Source: Filobasidium wieringae (taxonomy: Eukaryota > Basidiomycota > Tremellomycetes > Filobasidiales > Filobasidiaceae). From it: DNA of 64,000 nt. This document shows, in pieces, positions 1 to 64,000 of the stretch; position 1 is the first letter of the stretch, and the number at the start of each line of letters is the position of its first letter. The position numbers were made by a program, and so were the translations under genes. The notes under the pieces are model-generated. The model did no database searches and was not told the origin of the DNA. It saw nothing but the letters and a program-made list of their open reading frames with translations. Where the stretch lies: assembly GCA_001600055.1 (NCBI GenBank), contig BCIV01000004.1, positions 546,430 through 610,429 of the forward strand. Direction: 5' to 3'.

Positions 1-1090
1 CCCTACCCCTAACCTCTCGTTCACAAGTGACCACCAGCTAACCCTCGATGACTAATCGGTTAGGAAGGAATTCTGTCCTAACGGATTACCTAAGCATGAC
101 TGGTCTCCAACTCCAACTGTTCAACAACAGCCAAGTCGGACTGATGACATCGGAAATGGAACTTTTGATTTGGACTTGCTTTAGATACCATCTGGTGACC
201 TTGGTTTTGCCACCTGATTTGGCCAGATCTCTTTGGGATCGACCTATGGTGACCACCTTGGGAGNGCTCTACCGTTTTGACGGCTGCTGCCCTTGGGATT
301 TCCTTTACGTATCCTTGTAGCGTTCTTGATGTTGTTCTGGACGATATGTTTCCTGTCATGTCTTGTTTCTCAACCCCGACCCTGAAGCCGCCTATAAAAG
401 CCCGGATCCCCTCATAACGTCACGTGTTCCACCCATTGAGTTCAGCTTTGCGAGTGAAATTTCACAAGTCAAGTCCGTAAAAAAAAATGCGATTTGAAAT
501 TTGGTCATTAGAGTGCATTTCCAGACGTTACATTTTGGTCCATCTTTAACTTTTTTTTTTCAAAATTGCGCTAAAAAACGGGGTTTATTGGCCCTAGCGC
601 CGTCAGTTTGTGATTTCCCGCAAAACTTTTGGTATATTCTGAGAGCTGTGAAAAATCCGCATCTAGTCATACCCAATACAATACCGTTGCATGACGTCGA
701 TCTCAACCCCAACCCCAGATCCCCCTATAAATAGTTAGACTTGGGGACTTATGATGGTTCTCTCGCTTGATTGTTTGATTGTGTGGACTTTTTGTCTTGT
801 GATTGGAACCTTGTCACATGCCTAGATACATCCATAAAACCCCTAACCCCAAGAACAAAATATCTGTACGTCTTGTAAACAAAAACGGCGTTACGCGTCG
901 ACAAATTGATAAAACTGGTCCAGATACATTTTGAAAAAAAATAACAAAAAGAAAAATCGCTTGCCGCATTTGGCGCAGCATAGTTGCCTTGTGTATTAGG
1001 CTATGTTACGTGCCAGGAACCGACACCGACGCGCCGTCTACATTACATCCATGCGTCGATACAGCCCTTCTGCTAGATACTTGCAAACAG
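1..1090. other. Left-end non-coding region with TATA-like modules
   Basis: No convincing gene is visible; the open frames are short and lack splice-supported extension. The sequence holds two related modules, a CTCAACCCC motif followed by CCTATAAA (about 368-400 and 701-732), and A/T-rich runs around 480-560 and 930-960. A third CCCCTAACCCC-like string lies near 838-852, and the window opens with a similar C-rich string. These are weakly reminiscent of fungal telomere-type CCCTAA sequence but far too short and degenerate to call a telomere. There is one ambiguous base (N) at 265. This may be a promoter for a gene beyond the window or a decayed repeat. Confidence 0.4.
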
Positions 1091-2952
1091 CTACGACGAC
1101 TTACTGATGTTATAGGGCGTTCGTGTCCTTCCCCTGCCCACCTTCAACTGGCTCTTCGTAAGAGTCCATTTCAGAAAAAAGCATTGATCTGCGCCAAACG
1201 GATACGGCAGCATCAGCCTCGCTGGTGGACGGATCAGACAACCCCCCGTTGAGATTTCGAAGATGCGCTTTTGTGAGGCCCGAGAATACTGTTGACTCTC
1301 GACAAGTGAGATAGGAGACGCAAGTAACATAAGCGAAAGATGGACCGACATATAAGGTCTGAAGCTTCGAGACATACCGAGGTCATCCATTCGCTGTACG
1401 GAGTGTGGCCTAATAACGGGATCACAAGCCTTCTTGTCGTCCACTTGCACCTCAAAGCCTCGTGTAGGCTGATACTTTGCTTTTTTGAGCCTGCCAACTT
1501 GACGACTGCTGTCGAAACTTCCTTCGTGCCGTCGGCGTGCAAGGGGTTTGCTGCGAATCCCAATACGAGAGCTCGAGTCTTCAACCGGCGTTACCGTTTC
1601 CATGCTGACGCCTGTGATTTTGATGGCTGTTGCGAAGCGTGAGTCAAAGGGCAATGGATCCTCTTCCCATTTGAGCATATCAGCGACTGTCTGAAATACA
1701 CCATCTTTGTCGTAAAGGTCTACCTGCTTCGCCATCAGACGCGATGCACCCGCAGCTATGCAGGTCAAGAACTGGCAATACATGACCGCGCCTGCCCTTG
1801 CAAATTTGTTGCCTCGCCTTTTACTGAGATAGACCTCGAAGAGGCTGACGTGTTTGAAAGCCTCATCAACGCGTTCATAAGCGATTTCATACTTTCCGTA
1901 AAAGCTAAGCCACCTGGATTCGTCAGATTTGGGGATCCATGTGGTAACTTCATCAGGTCCGGTGATTTGAAATGGCCTGAAGCGGACCCCGTGCTGAGAA
2001 CAAGCATAAATTGTGCCATCCATAGAATGAGCAGTGCGGAGATAACTCAGTGTTCGCATGGCGGACTGAATGACAAGGCCGATTAACCACCCTGTCGCTT
2101 CTCTTTACGTAGAAAACTTACCTTTGCAAGTGACTTCTTAGCCTCCATGACAAGACCTATCAGCGGTCTCTCTATTGCTGTGTGCGCCGCATGGAACAGC
2201 ATGGTGGCATCTGGCTCGACTTGAACGCCGGTGGAACACTCGTAGATCCCAGCTGCTTCACGTTCAGCTTCCATTGCGTTTGTAAAGTCGACTTCTGTTT
2301 CGGCTTCTGTCGTAGACGTTTGACTAGCTACAGTCGACTCAGCCTCATCCTCGATCTCGGTCCCGTTCCGGAGTCTGGCGCCTTTTGGGACCGGCCTTAT
2401 TCTCTCCAAGAAGAGACGTATTCCTTTACCATCAGCCCAGACCTCGTTCATATCCTCTCCTTTTCCCGATGTTCCTTTGATGTAGTTCCCTAGATGAAGG
2501 CCAAGGCCGCAGAGCAGAGGCGGTTCCGAGACGCTGCGGAGGATCTGGAGGCGTTCCCAAAGGATCTCGAGGTGTTCTTCCTGTAGATGCTCCCGGTGCT
2601 TCTGCACTGCGCTTTGAAGCTGGACTTTGTGAGCAGCCGCCAAAATGCTTTGGGCCAGCACAACAAAAATGATCTTCGTCTGGCTCTCTGTGAGATCAAC
2701 ATCATATGTCTTTCGAAATTGTTGGTGTTGCGTTTCTGAAGAAGCTAGCTGTTGCAGGACCTGATCGATCTATTCGGAAGCAAGGTATGCGAAAGCGCAA
2801 CTATCATGGTTACGATTATAGGGAAGGCCTTGACCCAGGTCATGGAAAGCTTGATTGACCTGGGCATCAGCGAAGTCATTCGGGGTTGCGAATGTTCCAG
2901 AGGGAGCCTGATCAAACTGGAGTGTAAAGGTGTTTGTCTGCAAAAAACGCAT
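1091..2952 (-). CDS. Unrecognised multi-exon gene (approximate limits)
   Basis: I do not recognise this protein. Two long minus-strand frames join cleanly: the upstream exon ends at an AAG|GTAAGT donor near 2117 and the next begins after a TTCAG acceptor near 2067, both phase 0, so the reading runs on into a 320-codon frame ending at 1091. The frame is open upstream of 2661 to an AG near 2752, and a further coding-like stretch at 2770-2952 probably supplies an earlier exon, though the join and the start codon are not resolved. The middle is acidic and Glu/Thr-rich; the downstream part has aromatic-rich, globular-looking sequence (around 1650-2040). The last 120 residues are Ser/Arg-rich and may include unspliced intron. 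It lies tail-to-head behind the FunK1 kinase gene on the same strand. Confidence 0.4.
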
Positions 2953-2961
2953 ACGAGTTAG

Positions 2962-3495
2962 TCAGGGACAATGGCTCAACAGGCAGGCAGAGATCGGAAG
3001 AGGGCGGTCACGTACAGGTCCACGGGTGGGTGTTTCATCTAGATCGTAATCGCCAGGCAGTGATAAAGGTCTCGTCCGGGTGGGCAGCGTCATCTGGCTG
3101 AGAAGTATCTGATGAAAGTTTTCGAAGAGCCTATGTCCTTGTGTTATCTGCTTTAAGTTAAGGGATTTGACGTTCTGGTATCAACCTGGTCGATGATTAG
3201 AGTTTTCGGTATGTGGTCGGTACACCAGCAGACTTAAGTCAGGACGGTTGATGTTATCATTGTGTTGATAAACAAGACCCGATGCAAAAACACGTGTAAC
3301 ATGCCTGCGTTCAGATTTTCTCGCCTACCGTAGCAATATCAAGTCTGCGCGAAATTGACTTCTCCACTAAATGCACAGTTTTCTCATCACTGTCGAGTAC
3401 GTTATGATATACATGATAGCGCGAGGACTTCAGTCCTGCAGTCTGGGACGTAACGGGTCGTGTGCTCGTCAAACATCGTTAATGACTATGAATTC
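2962..3495. other. Intergenic, 3' of FunK1 gene
   Basis: About 530 bp between the unknown gene and the FunK1 stop codon. I see no coding frame with splice support, tRNA or repeat. It probably contains the FunK1 3' UTR and the promoter of the unknown gene. Confidence 0.4.
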
Positions 3496-6086
3496 TCATT
3501 CCTTCGCCGCATCCATCTTCCCTTCTTGTGCGATCATCAGTTGGATGACCTCGGATGTGCAAGAGTCTTCTGTGCTATGGACTCGCCCATGTAGGTGTTC
3601 CAGATTGCCATCTTTAATCTCTATCTCGAGAGCCGTGATGCAGGCACCAACCAGCTTGAACATACCCTCCCACATTGTCAGCATAGCGCAAATCATTCTG
3701 GAAGCGTACTATTTGCAGTGCTCATCAGACATGTACGGGTACTATAAAGCGGGCTAATACCTACGTCTACCCAACCCTCTTGAAACATCTCTCGTTTCGT
3801 ACCGATAGAAGCAAGTTTGTAGAGCTCAGCCACTAGTCCCGTATCACCGCTTAGCTCGGCTGCCTGCGGAAACAAACCATGTTTAGACCTTTTCATCACC
3901 ACACGATTGAAATACCGCTCTCCCTACATGAGCAAGCACAAGACACCAAGCTACCTCAAGGTCATCGATATGACGATGATGGTAGCGTGGACTTGCTATT
4001 TGGGCACGAAGTTGTTCGAGCTTTCGTCGAGCCATCTCTTGGCGAGTAGCTATGTCTTCAGCTGCGAGTTGGGGCTGGCCGGGGGCCCGCACGAGCGTAC
4101 GCTCGACCCTCATGTAGTTATCGATCTTATCGGTAAGCTCGTGAGCCCTACGACTCATGTAAAATCGGGTGCCAGAGCGATAGTCATTGAAACTGAGTTT
4201 CCAATTCCCCTCACTTGTAGTGGGTGTCTGTCCTCTCGGTCGCTGTAGTATTCGAGCATGACCAAAATCGATAAGGACACATTCGCCGTGTTTATCCCGC
4301 AATACGTTCCCTTTGTTCAGGTCGCGATAGTGGACTCCAGTCAACGCGACGTATCTTAGCACTTGGATGAGACCCCGATACACTCTGAGGAAATCTCGTG
4401 GCTTGATCATGCCATGTAATGGGTAAGCAGGGAAACAGAATGTGGCGATTGTAGAGTTTCGGCAATTGTCAGTGGGAATCAGCGTCCTCCAGTCATCGAT
4501 GTTTATCGCTAGGTTGCTTCGAACTGTACCGATGGCGACCGGTAGATTTCTGGGCCGGTCGATCGGTACCCGGATATCCTCTCCCGGATTTTGCAGCCAC
4601 CTTAGAACGTCCAGTTCGTGCTTGTGTAGGTGATCAGGTAACCAGGTACTCTTGACAATCATCTTCATATCGGGATGGTCGGGCATAGGACTATCTTCAT
4701 CTACAGGGCGAAAGTCCAGAGACCAAACGGTACTCCGGCGTCCCCATATGGTCACCGAAATGGCGAGAAGAGAGACACCCAGCACTTCATATTCGTGTGA
4801 CTTTTCATCAAGTGCTTGAACCCAGATATTCTCGCCCACCTTTGGCTCCCACTGCTGCAGGATATTGGTGACCGGTCCCGATAGGAAGGCAATGATATGC
4901 ACGATCTTCAAGAAATCACCCGGTTCGTTGAAATCGTACGCAGTGGACGAGCCGAGTTTGGCTGGATCTGTGTACCATAAACGTAAAATCGAACCACAGA
5001 GAGTAAAGAAAACGCCCCGTCCGGTGATAGGATATTTCTCTTTCATCTTCCGCTGACATCAATGAGTTAATCGGCGGAACAAGGAGAAAGGACCTTTCAA
5101 GGTGCGGTAACACTTACATCACAAGTCAGAAGTTGTCCTAAAAGTGAGTCCTTAAGATCCTCTGCGGCACTTTTCTTGACCTCTCCGAAAGACGCGACGT
5201 CGCTACAGGACAAATTCTCTTTCATCAAGCCCGTTATACCTCGGATCATGACGTTTATCCTGTAGCGTGTGGGATCCTCATCGTAGCCATCAGGTGGCTC
5301 GCCATCCGCAGTACTTGTGTTGCCGTGAGAGCTAAACAATTCGTACGGTGTATCTGGAGGTCCTGGGAACGATGAAGCTCTCGCGAAGCGCTGCGATATG
5401 ACATTGCAAAGGCGAGAGAATGCATTCTGATAGATTATCTCCGCTTTAGGCTTGCGACTTTTACCTTTCTCCGGTCCGCTCAGATCGCTGACCGCCTGTC
5501 CAACTTCTGTAAATGTGTCGGACATTTCCTTTACTAAATCGTGGCACACAGCATCGAAGAGCGCAGGTTCGTCGGCGACCATGTTTGGCTGAACGTCTAT
5601 AATTTTGGGATCAAGTCTTCCGTGACTTTCTTCTACCAAAGACTTTGCTAGAGCTTCATTAGCCTCATTGTAACTAGCTGACGTACTCTCCCAGGTCTTG
5701 ACGGAAGTTTCAAGCGTCTCCAGTCGTGATCTAACTGTAGAACTTTTGGCGATGGAAAGGGCATTTTGCTTGACAATTTGCTCTTCCTCATGCAGCTCAG
5801 ATTGGTCTTGTTCAACTGACTCAAAATGCTGCTGATACTCGATCGATTGGCCTCGTACCATCGGGTAGCGGTACCTAAATATGCTGTAGGTTCGACTCGG
5901 TTCATGGGGAGCAGCCTTCGGCGTCTTTGCTACATAATGAAGCGTAGAAAGAGTCCTTCTTCCTCGGTCTCGCTTTTCGTCCTCCAAGGTTGGGTCTCGC
6001 CTAACTAGGTCTAGATTAAACGTATGTCGAACTTTGCTGATGGACCTGGAAGCTTTCTTTTGTTCGTGTTCCTGTCCCTCTAACAT
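3496..6086 (-). CDS. Fungal-type protein kinase (FunK1 family)
   Basis: Four exons can be joined in frame: 6086-5118, 5052-3928, 3863-3765 and 3708-3496, giving about 801 residues. All introns have GT-AG ends (53-64 nt). The N-terminal 320 residues are charged and probably helical, as in many FunK1 proteins. The kinase domain is in exon 2: a beta3-like Lys in IVKSTW, an alpha-C-like Glu in HELDVL, the catalytic loop YRDLNKGN and the metal-binding DFG in LIDFGHAR, followed by a GTRFYMS activation-loop end typical of the family. The usual HRD His is replaced by Tyr. FunK1 kinases are a fungus-specific family, expanded in basidiomycetes, whose substrates are mostly unknown. Family assignment is from motif recognition; activity is inferred from intact Lys, Asp and DFG. 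Confidence 0.8.
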
Positions 6087-6683
6087 CGTTTTCCTTGAAT
6101 GGCTTCGGCTGCGGCTGTGTATCTCGTATCGTTACGTCTGGTAACTTGACCGTCGTGGAAAACGCCGATTGGAGGTCGTTGTGTTTTCAAACTGCCCTAG
6201 GTGTTGATGCCCTGTGACATATGATCGATTGCATCGCCGGTGTTTGATGACGGGTAGCGGGATCTTGCTGACAACGAAACAGTAGCTGATAGCTAATAGC
6301 TAAGTTTCACAACCCTATAAATGAAGCTCTTCGATGTCCGACTAGTTGTGGGTACCTAGGACTGTATGAGTGAGTGCTCTCATGGTTACCACCGAAGAAA
6401 CAATAAAGCTGGGACAAACGACAAGAGAGCGATAATAACACATATGCAACCGCGACACGACGAGTATGATAATACTACTACTACTCCTAGTACCGACTAC
6501 CAGTCATATCATCTTACCGCCGCCTGCTTCAGAGTAGAAAGTAGGCTCATAACCATGAGAGATACGGAGTTCCGAAGCATGAAGTTGTCAACTCCAGGTA
6601 TGTCTGATTGTCATGTCTGAGCTCAATCAAAGCTTATTCGTCTCCATCTGCTTGGGACCTCTTTATCAGGCAAATACCCATTC
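6087..6683. promoter_or_regulatory. Divergent promoter region FunK1 / DHFR
   Basis: About 600 bp between the divergent starts of the kinase and DHFR genes. It contains a short ACT/CTA-rich stretch near 6470-6490 and no supported gene; an open frame at 6366-6620 lacks any recognisable feature. A stop codon in frame at 6618-6620 confirms that the DHFR frame cannot begin upstream of it. Confidence 0.45.
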
Positions 6684-7400
<717 letters not shown>

Positions 7401-7704
7401 GACACGGCCATACATGCTACGCATGTACTATGATATGTATCTTATCTGCAATAGAGGAAAGCTTGAGGCGAACGGATCGAAAGTCGAGCCGGGAGGACAG
7501 GCCGGTATGGTGACCTCATCGAGATATGCGATTTGGAGCAATAATGTGTTTTCGTAGAAGGTCGATCAACAACAATCAACATTCACCAGATTCGAGACCT
7601 CATTCCCTTGAGATCCTTCCATCCTGAGCGGTTCAGGGCTCTCACTGCACCTCATACCGCACAAACTACTAGAATAGAGCATCCTACACCTTCCAACCAT
7701 CAAT
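7401..7704. other. Intergenic DHFR to Cdc14-like gene
   Basis: About 300 bp, DHFR 3' UTR and promoter of the next gene. No RNA gene or repeat seen. Confidence 0.4.
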
Positions 7705-9905
7705 ATGCTTCCTGTAGCGGCCGCGAGTCCCGCTTCTCGACGAGGTCACACAAAGTCACAATCGACCTCGGCGATGTCCACAATTCTCTCCCCTTCCTTT
7801 CGCCCATCGCAACCTCTCCCTCCTCTTCCCTCGTTCCCATTATCATACGGAAAGGAAAATATCAGAAGGTCGAGAAGCAGATTGGCAGAAGAGATCATCC
7901 CCGATGACGGGGACGTTTTCGGTTCTCCTGCCATCTCTTCCAGATCGTCCCGAGCAGTAAAGGATGGCTACGGACGTGAAACCTCATCTTTGCGCGGAGA
8001 CGGAGACATTGAGCAAAATATAGAAATACCAGGCTCTCCTACACCCAAGAAATCACGTAGAACGGAAACACCGGGTTCTCCGAGATCTTCAAGACGTTCT
8101 CAACTGAAACAACCTGGGCTATCCGCCAGTTCTTCGCTTTCTTCGTTGTCCGCTCTTACACCTAAGGAGTCTTGTCGCAGACAAAGAGTGGCCTCCGGAT
8201 CATCTGCCTCGACTGGACCACCAGATACACCGCGAAAGAGGGAAAGTCGCACGCAAGCTTCGACACGAGCTGACTCAAAACATGCAGAAGAGATCAGAAT
8301 TGTCAGTCACCCAAGTTTGTGAATTGTGAGCATATAGGCTGACATAAAGTTACATCCGACGGGATAGCTGCGATCGCATCGCTCTAAGCCTGAGGAAAGG
8401 CTCGAATCGCTACGCTTGCTTTGGGATCAACTACTCAAAATTCTACCGAGATCCGTTCAATCAAACGACCTGGTATCGACTGCCTTTTTCAATAAAGAAC
8501 GTGCGTACGCCTCCTGTTTCTTGCCTTATTTGGACTAATCGAACACACATACTCCTGAATTTACAGTCTTTGATACATTGTCAGATATCCTTGCTCGTCA
8601 CTCAGCACTCTTGCCTTACCTCGAAGGCTCGGAACTGAAACAACTAGAGGAGGAGACCCGAATTATATTGATTCTGCTGCAAGGAGGTTGTTTACTCAAC
8701 CCTACCATATGGGGACAGGGAATGACAAAAAGATGGGTCTTGGAGGTAAGTGATGTAGCACGCCACGACTAGTATCAACGGTCTGACAGCTCGGTTTTCT
8801 TTCCTCGTAGATGACAATCGACCTCTTGAAGCGGTTCACGGTGACACCCGATTCCCCCATTACAGAGGCCTTGGCGTTTTTACACTACAGCCATCTCAAT
8901 GTTGATGCACCTGATCATCGTATCACCTCAAAATTCATGAGATGCGGAGGATTTGACGCTCTGGAGGCATTGGTCCTGAAAGGCAGAGAGAACCTCGCGA
9001 GCCAGCTCGCCTACGAAGCAGCCGAGTTGATGATGTCGCGGCTCCAACTTGGCGGGGAAGGGAAAGGAGGGCGGATGGTTTCGACTTCAACAACAAGGAG
9101 TGAGACAGAGTCTTTGGATTCGATGACGACTGGTAGTACAGGGTCGTCTGGGACAACAGCGGAGAGGGATCGTCTTATGATGGTAACTCCGATCAGTATG
9201 AGATCTTCCGTTGCCTCGATGGAAGCTGTCCCCCAAACACCCAAGAGGAGTAGGGATCAACAACTTCGGATTCCTGCTACGACTCATGGCGCTGTCAATA
9301 AGATCAGAGACCTCCCATCTTCTAGCGGGTTCTACACCCCTCAAGCGAGAGGAGAGAAGAGACGAGGAGACGAGCGAGCTACAGGGACGCCCACTTTGAA
9401 AGCTCTCGGAAGGGTAGTAGAGGAAGAGGGTGCAAGCGAATCTCCCAAGAAAAGCCCAATGGCCGGATTGCCTATTAGGCTTGCACCGGGCTCACCCATC
9501 ATTGAAGACTTCGGTACCGATCTAGATGGTACCATGCACTCGACTATTAGGCTTCGCCGGAGTAGCCGACAGGACAACTACCTTCAACCCATGGAGACTA
9601 GCAGTCCGAGAAAAGGGATCGCGAAGTCAAGATCGACGATGGGCCCTGATCTAGTCATGCGATCAAGCGGTAAACCTGGAATCGGAAAAGGTCTGCCCTC
9701 TTCACCTTCCAGCGGCCGACTATCCAGCGCAGCTCCTAGTACACCGAGCAGAAGAACATCTGGGTCTCTTCTCATAAGTTATAGATCAACAAGCGGTAGT
9801 CCTGGGACCGGTTCGATCGTACGAGGCGAACCCGCCTGGTCTGGATCGAGATTAAAAAAGAGCTCGACTAGCATGGGTCTGAGCAGCGGGCTCGAAGGAG
9901 AATAA
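7705..9905 (+). CDS. Ser-rich protein, possibly SIN component Cdc14-like
   Basis: Four exons (7705-8301, 8368-8500, 8567-8745, 8811-9905) join in frame to about 667 residues. Residues 1-200 are Ser/Pro/Arg-rich with several SP and TP sites. Residues about 200-390 form a compact helical core with motifs such as RLESLRLLWDQLL, LILLQGGCLLNP, a helix with LALxFLHYSHLNVD and FMRCGGFDALEALVL. This layout (an LQG-containing helix, then a Phe-x-x-x-Gly-Gly helix) resembles the Cdc14 family of the septation initiation network (Pfam CDC14, PF08045), which binds the Sid1 kinase in fission yeast. The C-terminal 280 residues are again disordered, with many S/T-P sites. The family call is tentative because it rests on pattern recall; the exon structure is solid. 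Confidence 0.45.
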
Positions 9906-10049
9906 CGATCTTCAAGATCGCTGTGTCATTATCCTGTAACCTATACCTTTTCGACCAAGAGCAGATCATAATACTGTATTTCAAGTTCCCGCCCCGTATC
10001 ATCAGAATAGTAATTTATGCAATCGTAAAAGTAGGCATGATCTAAATGA

Positions 10050-13000
10050 TTAGACAGATCCTGGTCTCATCAACTTCTCAACGACGTAAAGCCTGTAAGC
10101 CCCGTCCTCTGCTCCCTCCTTGGTCTCCTCCTTCCCGATGACACGCCCCTTCAACTCCTTGGGCATCAGACGGGGTACCGCTCCAACCTTCTTCTTGATA
10201 ACGTCCTCGTGTCCCGTAACGATCTCGTTCAGCGCGTCCTTGACGTCTGCCACGAATTCGTAGTAGATATCGACATCGTCTGCGGCCTGTAAACCGGCAG
10301 CTTTTCGAAGCTGCTGACATCGGGTAGTCAACTCTCTTCGGACCAGGTGTTCCTCCAATTCTGCGTGTTTCCGTACATCGAGCACGACGACTACATCGTT
10401 GTCGGTGTTCGTGTCCCAATCCTCTCCGGTCAACTCAACATATCTCGTTACAACCAGATCGCCTTTCCCGAGCTTGATTCCGTTCACAACAATCTCCTCC
10501 GTCTTGGCATAATCCTTGACCTCGTCCGAAGTCAATTGGGGCAGTCCGTTCTTCACCTTGACCAGATCTTTCCTCAACTTCTTTCCAAGGGTAGGCCAGT
10601 CGGCAGTAGCCTTGTACTTGACGCCAACCTTCTCCTCGTCCGAAGTTAAGGTAACCTCGAAGACGTTAAGTTCCTCTTGGATATACTTCTCAAGGGACTT
10701 GACATCCTCGAGGTATTCGGAGTCGTGGTGGAAGACGATAATCTCCTTTAAAGGCTGATGAAAGAAGAAGTTCGTCATCGAAGCACTTGAGCAGTAAACT
10801 AAAGGCTTACCTGTTTGATGGCCAACTTTTTCCTGTCTCGGATCAACCGAGTCAAATCAATGACAGCCTGCATCCTTCTCACTTGCCTCTCGACCACCTC
10901 GTCAAAGTACTCTTCACGTACTTCAGGCGTCATCCTGAAGTGAACAGATCGGACATCCTCGTTGGAGTCCTTGGAAGCAGGATAGAATGGCAGCAAGGCG
11001 TGGTAAAGGTTCTCGGAGGTGAAGGGAGTAAAAGGACACAAAGCAAGAGTCAAAGTCCAAAGGGTTTCGAAGAGGGTGTTGAGGGCGGCAATGGTATCGT
11101 CGTGACCTCCATCTCCCTTGAGACGGTTACGGTTGAATCGAATGTACCAATTAGTCAACTCTGCGATCAAATCCAGTAAACGGGGCACGACCGTGTACAA
11201 ACGGTAAGCTGAGCAAGAAACGACAAGGCGTTAGCGATGATCGTGCACGATATGCAACAAAACAACGTACCTTCCATCTCCTGCTTGACATGCTTGATCA
11301 AAGACTGGCAGCTAGCCAGGATCCATCGATCCATGACGTTCTCGGACTTAGTGGCGTTAGGGTTGTACAAGAATTTCTTGCCGTGAGTACGCTCGTAAAG
11401 ATCAGCTTGACCGATGAAAAATCGCAGACTGTTGATCCATCGCCCGATTACGGTGTTCCTGACGTCCCTGACTCCCTCGTCCTTGAAGATTAGGTTATCT
11501 CCCCGGACGACAGGTGAATTGACAAGGTACAATCTGTTGCAAGAACTGTAAGCCGATTGTGATTTATGATTCGTTCCGAAATCCTTACCTCAAAGCATCA
11601 CACCCATACTGATGCAAGATCTCCTCTGGGTCTGGGTAATTCCTCAAACTCTTGCTCATCTTTTTCCCGTCGCTTCCCAAAACCAATCCCGAAACAATCA
11701 AGTTCTTCCAGGGAGCGGTATCGAACAGATGCGTTCCGAGGACGATCAAGGTGTAGAACCAGCCACGTGTCTGATCGATACCCTCAGCAACGAAATCAGC
11801 AGGGAAGGCTCGCTGGAACTGCTCCTCGGATGTCTTGAAGGGGTAGTGTTGCTGGGCGTAAGGCATGCTTCCGGACTCGAACCAACAGTCAAAGACTTCC
11901 TCGACTCGCTTCAGGTCACCTTTTCCCTTCTGGGAAGGGATGGTAATGTGATCGATGCTCTCCCTGTGCAGGTCCTTGATGTCAGAGACTCCTGAGAGCT
12001 TCTCCAGCTGCTCGACCGAGTCGATACAAACAATCTGTTCCGCGATATGATGTTCTAGGTCAGATGATGATTTTTTGGCACGAGATGAAAACTCGGTGGC
12101 TTACCTCTTCGTAGTCCTCACTTGCCCACAAGGGAATAGGAGTTCCCCAGTATCGGTTCCTCGAGACGTTCCAATCCCTAGCGTTTCTTAACCACCCACC
12201 GAATCGGCCATCTCGGACGTTCTCGGGCACCCATCGGGTCTTTTCGTTATTAGCGACCAGCTTGTCCTTGATTTCTTCGACCTTGACGAACCAAACGGGG
12301 ATAGCTCGGTAGATCAAGGGGGTGTTGGAACGCCAACAGAAGGGGTAAGAGTGTCGCAAAGTGCTTTGCACGATAAGCTTTCCATTGGCCGAAAGGTACT
12401 TCATGATTCCCTTGTCAGCGGTCTATCAGATGGTTACAGATGAGTATGCATGAGATCTGAAATGCATTGTGATAACTCACCTTGACATGCTGGCCCTGGA
12501 AATCAGGTACCTCGCTGGTGAACCGACCAGCGTCATCTATAGGACAGGGAGGCATCTCGTCCTTGGCCACGATTCCATTAGCAATGGCGACCCTGTGATC
12601 GTCCTCTCCAAACGCAGGCGCCTGGTGAACGATACCGGTTCCCGCGGTAGCCTCTACGTAAGAATCACAGACGACTCTGTATGCCCTATCTTCGAACTGT
12701 CCACGTGCTGAAAGTCAGAAAGAGAGACCTAGCGAGTTTGGGAATAGTGGTCGGTGAACGAACCTGCTCAGAGAAGTATTCGAAAAGAGGGACGTAACGC
12801 CATCCTTGCAAATCGGAACCCTTGAATTTCCCGATGACCTTGTACTTGGGGTTCTTGGGGTCCTGTTTCTTTCCTCCTGCCAGCTCCTTGAAGAGCGTGC
12901 CAATAAGGGATTCTAGGAGGATAAAGTTCCTCTCCCTGGTCAGATCGTAGACTTTGACGTACTCAAACTCGGGGTTGACACAGAGGGCCAAGTTGGAGGG

Positions 13001-13870
13001 CAAGGTCCAGGGGGTGGTGGTCCAGGCCAAGAAGGAGGTCTCGGGCTCGTCCACAAGCTGGAAAGCCACGGTGACAGCGGGATCATCTACGTCCTTGTAA
13101 TTGTCGCTCGCTTCGAAATTACTCAAAGGAGTGGTACAGCCGGTTGAATAAGGCATGACTCGAAGTCCTCGGTACACCATGTCCTTTTTCCAAAGCTGAC
13201 CAAACACCCACCAGACAGACTCCATAAAGCTAGGATCCATCGTCTTGTACCCGTTATCGAAATCGATCCATCTTCCCATCTTCTCTACGATCGATTGCCA
13301 TTCTCCGGCGTACTTCAGAACGATCTCACGACAGGCAGCGTTGTACTTGTCGATTCCCATGTTCATTACGTCTTCCTTGGAAGTGATGTTGAGATTCTTA
13401 TCGATCTGGTGTTCGACAGGGAGACCGTGGGTGTCCCAACCGAAACGACGTTCGACATGGTACCCGTTGGAGTAGGCATATCGCGTGACCATATCCTGTA
13501 GATAAGTCGAAGCACATCTAATCAGCTCGAGTCGCTTCCGTCAAGCGATGGCCATCTCGCCTCACCTTGATGGTTCCCAACAGCAAGTGTCCATAGTGAG
13601 GCAAACCAGTTGCGAAAGGAGGCCCATCGTAGAATCGATATTCTCCCTTGCTGTCTCCTTTGTCGAGTCTCTCTTTAGAGAGTTTTTGTCCGGTCTGAAA
13701 TGCGTCGATCTTTCGCCAGTATTCCAAGATCTTCTGATCGTCGGCAGGAAAAGCAACCGGCTTCACGGCTGAGGAGGGGTGGAGATACGAATTCCTGATC
13801 AGTTCAATACCAGGATATTGGAGGGAGATTCGGACTTACCGTCATAAGCCAAATGTTGTTCGGAAGCCAT
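10050..13870 (-). CDS. ILS1: Isoleucyl-tRNA synthetase, cytosolic
   Basis: Charges tRNA-Ile with isoleucine in the cytosol and edits mischarged valine. The minus-strand gene starts at 13870 ([10 protein letters not shown], followed by an intron) and ends at 10050. Class I signatures are present in order: the HIGH-type motif HYGHLLLG near residue 60; [16 protein letters not shown]; the CP1 editing domain with [16 protein letters not shown] and an encoded [16 protein letters not shown]; the KMSKS loop in [16 protein letters not shown]; then the anticodon-binding region with [18 protein letters not shown]. The C-terminal part (10050-10778) is the eukaryote-type extension. At least seven introns interrupt the gene. 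There is no mitochondrial-targeting-like leader, which favours the cytosolic enzyme. Its 3' neighbour in the same direction is PRP8, upstream on the strand. Confidence 0.96.
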
Positions 13871-14335
13871 GTTTGAGTGATTTACTGTATCTTGGAGCTA
13901 CGGTCTGTGTGTTGCCTGTTGCTAGCCTTTCAAGGGCTGCCAAGATGGCTCGTAGTGTTGCACTGAGAGGGTTAGGCGGGGGAATGGACCAGCTAAAGAG
14001 GGAAAGAAGGCTGAAAGGAATCGTGGACGAGTCAACTTTGAGATGAAACCGACTCGAAGTTCACGATTTGGATGTCCGCTACCGCTCTCGCACACTCGTT
14101 CACTCGCTACCAAACGTCCGAAAACAAAAGTACACGCACCGCGGATGGCCGAGCGTCACTCGTGAACAACCACTTGAACCACTCGCACACTTGCTATCAT
14201 CATATCGTACCAAACAAGGGCTCCGACTATACAGCCCAGCTAACTGAATACAAAAACACGAAAGACGTCGTCATGAACAATCACAAATCACTAGCTCTTT
14301 TTTTTTCCTTTTTCCCCCGCCTACATCGGCCTACA
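13871..14335. other. Intergenic PRP8 3' end to ILS1 start
   Basis: About 465 bp, containing the ILS1 promoter and the PRP8 3' UTR. CACTCG-like short repeats occur at 14090-14190. A plus-strand open frame starting at 14072 runs antisense into PRP8 and is not a gene. Confidence 0.4.
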
Positions 14336-17300
14336 CTAGGCCAAAGTGTTCTCCACATCGGCGGAATCTTCTCCGCTCTCCATCGTCGCAAAGTTCAAGA
14401 AAGGTGCAGGTCGATGTTCTTCCGCCCAGAACCCGATAGGCGCATCCAACGTCAAGGAGTATGGCATGGAAGGCGCAAATTGCTGGGTAAGACCGACAGA
14501 GTAGTTCCATGCTTTTCCCTCAGGGACCAAAGTCGCTCCCAGGATACGATCGGACAAGAGCAACTGCACTCGGTGAGCCATCGACGTGTTGAAGCCCTGA
14601 ACCACCGGGCTGTCAGCATCTATTTCGCTTCGATCAGGGATGCGGACAACAACTCACAACAGGGTTGGCCATCACGTCCTGCACCTTTCTACCCCACTCG
14701 AATCCAGCCACGCTCAATTCGAATGCACTCAAACTGATACTACCGGGCGTGAACGCAGTGGTAATACAGATCGAGTTCGGTCCCCATGACGGGTTACCGG
14801 CCATGATCTTGGCTTGCGAAGCGACATCTTGAGGAGCGAGATGATTCAACTCTTGAGCCTAAATTTCAGGTTGAAAAACTGGTAAGTACGAATCGTTCGA
14901 AACAGCAATCAGCTGATCGGGGAAACTGACCTGCGTCTTGATCCAACCCAGAGGCTCCAAATCCTTCAACAAGTAATCAGATTCCGGAAGCTTGGTAGGC
15001 AACTCGACAGAGTTGTTGCTACCCCTCTGGGGAACCCAGACGACCGCCTTGATCTCCTTGACAAGCTTGTTATCCGCGGGAGAACTTCCGTAAAGATAAG
15101 CAGCCACTTGAGTTCGCAGATCGGCATTCACGATAAAGGATTTCAGGACATTCTTGGGCATGACGAAAGTCAAACTTCCAGCGTCGTCCTTGACATCGTC
15201 ATTAGAAACGTAGATGTGGTTGACTCGCAGGGGCAAATTGGTTGCGGAGATCGCTCGAACTCGCCAGTCCGACTTCGAACTGAAAGTCTGTTGCTCGTAG
15301 TTGGTCGTGGTAACCGTTTGAATCTCGTCTCCATGACTATGTAGATGATGAAGTTAGGGATTGTTCAAAGCGAACACGACAAAGCTCAACTTACATGTTC
15401 GTGGTCTTGGTCTGAATAGCAGTCACCTGAGCCTGGGCCTCGGTGGCCTTCTCTAACTCGGCCATCTGCTGACGCTGAATCGAAGGTGCAGCGATCTCCA
15501 TACCCAAAATGATGTCCCTGATCTCACTGGCCGTCAACGAAGCGACGTTCACACTGTTTCTCTTTCCGAAATCACTCAAGATGAGGTCCTTGAGTGCGAC
15601 TTCGACCTTCATCCACTCGTCGTCAGACAACGTAGGCCAGATGTGATGAGGCTCAGTGATGGTGTTCTTGTCCGGTCGCAAGATGATCTTGGCCTTCTCG
15701 TTGTTGACGTGCAACGAACGCAGAATCAAGATCAATCGCGAGAAAGCGGTATACGACGAGATCGACTTGAGCCAATCGTCGTACAAGTTGAACAACACCA
15801 TCTGAGGCTGGGTCGCTCGTAAGATCAAGTCACCGAACTTTTCAATCTTCATCGCAGCCTGGAAGGGAAGCTGAAGCTCGGATCCCTTGATGACAATGTT
15901 AGGGAAATCGAGCAAATGGACCTCGAGAGGGTCCAACATTCCTTTTCGGGTGACAATGACCTGCTTGGGCTGTTCTTCAACGGGCAAGGATCGAACCAAG
16001 GCAGCAACTTCTTCTGCGGTCTTCCATTTGGCCAATTGACCGAGACGCTTCTGACCCGCCCAGACACTGGTGTGAATGATTTTCAAGAACAATTGACCAG
16101 ATCGAGGGTTGAAGATGAAGATGGCTCCGTTGATAGGCTTGGTAGTCAAGTTACCCTCGAAAGTTCGGTGGATGGTGACTCGGTACACGTTGGTGTCGTC
16201 GACGAACCAGATGACCTGGTTGGAGAACAACTCGGAGTAGTTCTGCGAAGAAAGGTATGGCTCGGTGGCTTCGGACGAGTACAATTGCAGACCCTTCCTG
16301 ATACGCTCTCGGAGGACGAACAAGGCAGGGTTTGCCTTCATGATCTTACCCATAGCCTGGGTCATCAAAGGCTTCAGACCAGGGAAGAAGTTACCGAACG
16401 CAGCGTGCAAGTTGTAAGACAGATCGAGGGCGATCAACAAACCGGTAGGCGAAGGGTAGATCGACATCGAATCGCTGGTGTAATCCAAGAACTTGGCACG
16501 AGCGTAACGTTCGATATCGTGTGAGTCGTAATCACCCCATCGCAATTGAACATCGAGCCAAAACTTGTTCGAAGTCATGGTTCCGTCGTATTGGTCACGA
16601 CCGTCCGAAAGCAATGAGGGTCGTGAGATGTTCCACTTGTAACTACTGAAGAGCAAGACATCCGAAGCGGAAGAGTTGAGCTTGTAACTCTTACGAGGAT
16701 GGATCAGCTCCTTCTGTACGGTTTCGATCTGGAGCGCTTCCAGTTCCTGATCGAGAACTTGACACAAGTCCATGACGACCGACTCGTGAATCTTCTGCCA
16801 CAAATGGGCTCGGAACAATTGGATGTAACTGATCTTCAAGGTGGGTAGCTTTCCGTGCATGAAGATACCAGTAAGATCCAATTGAACCTGGAAACCGACG
16901 TAAACGTTGGCTCGGTTCAAGGTAGGAGACCACCACAAGGTGAATCGACGATTGGGAATCTGACTCAGACCGGATCTCTGAGCGTTGGTAAGCTTCTTGA
17001 ACTTCATACTCTCTTCGAATCCTCCAGATTTCTCCCAGAACAGACCCTCCCAGGTAGTGAATGCGGTACCCTTGAACAGCGAGTGCTCCAGGATACCCTC
17101 AACTCCTCCCAAGGACGCGATAACGTCGACTCGATAAGAATTCAAGTTCCAAAGCTTTCCGTCGTGCCTTTGACTGGTCCACGCGAACGGGTTATGCTTG
17201 GGAAGCTGGTACTGAACCCAATCGGATCGTAATCTCCAGCTCTTGTCGAACGCAAGAGTTTGCCTATCTTTCTGGAACAAAGTCTGGATACGAGGCAGAC

Positions 17301-20300
17301 CTCGATCCCAGCTGTCTTCGAGATCCTCCAAGGTCAATCGCCTGTTCTGGGCCTGAGCCTCTTGCCTCTTCTGCGCATACTCCTGCCAGACACGTTGACT
17401 GTCCTGGAATTCACTCTCCCAAGGTACGATATATCGGTACAAGTTGGGAATCAAGTTTCCAGCCTCGTGTGTCATTCCCGCTCGGAAGTGGGTTGTGCCA
17501 CCTTCCGCCGTCTGCTTGCTCCATCGAAGATCAGACTGGGGGATCAAGATATAACCCATCGACAGCTGACCAAGACCTCCTAATTCCTTGGGTGCAAAGA
17601 ACAGCACAGGTGGGAAACGACTGGGCATCTTCGAGTTCAAACCGATCTTGACCCTGGTCTGGATTTTGTTCTCGGCCTTGACCAACATGTCCAACAACTC
17701 GGGAGTACCAATGACTGCCTCTCTGTAGTAAGTCATCAATCCAATCAAGGTGGTGTTCCACTTGTTGATGACCTTGGAGAAAGTTGAACTACCAGAACTC
17801 ATCAAGACTTGTCGAATACGGTTCTGGAAACTCTGCAATCCATACTCGGAGACCCTAAGGAATGCCTTTGCAGTACGTTCCTTGGTAGCCTCGTTAGTCA
17901 GACTCCAGGTGGCGTCCTTGAGCACAAAGTTGTCTCCCTCACGAATCTTAGGCAAGATCCTGACCTCGAAGTTGCACATGCTGAAAAGCAGTTGCGGGTT
18001 GTCACGAGAGTATACGGAAACGAAGCTCTCATCCCATTCAATCGTGGTAAGCGATCGGGGCAAGGAGTTCTTGACGTTCCAGAAGACGGCTCGTCCCAAG
18101 TTGACATCGTGCTTGATCAACCTCATTCGGCAATCTCTTGGCCAGCATCGCTTGTTGTTGTATCCGATAACGTTCTGGTTATTGGGATCAGGTTGAACAG
18201 TCAAGTATCGCTGGATGAGATCTCGCGCTTCATCGGCAGTGAAGCGGAAGAGAACGTGGATACGATCGACGTATCTCGAGTACAATCTGATCGGGTGACT
18301 CGTCTCGGTCTCGGTATCACGGTATTGCAAGAAGTTGTTGGGAAGCTGAGGTGGTCCGGCCATCTCACTTGCGCGTTTCAAACCCAGGATGAGGAGATCG
18401 AGAACGAGACCGTAGTATTGGAACACAAAGGACGAGAATTGCAATCCTCGGATCAACCCGTAAGCGTTGACGTGAGACATGTCCTTGTAGGTAAGAGTGG
18501 CGTTGTTCTTGGCAGTAATGTAATCCGCCAAGTTGTGGTCCATGATGAGACGAAGAAGTCGGTTGAGCAGAGTCAGATCGATCTTCTCGTAGACCTTGGA
18601 CAGCACAGTCTCCATCATGACGACACATTCACCCTCACTGGTGTCCCAAACGTCGGTCAAGTTGTTGATTCCCTGACACCACTTGTAAACAAGAAGGGGT
18701 GGGGGTTCCGAGTCACCTGGCTTGATCCAAGCTGGGAACAGGTGTCGTTTGTCAGCCTCGTACGCCAAGAACTGGTCGAGGTATGCGTCGGTAATCTTTT
18801 CCACAGGCTCGATATCGTAACAAGGAATGAGCTTGTCATAGGTGTCGAAGAACTCGATACCAGACTCCTTGAAAGCTCGCTGCGTCAAGAGCAATCGCTT
18901 GATTCGGGACAAAGCCTCGTGAGGAGAATCGTAAGCGTTTTCAATCAAAGCCAACTCTTCTCGTTGAGACTGATTGAGTCGTCCTTTCACACTGTAAGCG
19001 GTCTTCAACTTCTCCAAAGCCAGTACCAAGAGCTTAGTATCGTGTTTGTAGGAAAGGGGAGGGAAAGGAATGGGGCTGAATTTTCTAGATTCAAGCCAGT
19101 GCACGGTCGACGAATAGATGGCGACGGCTTCTTCAGACGAGATGTAGGGACCGTCCTTCAAGTAACCGTTCTGCCTCTCCTGTTCGGCCTTCAAGTATAG
19201 CCTAGTCAGCCTTCCCAAGTTCTTCCTGACAACCGCTTTGTCGACGGTAGCTCCACGCCTGATACGTTCACGGTTATAGTGAGCAACAGAAGTCCACCAA
19301 TCGGCCTTGCTCTTGACGTATCGAAGCAGGATGTTCTCGACAGCGGCAGGCATTCCAGGGACCTTCCAAGGAATGTTGGCCTTCCAACAACGCCAAGCTT
19401 CAGACAAGTGCTGCATGATCGTCTTGGCCTTGTTCTGCCTGATGGATTCTGGCATCATGTCCAAGATATCGGTCATGACGGCGGCACGCAACTCGAGATC
19501 AAAGTGAGACTCTACACGTTGCTTGGTAACGGTCTTTGCGATTCCCTTAGAGTTTCTTCCCTCGAATTGCCTGGCGAGCAAGTTGTTCAACCACCTCTCC
19601 AAGAGAGGAACGATACCTCTCATGAAGAACAGCCAGACCCTCCAGCCGGGAGCCCAGAATCCAACACCTGGACCTTTTCCAACGGGACCAGTGTTGAACC
19701 TGGCATAGATCAGGTGTTTCAAATCCTTGCACATCCTGACCTGCTTCATCAACTTGTACTTGTAACGGTACATTCCGGTCAACTGACCGACATGCGAGAA
19801 CATGTACTGAAGACCATCTGCAAGTTGGAAAGCGTCGACGTTTCCAAGTCGGAACTGAACGTGTGCGTCCACAATGAGTTTCGTCAGACGCAAAATCTCT
19901 CGGATCAGATGGAAAGCGTTTCCGAATCTGGACTTTTTCCTCTCCTTGGTGGTAAGCGTCTTGATGGGTTTCAAGTTCATGTTGTAATCGAGATGCAGGT
20001 AGTTCAAGTTCTTTCGATGGATCAACAGATTCAACATGTTGAATCCCTGTCGACAGACTTGAAGACCAGCTTCGACCCAATCCAACTGAGTGCTTTGGAA
20101 GAACTTTGTGTTCTTCAAACTCCTGAACAAGTTCCTCTTGCCCATAGCCTTGGGCGCCTTCTGCTTGAGCGTATTGAGGACATAAACCTTGAGCAACTTC
20201 TGGTACGAAACCCTGACCTTGACCGGCTGGTTAGGTGGGCAATGCTCCATGTAGAAGTTCTTGATCAGGGGGATATCCTGTGCACGCCTGGTCCTTCCGG

Positions 20301-21742
20301 ATCGCTTGTCGTAAGGGTAAGGAGCCCAGAACAGAGCCAAAGCATCGGCAGTCTTCTCGGTCTCGATATCCTTTTCAGCCAAGAATGGCTCAAGCTCCTC
20401 GGGAAGCTCAAACTCGTCATCGTCATCGCCTTCTGTTCCGTAACCGAATACTGCGTCTTCATGAGAGATGAGCTCGGTGTGAGAAGATTGAACCTGTCTC
20501 TGAGAGATAGGGTTGATGAGAGGGTCAAAGTAGAACGCAGGGACTGTTCGAATCGGACAGCGGGGTGAATACCGATCACAGGATCACGCATGAAGTCAAA
20601 CACGACTTACGATCAGGATCATCCGTCTTGATATAAACATTCTTGACCTCGTGGTAAGTTCCCAAATGAACGCTCCTCGGCAGAGAATTGTATAGATGAG
20701 GGAAAGCGATCTTGTATTCTGATCGGATCATTCCACGGATGATGACTTTGTTGATATCGTTGAACTCGTTCCAATCCTCGTCAAAGGCGTCCATATCGCG
20801 GTAGAGGGGTTCAAATTTGGGTCCACCAGGTAGGGCGATGTTCAAAGCCTGTCAACGGATAGACAGATGTAAGCTTGAATCGAAGGGTTAAGGACCGCTT
20901 GAGCGGCTCACCTTGGCAGTGAAGAACGCTTTTCGATCAAACAGGTAGAAAGCATTGTTATCGGAATAATCACTCAACAACTGTCTCCCGATCCTATAGA
21001 GGTTGGCCATCTGATCGAGATCCAGCCGATACGTCTTGTAAGTGCCCCCGTTGATGTGTTTCGTATCCAACAAAGGTTTCGCATCGTAGAACCATTCTTC
21101 AATCGCACCGTCCTCTTCAGGGTCCAACTCGAGCTGGATAGATTCAAGAGGGTCTACATCGAGGATGTTATCGGCGTAATCGGTAACGGGTTCTTCATCG
21201 TCGAAAGGGGGAAACCTCATCCGTTTGAAATGACGTCGATCACGTTTCTCTCTCCTCATCGCTAACCACATGGAGGCCCATTGAGCGTGATAGATGGGTT
21301 CCACCACTCGAGGGACTTGGTTCACAAACGTGATGGCTCCCGAGATATGGTAAAGAACGGGGACCTCTCGTACTTGTTCCCAAGGACAAGGAATGTTTTC
21401 CAACAGCTTCATCACCGCATGAGGAACGTATTTGAGAGCACCCAAGTGAACTCGTTTATCCGTTCGGAACTTTCGGGAAGACATGTCTCCATGATCCTTC
21501 ATGATCTTACGGATATGCTCGGGTGGTAGATCAGCTTTCCCACCATCCACACCGCCTCCTCCACCTTGACGACGTTTCTCGTCGAATCGCCTCGTCTGGG
21601 ATTGACGCCATTTCCTTGCCTTTTTCTCGATGTCTTGGGGAGAGAGGGAGGTTACATCGGGGGGAGAAGGTGGAGCTTGGGGGTAAGAACTCGTTCCGGG
21701 TTGGTTGAAGCCGGGAGGTCCGAAACCGGGTGGGAACGACAT
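14336..21742 (-). CDS. PRP8: Pre-mRNA splicing factor Prp8
   Basis: Core U5 snRNP protein that scaffolds the spliceosome active site. Six exons can be joined in phase: 21742-20912, 20848-20611, 20543-15395, 15336-14931, 14858-14658 and 14596-14336, for about 2,361 residues, the normal eukaryotic length. The N-terminus has the usual Pro/Gly-rich lead ([11 protein letters not shown]), followed by the highly conserved PRP8 N-terminal, reverse-transcriptase-like, linker, endonuclease-like and RNase H-like regions in the 5.1 kb exon (for example [17 protein letters not shown] and [16 protein letters not shown]). The last exons carry the JAB1/MPN domain ending in a short acidic tail. The 5.1 kb exon is by far the longest in the window. 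No intein is present, although PRP8 inteins are known in several fungi including Cryptococcus. Confidence 0.98.
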
Positions 21743-22173
21743 CGTTCGAGAGGAAGATGAGGTGTAGGTATCGAAGAGTCGTCCGAACGTCTAGCTCGAT
21801 AACTCGTCGAGTCCTTGTTGCTTTGTTTGCGGGGTTGTTGCAGTCGATACGCTGGTGAAGTGGGTACAGCGTGATCGACTGGTTTTAGTAAGAGAGACGA
21901 GACCCTTGAGTCTTGGGGAGGATGAAGGAACGGAATACGTTGCAAGGTATAGAGACGATGAGATGTAAGAATGAATTACGATCGAAAGTGGCGACGTGCA
22001 TTATTGTCGCGGTATTCGCTTTCTCACGCGCAGAACCGGATGTAAATAGCCGGATGTAAATAAGCATCGATCCTGACCTAGATCTCGACCATCGCTGGGC
22101 ACTTCTGTTCTTGAGATGCTGCTCAGCGTTCGTTGCCGTCTCTACATCACCACGTCGCCTGGATTGGATCAGC
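21743..22173. promoter_or_regulatory. Divergent promoter PRP8 / CREG-like gene
   Basis: About 430 bp between divergent translation starts. It contains a duplicated CCGGATGTAAAT string at about 22038-22060, which could be a small tandem duplication or a paired regulator site. No gene is supported. Confidence 0.4.
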
Positions 22174-23219
22174 ATGCTACTACTTTCCTTCCTGGTACAT
22201 CTGATTACCTGCGTCTCAGCTATATCTATTGGCCAGCACCCTGAATCAATCGCCACCGTTAAGCGACAAACACAACATCAAGCAGGTGCTTATTTGAATC
22301 ATTCTTTCTCGCCAACAAGCAGTATCAACGATACATCTAACTCTTACGATCTTGTATCGTAGCTGAGCATACCAAGTTTCTGCTCCATAATGTCACCCAG
22401 GGCAGTCTCGCTACGGTATTCGGGTCGCGTACCGATCGACCTGGTGAGTAATCCAGTCTATGCCTCGAGGAACGGAAGACCACGCTGACGCTGTATACGT
22501 TCATTAGGGCATCCTTTTGCGTCGTTTGAGGTGAGCTCGGCCAGATCAGTGGACTCCGGCACTCAATCACTAATAACCGTCTCTCTCGCTGGCAGTACCG
22601 TAAGCTAGTCTCTCATATCGTCGTCTTCCATTCCTGACTCCATTACCCACGGACAGACTCCACCTGCCTTCCACTCCCCTCGTTGACGTTCCTTCTCATG
22701 CCCATCTCCCAGTCCACGCGAAACATCCTCTCCGATTCGGAAGGTAGAGTGACGTATCTTCTGAACGAACCTAGAGGTGGGGAGAGGGATGGGATCGGAC
22801 ACGGACATAGGGGAGAAGGACGGAGCGGGATGGATTTCGCACGAGTCTCTTTGACCGGAGTGAGTCTGATCGTCCGTGTCTTTCTATCAACTGATAATCT
22901 GACTCGTTGCTTGTCTATCGCGTCAAAGACGATGAACCGAACGAACCTGACAATGAATCCACTCGACACTCTCGAATCGTGCTTCACTAACACCCATCCA
23001 GATTCCCGCGCCTGGATCCCTAGTAACGAATCATCACCTCATTACAGTTTCTTCGCCACCCTCGAGGTTGACGAGGTATACTACGTTGGAGGATTCGGAG
23101 AGTGAGTAGACGGGTTGTGAGTGACTGTGTGGGAAAACGAGAGCTGATCGCGGTCCATGCCGTACAGCGAGCATTACATCGGGCATATCCCGGTGGAGAT
23201 GATCAAGGGGAAGAAGTAG
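22174..23219 (+). CDS. Secreted CREG-like FMN-binding split-barrel protein
   Basis: The first exon (22174-22285) encodes a hydrophobic signal peptide (MLLLSFLVHLITCVSA). Intron 1 (22286-22362) ends in CGTAG with a CTAAC branch site and leads to an exon with AEHTKFLLHNVTQGSLATVFG, the first barrel strands. Later exons give HPFASFE, LLMPISQSTRNIL, and the diagnostic C-terminal block THPDSRAWIP, VDEVYYVGGFGDEHYIGHIP, ending at 23219. This order (LAT strand, HPD, GGFGD, YIGxIP) is that of the CREG/pyridoxamine-oxidase-like family, which is secreted or vesicular in eukaryotes and generally has lost oxidase activity. The exact splice sites between about 22530 and 22960 are uncertain. The divergent neighbour is PRP8. 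Role in this fungus unknown. Confidence 0.8.
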
Positions 23220-23511
23220 GCTGATCGGTATGGATTCGAAGGCGAGATGTATCGTAACAAACTGTAGCTTATCACATCGATTGCACGTTGAGCGGGTCGA
23301 GAGGTGGGGTTGGTACTTTCTGTTAGACATCTGTCTCATCACTGCCTATCGGTTGTGTATAACTCTTTCTGAAGTCACAAAACCACGGTGCTCTAACAGC
23401 AGCGGAACAGTAGAATTGTGGTCTCTCTTATATGGAGTCACAATCTGATACGGTAGACTTGACGATCTCGTTCTGGGCCACAGCATCAAAAATCGGATTC
23501 CAGAAGACGCT

Positions 23512-24369
23512 TCACCTGCAGCCTTGACCTTCCTGGGAGCAGCCTATAGAGACTCCTCTGAGGACAATGTCTCTCCAGGTCTTATCTTTCGAGTAATCTC
23601 GATCGATTCCACCTTGGAGACAAGCGCTAACGGCTTGCTCGTGCATCGGATCTGAGATTCGTATGTCAATATCCATGCAGAACGCAAGGACCCCGTTCAT
23701 GTAGCATCGAATCTTGACGAGGTATAACTGGGCCCAGCGCAAGCGTACACACGTCTATTGAGCAGGAAGACGATCTGATTCCCTTTCACCTTTTTCCCCC
23801 AAGAGCCGCCTAAATCGATCAAACGCGAGCCCTTGTTCTTCTAGGTTTCCGTGTAGGTGATCTCGACGAGAGAATCTCGGATGATAATTCCCTTCATGAG
23901 CCTTCCGACTCAGGGTCATTGTAACCGTCCTCTTCGGGATCGAGATCGAGATAAACGCTCGCCAAGTCCACCCAATTCATCTTGCCGTGCAAATCATCCT
24001 TGCATGAGATCCGACCGACGAGAAATTAGTAGACGCAGAGCCCAGTCTCCTCGGGTGAAGAGTATGATCAGCCTAACGAGCATCCTCATAAAAACTGGGA
24101 CACCGAAAGCCTGATCGAAGATGATGCCGGAAACCTCATCAAAGATGGATGCCGACCGCCTGATCGCCGGTATCCTGCTCCAGCCACATCGTTCCAGTAG
24201 GCTCCTTGACGGTAGCAGTGGGCAAAAGAGGGATCCACACCGCCGGCCAAGTGGGATCAAACCGAGAGTAAGGCTTATAGAGAGGGAGCGGGAGAGAAGG
24301 GAGCGAAACATGAGGAGGAGTGATCTTTCCTGAAGAGATACCAATGAGTGTGATGATGATAGTGCACAT
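23512..24369 (-). CDS. Possible unrecognised gene or remnant
   Basis: I do not recognise this. Three minus-strand pieces look more protein-like than their surroundings: one at 24139-24369 with FDPTWPAVWIPLLP and EPTGTMWLEQDTGDQAVG, one near 23885-24005 with MNWVDLASVYLDLDPEEDGY, and one at 23512-23742 with MDIDIRISDPMHEQAVSACL. I could not link them with splice sites in a consistent phase. They may be exons of one small gene, a decayed pseudogene, or chance. The region lies convergent with the end of the CREG-like gene. Confidence 0.22.
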
Positions 24370-25249
24370 TCAAGTGTGCAAATGTGTTTATGTGTGCAAG
24401 GTCCAGTGAACCGAGAGTTCCAGATAACCCATGTACAAGCCGTACATCTGATCGGTTGGAATGTGGAATCACTATAGACCAACAGAGTACACTAACATCG
24501 CTACCAACCCGTGACATCTGAATCCACAGCTAGACCAGTAACATCCCGAATTGCGCCCGTACGGAATGAGGTATGTGACCGTAAACTGCCCTCGCCCGAA
24601 TCAGGGAACCCACGGTTTCGAAACCCCCAACAGGACATCTGGAAGGCAAATCAAAGCGCTCTGGTCAGCTCCCGATGACGCCCTGGACCGATTGGTATTC
24701 TCGGTCTAGAGGGTGGGTCTTTTGGGATGATCAGCCTGTGCCAATTGAATGGATATGATAGCTACGTCAACGAGCTGTAAGATGGTTAGTAATATCCCAT
24801 AGTGGTCCGAACGACCAGTCGATCGGTCGATGAGATCTCCCCTTGAACGTTGAGAAGGGTATCTCAGCCTGTACCAATATCACGAACTCTGACACGACGT
24901 TATTGAACGATATCCATATCCCTCGACCTTGCTCGTCGAGACCCTATGAAACGCACGAAACCCCCCGTTCCCCCCGAGATCGAAAACGACTCCCACCCGA
25001 TGTGAAACATCCGCTGGACTGCTCGCGCTTGATGATCGGTACGTTCGGTACGAGACAATATCAATGAGACAACGAGACGAAGCGAGAGAAGACGACAAGC
25101 GACAAGCGGGAAGAGACGATCCTATTATTCTTTCCTTCCCGGCCGGTCCGGATGAGGGTGATGTTCGCGGTGCGCGGTCTGAGCTGTGAGGCATGAAGGG
25201 TATCCGTACAACGGGTCGTACCAGCTTGACCCAGCGTAGACGTGGAGCG

Positions 25250-25288
25250 AGAGTGGAAGTGGAAGTGGAAGTGGAAGTGGAAGTATAC
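25250..25288. repeat. GGAAGT hexamer tandem repeat
   Basis: Direct reading shows consecutive (GT)GGAAGT units on the plus strand, followed by a GTGCAAGTGCAAGT pair. A pure-purine strand of this type can be nuclease sensitive or bind ETS/GAGA-like factors, but no function is shown. Confidence 0.75.
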
Positions 25289-25370
25289 AGGTGCAAGTGC
25301 AAGTGAACGGTCTGATCACGATGAAACGCCGGCCGGGAGGACGTATTCCCTCACTCCCTGAAACCTTGAA

Positions 25371-25397
25371 CCGTGAACCGTGAACCGTGAACCGTGC
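25371..25397. repeat. GAACCGT tandem repeat
   Basis: Four near-perfect tandem heptamers, GAACCGT, read directly from the sequence. Located in the gene-poor region upstream of the GATA factor. Confidence 0.75.
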
Positions 25398-26679
25398 GCC
25401 AAGTGCCGGGGGACGCACAGTCCAAGGTCAACGCGCGTTTCTTTCATTTAGACTAGGCTGGGCGGGGGGTGGAGGTCGAGTGGTTCTATCGGATTGCCGC
25501 TTCGAGTAGTCCGTGTCCGTGGTGTGGTTAGGTGCGAGGGTGGTAGTTGGGTGGGGTGTGGTCAGCTATGTGGGATCGGACAGGATGGGCAGAAGGACAG
25601 ATGGAGGGTGAGGGTGTTTCATATCGAGTACATCGTTGGGAAGAGGATCCAAGGCTACACGGTTACAAGGGACGAGGACCCATGGTTGAGCTCGTCCGGG
25701 GGGAATGGGTCGATCCATTCGGGAGCTGGGTGGATGGGTAGATGGGTAGGTTGATTCTACTTTGGGGTGTATACGAGGGGAGTGTGTGTGTATCATCCTG
25801 AGGAGTGTAGGTAGCATAGGTAGCAGGTCGTAGCATGTAGGCAGCTGAGGTGCATAGAGTGGGAGTGCCCTGGGCTGGTGCCTGCGGATGATCAATAACG
25901 AATAAAACGGTTTACCCGAGCAATGAAGCGTCTCCTCGCTCTCGTCGTGATTTCTTTCACTGCGACGCCGCCTGCACTTGGATTCATCCCCTCGACTCTC
26001 TCCCACAGACAGGACACCCTCCCTCCATTCACCCACCCAGCTACATCCCACCCTCCCTCACACTGTTACGATCCCACCGACGCCCCCTCTCCCTCGCTCG
26101 GCCCAATCCAGATACGCGAGTAACATTTATCCCTCCCCGAATAGAATACAGAATAGACTGCAAGTTTGCGACTTGCGAGTAGCGGTAACACGCCAGACCA
26201 GCTACACCCACTCGACCTTCTTCTTCCTCCTCTTCGACTCTCCCTCACCTTATCGTTCCTCTTCGACTACCCCCGTCGTCACCCACTCGACGCACTCAGG
26301 GCCCATCCGAACGTGATCGACCTCGATCTTTCCTCTCGGATCGAACGGGAGGATCGAATTCGGACGTCTTCCAATCGCCATCCGATAACTCGAAAGGGAA
26401 AAAGGGGATCACCGGTCGAAGGGTTATCAGTTACTGTTTAGCAGGCGAGATCGAGTGAACGTGAGTGGATGGGAATCGGGCGAGGACGAGGGGACGGGGG
26501 ATCGGTCGAGACTGCCGGACGGGGGGACTGACTTGGTTTTCATTTCCCTTTACTCTTTTCCTTCTTCACTCTCCAATCCGAACAAATCCAATCCAATCCA
26601 ATCCAATCCATCTCACAACCTCAATCGACCCAAATCCTTATCCCCTGCATCGCAACCCGTCCTCCCCAACCCTCCCCCT

Positions 26680-26705
26680 CCCCCCCACCCCCCCCCCCCC
26701 CCCCC
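26680..26705. repeat. Poly-C run in pyrimidine-rich tract
   Basis: A CCCCCCACCCC string followed by a run of C, within a longer C/T-rich stretch. The minus strand is therefore G-rich and could form a G-quadruplex; run length may also be affected by sequencing error. Confidence 0.7.
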
Positions 26706-27025
26706 GCCGCACCCACCCCGAACGAAAAACACCCACTCCTTTCACCCCCGCCCCCCTGGTCGTACCTAACCCATACCCATACCCAACCCTCGGCCGGACT
26801 CTCGACCGGACCATTCAACGTCCTCCTTTCATCCCTCTTTCACTGGGTCGGACGCTGCCTTGCGCTCTGTGCGGATGGATCGGATGGGACGGATATCCTG
26901 GACGGTTTACTGGGACGTTTCACGGGATGACAGGTCGATTTGACTGGATATAGAATAGGCAGGAAAAGAGGATCATCCGGTCCGACTAAGGAGGAACGGG
27001 TTGACTGTACATCAGAGTTTGACAG

Positions 27026-30000
27026 TCCATCCCGACCCATCTCCAACTTCTCTTCCTCTCCCTCTCCTTCCCCACCCCACCCACCCCGCATAAACCCACC
27101 AAACTGACGCCCCAACCATCCCACTCCCAAGGCGGCCACAGCGGCCAGGGGGGACAGGCGGGCTCGACCTCCACCGCCCCCTCCCCGGCGCATTCCACGG
27201 GGAGCACGGGGAGCGGAAGCACCCATCGCAGTGGGGGGAAGAGGTTACCGAAGTTGGCCCCCAAGCCGCCTTCCGTGTCGGGAGTCGGAGTGGGAGCTGG
27301 GGGCGCTGCTGGGGTTGCGCAGGGAGGACAAGGACACGGAGGTGCAGGGGGACAGGGGTACTATACGGGTCAGGGGAAGAGGGAGGGGTATTATTCGGTC
27401 GCGAACGGGTTGAATGGGGGAGGACCGCTGGGACAGGGGTATTCGAGGGACCAGATGAACCAGGCTCAGGCTCAGGCTCATGCTCATGCTCACGCACAGG
27501 CTCAGGCTCAGGCTCACGCTCACGCTCAGCAAGGACGAAGAGGGAAACAATCGATCGCACCGGGTCAGAATTCTTTCTTACCCCCCAGCGTACTCAACCC
27601 CAACATGTCCCACACCTCGGCCTCGGGTCAGACTCAACAGACCCACGTGAACGCGATGGGCATGAACAACGGGTCTCTGTCCATGGGCGCTTCTCCCGCG
27701 GGGATGAGGGGGATGGGTGGGCAGGGGAAACGGACCGCAGCGATCTCCTCGACCGCCCCGGGGGGGAACTCGGGGTTCGTCGTTCCCCAGAAGACCATCC
27801 AGACGTCCGGTCATCATGGAGCCATCACCGTCCCCGGTCGACAATCCGGTTTCAACACCCCCACCTCGACCACGACCACGACCACGGGGACCACCCCGAT
27901 CTTCAACGGCGCTTCCCCCAGGTTCGGCTCGAATGGGTTCTCACTCGGGGGGAACAGTCATTTCGCTCATTCCCCCGCGCCTTCGACCTCGGCTTCTAGT
28001 AGTAGAGCTCAGACGCCGATCAATGGGAACGAGTTCGGCTCGACCGGTGGTTCGCCCCACGTCATGTCCGGTTCCATCCCTATCAATCATCGACCTTCTT
28101 CCAGTCGAACGCCAGGGCATCAGCATCCGCATCCGCATCAACAACAACAGCAACAGCAACAACACGTCTCGTTCGAACCTTCCAGCGTGGGATCGGCAAG
28201 CTCTTCGTTCCACCCCCCAAGGAGCTCCAGACGAGCTTCCGCAGCTCAATCGCATCATCCCTACTCTCGGAGCGGCTCCACCACCCCGAGCGAACCACCC
28301 CCTTCCCCCTGGGGGATCTCGGGCGGGTATCCTTTCCCCGGTCTCGCCCCGGTTCACGAGATGAACGGGTCCAATACCCTCTTGTCCACCTCGGCCGCTT
28401 CGTCCTACACCAACACGCCCGTAGGTAGTTTCGGTGGGAGGGATCGGTCCCTCTCCAACCAACCGCAAGAGGAGGGGATGTATTGGAACGCGATGAACGC
28501 GATGGGTAGGAATAACGGACCAGAAGGGTATGCGAATGGGAATCGGTTCGCCCCCGGATCCAGCGTGCCGACTAGTGGCGCGGCGACACCGGTCACCGAG
28601 AACCCTACGCCGGGGTTGGCGGATTTCATGTCCCCCGAATTCGTCGCGCTCTTGAACAGCGCCGAGGGTGCGGGGTTGAGTGACGAAGCCGTCGCTGCCG
28701 CTATCAACGGGTTCGTACAGACTGGCGGATTGACCGGGATCCCTGAACAAGGCCCGTTGGCGAACCCCACTCAACCTGCCCCTCCGCCACCCGGACCGTC
28801 CTCCAGACCGTCGACATCGACCAGTCAGAGCTTGTTGACGAGGAGGTTGCAGCAACAGCAACAACAAGACCAGCAGCAGTTGCAACGACAGCATTTACAG
28901 AACCAGCAACAGCAGCAGCAACAACAGGGGAACGGCCCTGTTCTGTCATCCAGCACGCCCAGTCAATTCTCATCTTCCTTGCCCGGTCCCGCTTCTCAAC
29001 TCGGGATGAGTGCGGGAGGAAAGAGTAGCAGTCAGACCACCGGATCGTCTCAACACGCGTCGCCCGGATACTCGTCCTCCTTCGGGTACACGCCAGGTTC
29101 GCTCAATGCCAACAGATCAGGCGGTTGGGGACCTAGTCGAGGCGTCACGATGGCTGGACCTGGGACACCCAAGACGGGTTCAAGCTCGTTGTCGACTTCT
29201 AGTCTCGGACATCATCCTCCTTCTACACCTGCACAACCCGGTACCAGTGCCAAGTCCGCAACGGGATTCAAGGTACGTCTTCTTGATCGTTATCACGTAG
29301 ACCGCATTCAACTGACAACTCTGCCTCGCTCGATAGCCTTCGGTACCCGTCGATAGACCGGCGAGATCTCGGAAATCCTCTCTAGCACAGAACATCGCCA
29401 TGTCGGCTCCGACATCGACAATGACTTCCCCTCGGATCCCGACTGGAAGTTCATTCGATCAGAGACCACATCTGCCGGGTCATCCTGGCGTGCAGTCTAC
29501 GCAAAAGGCAGAACCTTCCGCTTCGGTTGATACCCCCTTACCTGACCTCCCACCTCTTCCCGAAGGTTTCTCGCTTGAGAACCTCGCTCAGTTCGGTAGT
29601 TCGGGCTTGGAGTTGGCGATAAGGATCGGTATGGGGATCGGTCTGAGTCTTCGGCAAGCGCAAGCCTCCGACGATCAACCGGCCGAGGGCGCTCCTTCCG
29701 CTGTCGACTCGGAAAGCATGCAGGACCAACTGGCTCGGATCATGCAACTCCAGTCGGAGCAAGGCGCGAATAAGACAGGGCAATCGCCCATGTCGCCCAA
29801 CACACAGGCCTTGATCATGGCCGGCATGTCCAGCTCGGGGCCACGTTCGTCCGACGTCGTCAAGGATATCTTGAATGACGATTTCTTCTCTGCACGAAAC
29901 CCTTCTACTCCAGGTGCTACCCCAGGTCTGGTCGGTGGGAACGGTGCTGCCAGTTCGCGACCGACATCGAGGCGGACCAGCAACGCCGGAGACATAGCTC

Positions 30001-32550
30001 TCATCTCGCCTGCTGTCGCGTCTCCGAATGAGAACATCAGCGTTGTGGCGCCTGACGAGTTCGCTAACGGTCTCGCCAAGAAGGATCCGTTAGCAGCTCA
30101 GGTTTGGAAAGCCTACGCTAAAGCCAAAGGTGGACTGTTGAACGGACCTCGAATGGAGAATCTGACTTGGCGTATGATGCATATGACGCTCAAGAAACCA
30201 GATGGCACGCCTATCGGACCAGTCGGGATGGACCTTGTCAAGGAAGAGGACGAGTCCGCGGCCGAAGCTGAAGAGGCAGCGGATAAGCCCGGTGCCATGA
30301 CGGGAGAAGAAGAAGAAAGAGGTAGACGTGGTCGCTTCAAGGGCAAGGGTCGAGTCGTAGGATTCGATGCGGAAAGCCCTCAAGGTCAACAGAACGAGTA
30401 AGTGCAGATAATAAGCCTATGTAATTGTTCTTCGAGATCTGATCATTCTTCTTTCAGTCCGGATGCCATGGATTGGCGTGCAGCCAGTCGGTCCAGATCA
30501 CGCGTATCTGTTATGGACTGGCGACCTCAGTCTAGATCGCGATCAAGGTCGACCTTCCCAAAGGTCCGAAACCCATACGACCATGGGTCAGAAGCACATT
30601 CCCACAGTCTGCTTGGTCGAGGGGACGTGGTCGAACCGAACCCGATGTTCTTCGAGACGCAATTGCTCGGCGACCCTCAAACCTGGAACTTTGACGGGTC
30701 AAGTCTACCAAACTTGAGTCATCTTGCTTCGGGTCACTACGATAATGCCAACTCATCGCAACAGGGCAACTCTGGTAATGTCACCCGAGATACGACACCC
30801 GGGGCTGCTGCTGAATCTGGCAGTGCCTCACGCTCGTTCGATTTGAACCAAGCCGTTCGAGCTGCCGCCGCATACGACGCTTTTGCGTCGTCTGCATCTA
30901 GCGTGGATGGCCCGCCCTTGCATCTGTCTGGAAACGTTCCGCCATCCGTGTTGACGTCTCCTAACGTTCTTTCCCCACGAAGCAATTACGGAGCATTGCC
31001 GGGTATATCTGGTCCAGGACTATACGAGCAGAACGAGGAGAACTTCCACCCTCAGTACGGTTACCTTCCACGACGAGTGAGAAAGACCAGTTTCGACCAT
31101 ACGGTTGAGAAAGGATCTGCCGATTCGTCGAACGGGTTTATACCTCCACCTATGACCGCCACGCAAGCAAAGAAACGACCAGCGGAAGCTTCACCTCAGA
31201 TCTTTGGGTCAGGTTCAGGTCATCCAGCTCACGATCCGCCTCCCTTTTTGGACCTTCCTACGGCCGAATCGGCGAACGTTCCGCTAGGTGAATTCCCGAG
31301 CACCGCTTTTACGTTCTCGTACCCCCAATCCTACGACACGTACTTTGATATGGCAGCTGCAAGTATGACTACGCCTGCAAACGGTGCGGATATGCTCGAT
31401 CTGAACGGCGGTCTAAGTACCTCTCCTGGAAGCATGTCTCAATTCGTCAATGCGCTGCAACAGAACGGACTCGGATCGCTGGATGGTACGATAGATCCGA
31501 ATCTCTCGCAACTAGACTCGATACCGCCCGGTCTCCTTCAAACCGGTAACTCGCAAGATCTGACTTCAGGCTTCGATTCGGGGGACGCGGAGACGCATGT
31601 CAACCTGCAACACATGATGCAGCAATACTTGCAATCGAGCGGTGGTAACCAGTACACGCATATCAACCCGGCTCAAGTGTTGGGTAGTATGCCGCTTTCC
31701 ATCCCGACTGGGAACTCCGTGGGTGACTCGCCGCTAGCCGAGGCTTCTCCACACGGGCCGACCAAACAGATGCCAAGGTCTGTAGGAGGTAAACCCATCT
31801 CCCAGAAAACGGAATCTCGACCCAAAGCACCTGCTCGGTCGAACAGTTCTCCCAATCTAGCCGGTCTCAAGCTTGCGGGACTTACCGCGATGGACTCGTC
31901 GTCCAGCGGGAACAACCAGGCAAAAAAACCGGCGTCAGCGACGATGAAGCAGGGCAAGCACACATCCCGATCAGGACCCAGCACCCCATCGAGTGAGACT
32001 GATAATGGAGCAGGATCTGTGATGACGGGCGGCGAGATTCCCACGATGTGTACGAATTGTCAGACGACCAATACGCCATTATGGAGGCGTGATCCGGATG
32101 GTCAGCCGTTGTGTAACGTGAGTATCGTTTAGATTACAGCGCGGCGAGATTTGGACGCTTATTGCTTGGCTTTGTGATAGGCTTGTGGATTGTTTTACAA
32201 GTTGCATGGAGTTGTACGACCGTTGTCGTTGAAGACGGATGTCATCAAGAAACGGTAAGCTAGTATTCGTTTCACCTGACAACTCGGAACAGCCACTGAG
32301 ATCGGCCTTCGTTGCCAACAGAAACCGAGCGGCACCAGGCGGCAAAGAAACCGCCGCACCTTCCCGCAAGAACAGTACCAACGCCGGTTCATCGAGTAAA
32401 CCATCCAAAAAGTCCTCGAAAGGTCCAGGAACCATCAACGAGCCTGTCAGTGCTTCCTTGCCGACGAAGAAAGCTCGACGGATATCGGACGCTTCGGGAA
32501 TGGGAACGGATTTCGGCGCGCTTTCGCATTTCGAAACGGGTAGTTCGTAG
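27026..32550 (+). CDS. GAT1: GATA transcription factor, AreA/Nit2/Gat1 type
   Basis: Global activator of nitrogen catabolic genes; binds GATA sites in the nucleus. Exons 29337-30397, 30458-32117, 32181-32254 and 32322-32550 follow a long first-mapped exon ending at 29272; all joins keep phase. The DNA-binding domain is a C-X2-C-X17-C-X2-C finger (CTNCQTTNTPLWRRDPDGQP then [20 protein letters not shown]), split by an intron after LCN and by a second one after the VIKKR basic tail, matching fungal nitrogen regulators closely. Around 30085-30215 lies the DUF1752-like block (QVWKAYAKAKGG, RMENLTWRMMHM) found in AreA homologues. The N-terminal half is Gly/Ser/Gln/His-rich with several Gln runs. 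The start is unresolved: the frame is open from 27023 with coding-like sequence, but the first in-frame ATG is 27455, so an upstream exon is likely, with a possible acceptor at 27025. Confidence 0.9.
27462..27530 (+). repeat. In-frame CAGGCT/CATGCT repeat in the GATA gene
   Basis: Hexanucleotide-type repeat with units CAGGCT and CATGCT/CACGCT, encoding an alternating Gln-Ala/His-Ala tract near the N-terminus of the GATA factor. Such tracts are prone to length change; effect on activation strength is inference. Confidence 0.8.
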
Positions 32551-32881
32551 TGGAGAAGTCTACCAGATGTTTAGAAGATAGATGAGAGTATCGGATTGCT
32601 TTGCGTTTTCGAGTATGTTATTGTATTTACGAGACCAAGTGACACCGAGTGGGATTTGTATCAGGTAGATTGAGACTGAGCGATGTATGAATCGGATCGT
32701 AGCGACTTGCGATTTGACTAAATGAAACGCGCTACGCGTCGACGCGTTCTCATCATTCATCATCAGGTTCATCGATTCCCTTCCTAACATCCAAGAGCAA
32801 GATTGTAGCTTATAGACTGTCGCTCGCTCGCTCGTAACTTACTCTCGAAACCTCGATCGACCTTAGCAACGCTTACAAAAT
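32551..32881. other. Intergenic GATA factor to J-protein
   Basis: About 330 bp with the 3' UTR of the GATA gene and the promoter of the J-protein gene. Contains CGCTACGCGTCGACGCG-type palindromic sequence near 32728-32745. No gene seen. Confidence 0.4.
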
Positions 32882-33979
32882 ATGATCGACACCGACCCAA
32901 TGGACCAATTCTTCACTGAAGAAGAACAATCCGCATCCCCTTCCTACCTCCTGTATACCACCCTCGGTCTCTCCCCCTCGACCAAAGAGGAGCAAGAGAA
33001 GATCACTCAAGACGATATCAAGCGTGCTTACCGTAAGAGCGCCATCAAGTATCATCCGGATAAACAGGCGTCGAAGAGTGAAAAGGAGAAGGAAGAAGCG
33101 GTTAGGGATTTCCAAAAGGTTGGGTTCGCCTATGCCGTTCTGAGCGGTGAGCCTCGAAAGAGGAGGTCAGTTTGATAGGTTTTAGCTCTGCCAATGAATA
33201 CTATTGAGCCTGATTGAAACCTTTTCGCTTAGGTATGACTTATCGGGAAGGACATCGGAAGTCGCATTCGACGGAGCGGAGGAGATGGGCTGGGCGGCCT
33301 ACTTTGATGCTCTGTTTACCAAGGTGGATAAGAAAATGTTGGATGAGGACAAGAAGGCGTATCAAGGTCGGTTCAATATCTTCTGATCTTACCAATATAC
33401 AGAGCAGCTGACGAAGGTTCGATACGATTGCTACTCTGCTTTCCAGGTTCTCAGGAAGAGACAGACGACCTTATCAAAGCCTATGAATCATCTAAAGGTG
33501 ACCTGGATGATATCATGACCCGTATCCCTCATTCCACCACAACAGACGAACCCCGATTCATCACCCTCATCGAATCCCTCATCACCTCGAAAGAACTGAA
33601 ACGTCTCCCTAAATGGACCAAGACTAGTAAAGACGAGAATTCAAAAAAGAGGAGAAAAAAGGAGGAGATGAGTGAGGCAGTAGAGGCTGAGGAACATGCG
33701 AAGACTTTGGGAATCTGGGATGAGATGTTCGGGGAGGGCTCGACCGGTTCGGGCAGTAAGAAAAGGAAATCTACGGGAAAAGAGAAAGATGGGGACGATG
33801 GCAAGAAGAGCAAGAAACGTAAGGAGGAGGATGGGGAGGATGATGATGCGGGGATGGAAGGTTTGAAAGCGATGATTGCGAAACGTCAAGGTGCGAGACA
33901 ATCTGCTATGGATGCGATACTTGACAAGTACAGCAAGCCGGCTACTGCCAAGTCATCGGGAAAGAAGAGCAAGAGGTGA
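32882..33979 (+). CDS. J-domain protein, DNAJC9-like
   Basis: Three exons (32882-33165, 33233-33366, 33447-33979) give 316 residues. The J domain lies at about residues 22-98 with helix II RAYRKSAIKYHPDK containing the HPD motif that stimulates Hsp70 ATPase, then a YDLSG end. Next comes a conserved region (WAAYFDALFTKVD, EETDDLIKAYESSKGDLDDI) characteristic of DNAJC9, a nuclear J-protein that in animals acts as a histone chaperone co-factor. The C-terminal third is Lys/Glu-rich with probable nuclear localisation signals. It lies between the GATA factor and prohibitin on the same strand. The family call is good; the histone role is by analogy. Confidence 0.85.
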
Positions 33980-34297
33980 TCATCTTGCAGAACACAAAAG
34001 CCAGGCAATCACCAAGCAATAGTACATCGCCCATCGAGCGATCAGTCACATATCCGTTGTATCCATAACTACCGTCGCCAGATCGCCAGGTAACACATCA
34101 TAATGCATATCACCCCAATCAAAACGCATCATAGAAAGTCTGGCGACGTGTATCTAGCGTCCATGCCGGGATGACGAAGGAAATCGCTCGCTCATCGATC
34201 GGAACTCTGAATTCATGACCTCAAAGAGTTGAAACCAGTTCACTGTTCCCTGCTATATACCTCACATCATCCAATCACACATACACAGAACCACATA
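33980..34297. other. Intergenic J-protein to prohibitin
   Basis: About 320 bp, including the J-protein 3' UTR and prohibitin promoter with a TATATA string at about 34254-34259. The sequence GTCTGGCGACG around 34139 partly mirrors CGTCGCCAGA near 34073, giving a possible imperfect inverted repeat. No gene seen. Confidence 0.4.
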
Positions 34298-35825
34298 ATG
34301 GCTGCTCTAGGAAACACCCTCTCTCGACTGTTAGGTGAGTCTCGCGGAAGGATGTCGAAAACGCGGTAGAGAGATTGCCTCTGAACGCTTCGTATTTCTC
34401 TCTCGCTTTTGCCTTGCATTCACTATCATCTCTGTTTCCTGACTGTCATCAAACATCATCGACTTCTCCTCCACTCAAATTCACTTTTCTCTCGTTATAC
34501 CTGTAACATGAACAGTCCCCATCGCGCTCGGAACGGCTGCTTTCCAGGCATCGATCTACGATGTTCCCGGTGGTTACCGAGCCGTCATGTTCGATCGATT
34601 CAGCGGAGTCAAGAACCAGGTGAGTAGAGGTGTGTGGAAGATTGGCTGAGGAATGAATGACTGAGACGTATCTTCCGTTGTCAGGCATCCGGTGAGGGTA
34701 CCCATTTCTTGGTTCCCTGGTTGCAGAAGGCCATCCTGTACGATGTCAGGATCAAGCCAAGGGTGAGTACATACGCTTGCCTTGATGGGAGATACGTTAC
34801 TGACAATAACACTACTCATGGACTCTACAGAACATCTCCACCACTACCGGTTCTAAGGGTCAGTCTGGACTTCGCCTCTTGTCCAGCACAATGAAACGCT
34901 GATCCACGCATCTTACGAACAACAGATATGCAAATGGTCTCCCTCACTCTCCGTGTCATGTCTCGACCAGACGTAAACGTCCTTCCCAAAATCTACCAGA
35001 ACTTGGGTCTCGAGTGAGCCAGCCCGTCCTGTCCTTTATCTTCGCTCCTGTATTCATCCCGTCTCCATCGTCCTTTTAGCTACGATGAGCGTGTTCTGCC
35101 TTCCATCGGAAACGAAGTCCTCAAGGCCACTGTAGCGCAGTTCGATGCGGCCGAGTTGATCACTCAGAGAGAGATCGTCTCGGCTAGGATCAGGCAGGAC
35201 CTTTTGCAGAGAGCTAGGGAATTCAACATTGTCTTGGAGGACGTTTCCATCGTGAGTAGCTAAATGACGTCGGAACAACCAAGGTCACGCTTACTCATAC
35301 ATCCATTGCATTTTCCAGACCCACATGACGTATGTCCGATTGCGCCTGGGCATGAGCCGCTTGACACTGGATTGCTAATATCTCTTCCCTCGACACAGCT
35401 TCGGAAAGGAGTTCACAACTGCTGTTGAGCAGAAACAGATTGCCCAGCAGGATGCCGAGCGAGCCAAGTTCGTCGTTGAGAAGGTAAGACCATACATTCA
35501 GGCTCATTCGTCAAGTGTTGGGACTAACAAGTGGCATCTTACAGGCCGAGCAAGAACGTCAGGCAGCCGTTATCCGTGCAGAGGGAGAGGCCGAGGCTGC
35601 TTCCACCATCTCCAAGGCTCTTGACAAGGCCGGTGAGGCTTTCGTTACTTTCCGAAGGATCGAGGCCAGCAAGGATATCGGTTAGTCCGCATGCATTTCC
35701 GAGACCAAGTTCTAGTCGGCTGATCATCGCGTTTGATACGCACAGCAACGTCTTTGTCCGGATCCAAGAACGTTACTTACCTGCCCGCCAGCAGCGGAAA
35801 CATGCTGATGCAGATCCCTACGTAA
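34298..35825 (+). CDS. PHB1: Prohibitin 1
   Basis: Inner mitochondrial membrane scaffold that forms ring complexes with prohibitin 2 and stabilises membrane proteins. The gene has about ten small exons, including a 28-nt exon (34832-34859 region) and an 11-nt exon at 35319-35329. The spliced protein starts [12 protein letters not shown], has the N-terminal hydrophobic anchor region ([20 protein letters not shown]), then the PHB/SPFH domain ([39 protein letters not shown]), the [20 protein letters not shown] block and the C-terminal coiled coil ([20 protein letters not shown]), ending in a conserved [10 protein letters not shown] tail at the TAA in 35823-35825. Length is about 272 residues, normal for Phb1. 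Confidence 0.95.
35319..35329 (+). other. PHB1: 11-nt micro-exon of PHB1
   Basis: The exon ACCCACATGAC sits between a TTTCCAG acceptor and a GTATGT donor. It encodes Thr-His-Met and the first two bases of Thr in the invariant prohibitin block S-I-T-H-M-T-F-G-K, so skipping it would both delete conserved residues and shift the frame. Confidence 0.85.
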
Positions 35826-35992
35826 AATACCGACTATCATTGGGTAGAATGAATGAAGTTGCTGTACCAATATTATAACATATGTCCCCATTCAATGATT
35901 TCTATGTTCGACGCATTGACATGCATGCAAGATCTATCGCTACAGATGGATGTACAAGCTTCAAATCTCTTTTCTGTTTTCCCTCCGATATA

Positions 35993-38900
35993 CTAGGCAG
36001 CGTCTACAGACATTGTAACGTCCTCTTCCGTCTTGACCGTGCCATTGCCCGGTGTATCTACGACCTTCTGTCTGATCGCTTTCATCAGACTCTTCTTAGT
36101 TTCGTTCGTAGTCTGCTGATCTTGAGGCTTGCCGTCAGCGTCAAGCGGCACACCTGACCCTCCAACGGCGTTGTCTAATCGGAGCTTCGTTTCTCCAAGG
36201 GCGTACATGTTGTCCTAAAGAAGACGGATCGATCAGACGATAGCTTGCCTTGGCCATGGTAATTATCTTTCGCTCACCTCTATCGTGTCCTCTGTGATGA
36301 ATTTGTATACGAGGACATCCCGCGTTTGTCCCTGTAGCCATGACCAGTCAGTACGCCTTCTAAGCCGATTTCGGTGCAATGCTGCTTACAATTCGGTAAG
36401 CGCGATCCATTGCTTGTTTATCATTATGAGCTGTGTTCAGGTGGAATCAGTGAACCGCAACACGGGACAGAAGATTAACCCTCTGCTCACGATTAAAGTC
36501 TTGATCAAATATAACGACCATGGAAGCGGCAACCAAGTTGATACTGAAATTACCAGTGATATTAGAGACGCAGCGCGGAAGCCAAATACCGAAGAGACTG
36601 ACCCCATTCCACCTGCTCTGGTTGACAATAAGAAGACCTTGATTTCCTCGTCCTCGGTAAATTCATCTACCATTCCTTGCCGTTCGTCAACCTTTGTACT
36701 TCCGTCCAGTCTCAAAAAGCGTGTGTCCAGCTTTTCCAGGACGATTTCCAAGATATTAAGGACTTGGGTAAACTGACAGAATAAACGTTTCGGTCAGAGC
36801 ATGTACGTCTCGGGAAGCAAGCTCCTTCTCACTTGACTGAACAACAACATTCTTCGTCCCTCGCGTTTGCACTGTTCAAGCTTCTCCAATAGCATTGCAA
36901 CCTTTGCCGATTTCATAAATGCATCATCAGCATGATTTATGTACTGGTTGCAGCTCTGTATGAAAAATGTGTCAGTTGCGCCATCGACGTCTTCTCTCGC
37001 GGTGTACTGACCTTGTGCTCCTTAGAGAAGCCACACAGCTCGCTATCAGTCATGACCTGATAACTCTCGACCATCAATAAAGAGTCAGGTGATAGCTGTG
37101 AACGAAAGTCATACCTCCATGTCTTCCACTATCAGATCGTATACCGAATCCATGAACTGCTCTTCCTTCATACAGTCCCGGGCCATCTTGCGTATAATGG
37201 CATCGGTATACAGGCGGCGGAATAAGAGAGGGTGTATCGCAGCCTTTCTCAAGTCCATCAGGATGTTGGAGGAAGCGTTCTCCTTGTGTTTCGCCAACGC
37301 CTTTTTGGCTTTTGCCTTAGTTTTCGCTTTAGCCTCTTCATCTTCGTCTTCCAAAGCCAACTTCTCGAGCTCTTCTTCGGTCTGCGTGGCCAAAACCGTA
37401 CGCGATCGCTCCAAAATATCAGAATAGAGCTTGCTCTGATCGCTCTCCATCTTGCAGATGACCTTGGTTTCCGTCTTATCTGGCAAGTCTTTCAGCACCT
37501 GTAACAGTTTCGTGAGCGACATGCCAAGTGACTCGTTGTTCCGCTTGCACGGCCTACCTGAGCTTTCCGTCGACGGAGCACAAACGGTGTCATCATTGTT
37601 CGCGCTCGGGATACTCGTTGCTGGGATAACAGGTTGGAAGCACCTTTCGCGTGTACTTTAAAGATCTGCCTAAGGGAAGTCTCGGCGTCTTCAAAGATGT
37701 CCTCGTGGATGAATTTCAAGAGCGACTTGGAATATAACGATAGGTTCAGTTCTCCAAGCGATGAACCGATTCAGGTCTATCAACTTACGACCAGCTCCTG
37801 CAAATTGTTTTGCAGCGGCGTACCCGTAAGCAACAGTCGCCATTTGGGCTGGATCTCGATCAACCGAGTATACCGTAAACTATTGAAATTCTTCAAGGTA
37901 TGTCCCTCATCGTAAATACAGCACTGTTGACGTTTGAGTTTAGCTTACTGACCGCGTGAGTGCGCCGAGTGTCGCACTCACCTCGAAGTCAAGCTTCTTC
38001 TTGAGGAACTTATGATCCTGCTCTCGGAAGGCGAGATCATAGGTCGTGAGCAATACTTCCAAATCACCGGCCCGGTATTGTTCTTTGAGCTGATATCGTT
38101 GCTCGTCCCTCTCTTTTTGGGATCCATAGTAACATTGTACGTCGATGGACGGCGCGAAGCGCGCAAACTCCCTAACCCAATTCTCTAGCGTCGAGGATCT
38201 ATTGGCAACATGGATTGGAGCACGGACATAAGCAGAAGAAGTGGCGTCAACTTACGGGACGAGAATCAGGTGCGACATCTTTCTCCCCTTGGCCTTTAGC
38301 CCTGCTAAAAATGCTATTACCTGGAAGGTTTTACCCAAACCTAGCGGGGTTCGATCGTGGTGAGTTCCATATCAGGGCAAAATACTATGGTAGATGGACC
38401 TACCCATCTCGTCGGCTAAGATGCAGCTCAGCTGTCGCTCATACATCATTGTCAACCAGTTGACCCCAACTGTCTGATAATCTTTGAGTTTGGCATCTTC
38501 TGCCAAACCTTCCGGTTGCGCATCTCGATACAGCTTGGCGATTTTCCTCTTCTTCGGGTCTGTTTCCTGCTGAGCCATTCGCTTGAGTCGTTGCGCATCG
38601 ACGGTAGCGATATGCATTCCCGTGTCTTGCGAGGAGACCACGTTCGAGACCTGAGACGTTCCTGTCGGACTGGAAGCTCGACTCCCTCCATTCTCCTGCT
38701 TCGCGGTACCTCCCCAAACCCTCATGACGTCCAAGAGTTCTTTACCGATACTTTCACACTTGTTTAAACATCTGTCCACGTCAATGTACCCTTGCATGAC
38801 CTCCATGTATTGATCAAAGAGACCCTGAGAGACTCCTTTCTTCTTTTGAAGCTTTCGTCGAAGCTCGTCCACGTTGTCATAAGGCCGAAGCGCGATAATG

Positions 38901-40318
38901 ATCTTGGCTTGCTCGTCAGAACAAACTTTCATTCGAGCAAACACATTAGACAGCATCCCAAGGGAAAATGATCGAATCTCCTTGTTGATACTCACCGATC
39001 GTACCCGTAAGCTGAGCAGCATCACAAGTATTGAAGACTTTCAAAGCGTTCGTCTCGTCCATATCCTCCATCTCGACCCCATAGTTCCTCTTCCCCTTCT
39101 TCCCATGGCCAGTACTAGCATCGGACCAATCTGCCTCCGAATCAGAACCCACGTCTCTTCTCCTCTTCTCGCCCACTTCGATCGGAGACCTCCGAATTCC
39201 ACTGCTTTGGTTCTCCATACGTCGGTTGGAGTAGATGGCGGATCTCTTCTTCTCCTCCATCTTCAGGGACTGAGGTGACGGCATGGGTGCCACCCTAATA
39301 ATCTTCCCATGAGACTGCTTCCCATTACTTGAAGCTCCGTTGTTAGGCGGGGAAATCATTCCTCCAGAGTTCTGTCGATCGATTAGGCGACCCCCTGCGG
39401 ACCCCCCAATCTTAGGGGGGGTGAATGTTTTCCCTTGACTTAAAGCGCTCATTCGCTTAACCAGGTTTACAGATGGCTCATCCCCATGATCTACGATGAG
39501 CTGTTCAATCTTCTCCACCGCCAGAGTTGGGAACAGGGTCTTGAATTTCTGAACGGAAGGCGTTCCGGGGCTACCTGTTGGGCCTCCAGGTGCGGGTCTG
39601 ACTTTGAATCTGCTCTTTTGAAAAGAACCGATCGGAGTGGAAGGCATCGATCCTTGACTTGTTCCTGCCGTCACTTGATCTGAACTAGAATTACGGGATA
39701 GGTTACCGGGAGTGACAGGTCGACTGTCTACTTTTATGGCGGATAGACTGTTCCCGATTCCTCCAGTTGAGGACGCATATTCCGATCCTTCTCGAGAAAC
39801 CATTGCTCGTTTTCTTGGTGCTTGACCGTCCACCCCTCTTTCCATGTTCGAGCCCAAGGAAGAAGCACCCTCCGGAGGTGAACTCCCCATGATAGGAGTC
39901 GTCGAAGCAGAAGGTTGAACTAAGCTCGCTCCCCAAGAACCCCCATCCTTATCGACCTTCATTCCCTCTTTATTTCGTTTATTTAGTGAACCAGTATGAT
40001 CGTCCCCTAAGATGGCCTGATTGTACGTCCTCCCAGCAGCAGAAGGGAAATGTTTAGATCCTGGGCCGGTGGGGGAACCCTGTAAAACGTGAGCTCTTCC
40101 TGGAGCGGGTGAAGAAGCGGGAGCAAGGATTTTGGCCGGAGGAGAAGAAAGGATATGTTTGATTGGTGGCGCAGATGAGTTTGAAGATGAAGCTTTACTG
40201 TTTCTCTTAGCTCTAAGAGCCTCGAGGGCGGACATCTTGTCAGTAGTCTATGAACAGGGAGGACGACGTTAGCTAGAGTGTAAAGCTGTATATCGAGTAT
40301 AGGAACACTTGCCGACAT
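35993..40318 (-). CDS. FUN30: SNF2-family chromatin remodeller, Fun30/SMARCAD1 type
   Basis: ATP-dependent nucleosome remodeller linked to heterochromatin maintenance and DNA-end resection. The N-terminal 400 residues are Ser/Pro-rich and hold a CUE-like ubiquitin-binding segment ([20 protein letters not shown], about residues 230-260). Next come the SNF2 helicase parts over many exons: [37 protein letters not shown], the DEGH box in [20 protein letters not shown], then the helicase C region ([28 protein letters not shown]) and [21 protein letters not shown]. The C-terminus ends at 35993. The start is probably at 40318: ATG TCG is followed by a GC-AG intron (40312-40248) that rejoins in frame at 40247, just upstream of the second Met at 40235. 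CUE segment plus helicase layout favours Fun30 over other SNF2 classes. Confidence 0.88.
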
Positions 40319-40839
40319 CGTGCCAATCGGTAAATTGCTAGGGTGGTCCGAAGGGTTCTCTTGTCTGTTTGAAATTATATAAGAGGATTCTTGAGTGTGA
40401 TGGTCAGAGACTATCTAGTTTAGAGCTCAAATGGCTGGTTGCCGGCTTCTTATGAATAGGATTCGACAAGGAACGCAAGTGATTAGGCAGTTTGGGTCGG
40501 ATTTTGCCGTTTTTTGGATCGATCGCCTTGTCCCTGAGAGCAGATAAGTGCTAGCAGTAGTATCTGAATATCTGGCAACTGATTGAGTTGGCCGATTGTA
40601 GGTGGATGATGAATGAAACGGTGTTTTCAGCTGTTTGAAGGTGATAATTTCCATTTGAATCGCGTTTGGGATACGCGATTTGAATCGAATTAGGGGAAAG
40701 TCATTTACAGCTGCTCAGGTTCACCATATCCATCATCATCCCCTTCTCTGACCATTCACTGGCTCAATAGACTCAGCGTTGAGGTTCTGCCATCGTGGAT
40801 CCACTCTAGACCAGCCGCGCACAGCTTAGCCTTCAAGCC
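40319..40839. promoter_or_regulatory. Divergent promoter FUN30 / SPC2
   Basis: About 520 bp between divergent starts. It contains a duplicated GCGTTTGGGATACGCGATTTGAATCG-like palindromic stretch around 40663-40690 (CGCGTTT / ATACGCG). No RNA gene or additional CDS seen. Confidence 0.4.
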
Positions 40840-41908
40840 ATGGCCAAAAAAACGTCCTCTCAAGCCAAAGTCGAGGCTACTCCTTTACCTCCAGCAATCA
40901 CCACCTCATCTCCCTTCACATCATCGGAATCTCTCCTCAGTAATTCGGAGAGCAATCTCTCTAGTCCGAGCACAGAGTTTCAGGCCGAGTTCACGGGATT
41001 CAGTGATTTGGAGGGCAAGCCGTTGCCTACTGTTTTAGTGAACAATGCGAGTCAATCAGAGCTGAAGACTGCTCTGGACGATGCTGTGAAGAAGGTATTT
41101 CACAATCATTCTAGGTCGACGGTTTTATACTGATACGAGCTCTTTATCTGCTTCGCTCCATCTTCCAATCAATCCATCTTGCCGACTGACAACTTATCGG
41201 AATTCGAAACCCTCGAACAAAGGTCATCACCTCGTCCCATCAATTCACCCAAATACATACCCATACCGATATCAGGCTCGTATTAGGTTGGGCTTCCGTG
41301 TTGGTGGCAGCAGCTACCATGGCTTACGATTATAAAGTCGGGTTTCGTCAAGCCAGGGGCGTAACGATCTTAGGTGTACTTAGGTCAGTTGCATTCCGGA
41401 CACGTATTTCGCTGGTTTACTGATGAAACGTCATGCGGATTGGGAATAGTTATATGCTCTTAGCAGCCATACAAACGGGGTATAGTTATTATGTGGAGAA
41501 GAATACGATTTATATGGGTAAACGAAAGAGTTTGACAAAACGGGTATGTCATCTCCCTTTCGTCGTTTCATCAATGAATGGACTGTTCTAACGAGTCCGC
41601 TTTGTCGTCTGCAACAGATCGAAACCGAACTCCTCTCCATCTCCTCTCAAGCCCTCCCCTCTTCCTTCTCCCCCTCCTACAGCCCTCCCAAATACTCGAT
41701 AACAATCATCTACCGTCGCTCAACCAATGCGAACAAGTCTCTCCTACGTAGGAGAAAGGAAACCGTCTCCCTCCCATTCAGCTCTCTTATCGATGAGAAC
41801 GGTGGGGTAGAGGAGAGTAGGGTGGCCGATTGGGTCGGATGGGTCATGCAGAGGAGTGTAGGGCAGGGGAGAGGGAGCGAGACGGATGATGAGGGCAAAC
41901 GAATGTGA
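40840..41908 (+). CDS. SPC2: Signal peptidase complex subunit 2
   Basis: Non-catalytic subunit of the ER signal peptidase, which cleaves signal peptides from secretory proteins. Four exons (40840-41094, 41223-41383, 41450-41543, 41618-41908) join in phase to 266 residues. The N-terminus is Ser/Thr-rich and cytosolic; two closely spaced membrane segments follow (LVLGWASVLVAAATMAYDY and TILGVLSYMLLAAIQTGYSY), typical of the SPCS2/Spc2 hairpin. After them come VEKNTIYMGKR and a beta-rich cytosolic domain with KYSITIIYRR. It is divergent from FUN30 and close to EMC10, another ER membrane factor. Confidence 0.85.
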
Positions 41909-41935
41909 TGGGGATGAGGTTGTGCGGTTTATAAT

Positions 41936-42711
41936 ATGGATAGACTGTGGGAGATGGGGTCCCGACTGAGACATCAAGCAGAGACCGTTTCAAGAGCTAT
42001 CGACTACGTTGGTGTGGAAGCTAAGCCTTGGTGGATGGACAGATTCACCAAAACACGAATAAACAGGAGAGCCGAGATCATTCTTGTCATCGGTACGATC
42101 TTGGAAAGCATTGCCACACCTCCTGTTCCGATCCCTCTCTATAGAACCACCTTCCCTGAATTCGATCACCTCCTCTCTAGCAATCTCCTCCCCTCAATTC
42201 GATCCCACTTGGCCAGCGCTATAGATTTCGCCGGACCTGTCTAGACTACTAGTATCATCACTACCTCAGGCTAGTTTAGCCTTTGCTCTGAAACAAGGGA
42301 TCCAGAGAACAGCCAAATCGGGAGTAGTGTATATTGATAATTGATGAACACCTGGAACCTCTCTCTTCAACTTGTGGCCGGAAGGATGGTAGTAGAAGCG
42401 AGTCACGTCGAACGGATCTACCAAATGCTTCTGGAAAAGATAGGCATAGAGTGCTGCGACAGTGAAGAGTATGAGTTGTTACCTGAGTGGTTATGGAGAG
42501 CGTTAGAGATCCCTCATTGGTACTTTCGGTACAACTCCACATCGCTAATATCGTTACGTCATTGTCGATGGGTCTGACATTCTCTTCTACCCACTCCTGC
42601 CGTCAAAGAGCCACCTACTCAAACGACGTGGTCCGAGCAGGAGCTCGAGGATCAAGATTGGAGAGCTGATCCAGTCTGGAAGGCATTTGTACGGTTGCTT
42701 AATAGCTCGTA
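41936..42711 (+). CDS. Unrecognised small gene(s) after SPC2
   Basis: I do not recognise these frames. The first, 41936-42244, starts with ATG 27 nt after the SPC2 stop and encodes 102 residues with a hydrophobic centre (AEIILVIGTILESIA). A second coding-like stretch, 42341-42530, has VVEASHVERIYQMLLEKIG and LLPEWLWRALEIPH; a third, about 42600-42711, has TTWSEQELEDQDWRADPVWK and ends in a stop. They may be exons of one gene of about 200 residues, but I could not fix the splice sites. The tight spacing to SPC2 leaves almost no room for a separate promoter, so read-through or overlapping UTRs are likely if it is real. It converges with EMC10. Confidence 0.35.
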
Positions 42712-42764
42712 AGTCCGGGTTTATGATGTATCGCAAAGACCCCGTTCAAGCATATTACAACCGA

Positions 42765-43646
42765 TCACTTGGCTTTGACGGGAGCCTTCCCCTTGCCCGC
42801 TTCTTCAGGACCAGGATCCCCCGCCATTGTGCCGACGATCATCATAGCTCCCAAAATGTACAACCAGTATTTACCCAAGAACGACTTCTCTTCTTTCTTG
42901 CCTTTTTGGGACTGGAGTGTTGGTTGACCGGTCGCTGGATTGATAGGGGATGATAGATCGGGGGAGGAATGGATGGACGCTTTGAGGCTGTGAAGGAAGG
43001 AGAAGTTCGGTAAGGGACTTTTCACAATGCAGACATAGAGAAGACGTACGGAGCAAGGCTTTGGGGCTTGATGGTATTCACAATCAAGTTGATTTTGGCG
43101 CTGGAAGGTAGCTTGAAACCATCCGGACACTGAGCACTCTTGATTGGCTTGGAGGCTGTTGCTAATGAGAGTTTGATGGATACGGGGTGATCTCCGTTCG
43201 GAGTCGTACGGATGTCCAGTGTAGCGTTTTGAGCAGATAGATGACACTGTAAAGAGCAACATCGTCAGTATCTGAGGAAAGTTTGATAGAAGTATTGTAC
43301 ATACCAATCTTAACCCAGACATTCCCCACTGAGTCATCTCTTCCTCGTCCGTAGCTCCATCAGACCCGAGAGCGATTTGATACCAATAGTCTTGAGCTTG
43401 TTCACCTTCCGAAGAGGTGCTCAATTCAATTCCTTGAACCTCTGGGGATTCTATTGCGTGCACATCCGAGAAAGATAATTCAGATCGCTTGGACCATCGC
43501 TGCGTAGAAGGATCGTTGGGGTTCAAGGCGCGATGATACAAAGCGTAGTTGCTGGTAGAGGTGGTTTGTTCTGGCGTGTGGATGGTGCCCTGGGCCAATG
43601 CGATAGGCAGGCCAACCAAGCATCCAAGGGATATAAGTCGGACCAT
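42765..43646 (-). CDS. EMC10: ER membrane protein complex subunit 10
   Basis: Lumenal/membrane subunit of the EMC, which inserts tail-anchored and multi-pass proteins into the ER membrane. Three exons: 43646-43305, 43246-43050, 42987-42765, 253 residues. The N-terminus is a signal peptide (MVRLISLGCLVGLPIALAQG). The lumenal domain is beta-rich with an xYWYQIAL-type strand and a Cys pair region (RLCHLSAQ and SAQCPDGFKLP). The C-terminus has the family hallmark, EEKSFLGKYWLYILGAMM, a single membrane anchor followed by a short Gly/Pro/Lys tail. The start at 43646 was chosen because it begins the signal peptide; the open frame extends further upstream to 43811 without support. Confidence 0.85.
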   Translation of the reverse strand: MVRLISLGCLVGLPIALAQGTIHTPEQTTSTSNYALYHRALNPNDPSTQRWSKRSELSFSDVHAIESPEVQGIELSTSSEGEQAQDYWYQIALGSDGATDEEEMTQWGMSGLRLVCTILLSNFPQILTMLLFTVSSICSKRYTGHPYDSERRSPRIHQTLISNSLQANQECSVSGWFQATFQRQNQLDCEYHQAPKPCSVRLLYVCIVKSPLPNFSFLHSLKASIHSSPDLSSPINPATGQPTLQSQKGKKEEKSFLGKYWLYILGAMMIVGTMAGDPGPEEAGKGKAPVKAK

Positions 43647-44083
43647 CGAGGATAATATGGACGTTCCTATTGTGATGATATCTCTCGACTGAAAGGGAAA
43701 TCGGTGGCATGAGCGATAACGAGCAAGATGTGGTAGATCAACCAACCACTCGACATTGATTACGTAAGGCAATTTGAGTTTCCGAGACACGAGCCGATGC
43801 GTTTCAACCACGTAGTTTGGTAATTGTCGATTATAGCCATACTATTTACCATGATATAACCTCAGACAATAAGACACGAGTTCCTCCAATACAAAGTGAA
43901 TGCACTTGCCAGGCAAAAGTAGACAGTCTTGATGGATGATATGGAAGAATCGGCGCGAAGGGAGGTCACCATAATCTTCTTATTGTATATTTCACACCAA
44001 GCCAAACACGGCCATATACACAAACTTCCTTTGCAAGCCGACACTCCTAGCTATTTGAAGTATTTTAAAACTTTCCGCAATGC
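43647..44083. other. Intergenic EMC10 to aldo-keto reductase
   Basis: About 437 bp: EMC10 promoter and 3' UTR of the aldo-keto reductase. AT-richer than surrounding genes around 43860-44080. No gene seen. Confidence 0.4.
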
Positions 44084-45284
44084 TTATTGCTGGCCGACGA
44101 TCGGCTTGGAAGGCTTGACCCATTCTATGCCACCTCGGTGCACCATAACAACATCCTGAGCGGAAGCTACCATGACTTGAGGCATCTTTGGGTTGAACAA
44201 TGACGAGTTCAAGAAGTCCGTTGGGAATCCATGCTTAAAGTCGGTAGCCTCGTCGATGGCCTTCATCTCCTCGTCCGAGAGTACGATCTCCAAGCCTTTA
44301 AGGTTACTCAATAAATGCTCGACCTTTCTTCCCCCAATGATGGGGAAGACGTAAGGTGATTTCTGCATGACATAAGCCAAAGCGATGTTAAGGATGGTCA
44401 CATCATCCTCCCGCTTATCAGCTAGATCCTCGAGGACAGCCGAAATCTTCTTGTCATGCTCGCTGAGGGGAATGAAATTCCTTCCATCGTTCGATTTCTC
44501 CCGCTCTGCAAACCCCGCGCGAGTCTGGAACCGACCCTGGTTGAGGACACCATAGGGAGCCAAGGCCATCCCCTCGTGTTGGGCCATAGGGATGATCTCC
44601 CTCTCGAAATCTCTCATGGCGGCATTCCACATTCCTTGATAGACGCTGAATTGCCTCAACCCATGGTCCCGTGCGTATTGGTTTGCTTTGGAAACGATCC
44701 ACGCGGGAGTGTCTGAAATACCCAGGTACAGGACTTTGCCGCTGACCACGAGATCATTCAAGCTATGCATGAGTTCGGGGATGGATGCGGTGTAGTCCCA
44801 GATATGCAGGTAAAATAGGTCGATATAAGAGGTTCCGAGCCGGTTCAAAGAATTATCGAGCGAGAGTTTCATCGATTTGGTTCCGTTCCCAACATAATTG
44901 ACATTGATGTGATTCGTAGCCTTTGGGATATAATTGTTTGTGTATTTGGTGGCAAGAACAAGCTGATCTCTGTTACCCCTCGCTTTCATCCACTCTCCTA
45001 GCCATTCTTCTGTCTCTCCATCTCTATATCTAGAGGTTCCACGTGATAGTTCAGTATAAATTTGCAGTTTCTGCCAAACCGAGAACGCCTCACACATTCG
45101 CGCTATCCAGAAAATTTCCACCGTTCTCGACAAAAGTATCCAAAATCTTGAAACTCGTTCCCTTGTCACATTTCCCGTATCGCTCAGAGTGAGCATCTCC
45201 AAAAGTCATGGTGCCGAGACAAATAGGGGAGACCATGATGGCTGCAGAAGGAGCAAGCTGGCGGTATCGGGTGAGAGGAGACAT
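44084..45284 (-). CDS. Aldo-keto reductase, aryl-alcohol dehydrogenase type
   Basis: NADP-dependent reductase of the AKR superfamily. Two exons, 45284-45094 and 45029-44084, give 378 residues; the join restores the conserved DSANVYRDGETEEWLGEWM segment. The catalytic tetrad can be read: Asp in NFLDSAN, Tyr in NVYRDG, Lys in LATKY and His in LHIWD. Cofactor-binding features VFPIIGGRKVEHLLSN and NLKGLEIVLSDEE follow near the C-terminus. This form matches fungal aryl-alcohol dehydrogenase/norsolorinic-acid-reductase-like proteins (yeast Aad family). Substrate cannot be told from sequence, and no biosynthetic cluster surrounds it. Confidence 0.9.
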
Positions 45285-46118
45285 GATGGTTCAGCTGGTT
45301 TGCCTCAGTTATCGATTTGAAGGTTTGATAGATAGTGACTGATGATCGACTTGGGTCATCTTCTCCACTATGATAGGAGGAGCATCTTATATGTAGTGGA
45401 AGCTGTGCGTACACCTCCACCGGTTTCGTCATCGCCTCCACCGACCTCCACTCGTCTTCGGCGTTGTTGACGATGAACGCTTGGCTATGTCGGACGATAG
45501 AGGTGTTTCTTTTCCGCTTACATCAAGAGAGAGATAGCCTACTACTGTAATCCGAAACAGTTCTTCGGGTAGATTCAGCCTGAGGAAGCGTTTCATGTAT
45601 GCGTGTCGACCGGCGTTTCATCTGATTTACTGTCATCTTTTTGCCTCAATCTTACGGCCGCACCGACGGCAGTCAACAACAGATCAACAGACCGTAACAA
45701 GAAGAGCTTTCTTATTCTACTGATATTGACCAATGATGAAAATGGACACAGCAGATGTACTCATCGCGTTCGGCTGCGGGAGCAATTTTAAGTGATTGTT
45801 GTCACCTCAGGCTTCGTATGCGACTCGGCGTAACTTGATTATCGTGATTTTCATATAATCAATAAACATGATATACATGTTTGCGAGCGTCCTAGAATCC
45901 CTGGAACTTACAATCTGGATTCCAAGCTTAAATTAACAGACAAGTTTTCGCCTGATAAAGTAGGTAGAAACCGAGAGAGTCGAGAAGTCTCTGGTCAGAG
46001 CGTGTAAACAAAGATGTCTACAAACGACAACATAAACAACCCCTGCAACCCCAATTTCAAGCCAATCCCCAGGCAAATCCGTGATCTGTAGCCCTCCATT
46101 AGGTGCTCTTTCGCTAGG
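45285..46118. promoter_or_regulatory. Divergent promoter aldo-keto reductase / EXPERA-like gene
   Basis: About 830 bp between divergent starts. The stretch 45780-45960 is notably AT-rich and contains ATATAATCAATAAACATGAT-like sequence. No tRNA, repeat or supported CDS seen; small open frames at 45603-45791 and 45933-46127 have no protein-like features. Confidence 0.4.
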
Positions 46119-47554
46119 ATGTCTCAACTAATATCTAAGCCTGAGTCTCACGATGAAAGCTGGCTGAGCCGACGAGGAGAACGTCAGGAACCCCGGACTT
46201 GGATAAGCCTGTGGTTTGGGCTGAGCACTTTATTGGTTCTATGGGGTGAGCGGTCGGCACAAGTAGTTCGAGCCTGAATTTACAATACTGACTGTTTGGA
46301 ATTTCCATCAGATGCTGGTTATTGCTTGCTTAGACCGCGCTCGATGCTTGGCGGTGACCTGCACTGGCTATGGAAGCCATACCAGTCAGTTGTTATCGCT
46401 TGTTTATTGCTTGCTTCTCAAGCTGAATTGGAGGAGACAAACACTTCTTCAGATTATACGGAGAGATCGACCACGTTTACGGTCTCCCGGCTATACATAA
46501 CAATACCGGTTTCACTGCAGCTCAGGCTACTCTCAACCTGATCGAATCCATCTTCAATATCGAGTACCTGTACCTGGCTCATTCTGGGAGAAAATCGACT
46601 AAAGGGAAGAACAGAATGGACGCACTGGCGCCTCTCATCGGTTTTACAGGAGCAGTCATGACATTGAGCAAGACTGTTTTATATTGGTTGCAAGGTGCGT
46701 TGTGTTACCAGGCGACATCCTTATAGTCGATGCTGAATTGTCATCTACTCTGACATCCAGAATACTACTCGGGGTATGGTAATATCGGCCACAATCACTT
46801 ACACGATATCATAGTTCTATGGATCATTCCCAACGTGAGTCTCTGAACGGTTCATGAGAACCAGACATGGTAAGAACAGGCGCTGATTCTTGTAACTCTT
46901 ATTTAGGGGTAAGCTCAATCCTACCGAACCTCGTCGCACGACAGTCACTAATACTACACGCTCAGTCTATGGTTGATCTTCCCCTTCTTGATTATGGTGA
47001 CCTTGGGGTCGCAGATAAGCTACGCCTTGCGTAGCCATTCTGCTGAACTAAGCGAAGAACAAGACCGATTATCAGCTTTGATGACGGAAGAAGTCGTCGC
47101 TATGCCGCACGCTCAAGTCTTGAGAGAAGCGAATGTCAGGGAAAGTGTACAAGAATTCACCCCGGTGAAGCAACAATCCGCTCGGCGCTCCATTGGTGGA
47201 TCCACAAGCAAACAGCAACGCGCACCCGCGGTCCGTCAACGGGAAGTCACTCCTGAAATCGAGGTGCCCAGCCTGTTTATCGAGCCTCCCACCGTTCGAC
47301 GCCCTCCTCCAGACCTGAGTACTCTCAAAACGCCCGTCAGAAGGACGAGAGCGTCCTTGGCCCCTAGAACTGAATCCCAGACTGAGACGAAAGTGGTGAC
47401 GCGCTCAAGATTGAGAAAGAGTTCAGTCACTGTGAAAGAGGAACCTGCGGATGAGACGGAAGACGATGTGGCAGATGTCATCCAGGTAGCTACTCCTGCA
47501 CGACGAACGAGGGTAATTCGGAAGACTAGAAGTAGAGGCAACCTTCTTGGTTAA
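46119..47554 (+). CDS. Multi-pass membrane protein, EXPERA-like
   Basis: Six exons join in phase to exactly 369 codons: 46119-46245, 46312-46384, 46453-46694, 46761-46834, a 2-nt exon 46907-46908, and 46966-47554. The first 250 residues have four to five hydrophobic segments and conserved-looking blocks WDAGYCLLRPRSM, GGDLHWLWKPYQLYGEIDHV, GFTAAQATLNLIES, TGAVMTLSKTVLYWLQ, SGYGNIGHNHLHDIIVLWII and PNGLWLIFPFLIM. This resembles a widespread fungal membrane family related to EXPERA/emopamil-binding proteins; the catalytic activity, if any, is unknown. The C-terminal 130 residues are a disordered basic tail rich in Arg, Thr and Pro (RSRLRKSS, ARRTRVIRKTRSRG), unusual for an EXPERA protein. Family call is tentative; gene structure is well supported. 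Confidence 0.65.
46907..46908 (+). other. Predicted 2-nt micro-exon
   Basis: The dinucleotide GG sits between an acceptor (TTATTTAG) and a donor (GTAAGC). Direct joining of the flanking exons gives an immediate stop (AAC-TCT-ATG... read as N S M fails; the phase-0 join reads TC TAT GGT TGA), while adding GG restores the reading N-G-L-W-L-I-F. The downstream intron has a CACTAAT branch site. No alternative canonical splice sites in this interval give the needed phase. Confidence 0.65.
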
Positions 47555-47704
47555 TCGGGTGCAGATTACGCCGTTGCTGGCGAAAGGAACTATAAAAGGG
47601 GATGAGGTTTATGAGGGCCGTGGGTCGAGGGTATTATAATGCAATTTCTGGGGACGTTGTACGTCCTTATACCGTATTGGATCCATGGAGTGTACAAGTA
47701 TAAT

Positions 47705-49266
47705 TTATTTCAGTTCGGCCGGCATCTGGTCGCCGCTGATTCCGGCCAGTACGTTTTTGGCACCTACAAGCGGACGATCAGTGACAGCCTCAGTTGCGGA
47801 TGAGCTAGATACATACATAGCATTGCCATTGCTTCCCTCGCGTCCCAAGTCGCACTTCCAACGTGAGGCAGAATGACGCATCGCGGTTCTTCCACCAACG
47901 GATGATCCGCGGGAACGTTGGGTTCACCGTCCACCACGTCCAGAGCAGCTGCGAATATCTGCTCAGACTTTAGAGCTTTTGCTAGAGCGTCGGAATCCAC
48001 GATCGCGCCCTGCGGTTAGTCATAGTCGTGTCGTGAAGATCAGTCGGCCGTCATGATGTCACGCACGTCAAACTTACCCTCGCAGCGTTGACCAAGATAG
48101 AGGTCGGTTTCATCCTTCCCAAGAATTCTTCCCCGACCAGCCCTTTTGTGTTTTCATTCAGATTGCAAAGGACGACGACCAAATCGCTCTCCTCGGCTAG
48201 TTGATCTCTCTCAACCCATCGTACATCCACTCCGAATCTCTTTGAGAAACCCTCGTCGATCTGTTCTTGATCGTCTTTCCTCCCAGAGGACGCATAGATC
48301 ACTTTGGGAGCTTGTTCGTGACCGACAGGAAGGGTGAATCCAAGTAATCGAGAGAGAACGGATTGGGATATCCTTCCAAACCCTAGAAACCCGATTTTTA
48401 GGTTCGGCCGGGAGAGTGAAGGTCCGGTCAAGAGGAAAGGGGACCATTGAGTTTCTGGCCACTGTCAGACGTGGACGGTCGAGGTCGATAAGGGGGATGA
48501 GAACGGGTGAACGGAGAGAAGCTTACCTTGCCAGATTGTACGATGGAGATACATTCCTTTGCTCTTCGCATTGCCATAAGCACCAGCATGACTGTCAAAT
48601 CAGCGACTGATGAAATCCCATGAAAGCCAAAGTGAGCTGAGATGTCGTTCACGAAACCCGTTCGTCCTCACTTACCAGCGTCATTCAGCACATCCGGTGT
48701 ATACCCTAATCGGATTCCCCTTGCTCTAAGCGCTTTGACATCGATATGGTCTGTGCAGTGGTATGAAATGATCAACGATCGATTTTTTGGCGAAAGGATG
48801 AGAATTCGAAAGCAGCTCACCATGCCCCACACTGAACGTCGACACCGCTTTAAGGGATGGACCGGCTGGTCAACCGGCAAGTATGCTTAAATACCTCTCT
48901 CTGCTTGCGTATCTTCCTCAAGTACACTTACCGGCGTCCAACAGCTCGTCATTGACCTGAAAATAAACTGATGCGATTTAGTCGACCGACCTTCAGACCC
49001 GAGAGTTGATTATGATATACCTTGTCGGACATCATCACACATATCCCCAAAGCGTCCTTCACATTATCCAAAACCCAACTTCTAGGGGGAGGTTTCGGAG
49101 ATCCAGGCCATAATACGATCTATACAGCCGCATTGATGTTAATCGGTTTGATCACGACCACAGCAGGCAAGATTGAACGGGGACCGACTTGGGTTCCTGA
49201 ATGCTCGAGAAGAGTCATGGCTTTCTTGCCCATATCTCGACAGACGACGATCTTTCGGAGGGACAT
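47705..49266 (-). CDS. D-isomer 2-hydroxyacid dehydrogenase, glyoxylate/hydroxypyruvate reductase-like
   Basis: NAD(P)H-dependent reductase of the 2-hydroxyacid dehydrogenase family. About eight small exons from ATG at 49266 (MSLRKIVVCRDMGKKAM) to TAA at 47705-47707. Motifs in order: DHIDVKALRARGIRLGYTPD in the substrate domain; AVADLTVMLVLMAMRR; the Rossmann loop FLGFGRISQSVL; LVVVLCNLNENTKGLVG; NAARGAIVD with the catalytic Arg; AALDVVDGEPNVPADHPL; and LPHVGSAT with the catalytic His. The C-terminal exon gives NVLAGISGDQMPAELK. The Rossmann region is closer to GRHPR-type enzymes than to phosphoglycerate dehydrogenase, which usually has an extra C-terminal domain not seen here. Confidence 0.85.
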
Positions 49267-49555
49267 TTTCTACGTGTAAATGTAGATAAGATCGGTGACA
49301 GCTATGAGCTCTATCTGCTACGATCAATCACGTCGCTGTTGAGCTGCGTGAGTTGCTGAGTCGAGTTGAACGTTCAGTTGATTAGATGTTGAACGGTTTG
49401 AACAGGAGGACAAGCTTTCGGCAAGCTCCGGGCCGATAACGCATAACAGGTCATGACGTATCTATGCGATATTAATGCAATACAATCTTCGTTCTAGCGA
49501 TCACCAAGAGCTACCCCGGTTCTCCCTTCCCTCTTCCACCCTTGTGATTCCCACT

Positions 49556-50500
49556 TTAGAGGTTCGACAAGGCCTCGCGCCAAGCGTCCTGAGGGGTGTT
49601 CTTGATCTGATACAATTTTAAGACTTCGGGACTGGTGGGTGACTTTTCGACCGAGGTGGCATCGTTATCACCCCCTCTCGGAGCGAGTCCGAGGGAAGGC
49701 AAGACGTTTTCAGGATAAGCCGATTTGGCCCATTCCAACCAGCTCAAATCCTTGTAGTGAACGTCATCCACCGTGGTCCCTGCGTACTTTTCGATCGTCT
49801 CGACGACCTCCTTTCCGCTGGTGTTGGTAGGACCGACGAGGACGTATTTCTTCTTGTTATGAGGGGAGGTATCTCCTTGACTGAGAAGGGCGGCGGCGAC
49901 GAACCCGACCTCTTCCGAATCGATAGGAGCGACGAGATCGTTTTCGCTAAACATCGTCTTGTAGGTCTGTTTCTTGCCATCCTTCTTGTACGCCTTGACC
50001 CATTCGACGAGACTGGGGGTGATTTGGCTGATAAACACGTTGGGCTGGAGCGAGGTCCAGTGCATGGCGTCGAACTCGGGGGTCTCTAACATCGCCTCGA
50101 TAGCCCAATGATTACGTCCGTAAAACACCTTGGTGGCCGGTCCAATATTAGCTCGGGTCGTGGAGATCCTCACGGCGTAGTTGACCCCGGCCTGAAGTGC
50201 GTAGTTCAGGAAGAGCGACTCGTCCGTAAAGTGCGTGGCGAGGTTGTGGGAAGCGATGAAAAGCCTCTCGACCTGGTACTCTCGCAACCAGTCGTCATTG
50301 ATGAACGTCCAATCCTTCTCGACGAGCTCGACGTTGGGGAGCTTGGAGATGTCTTTGGCAGCGGATCCTTCGGCGTTACGAGTCAGGGCGATCACTCGGT
50401 AGTGAGAGAAATCGGAGGATGCGATGTTCTTGGATAGAGTCTTGACGACTCCACGACCGGTATTACCGGTGGCACCGACGACGAGGATAGAAGGAGGCAT
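49556..50500 (-). CDS. NmrA-like NAD(P)-binding oxidoreductase
   Basis: Single-exon gene of 314 residues. The N-terminal dinucleotide-binding motif is ILVVGATGNTGRGVVKTL, followed by VIALTRNAEG, LVEKDWT and an NmrA-type core with LNYALQAGVNYAVRISTTRA and SLQPNVFISQI. An active-site Tyr is replaced in this family, so these proteins may act as redox sensors or as isoflavone-reductase-like enzymes. It is unusual here in having no intron. Its 5' leader contains a CA-rich repeat. NmrA itself regulates AreA-type GATA factors in ascomycetes, but this protein is a generic family member and I do not infer that link. It is divergent from the Zn2Cys6 gene. Confidence 0.85.
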   Translation of the reverse strand: MPPSILVVGATGNTGRGVVKTLSKNIASSDFSHYRVIALTRNAEGSAAKDISKLPNVELVEKDWTFINDDWLREYQVERLFIASHNLATHFTDESLFLNYALQAGVNYAVRISTTRANIGPATKVFYGRNHWAIEAMLETPEFDAMHWTSLQPNVFISQITPSLVEWVKAYKKDGKKQTYKTMFSENDLVAPIDSEEVGFVAAALLSQGDTSPHNKKKYVLVGPTNTSGKEVVETIEKYAGTTVDDVHYKDLSWLEWAKSAYPENVLPSLGLAPRGGDNDATSVEKSPTSPEVLKLYQIKNTPQDAWREALSNL

Positions 50501-51187
50501 TGTTGCGTGTTATGTAGGTGTGTCTGTGTGTGTGTTAGGTAAATGCTTTTGCCTGTGCGTGAGAGTGGTTGTGACCACCACGAATCGAGAAGGATATCGA
50601 ATGCAAGTCCTGAACGTTACAGACTATATAGTCGGTCCAGTAGCTCCAGAAGTCAAAGGCAAAGCCCACTTGGGATCAGTGTCGTCGAATTCGTCATTCG
50701 GGCCCTTTACCATGCAATTGACGGCTGACTGATGCTTGATAATTCCGTTGCAGCAGCAGCGTTGTTCCCTTGTTCCTCGCTCTGCACGGTTCAGTTCACG
50801 AGGGCAGGGCAGTGCAATGCGGCGCTCACGTTGAGGTTGAGATGCCGAGTAAGGACCGAGTAAAAGCAAGGACCGAGCTCGAGCCGAGTTGAGGAAGAAA
50901 CGATGGCTGAGCGAGGGTCCAGAGCGATTGTCACGGGCGAGGAATGCGTAGAGATGATACCGAGATGTCTCCATCGCCTGTACATTCGTAGCTGACCAGT
51001 AGAGTAGCAGTGGTAGTCAGTGGTGACCTGCCTCGAGCAAATACCGATCACGACCCTACCGATTTGCATCCGACCATCTTCCGGGCCCGGCCCTGTTCAA
51101 ACCCGTTGACCGTTGATCCTCCCTCTCGCTCCAGTTCGTGTCATCTGGACAAGCACACGCACACGCACACGCACACGCACACACACA
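50501..51187. promoter_or_regulatory. Divergent promoter NmrA-like / Zn2Cys6 genes
   Basis: About 690 bp. A GT-rich run at 50519-50538 lies next to the NmrA-like start, and a CACACG run at 51151-51187 lies directly before the Zn2Cys6 start. Thus both genes have CA-repeat 5' leaders in their own sense direction. No CDS is supported between them. Confidence 0.5.
51151..51187 (+). repeat. CACACG/CACA microsatellite
   Basis: Consecutive CACACG units ending in CACACACA immediately upstream of the ATG at 51188. The repeat would lie in the 5' UTR or at the transcription start. Confidence 0.85.
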
Positions 51188-53681
51188 ATGTCAGAACCTA
51201 TCCCAAGAGCTTCCACTTCCACTCCCACTTCCACTCGACTCGATTCTCAAGCAGGTCCCGTACGGCATAAACCCATCAAGGCTTGTGATCAATGCAATTA
51301 TCGCAAGATCAAGGTCAGTTGGGTTGGGCGAGATCTCAGCGATGCCGATCATTAACCGAGCCCTGCGTTGACAGTGCAAGGCGATCGGGGAGAGTGGGAA
51401 GTGTGTTGCATGTCGACAGAGCGAGATCGATTGTACGAGGTTCAAAGTGAGCTTCCACGCAAGTACGATCTGATCCACGTCTGTCTGCTAATCAATCAAC
51501 TATTCAGGTGGCTAAGAAGAGAAAACCAAACTTGCAAAAACTGTACGAGAATGTACCTGCTACCGCAGACAATAATTTCCGAGCTCCACCGGCGCATCGT
51601 CCGTCACAACCACCGAATCATGGTATGACATCCGATTGGACCCAACCGCAACCTCCAATACCTCACAGGGACGCATATCCTCATAATGCCGAATCATCTA
51701 CGACCGGAAAACGTACCACGGATACTCAATCTTCGCGATACCCTACTCGATACCCGGTCGATCCTCAGTTGGTCTCCCCAGTCACGTCGACCTCCCTCTC
51801 CGATCCCTCGCCCAACACCATCCCTGCGGGGATACCTAAATTACCTTTGGGTGATGGGGAAACCCCGTTATCTCAGATGGACTTTGGAGCGACCAGCTGG
51901 TTGGACGATTCGGCCTTGTTCATGGATCCTAATTTCTTGTCCTCCTTGGTCGGGGTGGAAGTGAGTTCGATACCGCAGGCGATACTGATATTGCGCTATC
52001 TGACTGAGGGTTTTGAATTTCAGTGCTTCACAGCTAATCCTTTGGGAGAGACATCGTCACAGCCCAGCTCGAGGTCCGCTACGAATAGTGCTGAACGGAA
52101 GGAGTGTAACGCTACTGCTTTGACGTTCCCTTGTACGTGAGACGACATTCTCTCGAGTCAGATCACGACGTTGAAATAGGTTTCATTTCCCATACAGATC
52201 TAGAGGACAGTCTGAATACCTCCATCGACAACAACCTGAGCCGAGAAGCCTTACCTTCCGACCCCTACATCGGTCCTCTCCTCGAACGATACTTCTCCAC
52301 CGTTCACCGCGTGGTCCCGTTCATCTGTCAACGAGAGATCGAAGAAGCATTCGCGAACCGGCTGCATGAATCTTCCTTCAAATTCCGATTGATCCTCCTC
52401 TCCATCTTGGGGATCGCCGAGATGCAGGGCCCGAGGGTACACGATCCCACGATGACGGAGGGCAAGTCGTCGAGGGAAGAACGGAGCGCGGTACAGTTGT
52501 TATGTCGATTCAACGGGATGCCCGAGGACTTGAGGACGCTTAGCTTTGAACATGTCGTTGCGAATTACGCTGCGTTCATCGCCTTTCGGATCAGAGGGGA
52601 TGAGGATAAATCCTGGTTTTACCTGCAACAGGCCATCTCGTTTGTACAGATACTTGGGATGGATCGGATGTCTACGTACAAGTTGTCAGAGGACGTGAGG
52701 TCGGGAACGCTGCGGCTGAAGATATACTATTCGGTGTGAGTCTTAACAACGATCCGAACCGCGTGTTCTTATCACTGAAGATATCCGCTCCTCTCAGCTG
52801 GCTCCTGGAACGATGCTTCCAGTTGAAAGGTCTGGTCGCGGGTCGACGAGCCGCTATCCTAAGGTTATCGGACACCGTCTGGCAAGACACGCGCATCATT
52901 CGAGAACAGATCCATCCAGATTGGCTGGAAGGTTTCCCCCTGGAACAAGTCCAACTCTACGAAGTCATCACCGCTCGAACGATCCCTTGCTGGCTGGACG
53001 TCTGTTCTTCCGAAGACAGGCCTTGTTCTGGGAGATGGACCCCGAGGGAGGCTGCGGATATCTTGAACGATCTGACAAATCAGTTCGAGATGGCCGTCGA
53101 TGGTCGGTGGCAAGCAAACGACCGGTCCAAGCTTATGAGGAATACGAGGATGGCGCTTCATGTCGCCTGGCTTCGAGAGTGAGTGGCGATTCCGAGCCGA
53201 GATCATATCTCACCTTGTATTGATTCGAGCCGAATATCCTGTTTATAGCGGGTTCTGGAGGACTTGGCGACGACATGGACTGATAGGATTGGAAGGGGAT
53301 TCGAGCTTGACCTTGCAAGCTCTTGCCGTGTATACGGAATCCACCGCTCAATATTGCCAAACGTTCACATCCCATCATTTGGACCCGACTGCGGATTGGG
53401 CTGGAAAGGTTTACGATATCGCCATGACAGCCGTTCATACGGTCAAGACCATCCAATCGACCATGGCTCATGACGGTCATGTGGATGCGTCGTTTGATGC
53501 TACGAGACAGGTCCTGTTGGCAGCCGTGTACAAGCTAGCATCGACGTTGACGCTCGTGAGTGTATGCTCGTTGGATCGATCGGGGTCTGAGATTTACGTG
53601 TGCATTTGTGTGTGATAGTATGCTGGACCATCTAGTACCGAAGCACCGCAGATTATCAAGGCTCTGGCCTCGATCGCTTGA
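51188..53681 (+). CDS. Zn2Cys6 fungal transcription factor
   Basis: Nuclear DNA-binding regulator. Exon 1 (51188-51313) and exon 2 (51375-51446) together encode the binuclear zinc cluster: CDQCNYRKIK then CKAIGESGKCVACRQSEIDC, spacing C-X2-C-X6-C-X8-C-X2-C-X6-C. The linker VAKKRKPNLQKLYENV follows in exon 3. After a disordered Pro/Thr/Ser-rich stretch (residues about 80-250), the fungal transcription-factor middle homology region appears (DPYIGPLLERYFSTVHRVVP, FRLILLSILGIAEMQGPR, ISFVQILGMDRM). Later exons continue this domain to a final short exon ending KALASIA at 53681. Target genes cannot be predicted. Its neighbour downstream is a bZIP gene in the same direction. Confidence 0.88.
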
Positions 53682-54305
53682 GTTCCAAGGCAGGATGGTT
53701 TGTGACTGACATCGAACCTGGCCGTCAACCCGAGTGAACCGTCTTGATCCATCTTGCTTTGAGGGTAGCTCCAATTGACCACGGACGACGATAACCGATC
53801 CGAATGGGGTTAGAGTGGTCATCGGAGACCGGGATGATCGAGATCTACCGACAAGTAGTTTCACATATTCCAGCTAAACGCGCGGAAAGATATCCTTTTA
53901 ATATCAAGCCCAGTCAAGCAAGTAGTTGATGATGAAAAGCTCTCGAGGAGCTTACATATTGTTCGATCATGCCGCCAACGCGGACCTTGTAATGAGATCA
54001 GAAGTTTGAACTAGACTGAAAGGTTCGGTGGGCCGCACACGTTTTGCAAGGTATCGGGAATCCTGTGATCCTTCACGACTCCAATCGTTAACGAGGTTGG
54101 AGCTTTGTTGCGCTGTTGACGGACATGACTGATTTCCTACGAGGTTGATAAATAGTTGCGACTTGGCAGCGAGAAACAATGAACATCGCTGATCGAGTTC
54201 GAACCGGCAAACCAATTGCGAAGGGACGTCTCTCTGAACTCGATTGTGACCAACAGCGCGCCAAATCCCTCATCAAACCCACAACTGGGAGCCATTCAGG
54301 ATCCC
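53682..54305. other. Intergenic Zn2Cys6 to bZIP gene
   Basis: About 620 bp containing the 3' UTR and the bZIP promoter. A short upstream ATG frame starts at 54179 and runs to a stop near 54343, overlapping the bZIP start in another frame; it could act as an upstream ORF. No other gene seen. Confidence 0.4.
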
Positions 54306-55856
54306 ATGAACCAGCACTCGACCATGCTCCAAGTCCTCCCTGATCCAGACCCATTCCAGTATCAGCCCGTGCCCATCTACTTTCCGGCCATTGCACCAGT
54401 CATTACCGCTGGGCTTCCGGGGAGGACGAACGGGTCTGACCGAGAGCGAGGGTCTACAGGAGGAGTGAACGATAACGAGAGTGACGTAAAGGCATCATCG
54501 AGCAGCTGCAGAGCATATTCATCCACGCCACTTGCGCTCTGGGGAACTCCGATCGATCCTCAGTTCAACAATCTCATACCGACCAGCGTCACTCCAGCCA
54601 GTACCACCACCAGCATCAACACCATGACAACCTCACCCTACCTACCACCACCACTCGATCCAAACCTCTACGCCTCACCTGGAAACCCACACGTCTACCT
54701 CCCTTACAGCCCGTACTCTTTCGCATATCCCATCCCTTTCCCCGCACCGCTTTCCATCCAATCAACACCCTCTCAGATTTCACACATGATCAGTGAGGGT
54801 ACCCCATCCTCCACCGCTCCGACGAGGCAAGATTCGGATCCGGTCCCGGGAGCGAGGAATTCTAGTGATCTCGGTGGAGCGGGGGGAGAACCTGGATGGG
54901 CTTTTCCTCAGACGATTGGAGGTTCGGGGACAACGACTTTCATGGAGAACCACATGGGTACGGGGGAGGAGATGGGTCTTCCTGGAAGTTCCACAGGTTT
55001 GACGGAACAAGTGGGAGGTCAGGGAAGGAGGAAGAGTCCCGGATCGGGTTCCGTCGATAGTTTAAAGGAAATCAAGAGGGGGAAAAAGACGGTGAATTTT
55101 TTTAACCTTGCCGTCGGTTCTGAGGGATACATGGGGAAGGAAAAGGACGGATCGCTCATCCTCCTATCTCGCTTCATCACTTTAGAAACCCATTCCTTCT
55201 TCTCCTCAACGCCACCACCCTCTTCCAGGATCGACGAACAAAACCCCAGCTTCCCTCCCCACGTCCATATTCGACCTTCCCAACCCACCCCAGCCTTTCT
55301 CATTTAGCGATCTCGGTCTAACCCCACCTCCGCTGTTTCACGATTTCCTCCCCGGTGAAGAAGACGATGATGGGGATGAAGAAGAAGACGATCTGGGTTC
55401 TCACGATGAGGCCGAAGAGGATGATCGGGAGCTGGGTAGTGGTCATAAGAAATCGGGGAAGAAGGGGGATAAGAGAAAGGGCAAGAGGAAAGAGATGAAT
55501 CGGGTGGCTGCGAAGAGACATCGGGAGAAGAACAAGGAACGTCTTAAAGCTGTGAGTCCTGCGTTTTTTCGGCTACGTCTTATCCCCCATCTCCCATCCC
55601 CTTGCCATCTTCCTTTAAGAGCAACACTCATCCCGTTCTTTCGTTCAATCGCACAGTTGGAAGACAGACGGACATGGTTGAACAAGGCTGTAGGGGAGTA
55701 TGAGAAGAGTAACAAGAAACTCCGGGACACGTTGGATCGGTTACAGAGGGAGAACGTTATGGTACGTCTCTCTACGTGCGGTTGCTCTTTCGGTCGTTGG
55801 TCGGGAGGACTGGTGGCTGATGAGTTTTTTTGGGACAGTTGAGGGGTACCGGCTGA
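54306..55856 (+). CDS. bZIP transcription factor
   Basis: The first long exon encodes a disordered Ser/Pro/Thr-rich activation-like region with aromatic clusters (YSPYSFAYPIPFPAP). An intron between about 55090 and 55230 leads to a frame with FSFSDLGLTPPPLFHDFLPG and a strongly acidic stretch. Then comes a Lys-rich basic region and the bZIP signature NRVAAKRHREK (N-x-x-A-A-x-x-R), followed after another intron by a short zipper (LEDRRTWLNKAV, LRDTLDRLQRENVML). The last exon adds only Leu-Arg-Gly-Thr-Gly and a TGA at 55854-55856, so the zipper is at the extreme C-terminus. The start at 54306 is the first in-frame ATG; an upstream exon is possible. Subfamily unresolved. Confidence 0.75.
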
Positions 55857-56209
55857 AGATTGATTCTCGATGTCGCTGTATGGATATGGGGGATCGGTTT
55901 TGACGAGAATGTTGTTAGATTAATTATTAGAATATTGTAATCACTTTGTATCGAATCGTCTAGTTATCTAGTTATCGTTTAAACCATGGACGTTTTGAAA
56001 ATGTCGATGTTGCTTAATGAAATGAAATGCCTGGAGCTTTAAAGGTTGTTGTATCTCGAGCTGAGCTAGATCGGGATGAATCAACCGATGGACGACCTGA
56101 CGAAGCTACCAACGCGCAGACGTATATACCCATACTCACCTTATACCTCGAGTCATTCCCCTCAAACCTCATTCAGTGAGAGCCACAACCCCACCACCCC
56201 CGAACCCTC
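55857..56209. other. Intergenic bZIP to checkpoint-like gene
   Basis: About 350 bp. AT-rich at 55910-55990 (probable 3' UTR and poly(A) region of the bZIP gene). No gene seen. Confidence 0.4.
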
Positions 56210-59200
56210 ATGTCCGACGACGAGTTCGGTCTGGACGAGGATGAATTCTTCTCCCACCCTGACTTACTCGCCAACGTCGAAAAGGTGGAACAAGAACATC
56301 GACAATTAACACAAGGCGTACAGAAGCCCGCTCCAGCTGGATCTAAGAGCGAGACACCTGGGAAGGTCGGACAGGGGGAGAGAAAGGTTTCGGGAGGTTA
56401 TCATCATGCTGTTGCTAGACCTGCTGCGGGGTTCGGACGAGGGAGAGGTGAGTTTCAAGCGGGGTTTGAGGTGGATATGATCGTCTTCCGTGAAAGGCCG
56501 ACTGACTGTGTTTCTGATATTCCTTGGGATGGTGTAGGTCGGAATCCTCTCATCAATTCTTCCAGTAGACCGACCACTTCTCATCTAGCTCCTCAACCGA
56601 AAGTATATCCCGTACCGTCGAAATTAGCTCAGACGGTCATCCAGGCGAAACCTGTTCTTGAACAGCATGAAAAGACGGATTTCGGTTTCACGGAGGACGA
56701 TGATGACGATGATATGTTTGGAGGAGTCATCATCAATGAGAACGGAGGGTATACTCTGATCGAACCGACCATCAAAGAGAAACTGGAGGATCTTGTGTCG
56801 AATGGGAAAGAATCGTTACCAGGCGATAGGAAAGGGTTAGGAAGGTCCACTTCCCTGACGACTTTTGATTCTCAACCCCGACCTCCGAATTCAACGAGAA
56901 CAATGCTCAACGGTCCACCTCCAGAACGTCTCAACGGTTCACAGGGGAGTTCAAGTTGGGGAAGAACGATGTCCGCCGAAGCTCTGGCGAGGAGGGAAGC
57001 GATCCAGAAAGCCATCCCCTCTTCCAACCACGGTCCCGTTCACAATCACAACATAACAGGAACGAATCAAGCACAAACGACCAACGTCCTTCCTCCCCGA
57101 GCTCAGCCGGTCCAGGCGGGTCAAGCCGTTTCTTTGGAGGAATACGAAAAGATGAAACGAGAACTAGCTACACTCCGGGCCGAGTTGGAGAAGAAGGAGA
57201 AGGAGAGGGAGGAAGCTAAACGTGAAGCCCAGACTAAAGCGGGGGAAGCACAGAATATGAGAAAGGTCGCGGAGATGGTGAGTCCTTCGCTTGGGTTCGA
57301 GGTTGTGAGACCCTACTGATTAGTCCCCTCGTGAACCGACGAATAGAGACAAAAAGAGAATGAAAGTTTGACAGCGGAGATGAAGCAAAAGTACCTCACA
57401 GCACAGGAACAGTTGAAAAAGACTGCAGCTGAGCATAGAAAGGAGTTGGAGACGGTTCAAACCAAGTATACTTTCGATGTGAGTCTCGTAGATGTGATGG
57501 TGACAATTTTTGAATGGTGTTGATAGGTGGTAATTGTAGATGCACAATCAAAAAGCGTTCAAATTCCACAGTGGTTCTCAGGCCGTCGTAGGGAATGCCG
57601 ATCCGGCTCCTTCTTACACTCGAGATACCCCTTCACGTAGTCAATCGCAACTCCGATTACCCTTCGAAACGCCTTCCCGATCGACCGGTCGAAATCAACG
57701 TAGCCCTCGAGCGAATCGGACGGAATCGAGGTTGGGGGATATGGGTCCTCCTCCTCCTCCTCGATTCGATACTTCCGCATTCAAGACGCCGATGAGTCAA
57801 TCCAGGCATGGCAAGGTTCTTTCGACGAAACCGGTCCCTTCGCCTGGATTCAAGGGGTTTCAGAACGCGTTTTCTGCAGGTCCGAGCGTTTTTACGGATG
57901 ATCGACCTGACAAACGGGTCAAACATTCGCATGCGATTCCGGCTATGGAGGATGAGAATGAACTAGAGGACGATGCAGGGAGGTTCGATTCTTCGCCTAG
58001 AGAAGGGAGGGATGATCATGATATGGACCGTACGGATGACAAGACTAGGGAAGGAGCGGATCAGGCTCATGAAACCTGGTCGACTGGACGGGACGACGCG
58101 ACGAACAGAAGAGAAATAATCCATCTGTTCTATCACCACGTCTACGCTTCCATTCGAGGGGAATGGGACGGGTCTCGAGTGAACACGATCCAACGGATTT
58201 TAAATGTTCAGACTTCTTCCCATCTGGATGATGCTATGCGACATCAGTATCACGAGATTTCCAACTCATTATGGAATTGTCTCAGCGATACTGATCGGGA
58301 ACCTTCAAAGACGTGTATCGATCTGCTCGTCTGTGTCGTTCAATACATTACGTTGTTGGTCCGAACGCCTCTTGTGAGTCTGGAATGTTATCGGTCTGAA
58401 CGACATCTCGTCGCTCAACATTGAAATCTGTCAACAGCATCTAACCCTCGTCTCAGCGCTCCGACTGGTCTCATCGATGAGTGTCGGACTATCCCGATTC
58501 CCAGACGCACAATCGGCCATCTCTAACTCCCTACCATCGGACTTGTTACTCTCCATCGCTCATCTCTGTCGACCTACCCCTATACCGGCAGAGGACCACA
58601 GTCAAAACCCCATCGACGAACCGACACGCAAGCCGGAATTGAGGAAATCGGGGAAAGAGGGTAGAAAGGTATCTCCCTCCGAGGACAAGGAGAAGGAGGT
58701 CACCAAGGATGTTCGGGTGGAGAGTGTCGAGAAGGGAGAGATCGGGAGAGCTTTGGTAGCTTTTATCGAAACGTTTGTGGTACTCGATGAGACCCCTTCG
58801 GAAGCGTGAGTCAAGTTGGGAGGGGGGACGATGGCCGTTTCGATCACCACATGTTGATTCGATTTTCGATACTGCGGTGCGACAGGATCTTACGATTCGC
58901 AGCAGAACCGACGGGTTTACAAGGTCTTATCAAACCTACCCAACCTCTAGATTTGGTTCTGGACGGACTGGACCTCGTTCTCCTACTCAGTTCCAGTATG
59001 TTTTTTCTCGCTTTTCGCCTATACCCCTTGAACTGACTGAGAGGACGATGTTATGTCTAGATCCCGATTCTTTCCGGCATTTACTAGGTCTTACGGCCGA
59101 TGAGAACGCTCGAGATCCGACCCGTCCTCCGTTGATCGAATCGTTGTGCGTTTACTTACGAAACCCCCATCCACAGGCGAATGGAACCACCGTCAGTCCT

Positions 59201-60071
59201 TCTCCATCAAGTCATCTTCCCTCTACCAAGGACCATCCTGACCCTTCATTCTTCCTTCTTCCCACTCGATGCGAGAACCACAGTCGAATCTGCTCGAATT
59301 CCGCACGCTCTGTACATTCAGTACGCTCTGTACGATGGAAAAGGACGCGGTGACGTTGTTGGGACAGAGTTATCATTTGATCCCTACGTTGGTGCTGTTT
59401 TTGGTACAGAAGACGGATGGGATTTGGGGAGTATGCGTGGATGCGGAGAGCGTGAGGAGGTGAGTTTTTCGTTGAGGTGGGATGGAAAGAGAGGGAAAGA
59501 GGGGATAACTGATTCGATTCCATCATACGGTATGTTCGAGGATAGATCGTTGAACACTCTCATCCCCGCTCTCACGCTGTTTCATCATCTCGTCTTCCCT
59601 CCCCCCTTTGGCAACCCGGACGACGCGGTCTCTAATCCCGAACACTCGTCCTCACAGCAGGACCAGAGGACAGGGATCCGACTGATGGATCGCTTGGCGA
59701 GTTTATTATCCTCTAAAGAGTATGGGAGTCTACATCATTCGTTTTACACCGCTTTCGCTCGGATCACTTATGCCGAATGCAAGGAGTTGGAAACGGTCGA
59801 AGGGATGGGGGAGGAGTTGAAGAGGATGCAAGGTCAGTTTCTTTTCGTTCGTTCTCGGGTCTCGCTGTGGGCAAGGAAAGCGTGTTGATGGACAGGCGGG
59901 AAAACAGATTTCGCTCAGGATCTTTTGGAAGAGCTTGTTGATGCTCCCGAAGAGGGGGATGAGATCTACGAGGTCTACGGGTCGGGAGAACCTTTGGATG
60001 AAGGTGAGGATGGTGGTGCGGATGAGGATGATGATGATGCGTTGGGAATGGGGATGGAGGATGGAGGATAG
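56210..60071 (+). CDS. Probable ATRIP/Rad26/Ddc2-like checkpoint protein
   Basis: Long multi-exon gene starting MSDDEFGLDEDEFFSHPDLL, an acidic-aromatic N-terminus like the RPA-binding motif of ATR-interacting proteins. A second acidic patch (FTEDDDDDDMFGG) lies near residue 120. A coiled coil follows (VSLEEYEKMKRELATLRAEL, KREAQTKAGEAQNMRKVAEM and on through ESLTAEMKQKYLTAQEQL, AEHRKELETVQTKYTFD). The remaining exons (57540-60071) carry a large helical region with REIIHLFYHHVYASIRGEW, SLWNCLSDTD and LLVCVVQYITLLVRTPL, ending in an acidic tail (DEDDDDALGMGMEDGG). Layout of acidic N-terminus, coiled coil and long helical C-terminal part fits ATRIP/Rad26/UvsD partners of ATR kinase. The call rests on architecture, so other coiled-coil proteins remain possible. 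Confidence 0.5.
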
Positions 60072-60284
60072 GAACGCTGTGATGTGAGGGTGTCTGTTTG
60101 TTGTTAGTTTGTATCTGCGATAAGGACGAGCTTGCCAGGAGGAATTGGAACGATAAGGAAGATGTCAACAAACACCTTGACTCTGCCAAGCACACTGTAG
60201 CACGTGCATCCGCTAGTCGCGCGCTAGTTGAACGGTCATTTCCGTCGAATCGAACGAGTTGAAACGTGGTTCACATTCATTTTC

Positions 60285-60292
60285 TATATAAA
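60285..60292 (+). promoter_or_regulatory. TATA box of the RNase T2 gene
   Basis: TATATAAA lies about 70 nt before the RNase T2 ATG, followed by a CA-rich leader. It is the clearest TATA-type element near a start codon in the window. Confidence 0.6.
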
Positions 60293-60360
60293 CACACTCG
60301 CACACTCGACATTGTCACACCCTCCTCATCACTCAACATCACCACATTCCCCTCAACAAC

Positions 60361-62361
60361 ATGCGCTCCCTCACTCCGCTCCACCTCCTCGCCATCCTAG
60401 CCACTCTGGCGATCTTGACGACCGCCGCTCCAGCTCATGGCGAACGTACAATTGAAAAACGAACGTTCGGAGTCGTCTGGTCCGCGTTAGAACTATGGTG
60501 GTACAGGTTGACTCACGGGGGTCACAATCCTCCTGGCTATGGTGAGCCGGTGACTACTAGCACCAGTTCGATTGCGGTGAGTCTCAAAGACGCGATAACG
60601 AGCTCTCTGGGGTTGGAGACTGACGTGAATGTGACCTCGAATGACAGGCTACAAAGACATCTACCACTTTGGTCGGTACCAAGACAAGCACGTTCGTTTC
60701 GGCTAGCACCACCGCCTTCTCCTCCTCCTCCGTTCTTCCCTCCTCAACTATCCCCGTCATCCCTCCTACCCCCTCCCAAACCTCCTCCTTAACAACCTGT
60801 CCCCTCCCCGCCTCCTCTTACCCCCTCTCCTGCTCCTCCGCATCCACAACAGCCGATACATGCTGTACCGAATCTCCAGGTGGACATCTCTTACTCACCG
60901 AGTTCTGGGATACTGGGAATTCCTCCGTGGGTCCGGCGGATAGTTGGACGTTACATGGTTCGTACTCTGCTTCTCTCGTTTTCTCTTAAGGGAGGGGCTG
61001 ATTTTCTCTTTCGCTGATTGTGTAATATGGATGTTGATAGGATTATGGCCGGACAATTGCGATGGGACTTATGAGCAGTATTGTGACCCCGCGAGGGAGT
61101 TGACGAACGTCACCGTACGTCTCTCCTCGTCATCCGTCCTTCTCTATCTGTTATCTAACCCTTCTCCCCCACCTCTCTTCAACACACCCAGTCTGTCCTT
61201 CAATCCCTAGACCCCGCCTTGCTGGACTACATGAAGATCTATTGGAAGGATTATCAGGGTGACGATGAAACGTTCTGGGAGCACGAGTTTAACAAGCACG
61301 GGACTTGTTTGAGTACCTTGGAGCCGAAGTGTTTCAAAAATGTGAGTTTCGGGTTGTCGAATGGGTTTTGAACAGATGTGGAGATAGAAGTCTGATCACG
61401 ATCCACACCACAGTTCTACCCACAAGAAGACGCCCTAGCTTATTTCAGGAAAGCGACTTCGGTCTACAAAACAATCTCCACCTACACCTCCCTGACTTCT
61501 TCCGGGATCGTCCCCTCCCTCAACCAGACCTACACTTTGGCGGAGATAACGGCGGCGATCAACAAGGATTTCCCAGGAGGCGTTAATGTGAATTGCGACG
61601 GTTCGACTTTCCAGGAAGTCTGGTATCACTACAACTCGAGGGGAAGTTTGGTCGATGGGGAAATGATCCCGGCCGATCTGGTCGGGTCCGGATCGACTTG
61701 TCCGAAATCGGGGATTCATTGGTACCGTGAGTGTCAGGTGGTGGATCACTAAACTGAAAAAGGTTCATGGGGGACTGATTTACCCCCCTCGCTCCATTTC
61801 ATTTCCCCTTTCTCCACTCACAGCCAAGTATGTAGATATCCCTAAACCCGCCCCGGTTGGTTCGACGGGAGGAAACGGGACCACTCCCGGTCAGATCACG
61901 GACGGCGGCAAGATCTTCATCTACGCCGGTTCGGGGACTTCTTACACCGCAAAGACCAACTTTGTCACTTCGACCGGTACGTCCTCTTCCGGCTTCTGCG
62001 TTTGAGTTTTACCAAAAGCAAGGCGTTGAGTGAATCCCCCTTCGTCCCCCTATTCATTGTAGGCAAATGGTTCGCTAGCGGTACCCCCGCCGGGTTCACC
62101 TTGAAGGCCATCACAGGGGGAGCGTACACTTTTACCTCCTCCAAAGGCCCCTGTGCGGTGGACGATACCACAAAGTTGTTCCACTGTGGCACGGACGTCA
62201 CTAGAGCTTCCGAGTTCGTCTTTGGCTCGGATGGTACGATCACCGTCGGGGGCTCCAACGCGTTCTCGGCAGTTTCCACGCCTTCGGGGCAGACTCAGGT
62301 GGAGATTTATGGGAATACCGAAAAGGCGGTTCCGATTGTGCTCGTCGGGATTGCTCAGTAA
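60361..62361 (+). CDS. Secreted ribonuclease T2 with C-terminal extension
   Basis: Endoribonuclease that cleaves single-stranded RNA through 2',3'-cyclic phosphates, acting outside the cell or in the vacuole. A signal peptide ([18 protein letters not shown]) is followed by a Ser/Thr-rich linker in the first exons. The catalytic motifs are intact: CAS I spans the splice site and reads SWTLHGLWPDNC, and CAS II is [12 protein letters not shown], each with its active His. [14 protein letters not shown] and IHWYP follow. After the catalytic domain (about residue 350) comes a Gly/Thr-rich segment and a separate beta-rich C-terminal domain ([30 protein letters not shown]), known in fungal T2 enzymes such as yeast Rny1. 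At least seven introns. It ends at 62361, just before the disrupted right end. Confidence 0.92.
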
Positions 62362-62508
62362 AAAGTAAAAAAGGTGAATTGTGTCGGAAATGAAACTCGT
62401 GGAAAACAGTCGTGTTGTGTTGAAAAGACTAGATTGTATTGTGCAATACATGGGATGCATAGACTGCTATTAGCTACATTCGGTCGATGGCGAACTTTTT
62501 CCGCTCCT

Positions 62509-62760
62509 CTACTGGAGGGACTTCTCAATCGTCAAGAGCTGCTTGACACAGTCCTCGAAGGAGATGTCTAGATCACAGAAAAAACTCGCTTCAGATGTCC
62601 GTCCTACAGGAGCAGACACGTCACGACTTACACTTGATGTCCAACTCCTTCTCGCTGTAGGAAGAGTCCAACCTGAACACCTTGTCCTCGATACTCTCTC
62701 CGGGGTTTCCGGTGGCGACACGCTCCTTGAGCTCAGGGAAGTTCTTGTGAATTAGAGTTG
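62509..62760 (-). pseudogene. 3' fragment of a Gre2-like NAD-dependent reductase/epimerase
   Basis: Two exon pieces (about 62760-62632 and 62567-62509) join in phase through an intact GT-AG intron and encode the C-terminus of an extended SDR of the Gre2/dihydroflavonol-reductase type: LIHKNFPELKERVATGNPGE, VFRLDSSYSEKELDIK and then YISFEDCVKQLLTIEKSLQ before a stop. The family normally has about 340 residues; only about 63 remain. The upstream part, including the nucleotide-binding Gly-rich motif, is absent, and the homology stops sharply near 62760 at the start of a TTGAAC/GTTCAA repeat array. Intact splice sites and frame suggest the truncation is recent or lies at a rearrangement boundary. 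Confidence 0.7.
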
Positions 62761-62773
62761 GCACGCGTTTAGG

Positions 62774-62887
62774 TTGAACGCTTGAACTTGAACGAACGAA
62801 CGCCCAAAATTGAACGTTTGAACGCGCATGACGTTCAACTTTGAACGCGTTCAACCTGCCGACGTTCAATCAGACATTCAAGTTCAA
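62774..62887. repeat. TTGAAC/GTTCAA hexamer array
   Basis: About nine or ten copies of TTGAAC or its complement GTTCAA within 115 bp, many extended to TTGAACG/CGTTCAA, in both orientations. The left half is mainly TTGAAC, the right half mainly GTTCAA, so the array has partial inverted-repeat character and could fold into hairpins. It begins where the reductase fragment ends. Confidence 0.8.
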
Positions 62888-64000
62888 CCCTTGCGCAAAA
62901 GACTGATCGAACGGCACCAAACGTGAACGCAAATAGAATATTCTCCAAATTCGCTTAAACTTCACAGGTCCATCGCTCTACCTTCTAAGAACGTTCTAAA
63001 CACATTAAACGCCTATCATCAGTTGACCGTTACAGTTCTAGATGATCATAGTGTTTTCTATGATAGAATAGCGTGAGAAAGCGGTTTATTGAAGGGTGCT
63101 TAGGCTCAGGCCTAAGAAGCGATCAACCGAGTTCAACGGCTTCTCAGTTATCGTCTATCTATCTACCTATCTAATTATCTAATAATCCACTCAAACGACT
63201 GCTACCCTTACAAACTAAACATGCAAACGCTTCTTACCATGTCTAGCACCCGTCAATCCAGCGTCGACGCCGGATTCGACCCAGATCTCGGCTTAGAACA
63301 AGCGTTGGCCAATAAACAGGTGTTACAACTGGTTCATCAAGACATCGCTCAAGTAGAATCTCGCTCAACCAACCGAACTACCACCCCGTTTCGGTTCGAC
63401 CCAGTTTCAACCGAATCTCCGGGAAAGCTGGCCGAATACGCTCGTACCGCGGATTGTTCGTACAACACGAAACACCATCTCCTATTCCGTCGAACAAGGT
63501 GATCTACCTAGAACCTCGAACCAACAAAGAAGACACCCATCCATGTTTGGTTGTTCCCTACAAGGTTCACCGAATCCGTCGACAACCTATCATTTATTTC
63601 TTTATCCGGCTCGCTCTCCCTTCTCGGTTCCATAACTACAAAATAGGATTCAACCGAATCTAGCAAAAACAACTTAGACGACTCGTGGTGGTATCGCTCT
63701 CTTTTCCTGTGTTTGTGGTCTCGCAGTGTTTCCGTTTAGTATATATAGTTAGGGATTGAATCGTCTATACAGAGTCAACCGAATTGTATAGAGGATTCAA
63801 GTCCGATATCACATTCTATTTACACCTACTGAATTACCAATTCAAGACGTACTGTGAAGAGGTTACTACAATAGGATCTCGCTAAGTTGTTCTCATACAA
63901 CCTTCGTTCTTCACCTAAACCGGTTAATATCAACATTCGATACTAATCTCTTCGATCCAAACAACTTATAGATTCTAACCGAATCCTTTAATTCGGTCGA
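62888..64000. mobile_element. Possible repeat or mobile-element edge
   Basis: About 1.1 kb with no recognisable gene but many short repeated motifs: a TATC-type microsatellite at 63153-63183, and AACCGAAT or its complement at about 63410, 63567, 63650, 63775, 63977 and 63991. A TATATATAG box lies near 63738. One open frame at 63221-63502 (93 codons; QTLLTMSSTRQSSVDAGF) has no family I recognise and may belong to an element continuing past the window. An inverted repeat ACCGAAT / ATTCGGT flanks a 6-nt loop at 63978-63997. I see no reverse transcriptase, integrase or transposase, so the mobile-element call is only a possibility. Confidence 0.3.

Follow-up and report, generated by a model that had tools for sequence, protein, structure and literature searches.

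Exons of a single nucleotide with RNA support have been published for Arabidopsis APC11 (PMC4674806), plant VPS55 (PMC8831610) and Fusarium CYP621A (PMC12940212), and the statement in the preliminary description of our locus that exons this short are very rare therefore needs tempering. As these reports describe them, the plant exons are needed for the right protein and had been missed by annotation, and for APC11 intron definition with recursive removal was proposed (PMC4674806); they differ from the exon presented here in being plant exons of 1 nt that were tested with reporters or RT-PCR (PMC4674806, PMC8831610). Earlier work on exons of 2-5 bp in Arabidopsis, Drosophila and humans is cited in PMC12940212, so 2-nt exons as such may already be in print, and in the literature that we searched no 2-nt exon of a basidiomycete was found. 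Two introns at one site that are removed consecutively are described as stwintrons in filamentous ascomycetes (PMC5639578, PMC6616335). In a stwintron the splice signal of one intron is disrupted by the other (PMC5639578), whereas the introns of our locus are complete and lie side by side with two exonic bases between them. In a relative of Ophiostoma, two introns are reported that have only a single base between them, but they are group II introns of a mitochondrial rRNA gene and not spliceosomal (PMC12308204). Trichoderma virens also has a functional microexon, in Xlr2, but this one is described as 20 nt long, alternatively spliced and glucose-regulated (PMC11121469).

The gene that we describe here, from Filobasidium wieringae, encodes an EBP/EXPERA-like membrane protein, and its fifth exon consists, with a probability that we put at about 0.9, of the two nucleotides GG between two ordinary and complete U2-type introns that are removed sequentially by intron definition. 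It lies on the forward strand of the window, by which we mean the whole stretch of 64,000 nt that was analysed, in a genome assembly of 19.76 Mb in 33 contigs. Exon 1 (46119..46245, 127 nt) carries the start codon and is followed by intron 1 (46246..46311, 66 nt, GTGAGC..TCAG), exon 2 (46312..46384, 73 nt), intron 2 (46385..46452, 68 nt, GTCAGT..TCAG), exon 3 (46453..46694, 242 nt), intron 3 (46695..46760, 66 nt, GTGCGT..CCAG) and exon 4 (46761..46834, 74 nt), which ends in phase 0 with CCC AAC for Pro171 and Asn172. Exons 4 and 6 are separated by 131 nt (46835-46965), a gap that resolves into two GT-AG introns, of 72 and 57 nt against 66-68 nt for introns 1-3, and the GG between them. These are intron 4 (46835..46906, 72 nt, GTGAGT..CTGAT..TTTAG) and the phase 2 intron 5 (46909..46965, 57 nt, GTAAGC..ACTAAT..CTCAG), both placed by the gene model and a pattern scan, and exon 5 (46907..46908), bases 1-2 of the Gly173 codon, which is placed by the homologues and the enumeration of splicing routes as well. 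Exon 6 (46966..47554, 589 nt) begins T CTA TGG, that is base 3 of Gly173, Leu174 and Trp175, and ends with the stop codon TAA. Exons 1-4 and 6 are all open and join in frame, and the six exons add up to 1107 nt, stop included, for a protein of 368 aa. The preliminary description had already given the coding sequence as exactly 369 codons and had read TTTAG, GG and GTAAGC as restoring N-G-L-W-L-I-F, and both points are borne out by the sequence. A search of the genome with the gene found no second copy: the five long exons were matched at E values of at most 3.7e-10, and the next two matches, at 0.27 and 0.33, are at chance level.

The window also holds a Prp8 gene (15391-20583, minus strand). 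Residues 30-900 of its reading frame share 90% identity with Naganishia friedmannii and 87% with several Tremellales among the best 120 of 3357 matches; a partial entry named Haematococcus, which had the top score among these, was set aside at only 67% identity. Taken with the homologue from Filobasidium, these identities indicate a placement in Filobasidiales. Aligned to the Naganishia protein the Prp8 of the window has no intein-sized insert, in contrast to the listed Prp8 of Cryptococcus neoformans, which has an intein-type domain (PF05203).

The Fusarium CYP621A exon, as presented in PMC12940212, is strikingly like the GG exon. It too belongs to a fungal nuclear gene, it is a G beside GT within the Gly codon of a conserved motif, the intron stretch around it is 139 nt, more than twice the median length, and automatic gene models are mostly wrong there. 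It differs in being 1 nt and not 2, in lying in an ascomycete P450 gene, and in having RNA reads behind it, whereas our basidiomycete EXPERA-like gene is known from its sequence.

The GG exon is needed both for the reading frame and for the conserved protein, as the gene model, the homologues and the enumeration agree. Joining exon 4 directly to exon 6 had been thought to run into TGA at once, but it results in a frameshift (N-S-M-V-D-L-...), in which the stop follows the 22nd residue beyond Asn172, and in a product of 194 aa. If intron 4 alone is kept the sequence reads N-V-S-L-TGA, and if intron 5 alone is kept it reads N-G-TAA, so that each of the three simple slips (GG skipped, intron 4 kept or intron 5 kept) meets a stop by the 23rd codon.

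Whether the orthologues conserve a Gly at this position had been proposed as a check, and nearly all of the listed homologues do. The homologue set contains 208 distinct proteins, all counted, from the best 120 of 322 and the best 120 of 662 matches in two protein searches, and position 173 is Gly in 203 of these. Of the remaining five, two carry Val, while Asp, Ala and Ser occur once each, and one of the five is a broken gene model from Filobasidium floriforme. In P0055, P0098, P0122 and P0131 the motif Gly is replaced by Ala, Val, Val or Ser, either by true substitution or through a faulty gene model. Of the 208 listed homologues, 206 have Asn172 and 207 have Trp175, with no gap between the Gly position and Trp, and in an alignment of 57 of them (A1) the Pro, Asn and Trp of the motif are invariant and the Gly nearly so. 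An acceptor before AGTCTATGG, which had been put forward as a possible refutation of the exon, yields Ser, the residue of a single homologue. Many of the best 120 of 322 and 120 of 662 matches are unnamed, and those that have a name include none from Cryptococcus, Kwoniella or Tremella. The C-terminal part of the protein (47045-47554, from about residue 200 on) is uncovered by the listed homologues, whose matches span at most 54% of the 368 aa.

Other ways of removing the gap were enumerated, and among one- and two-step removals with GT-AG, GC-AG or AT-AC ends only the GG exon leads to N-G-L-W. Single introns with any ends were considered for first bases at 46826-46849 and last bases at 46940-46974, and were kept if they gave P-N-X-L-W. 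This left five solutions, all of 129 nt and all with non-canonical ends, of which one (TG..CA) gives Gly, two give Ser and two give Val. The best of these, AACG|TGAGTC...CGCTCA|GTCTATGG, lies one base inside each canonical end and makes the same GGT codon. Such an intron would keep the protein in frame, and in the TG..CA form its mRNA is identical to that of the GG exon, so that mature cDNA alone cannot tell the two apart. We nevertheless regard a single 129-nt intron as very unlikely: TG..CA is not known to be a spliceosomal class, the Ser and Val forms give residues that occur in 1 and 2 of the 208 homologues, and there would be no explanation for the intron patterns that the gap contains in two complete sets. 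No canonical single intron giving P-N-X-L-W was found, either in this enumeration or in a scan of donor and acceptor pairs (donors 46762-46989, acceptors up to 47149); in that scan 71 GT/GC-AG or AT-AC pairs keep the gene open, and were rejected as every one of them alters the conserved stretch at the junction.

The two-step enumeration covered 46826-46975, with GT-AG, GC-AG or AT-AC ends, at least 30 nt for each intron, and again P-N-X-L-W as the result. It has only two outcomes, the GG exon with Gly and an alternative exon GC at 46880-46881, likewise of 2 nt, with Ala, each of them in either order of removal. As the sole other two-step solution the GC exon deserves mention, but it would need a first intron of 45 nt and a second of 84 nt with the GC donor GCTGAT, which is unlike the other donors of the gene, and its Ala is seen in 1 of 208 homologues; we consider it hardly credible. 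An equally slight chance is left for a stwintron, with an internal intron nested in a splice site of an external one and no exon between. Stwintrons are known in fungi and likewise need consecutive splicing steps (PMC5639578), but no nested solution with an in-frame P-N-X-L-W was found within 46826-46975, where all four listed solutions are side by side.

The homologue from Filobasidium floriforme (P0003, FFLO_06081) breaks at the same place. It follows the family to W-I-I-P-N and after the same Asn diverges into D-L-A-P-P-A-S-A-G-H-V-Q-T-Q-L, and when it is back-translated and the frame is moved by one base, its possible codons are compatible with I-W-L-L-L-P-A-L-V-M-Y-R-L-S-S-Q-I, exactly in register with the family. 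The predicted protein is compatible with a model that has joined a phase-0 to a phase-2 exon with two bases missing. Scored against a profile made without the window protein, the shifted reading reaches 21.5, a value that 3 of 1500 peptide shuffles and 1 of 469 Prp8 20-mers match at that register. If the choice among 10 registers and between 2 shifts is left free, the score is reached by 19 of 300 shuffles, which is much weaker evidence. An earlier run, with 200 shuffles and 10 registers, gave a top shuffle score of 32.7 where the observed value was 22.7. Taken together this is moderate evidence that the GG exon may be shared with Filobasidium floriforme, drawn from a back-translated protein and not from DNA. 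Searches for the DNA of relatives found none in prokaryote contigs with P0003 as query or in viral contigs with P0001, single-protein queries of this kind reaching close relatives only.

The arrangement of splice signals in the gap was compared with 20,000 dinucleotide shuffles in which the first 6 and last 3 bases were fixed. AG-NN-GT with both introns of at least 45 nt appears in 10.8% of the shuffled gaps and AG-GG-GT in 0.6%, and a GG whose two introns both match the donor, branch and acceptor patterns appears in 1 of the 20,000. In the pattern scan introns 4 and 5 are each complete with donor, branch and acceptor signals, but the patterns (GTNNGY, CTRA and YAG) were chosen after seeing the introns of the gene itself, which makes the chance figures somewhat favourable. 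The introns of Prp8 were tried as a training set for splice signals and were too few. On both strands of the 64-kb window the GG locus is the only place where two patterned introns of 45-90 nt are spaced 2 nt apart, and 200 kb of contig 1, also on both strands, holds one further such pair, which fails the open-frame check. A candidate exon of 4 nt at about 13281-13284 of contig 1 (L010 about 3281-3284), with an intron-like stretch on either side, passes this check.

The splicing of the GG exon is predicted from sequence, and an error in the window is conceivable. The gene could be a decaying or mis-assembled copy with a 2-nt deletion at the junction of exons 4 and 6, the GG between the splice sites being coincidental. 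Such a deletion must have hit the exon edge exactly, in a gene whose remaining exons are open and join in frame, the double-intron signature must have arisen with the rarity seen in the shuffles, and the related model from Filobasidium floriforme fails at the same residue. We think this very unlikely, and judge the GG to be a real and constitutive 2-nt exon whose introns are removed sequentially, in two steps, by intron definition, where we infer the splicing, its order and the constitutive inclusion.

The earlier assignment of the protein as EXPERA-like agrees with its fold, with a weak profile match to human EBP and with the names of several homologues, although the Pfam cut-off is missed. 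PF05241 scores 13 bits against a cut-off of 25.7, and three other families score slightly higher, also below their cut-offs; PF05241 is found at E values of at most 1 in 32 of 57 homologues (best 0.00021), with no match for P0002. In a computed fold comparison the protein resembles EBP and falls within the EBP fold. The profile alignment to 6oht_A (E 0.007) is ungapped and places the invariant N-x-x-W on the N-x-x-W of EBP at chain positions 201 and 204. These positions are presumably Asn193 and Trp196 of EBP, if its natural length is taken as 230. Roles for Asn193 and Trp196 of human EBP are described in PMC6549186. The fold and profile comparisons point to a membrane protein with an EBP/EXPERA-like fold.

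In the mechanism that we propose, introns 4 and 5 would each be recognised separately, across the intron. Only 2 nt separate the acceptor of intron 4 from the donor of intron 5, which would leave hardly any room for two spliceosomes simultaneously, so that the introns would be removed one after the other. If intron 4 goes first, AACGG|GTAAGC would be formed with the donor intact, and if intron 5 goes first, TTTAG|GGTCTATGG with the acceptor intact; either order would work and restore N-G-L-W in the product. Intron definition fits introns of 57-72 nt. Cryptococcus neoformans, which we take to belong to the same class as this fungus, offers a comparison. It is described as rich in introns of such length (PMC11913375). 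Exon definition would be inapplicable to 2 nt, and its failure was argued likewise for a 1-nt exon by Guo and Liu (PMC4674806). It is a tentative idea, to which we give somewhat less than even odds, that the GG exon dates back to the common ancestor with Filobasidium floriforme and has been retained ever since, that its position within N-G-L-W, a motif of the ligand pocket, prevents the simple mis-spliced forms from yielding a functional protein, and that the order of removal could be a built-in check or switch on the output of the gene.

With the 1-nt exons already published, the GG exon belongs to a known kind and is not the first ultra-short exon. At 2 nt, the exon comes close to the smallest size that splicing can handle. 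Being hardly recognisable as an exon, it would offer, in a fungus with compact introns, a clean natural example of intron definition together with forced sequential splicing. Automatic annotation tends to miss ultra-short exons, as reported in PMC8831610 and PMC12940212, and the broken model from Filobasidium floriforme may be another one missed. Together, the missed annotation and the possible second example suggest that ultra-short exons may be commoner than thought.
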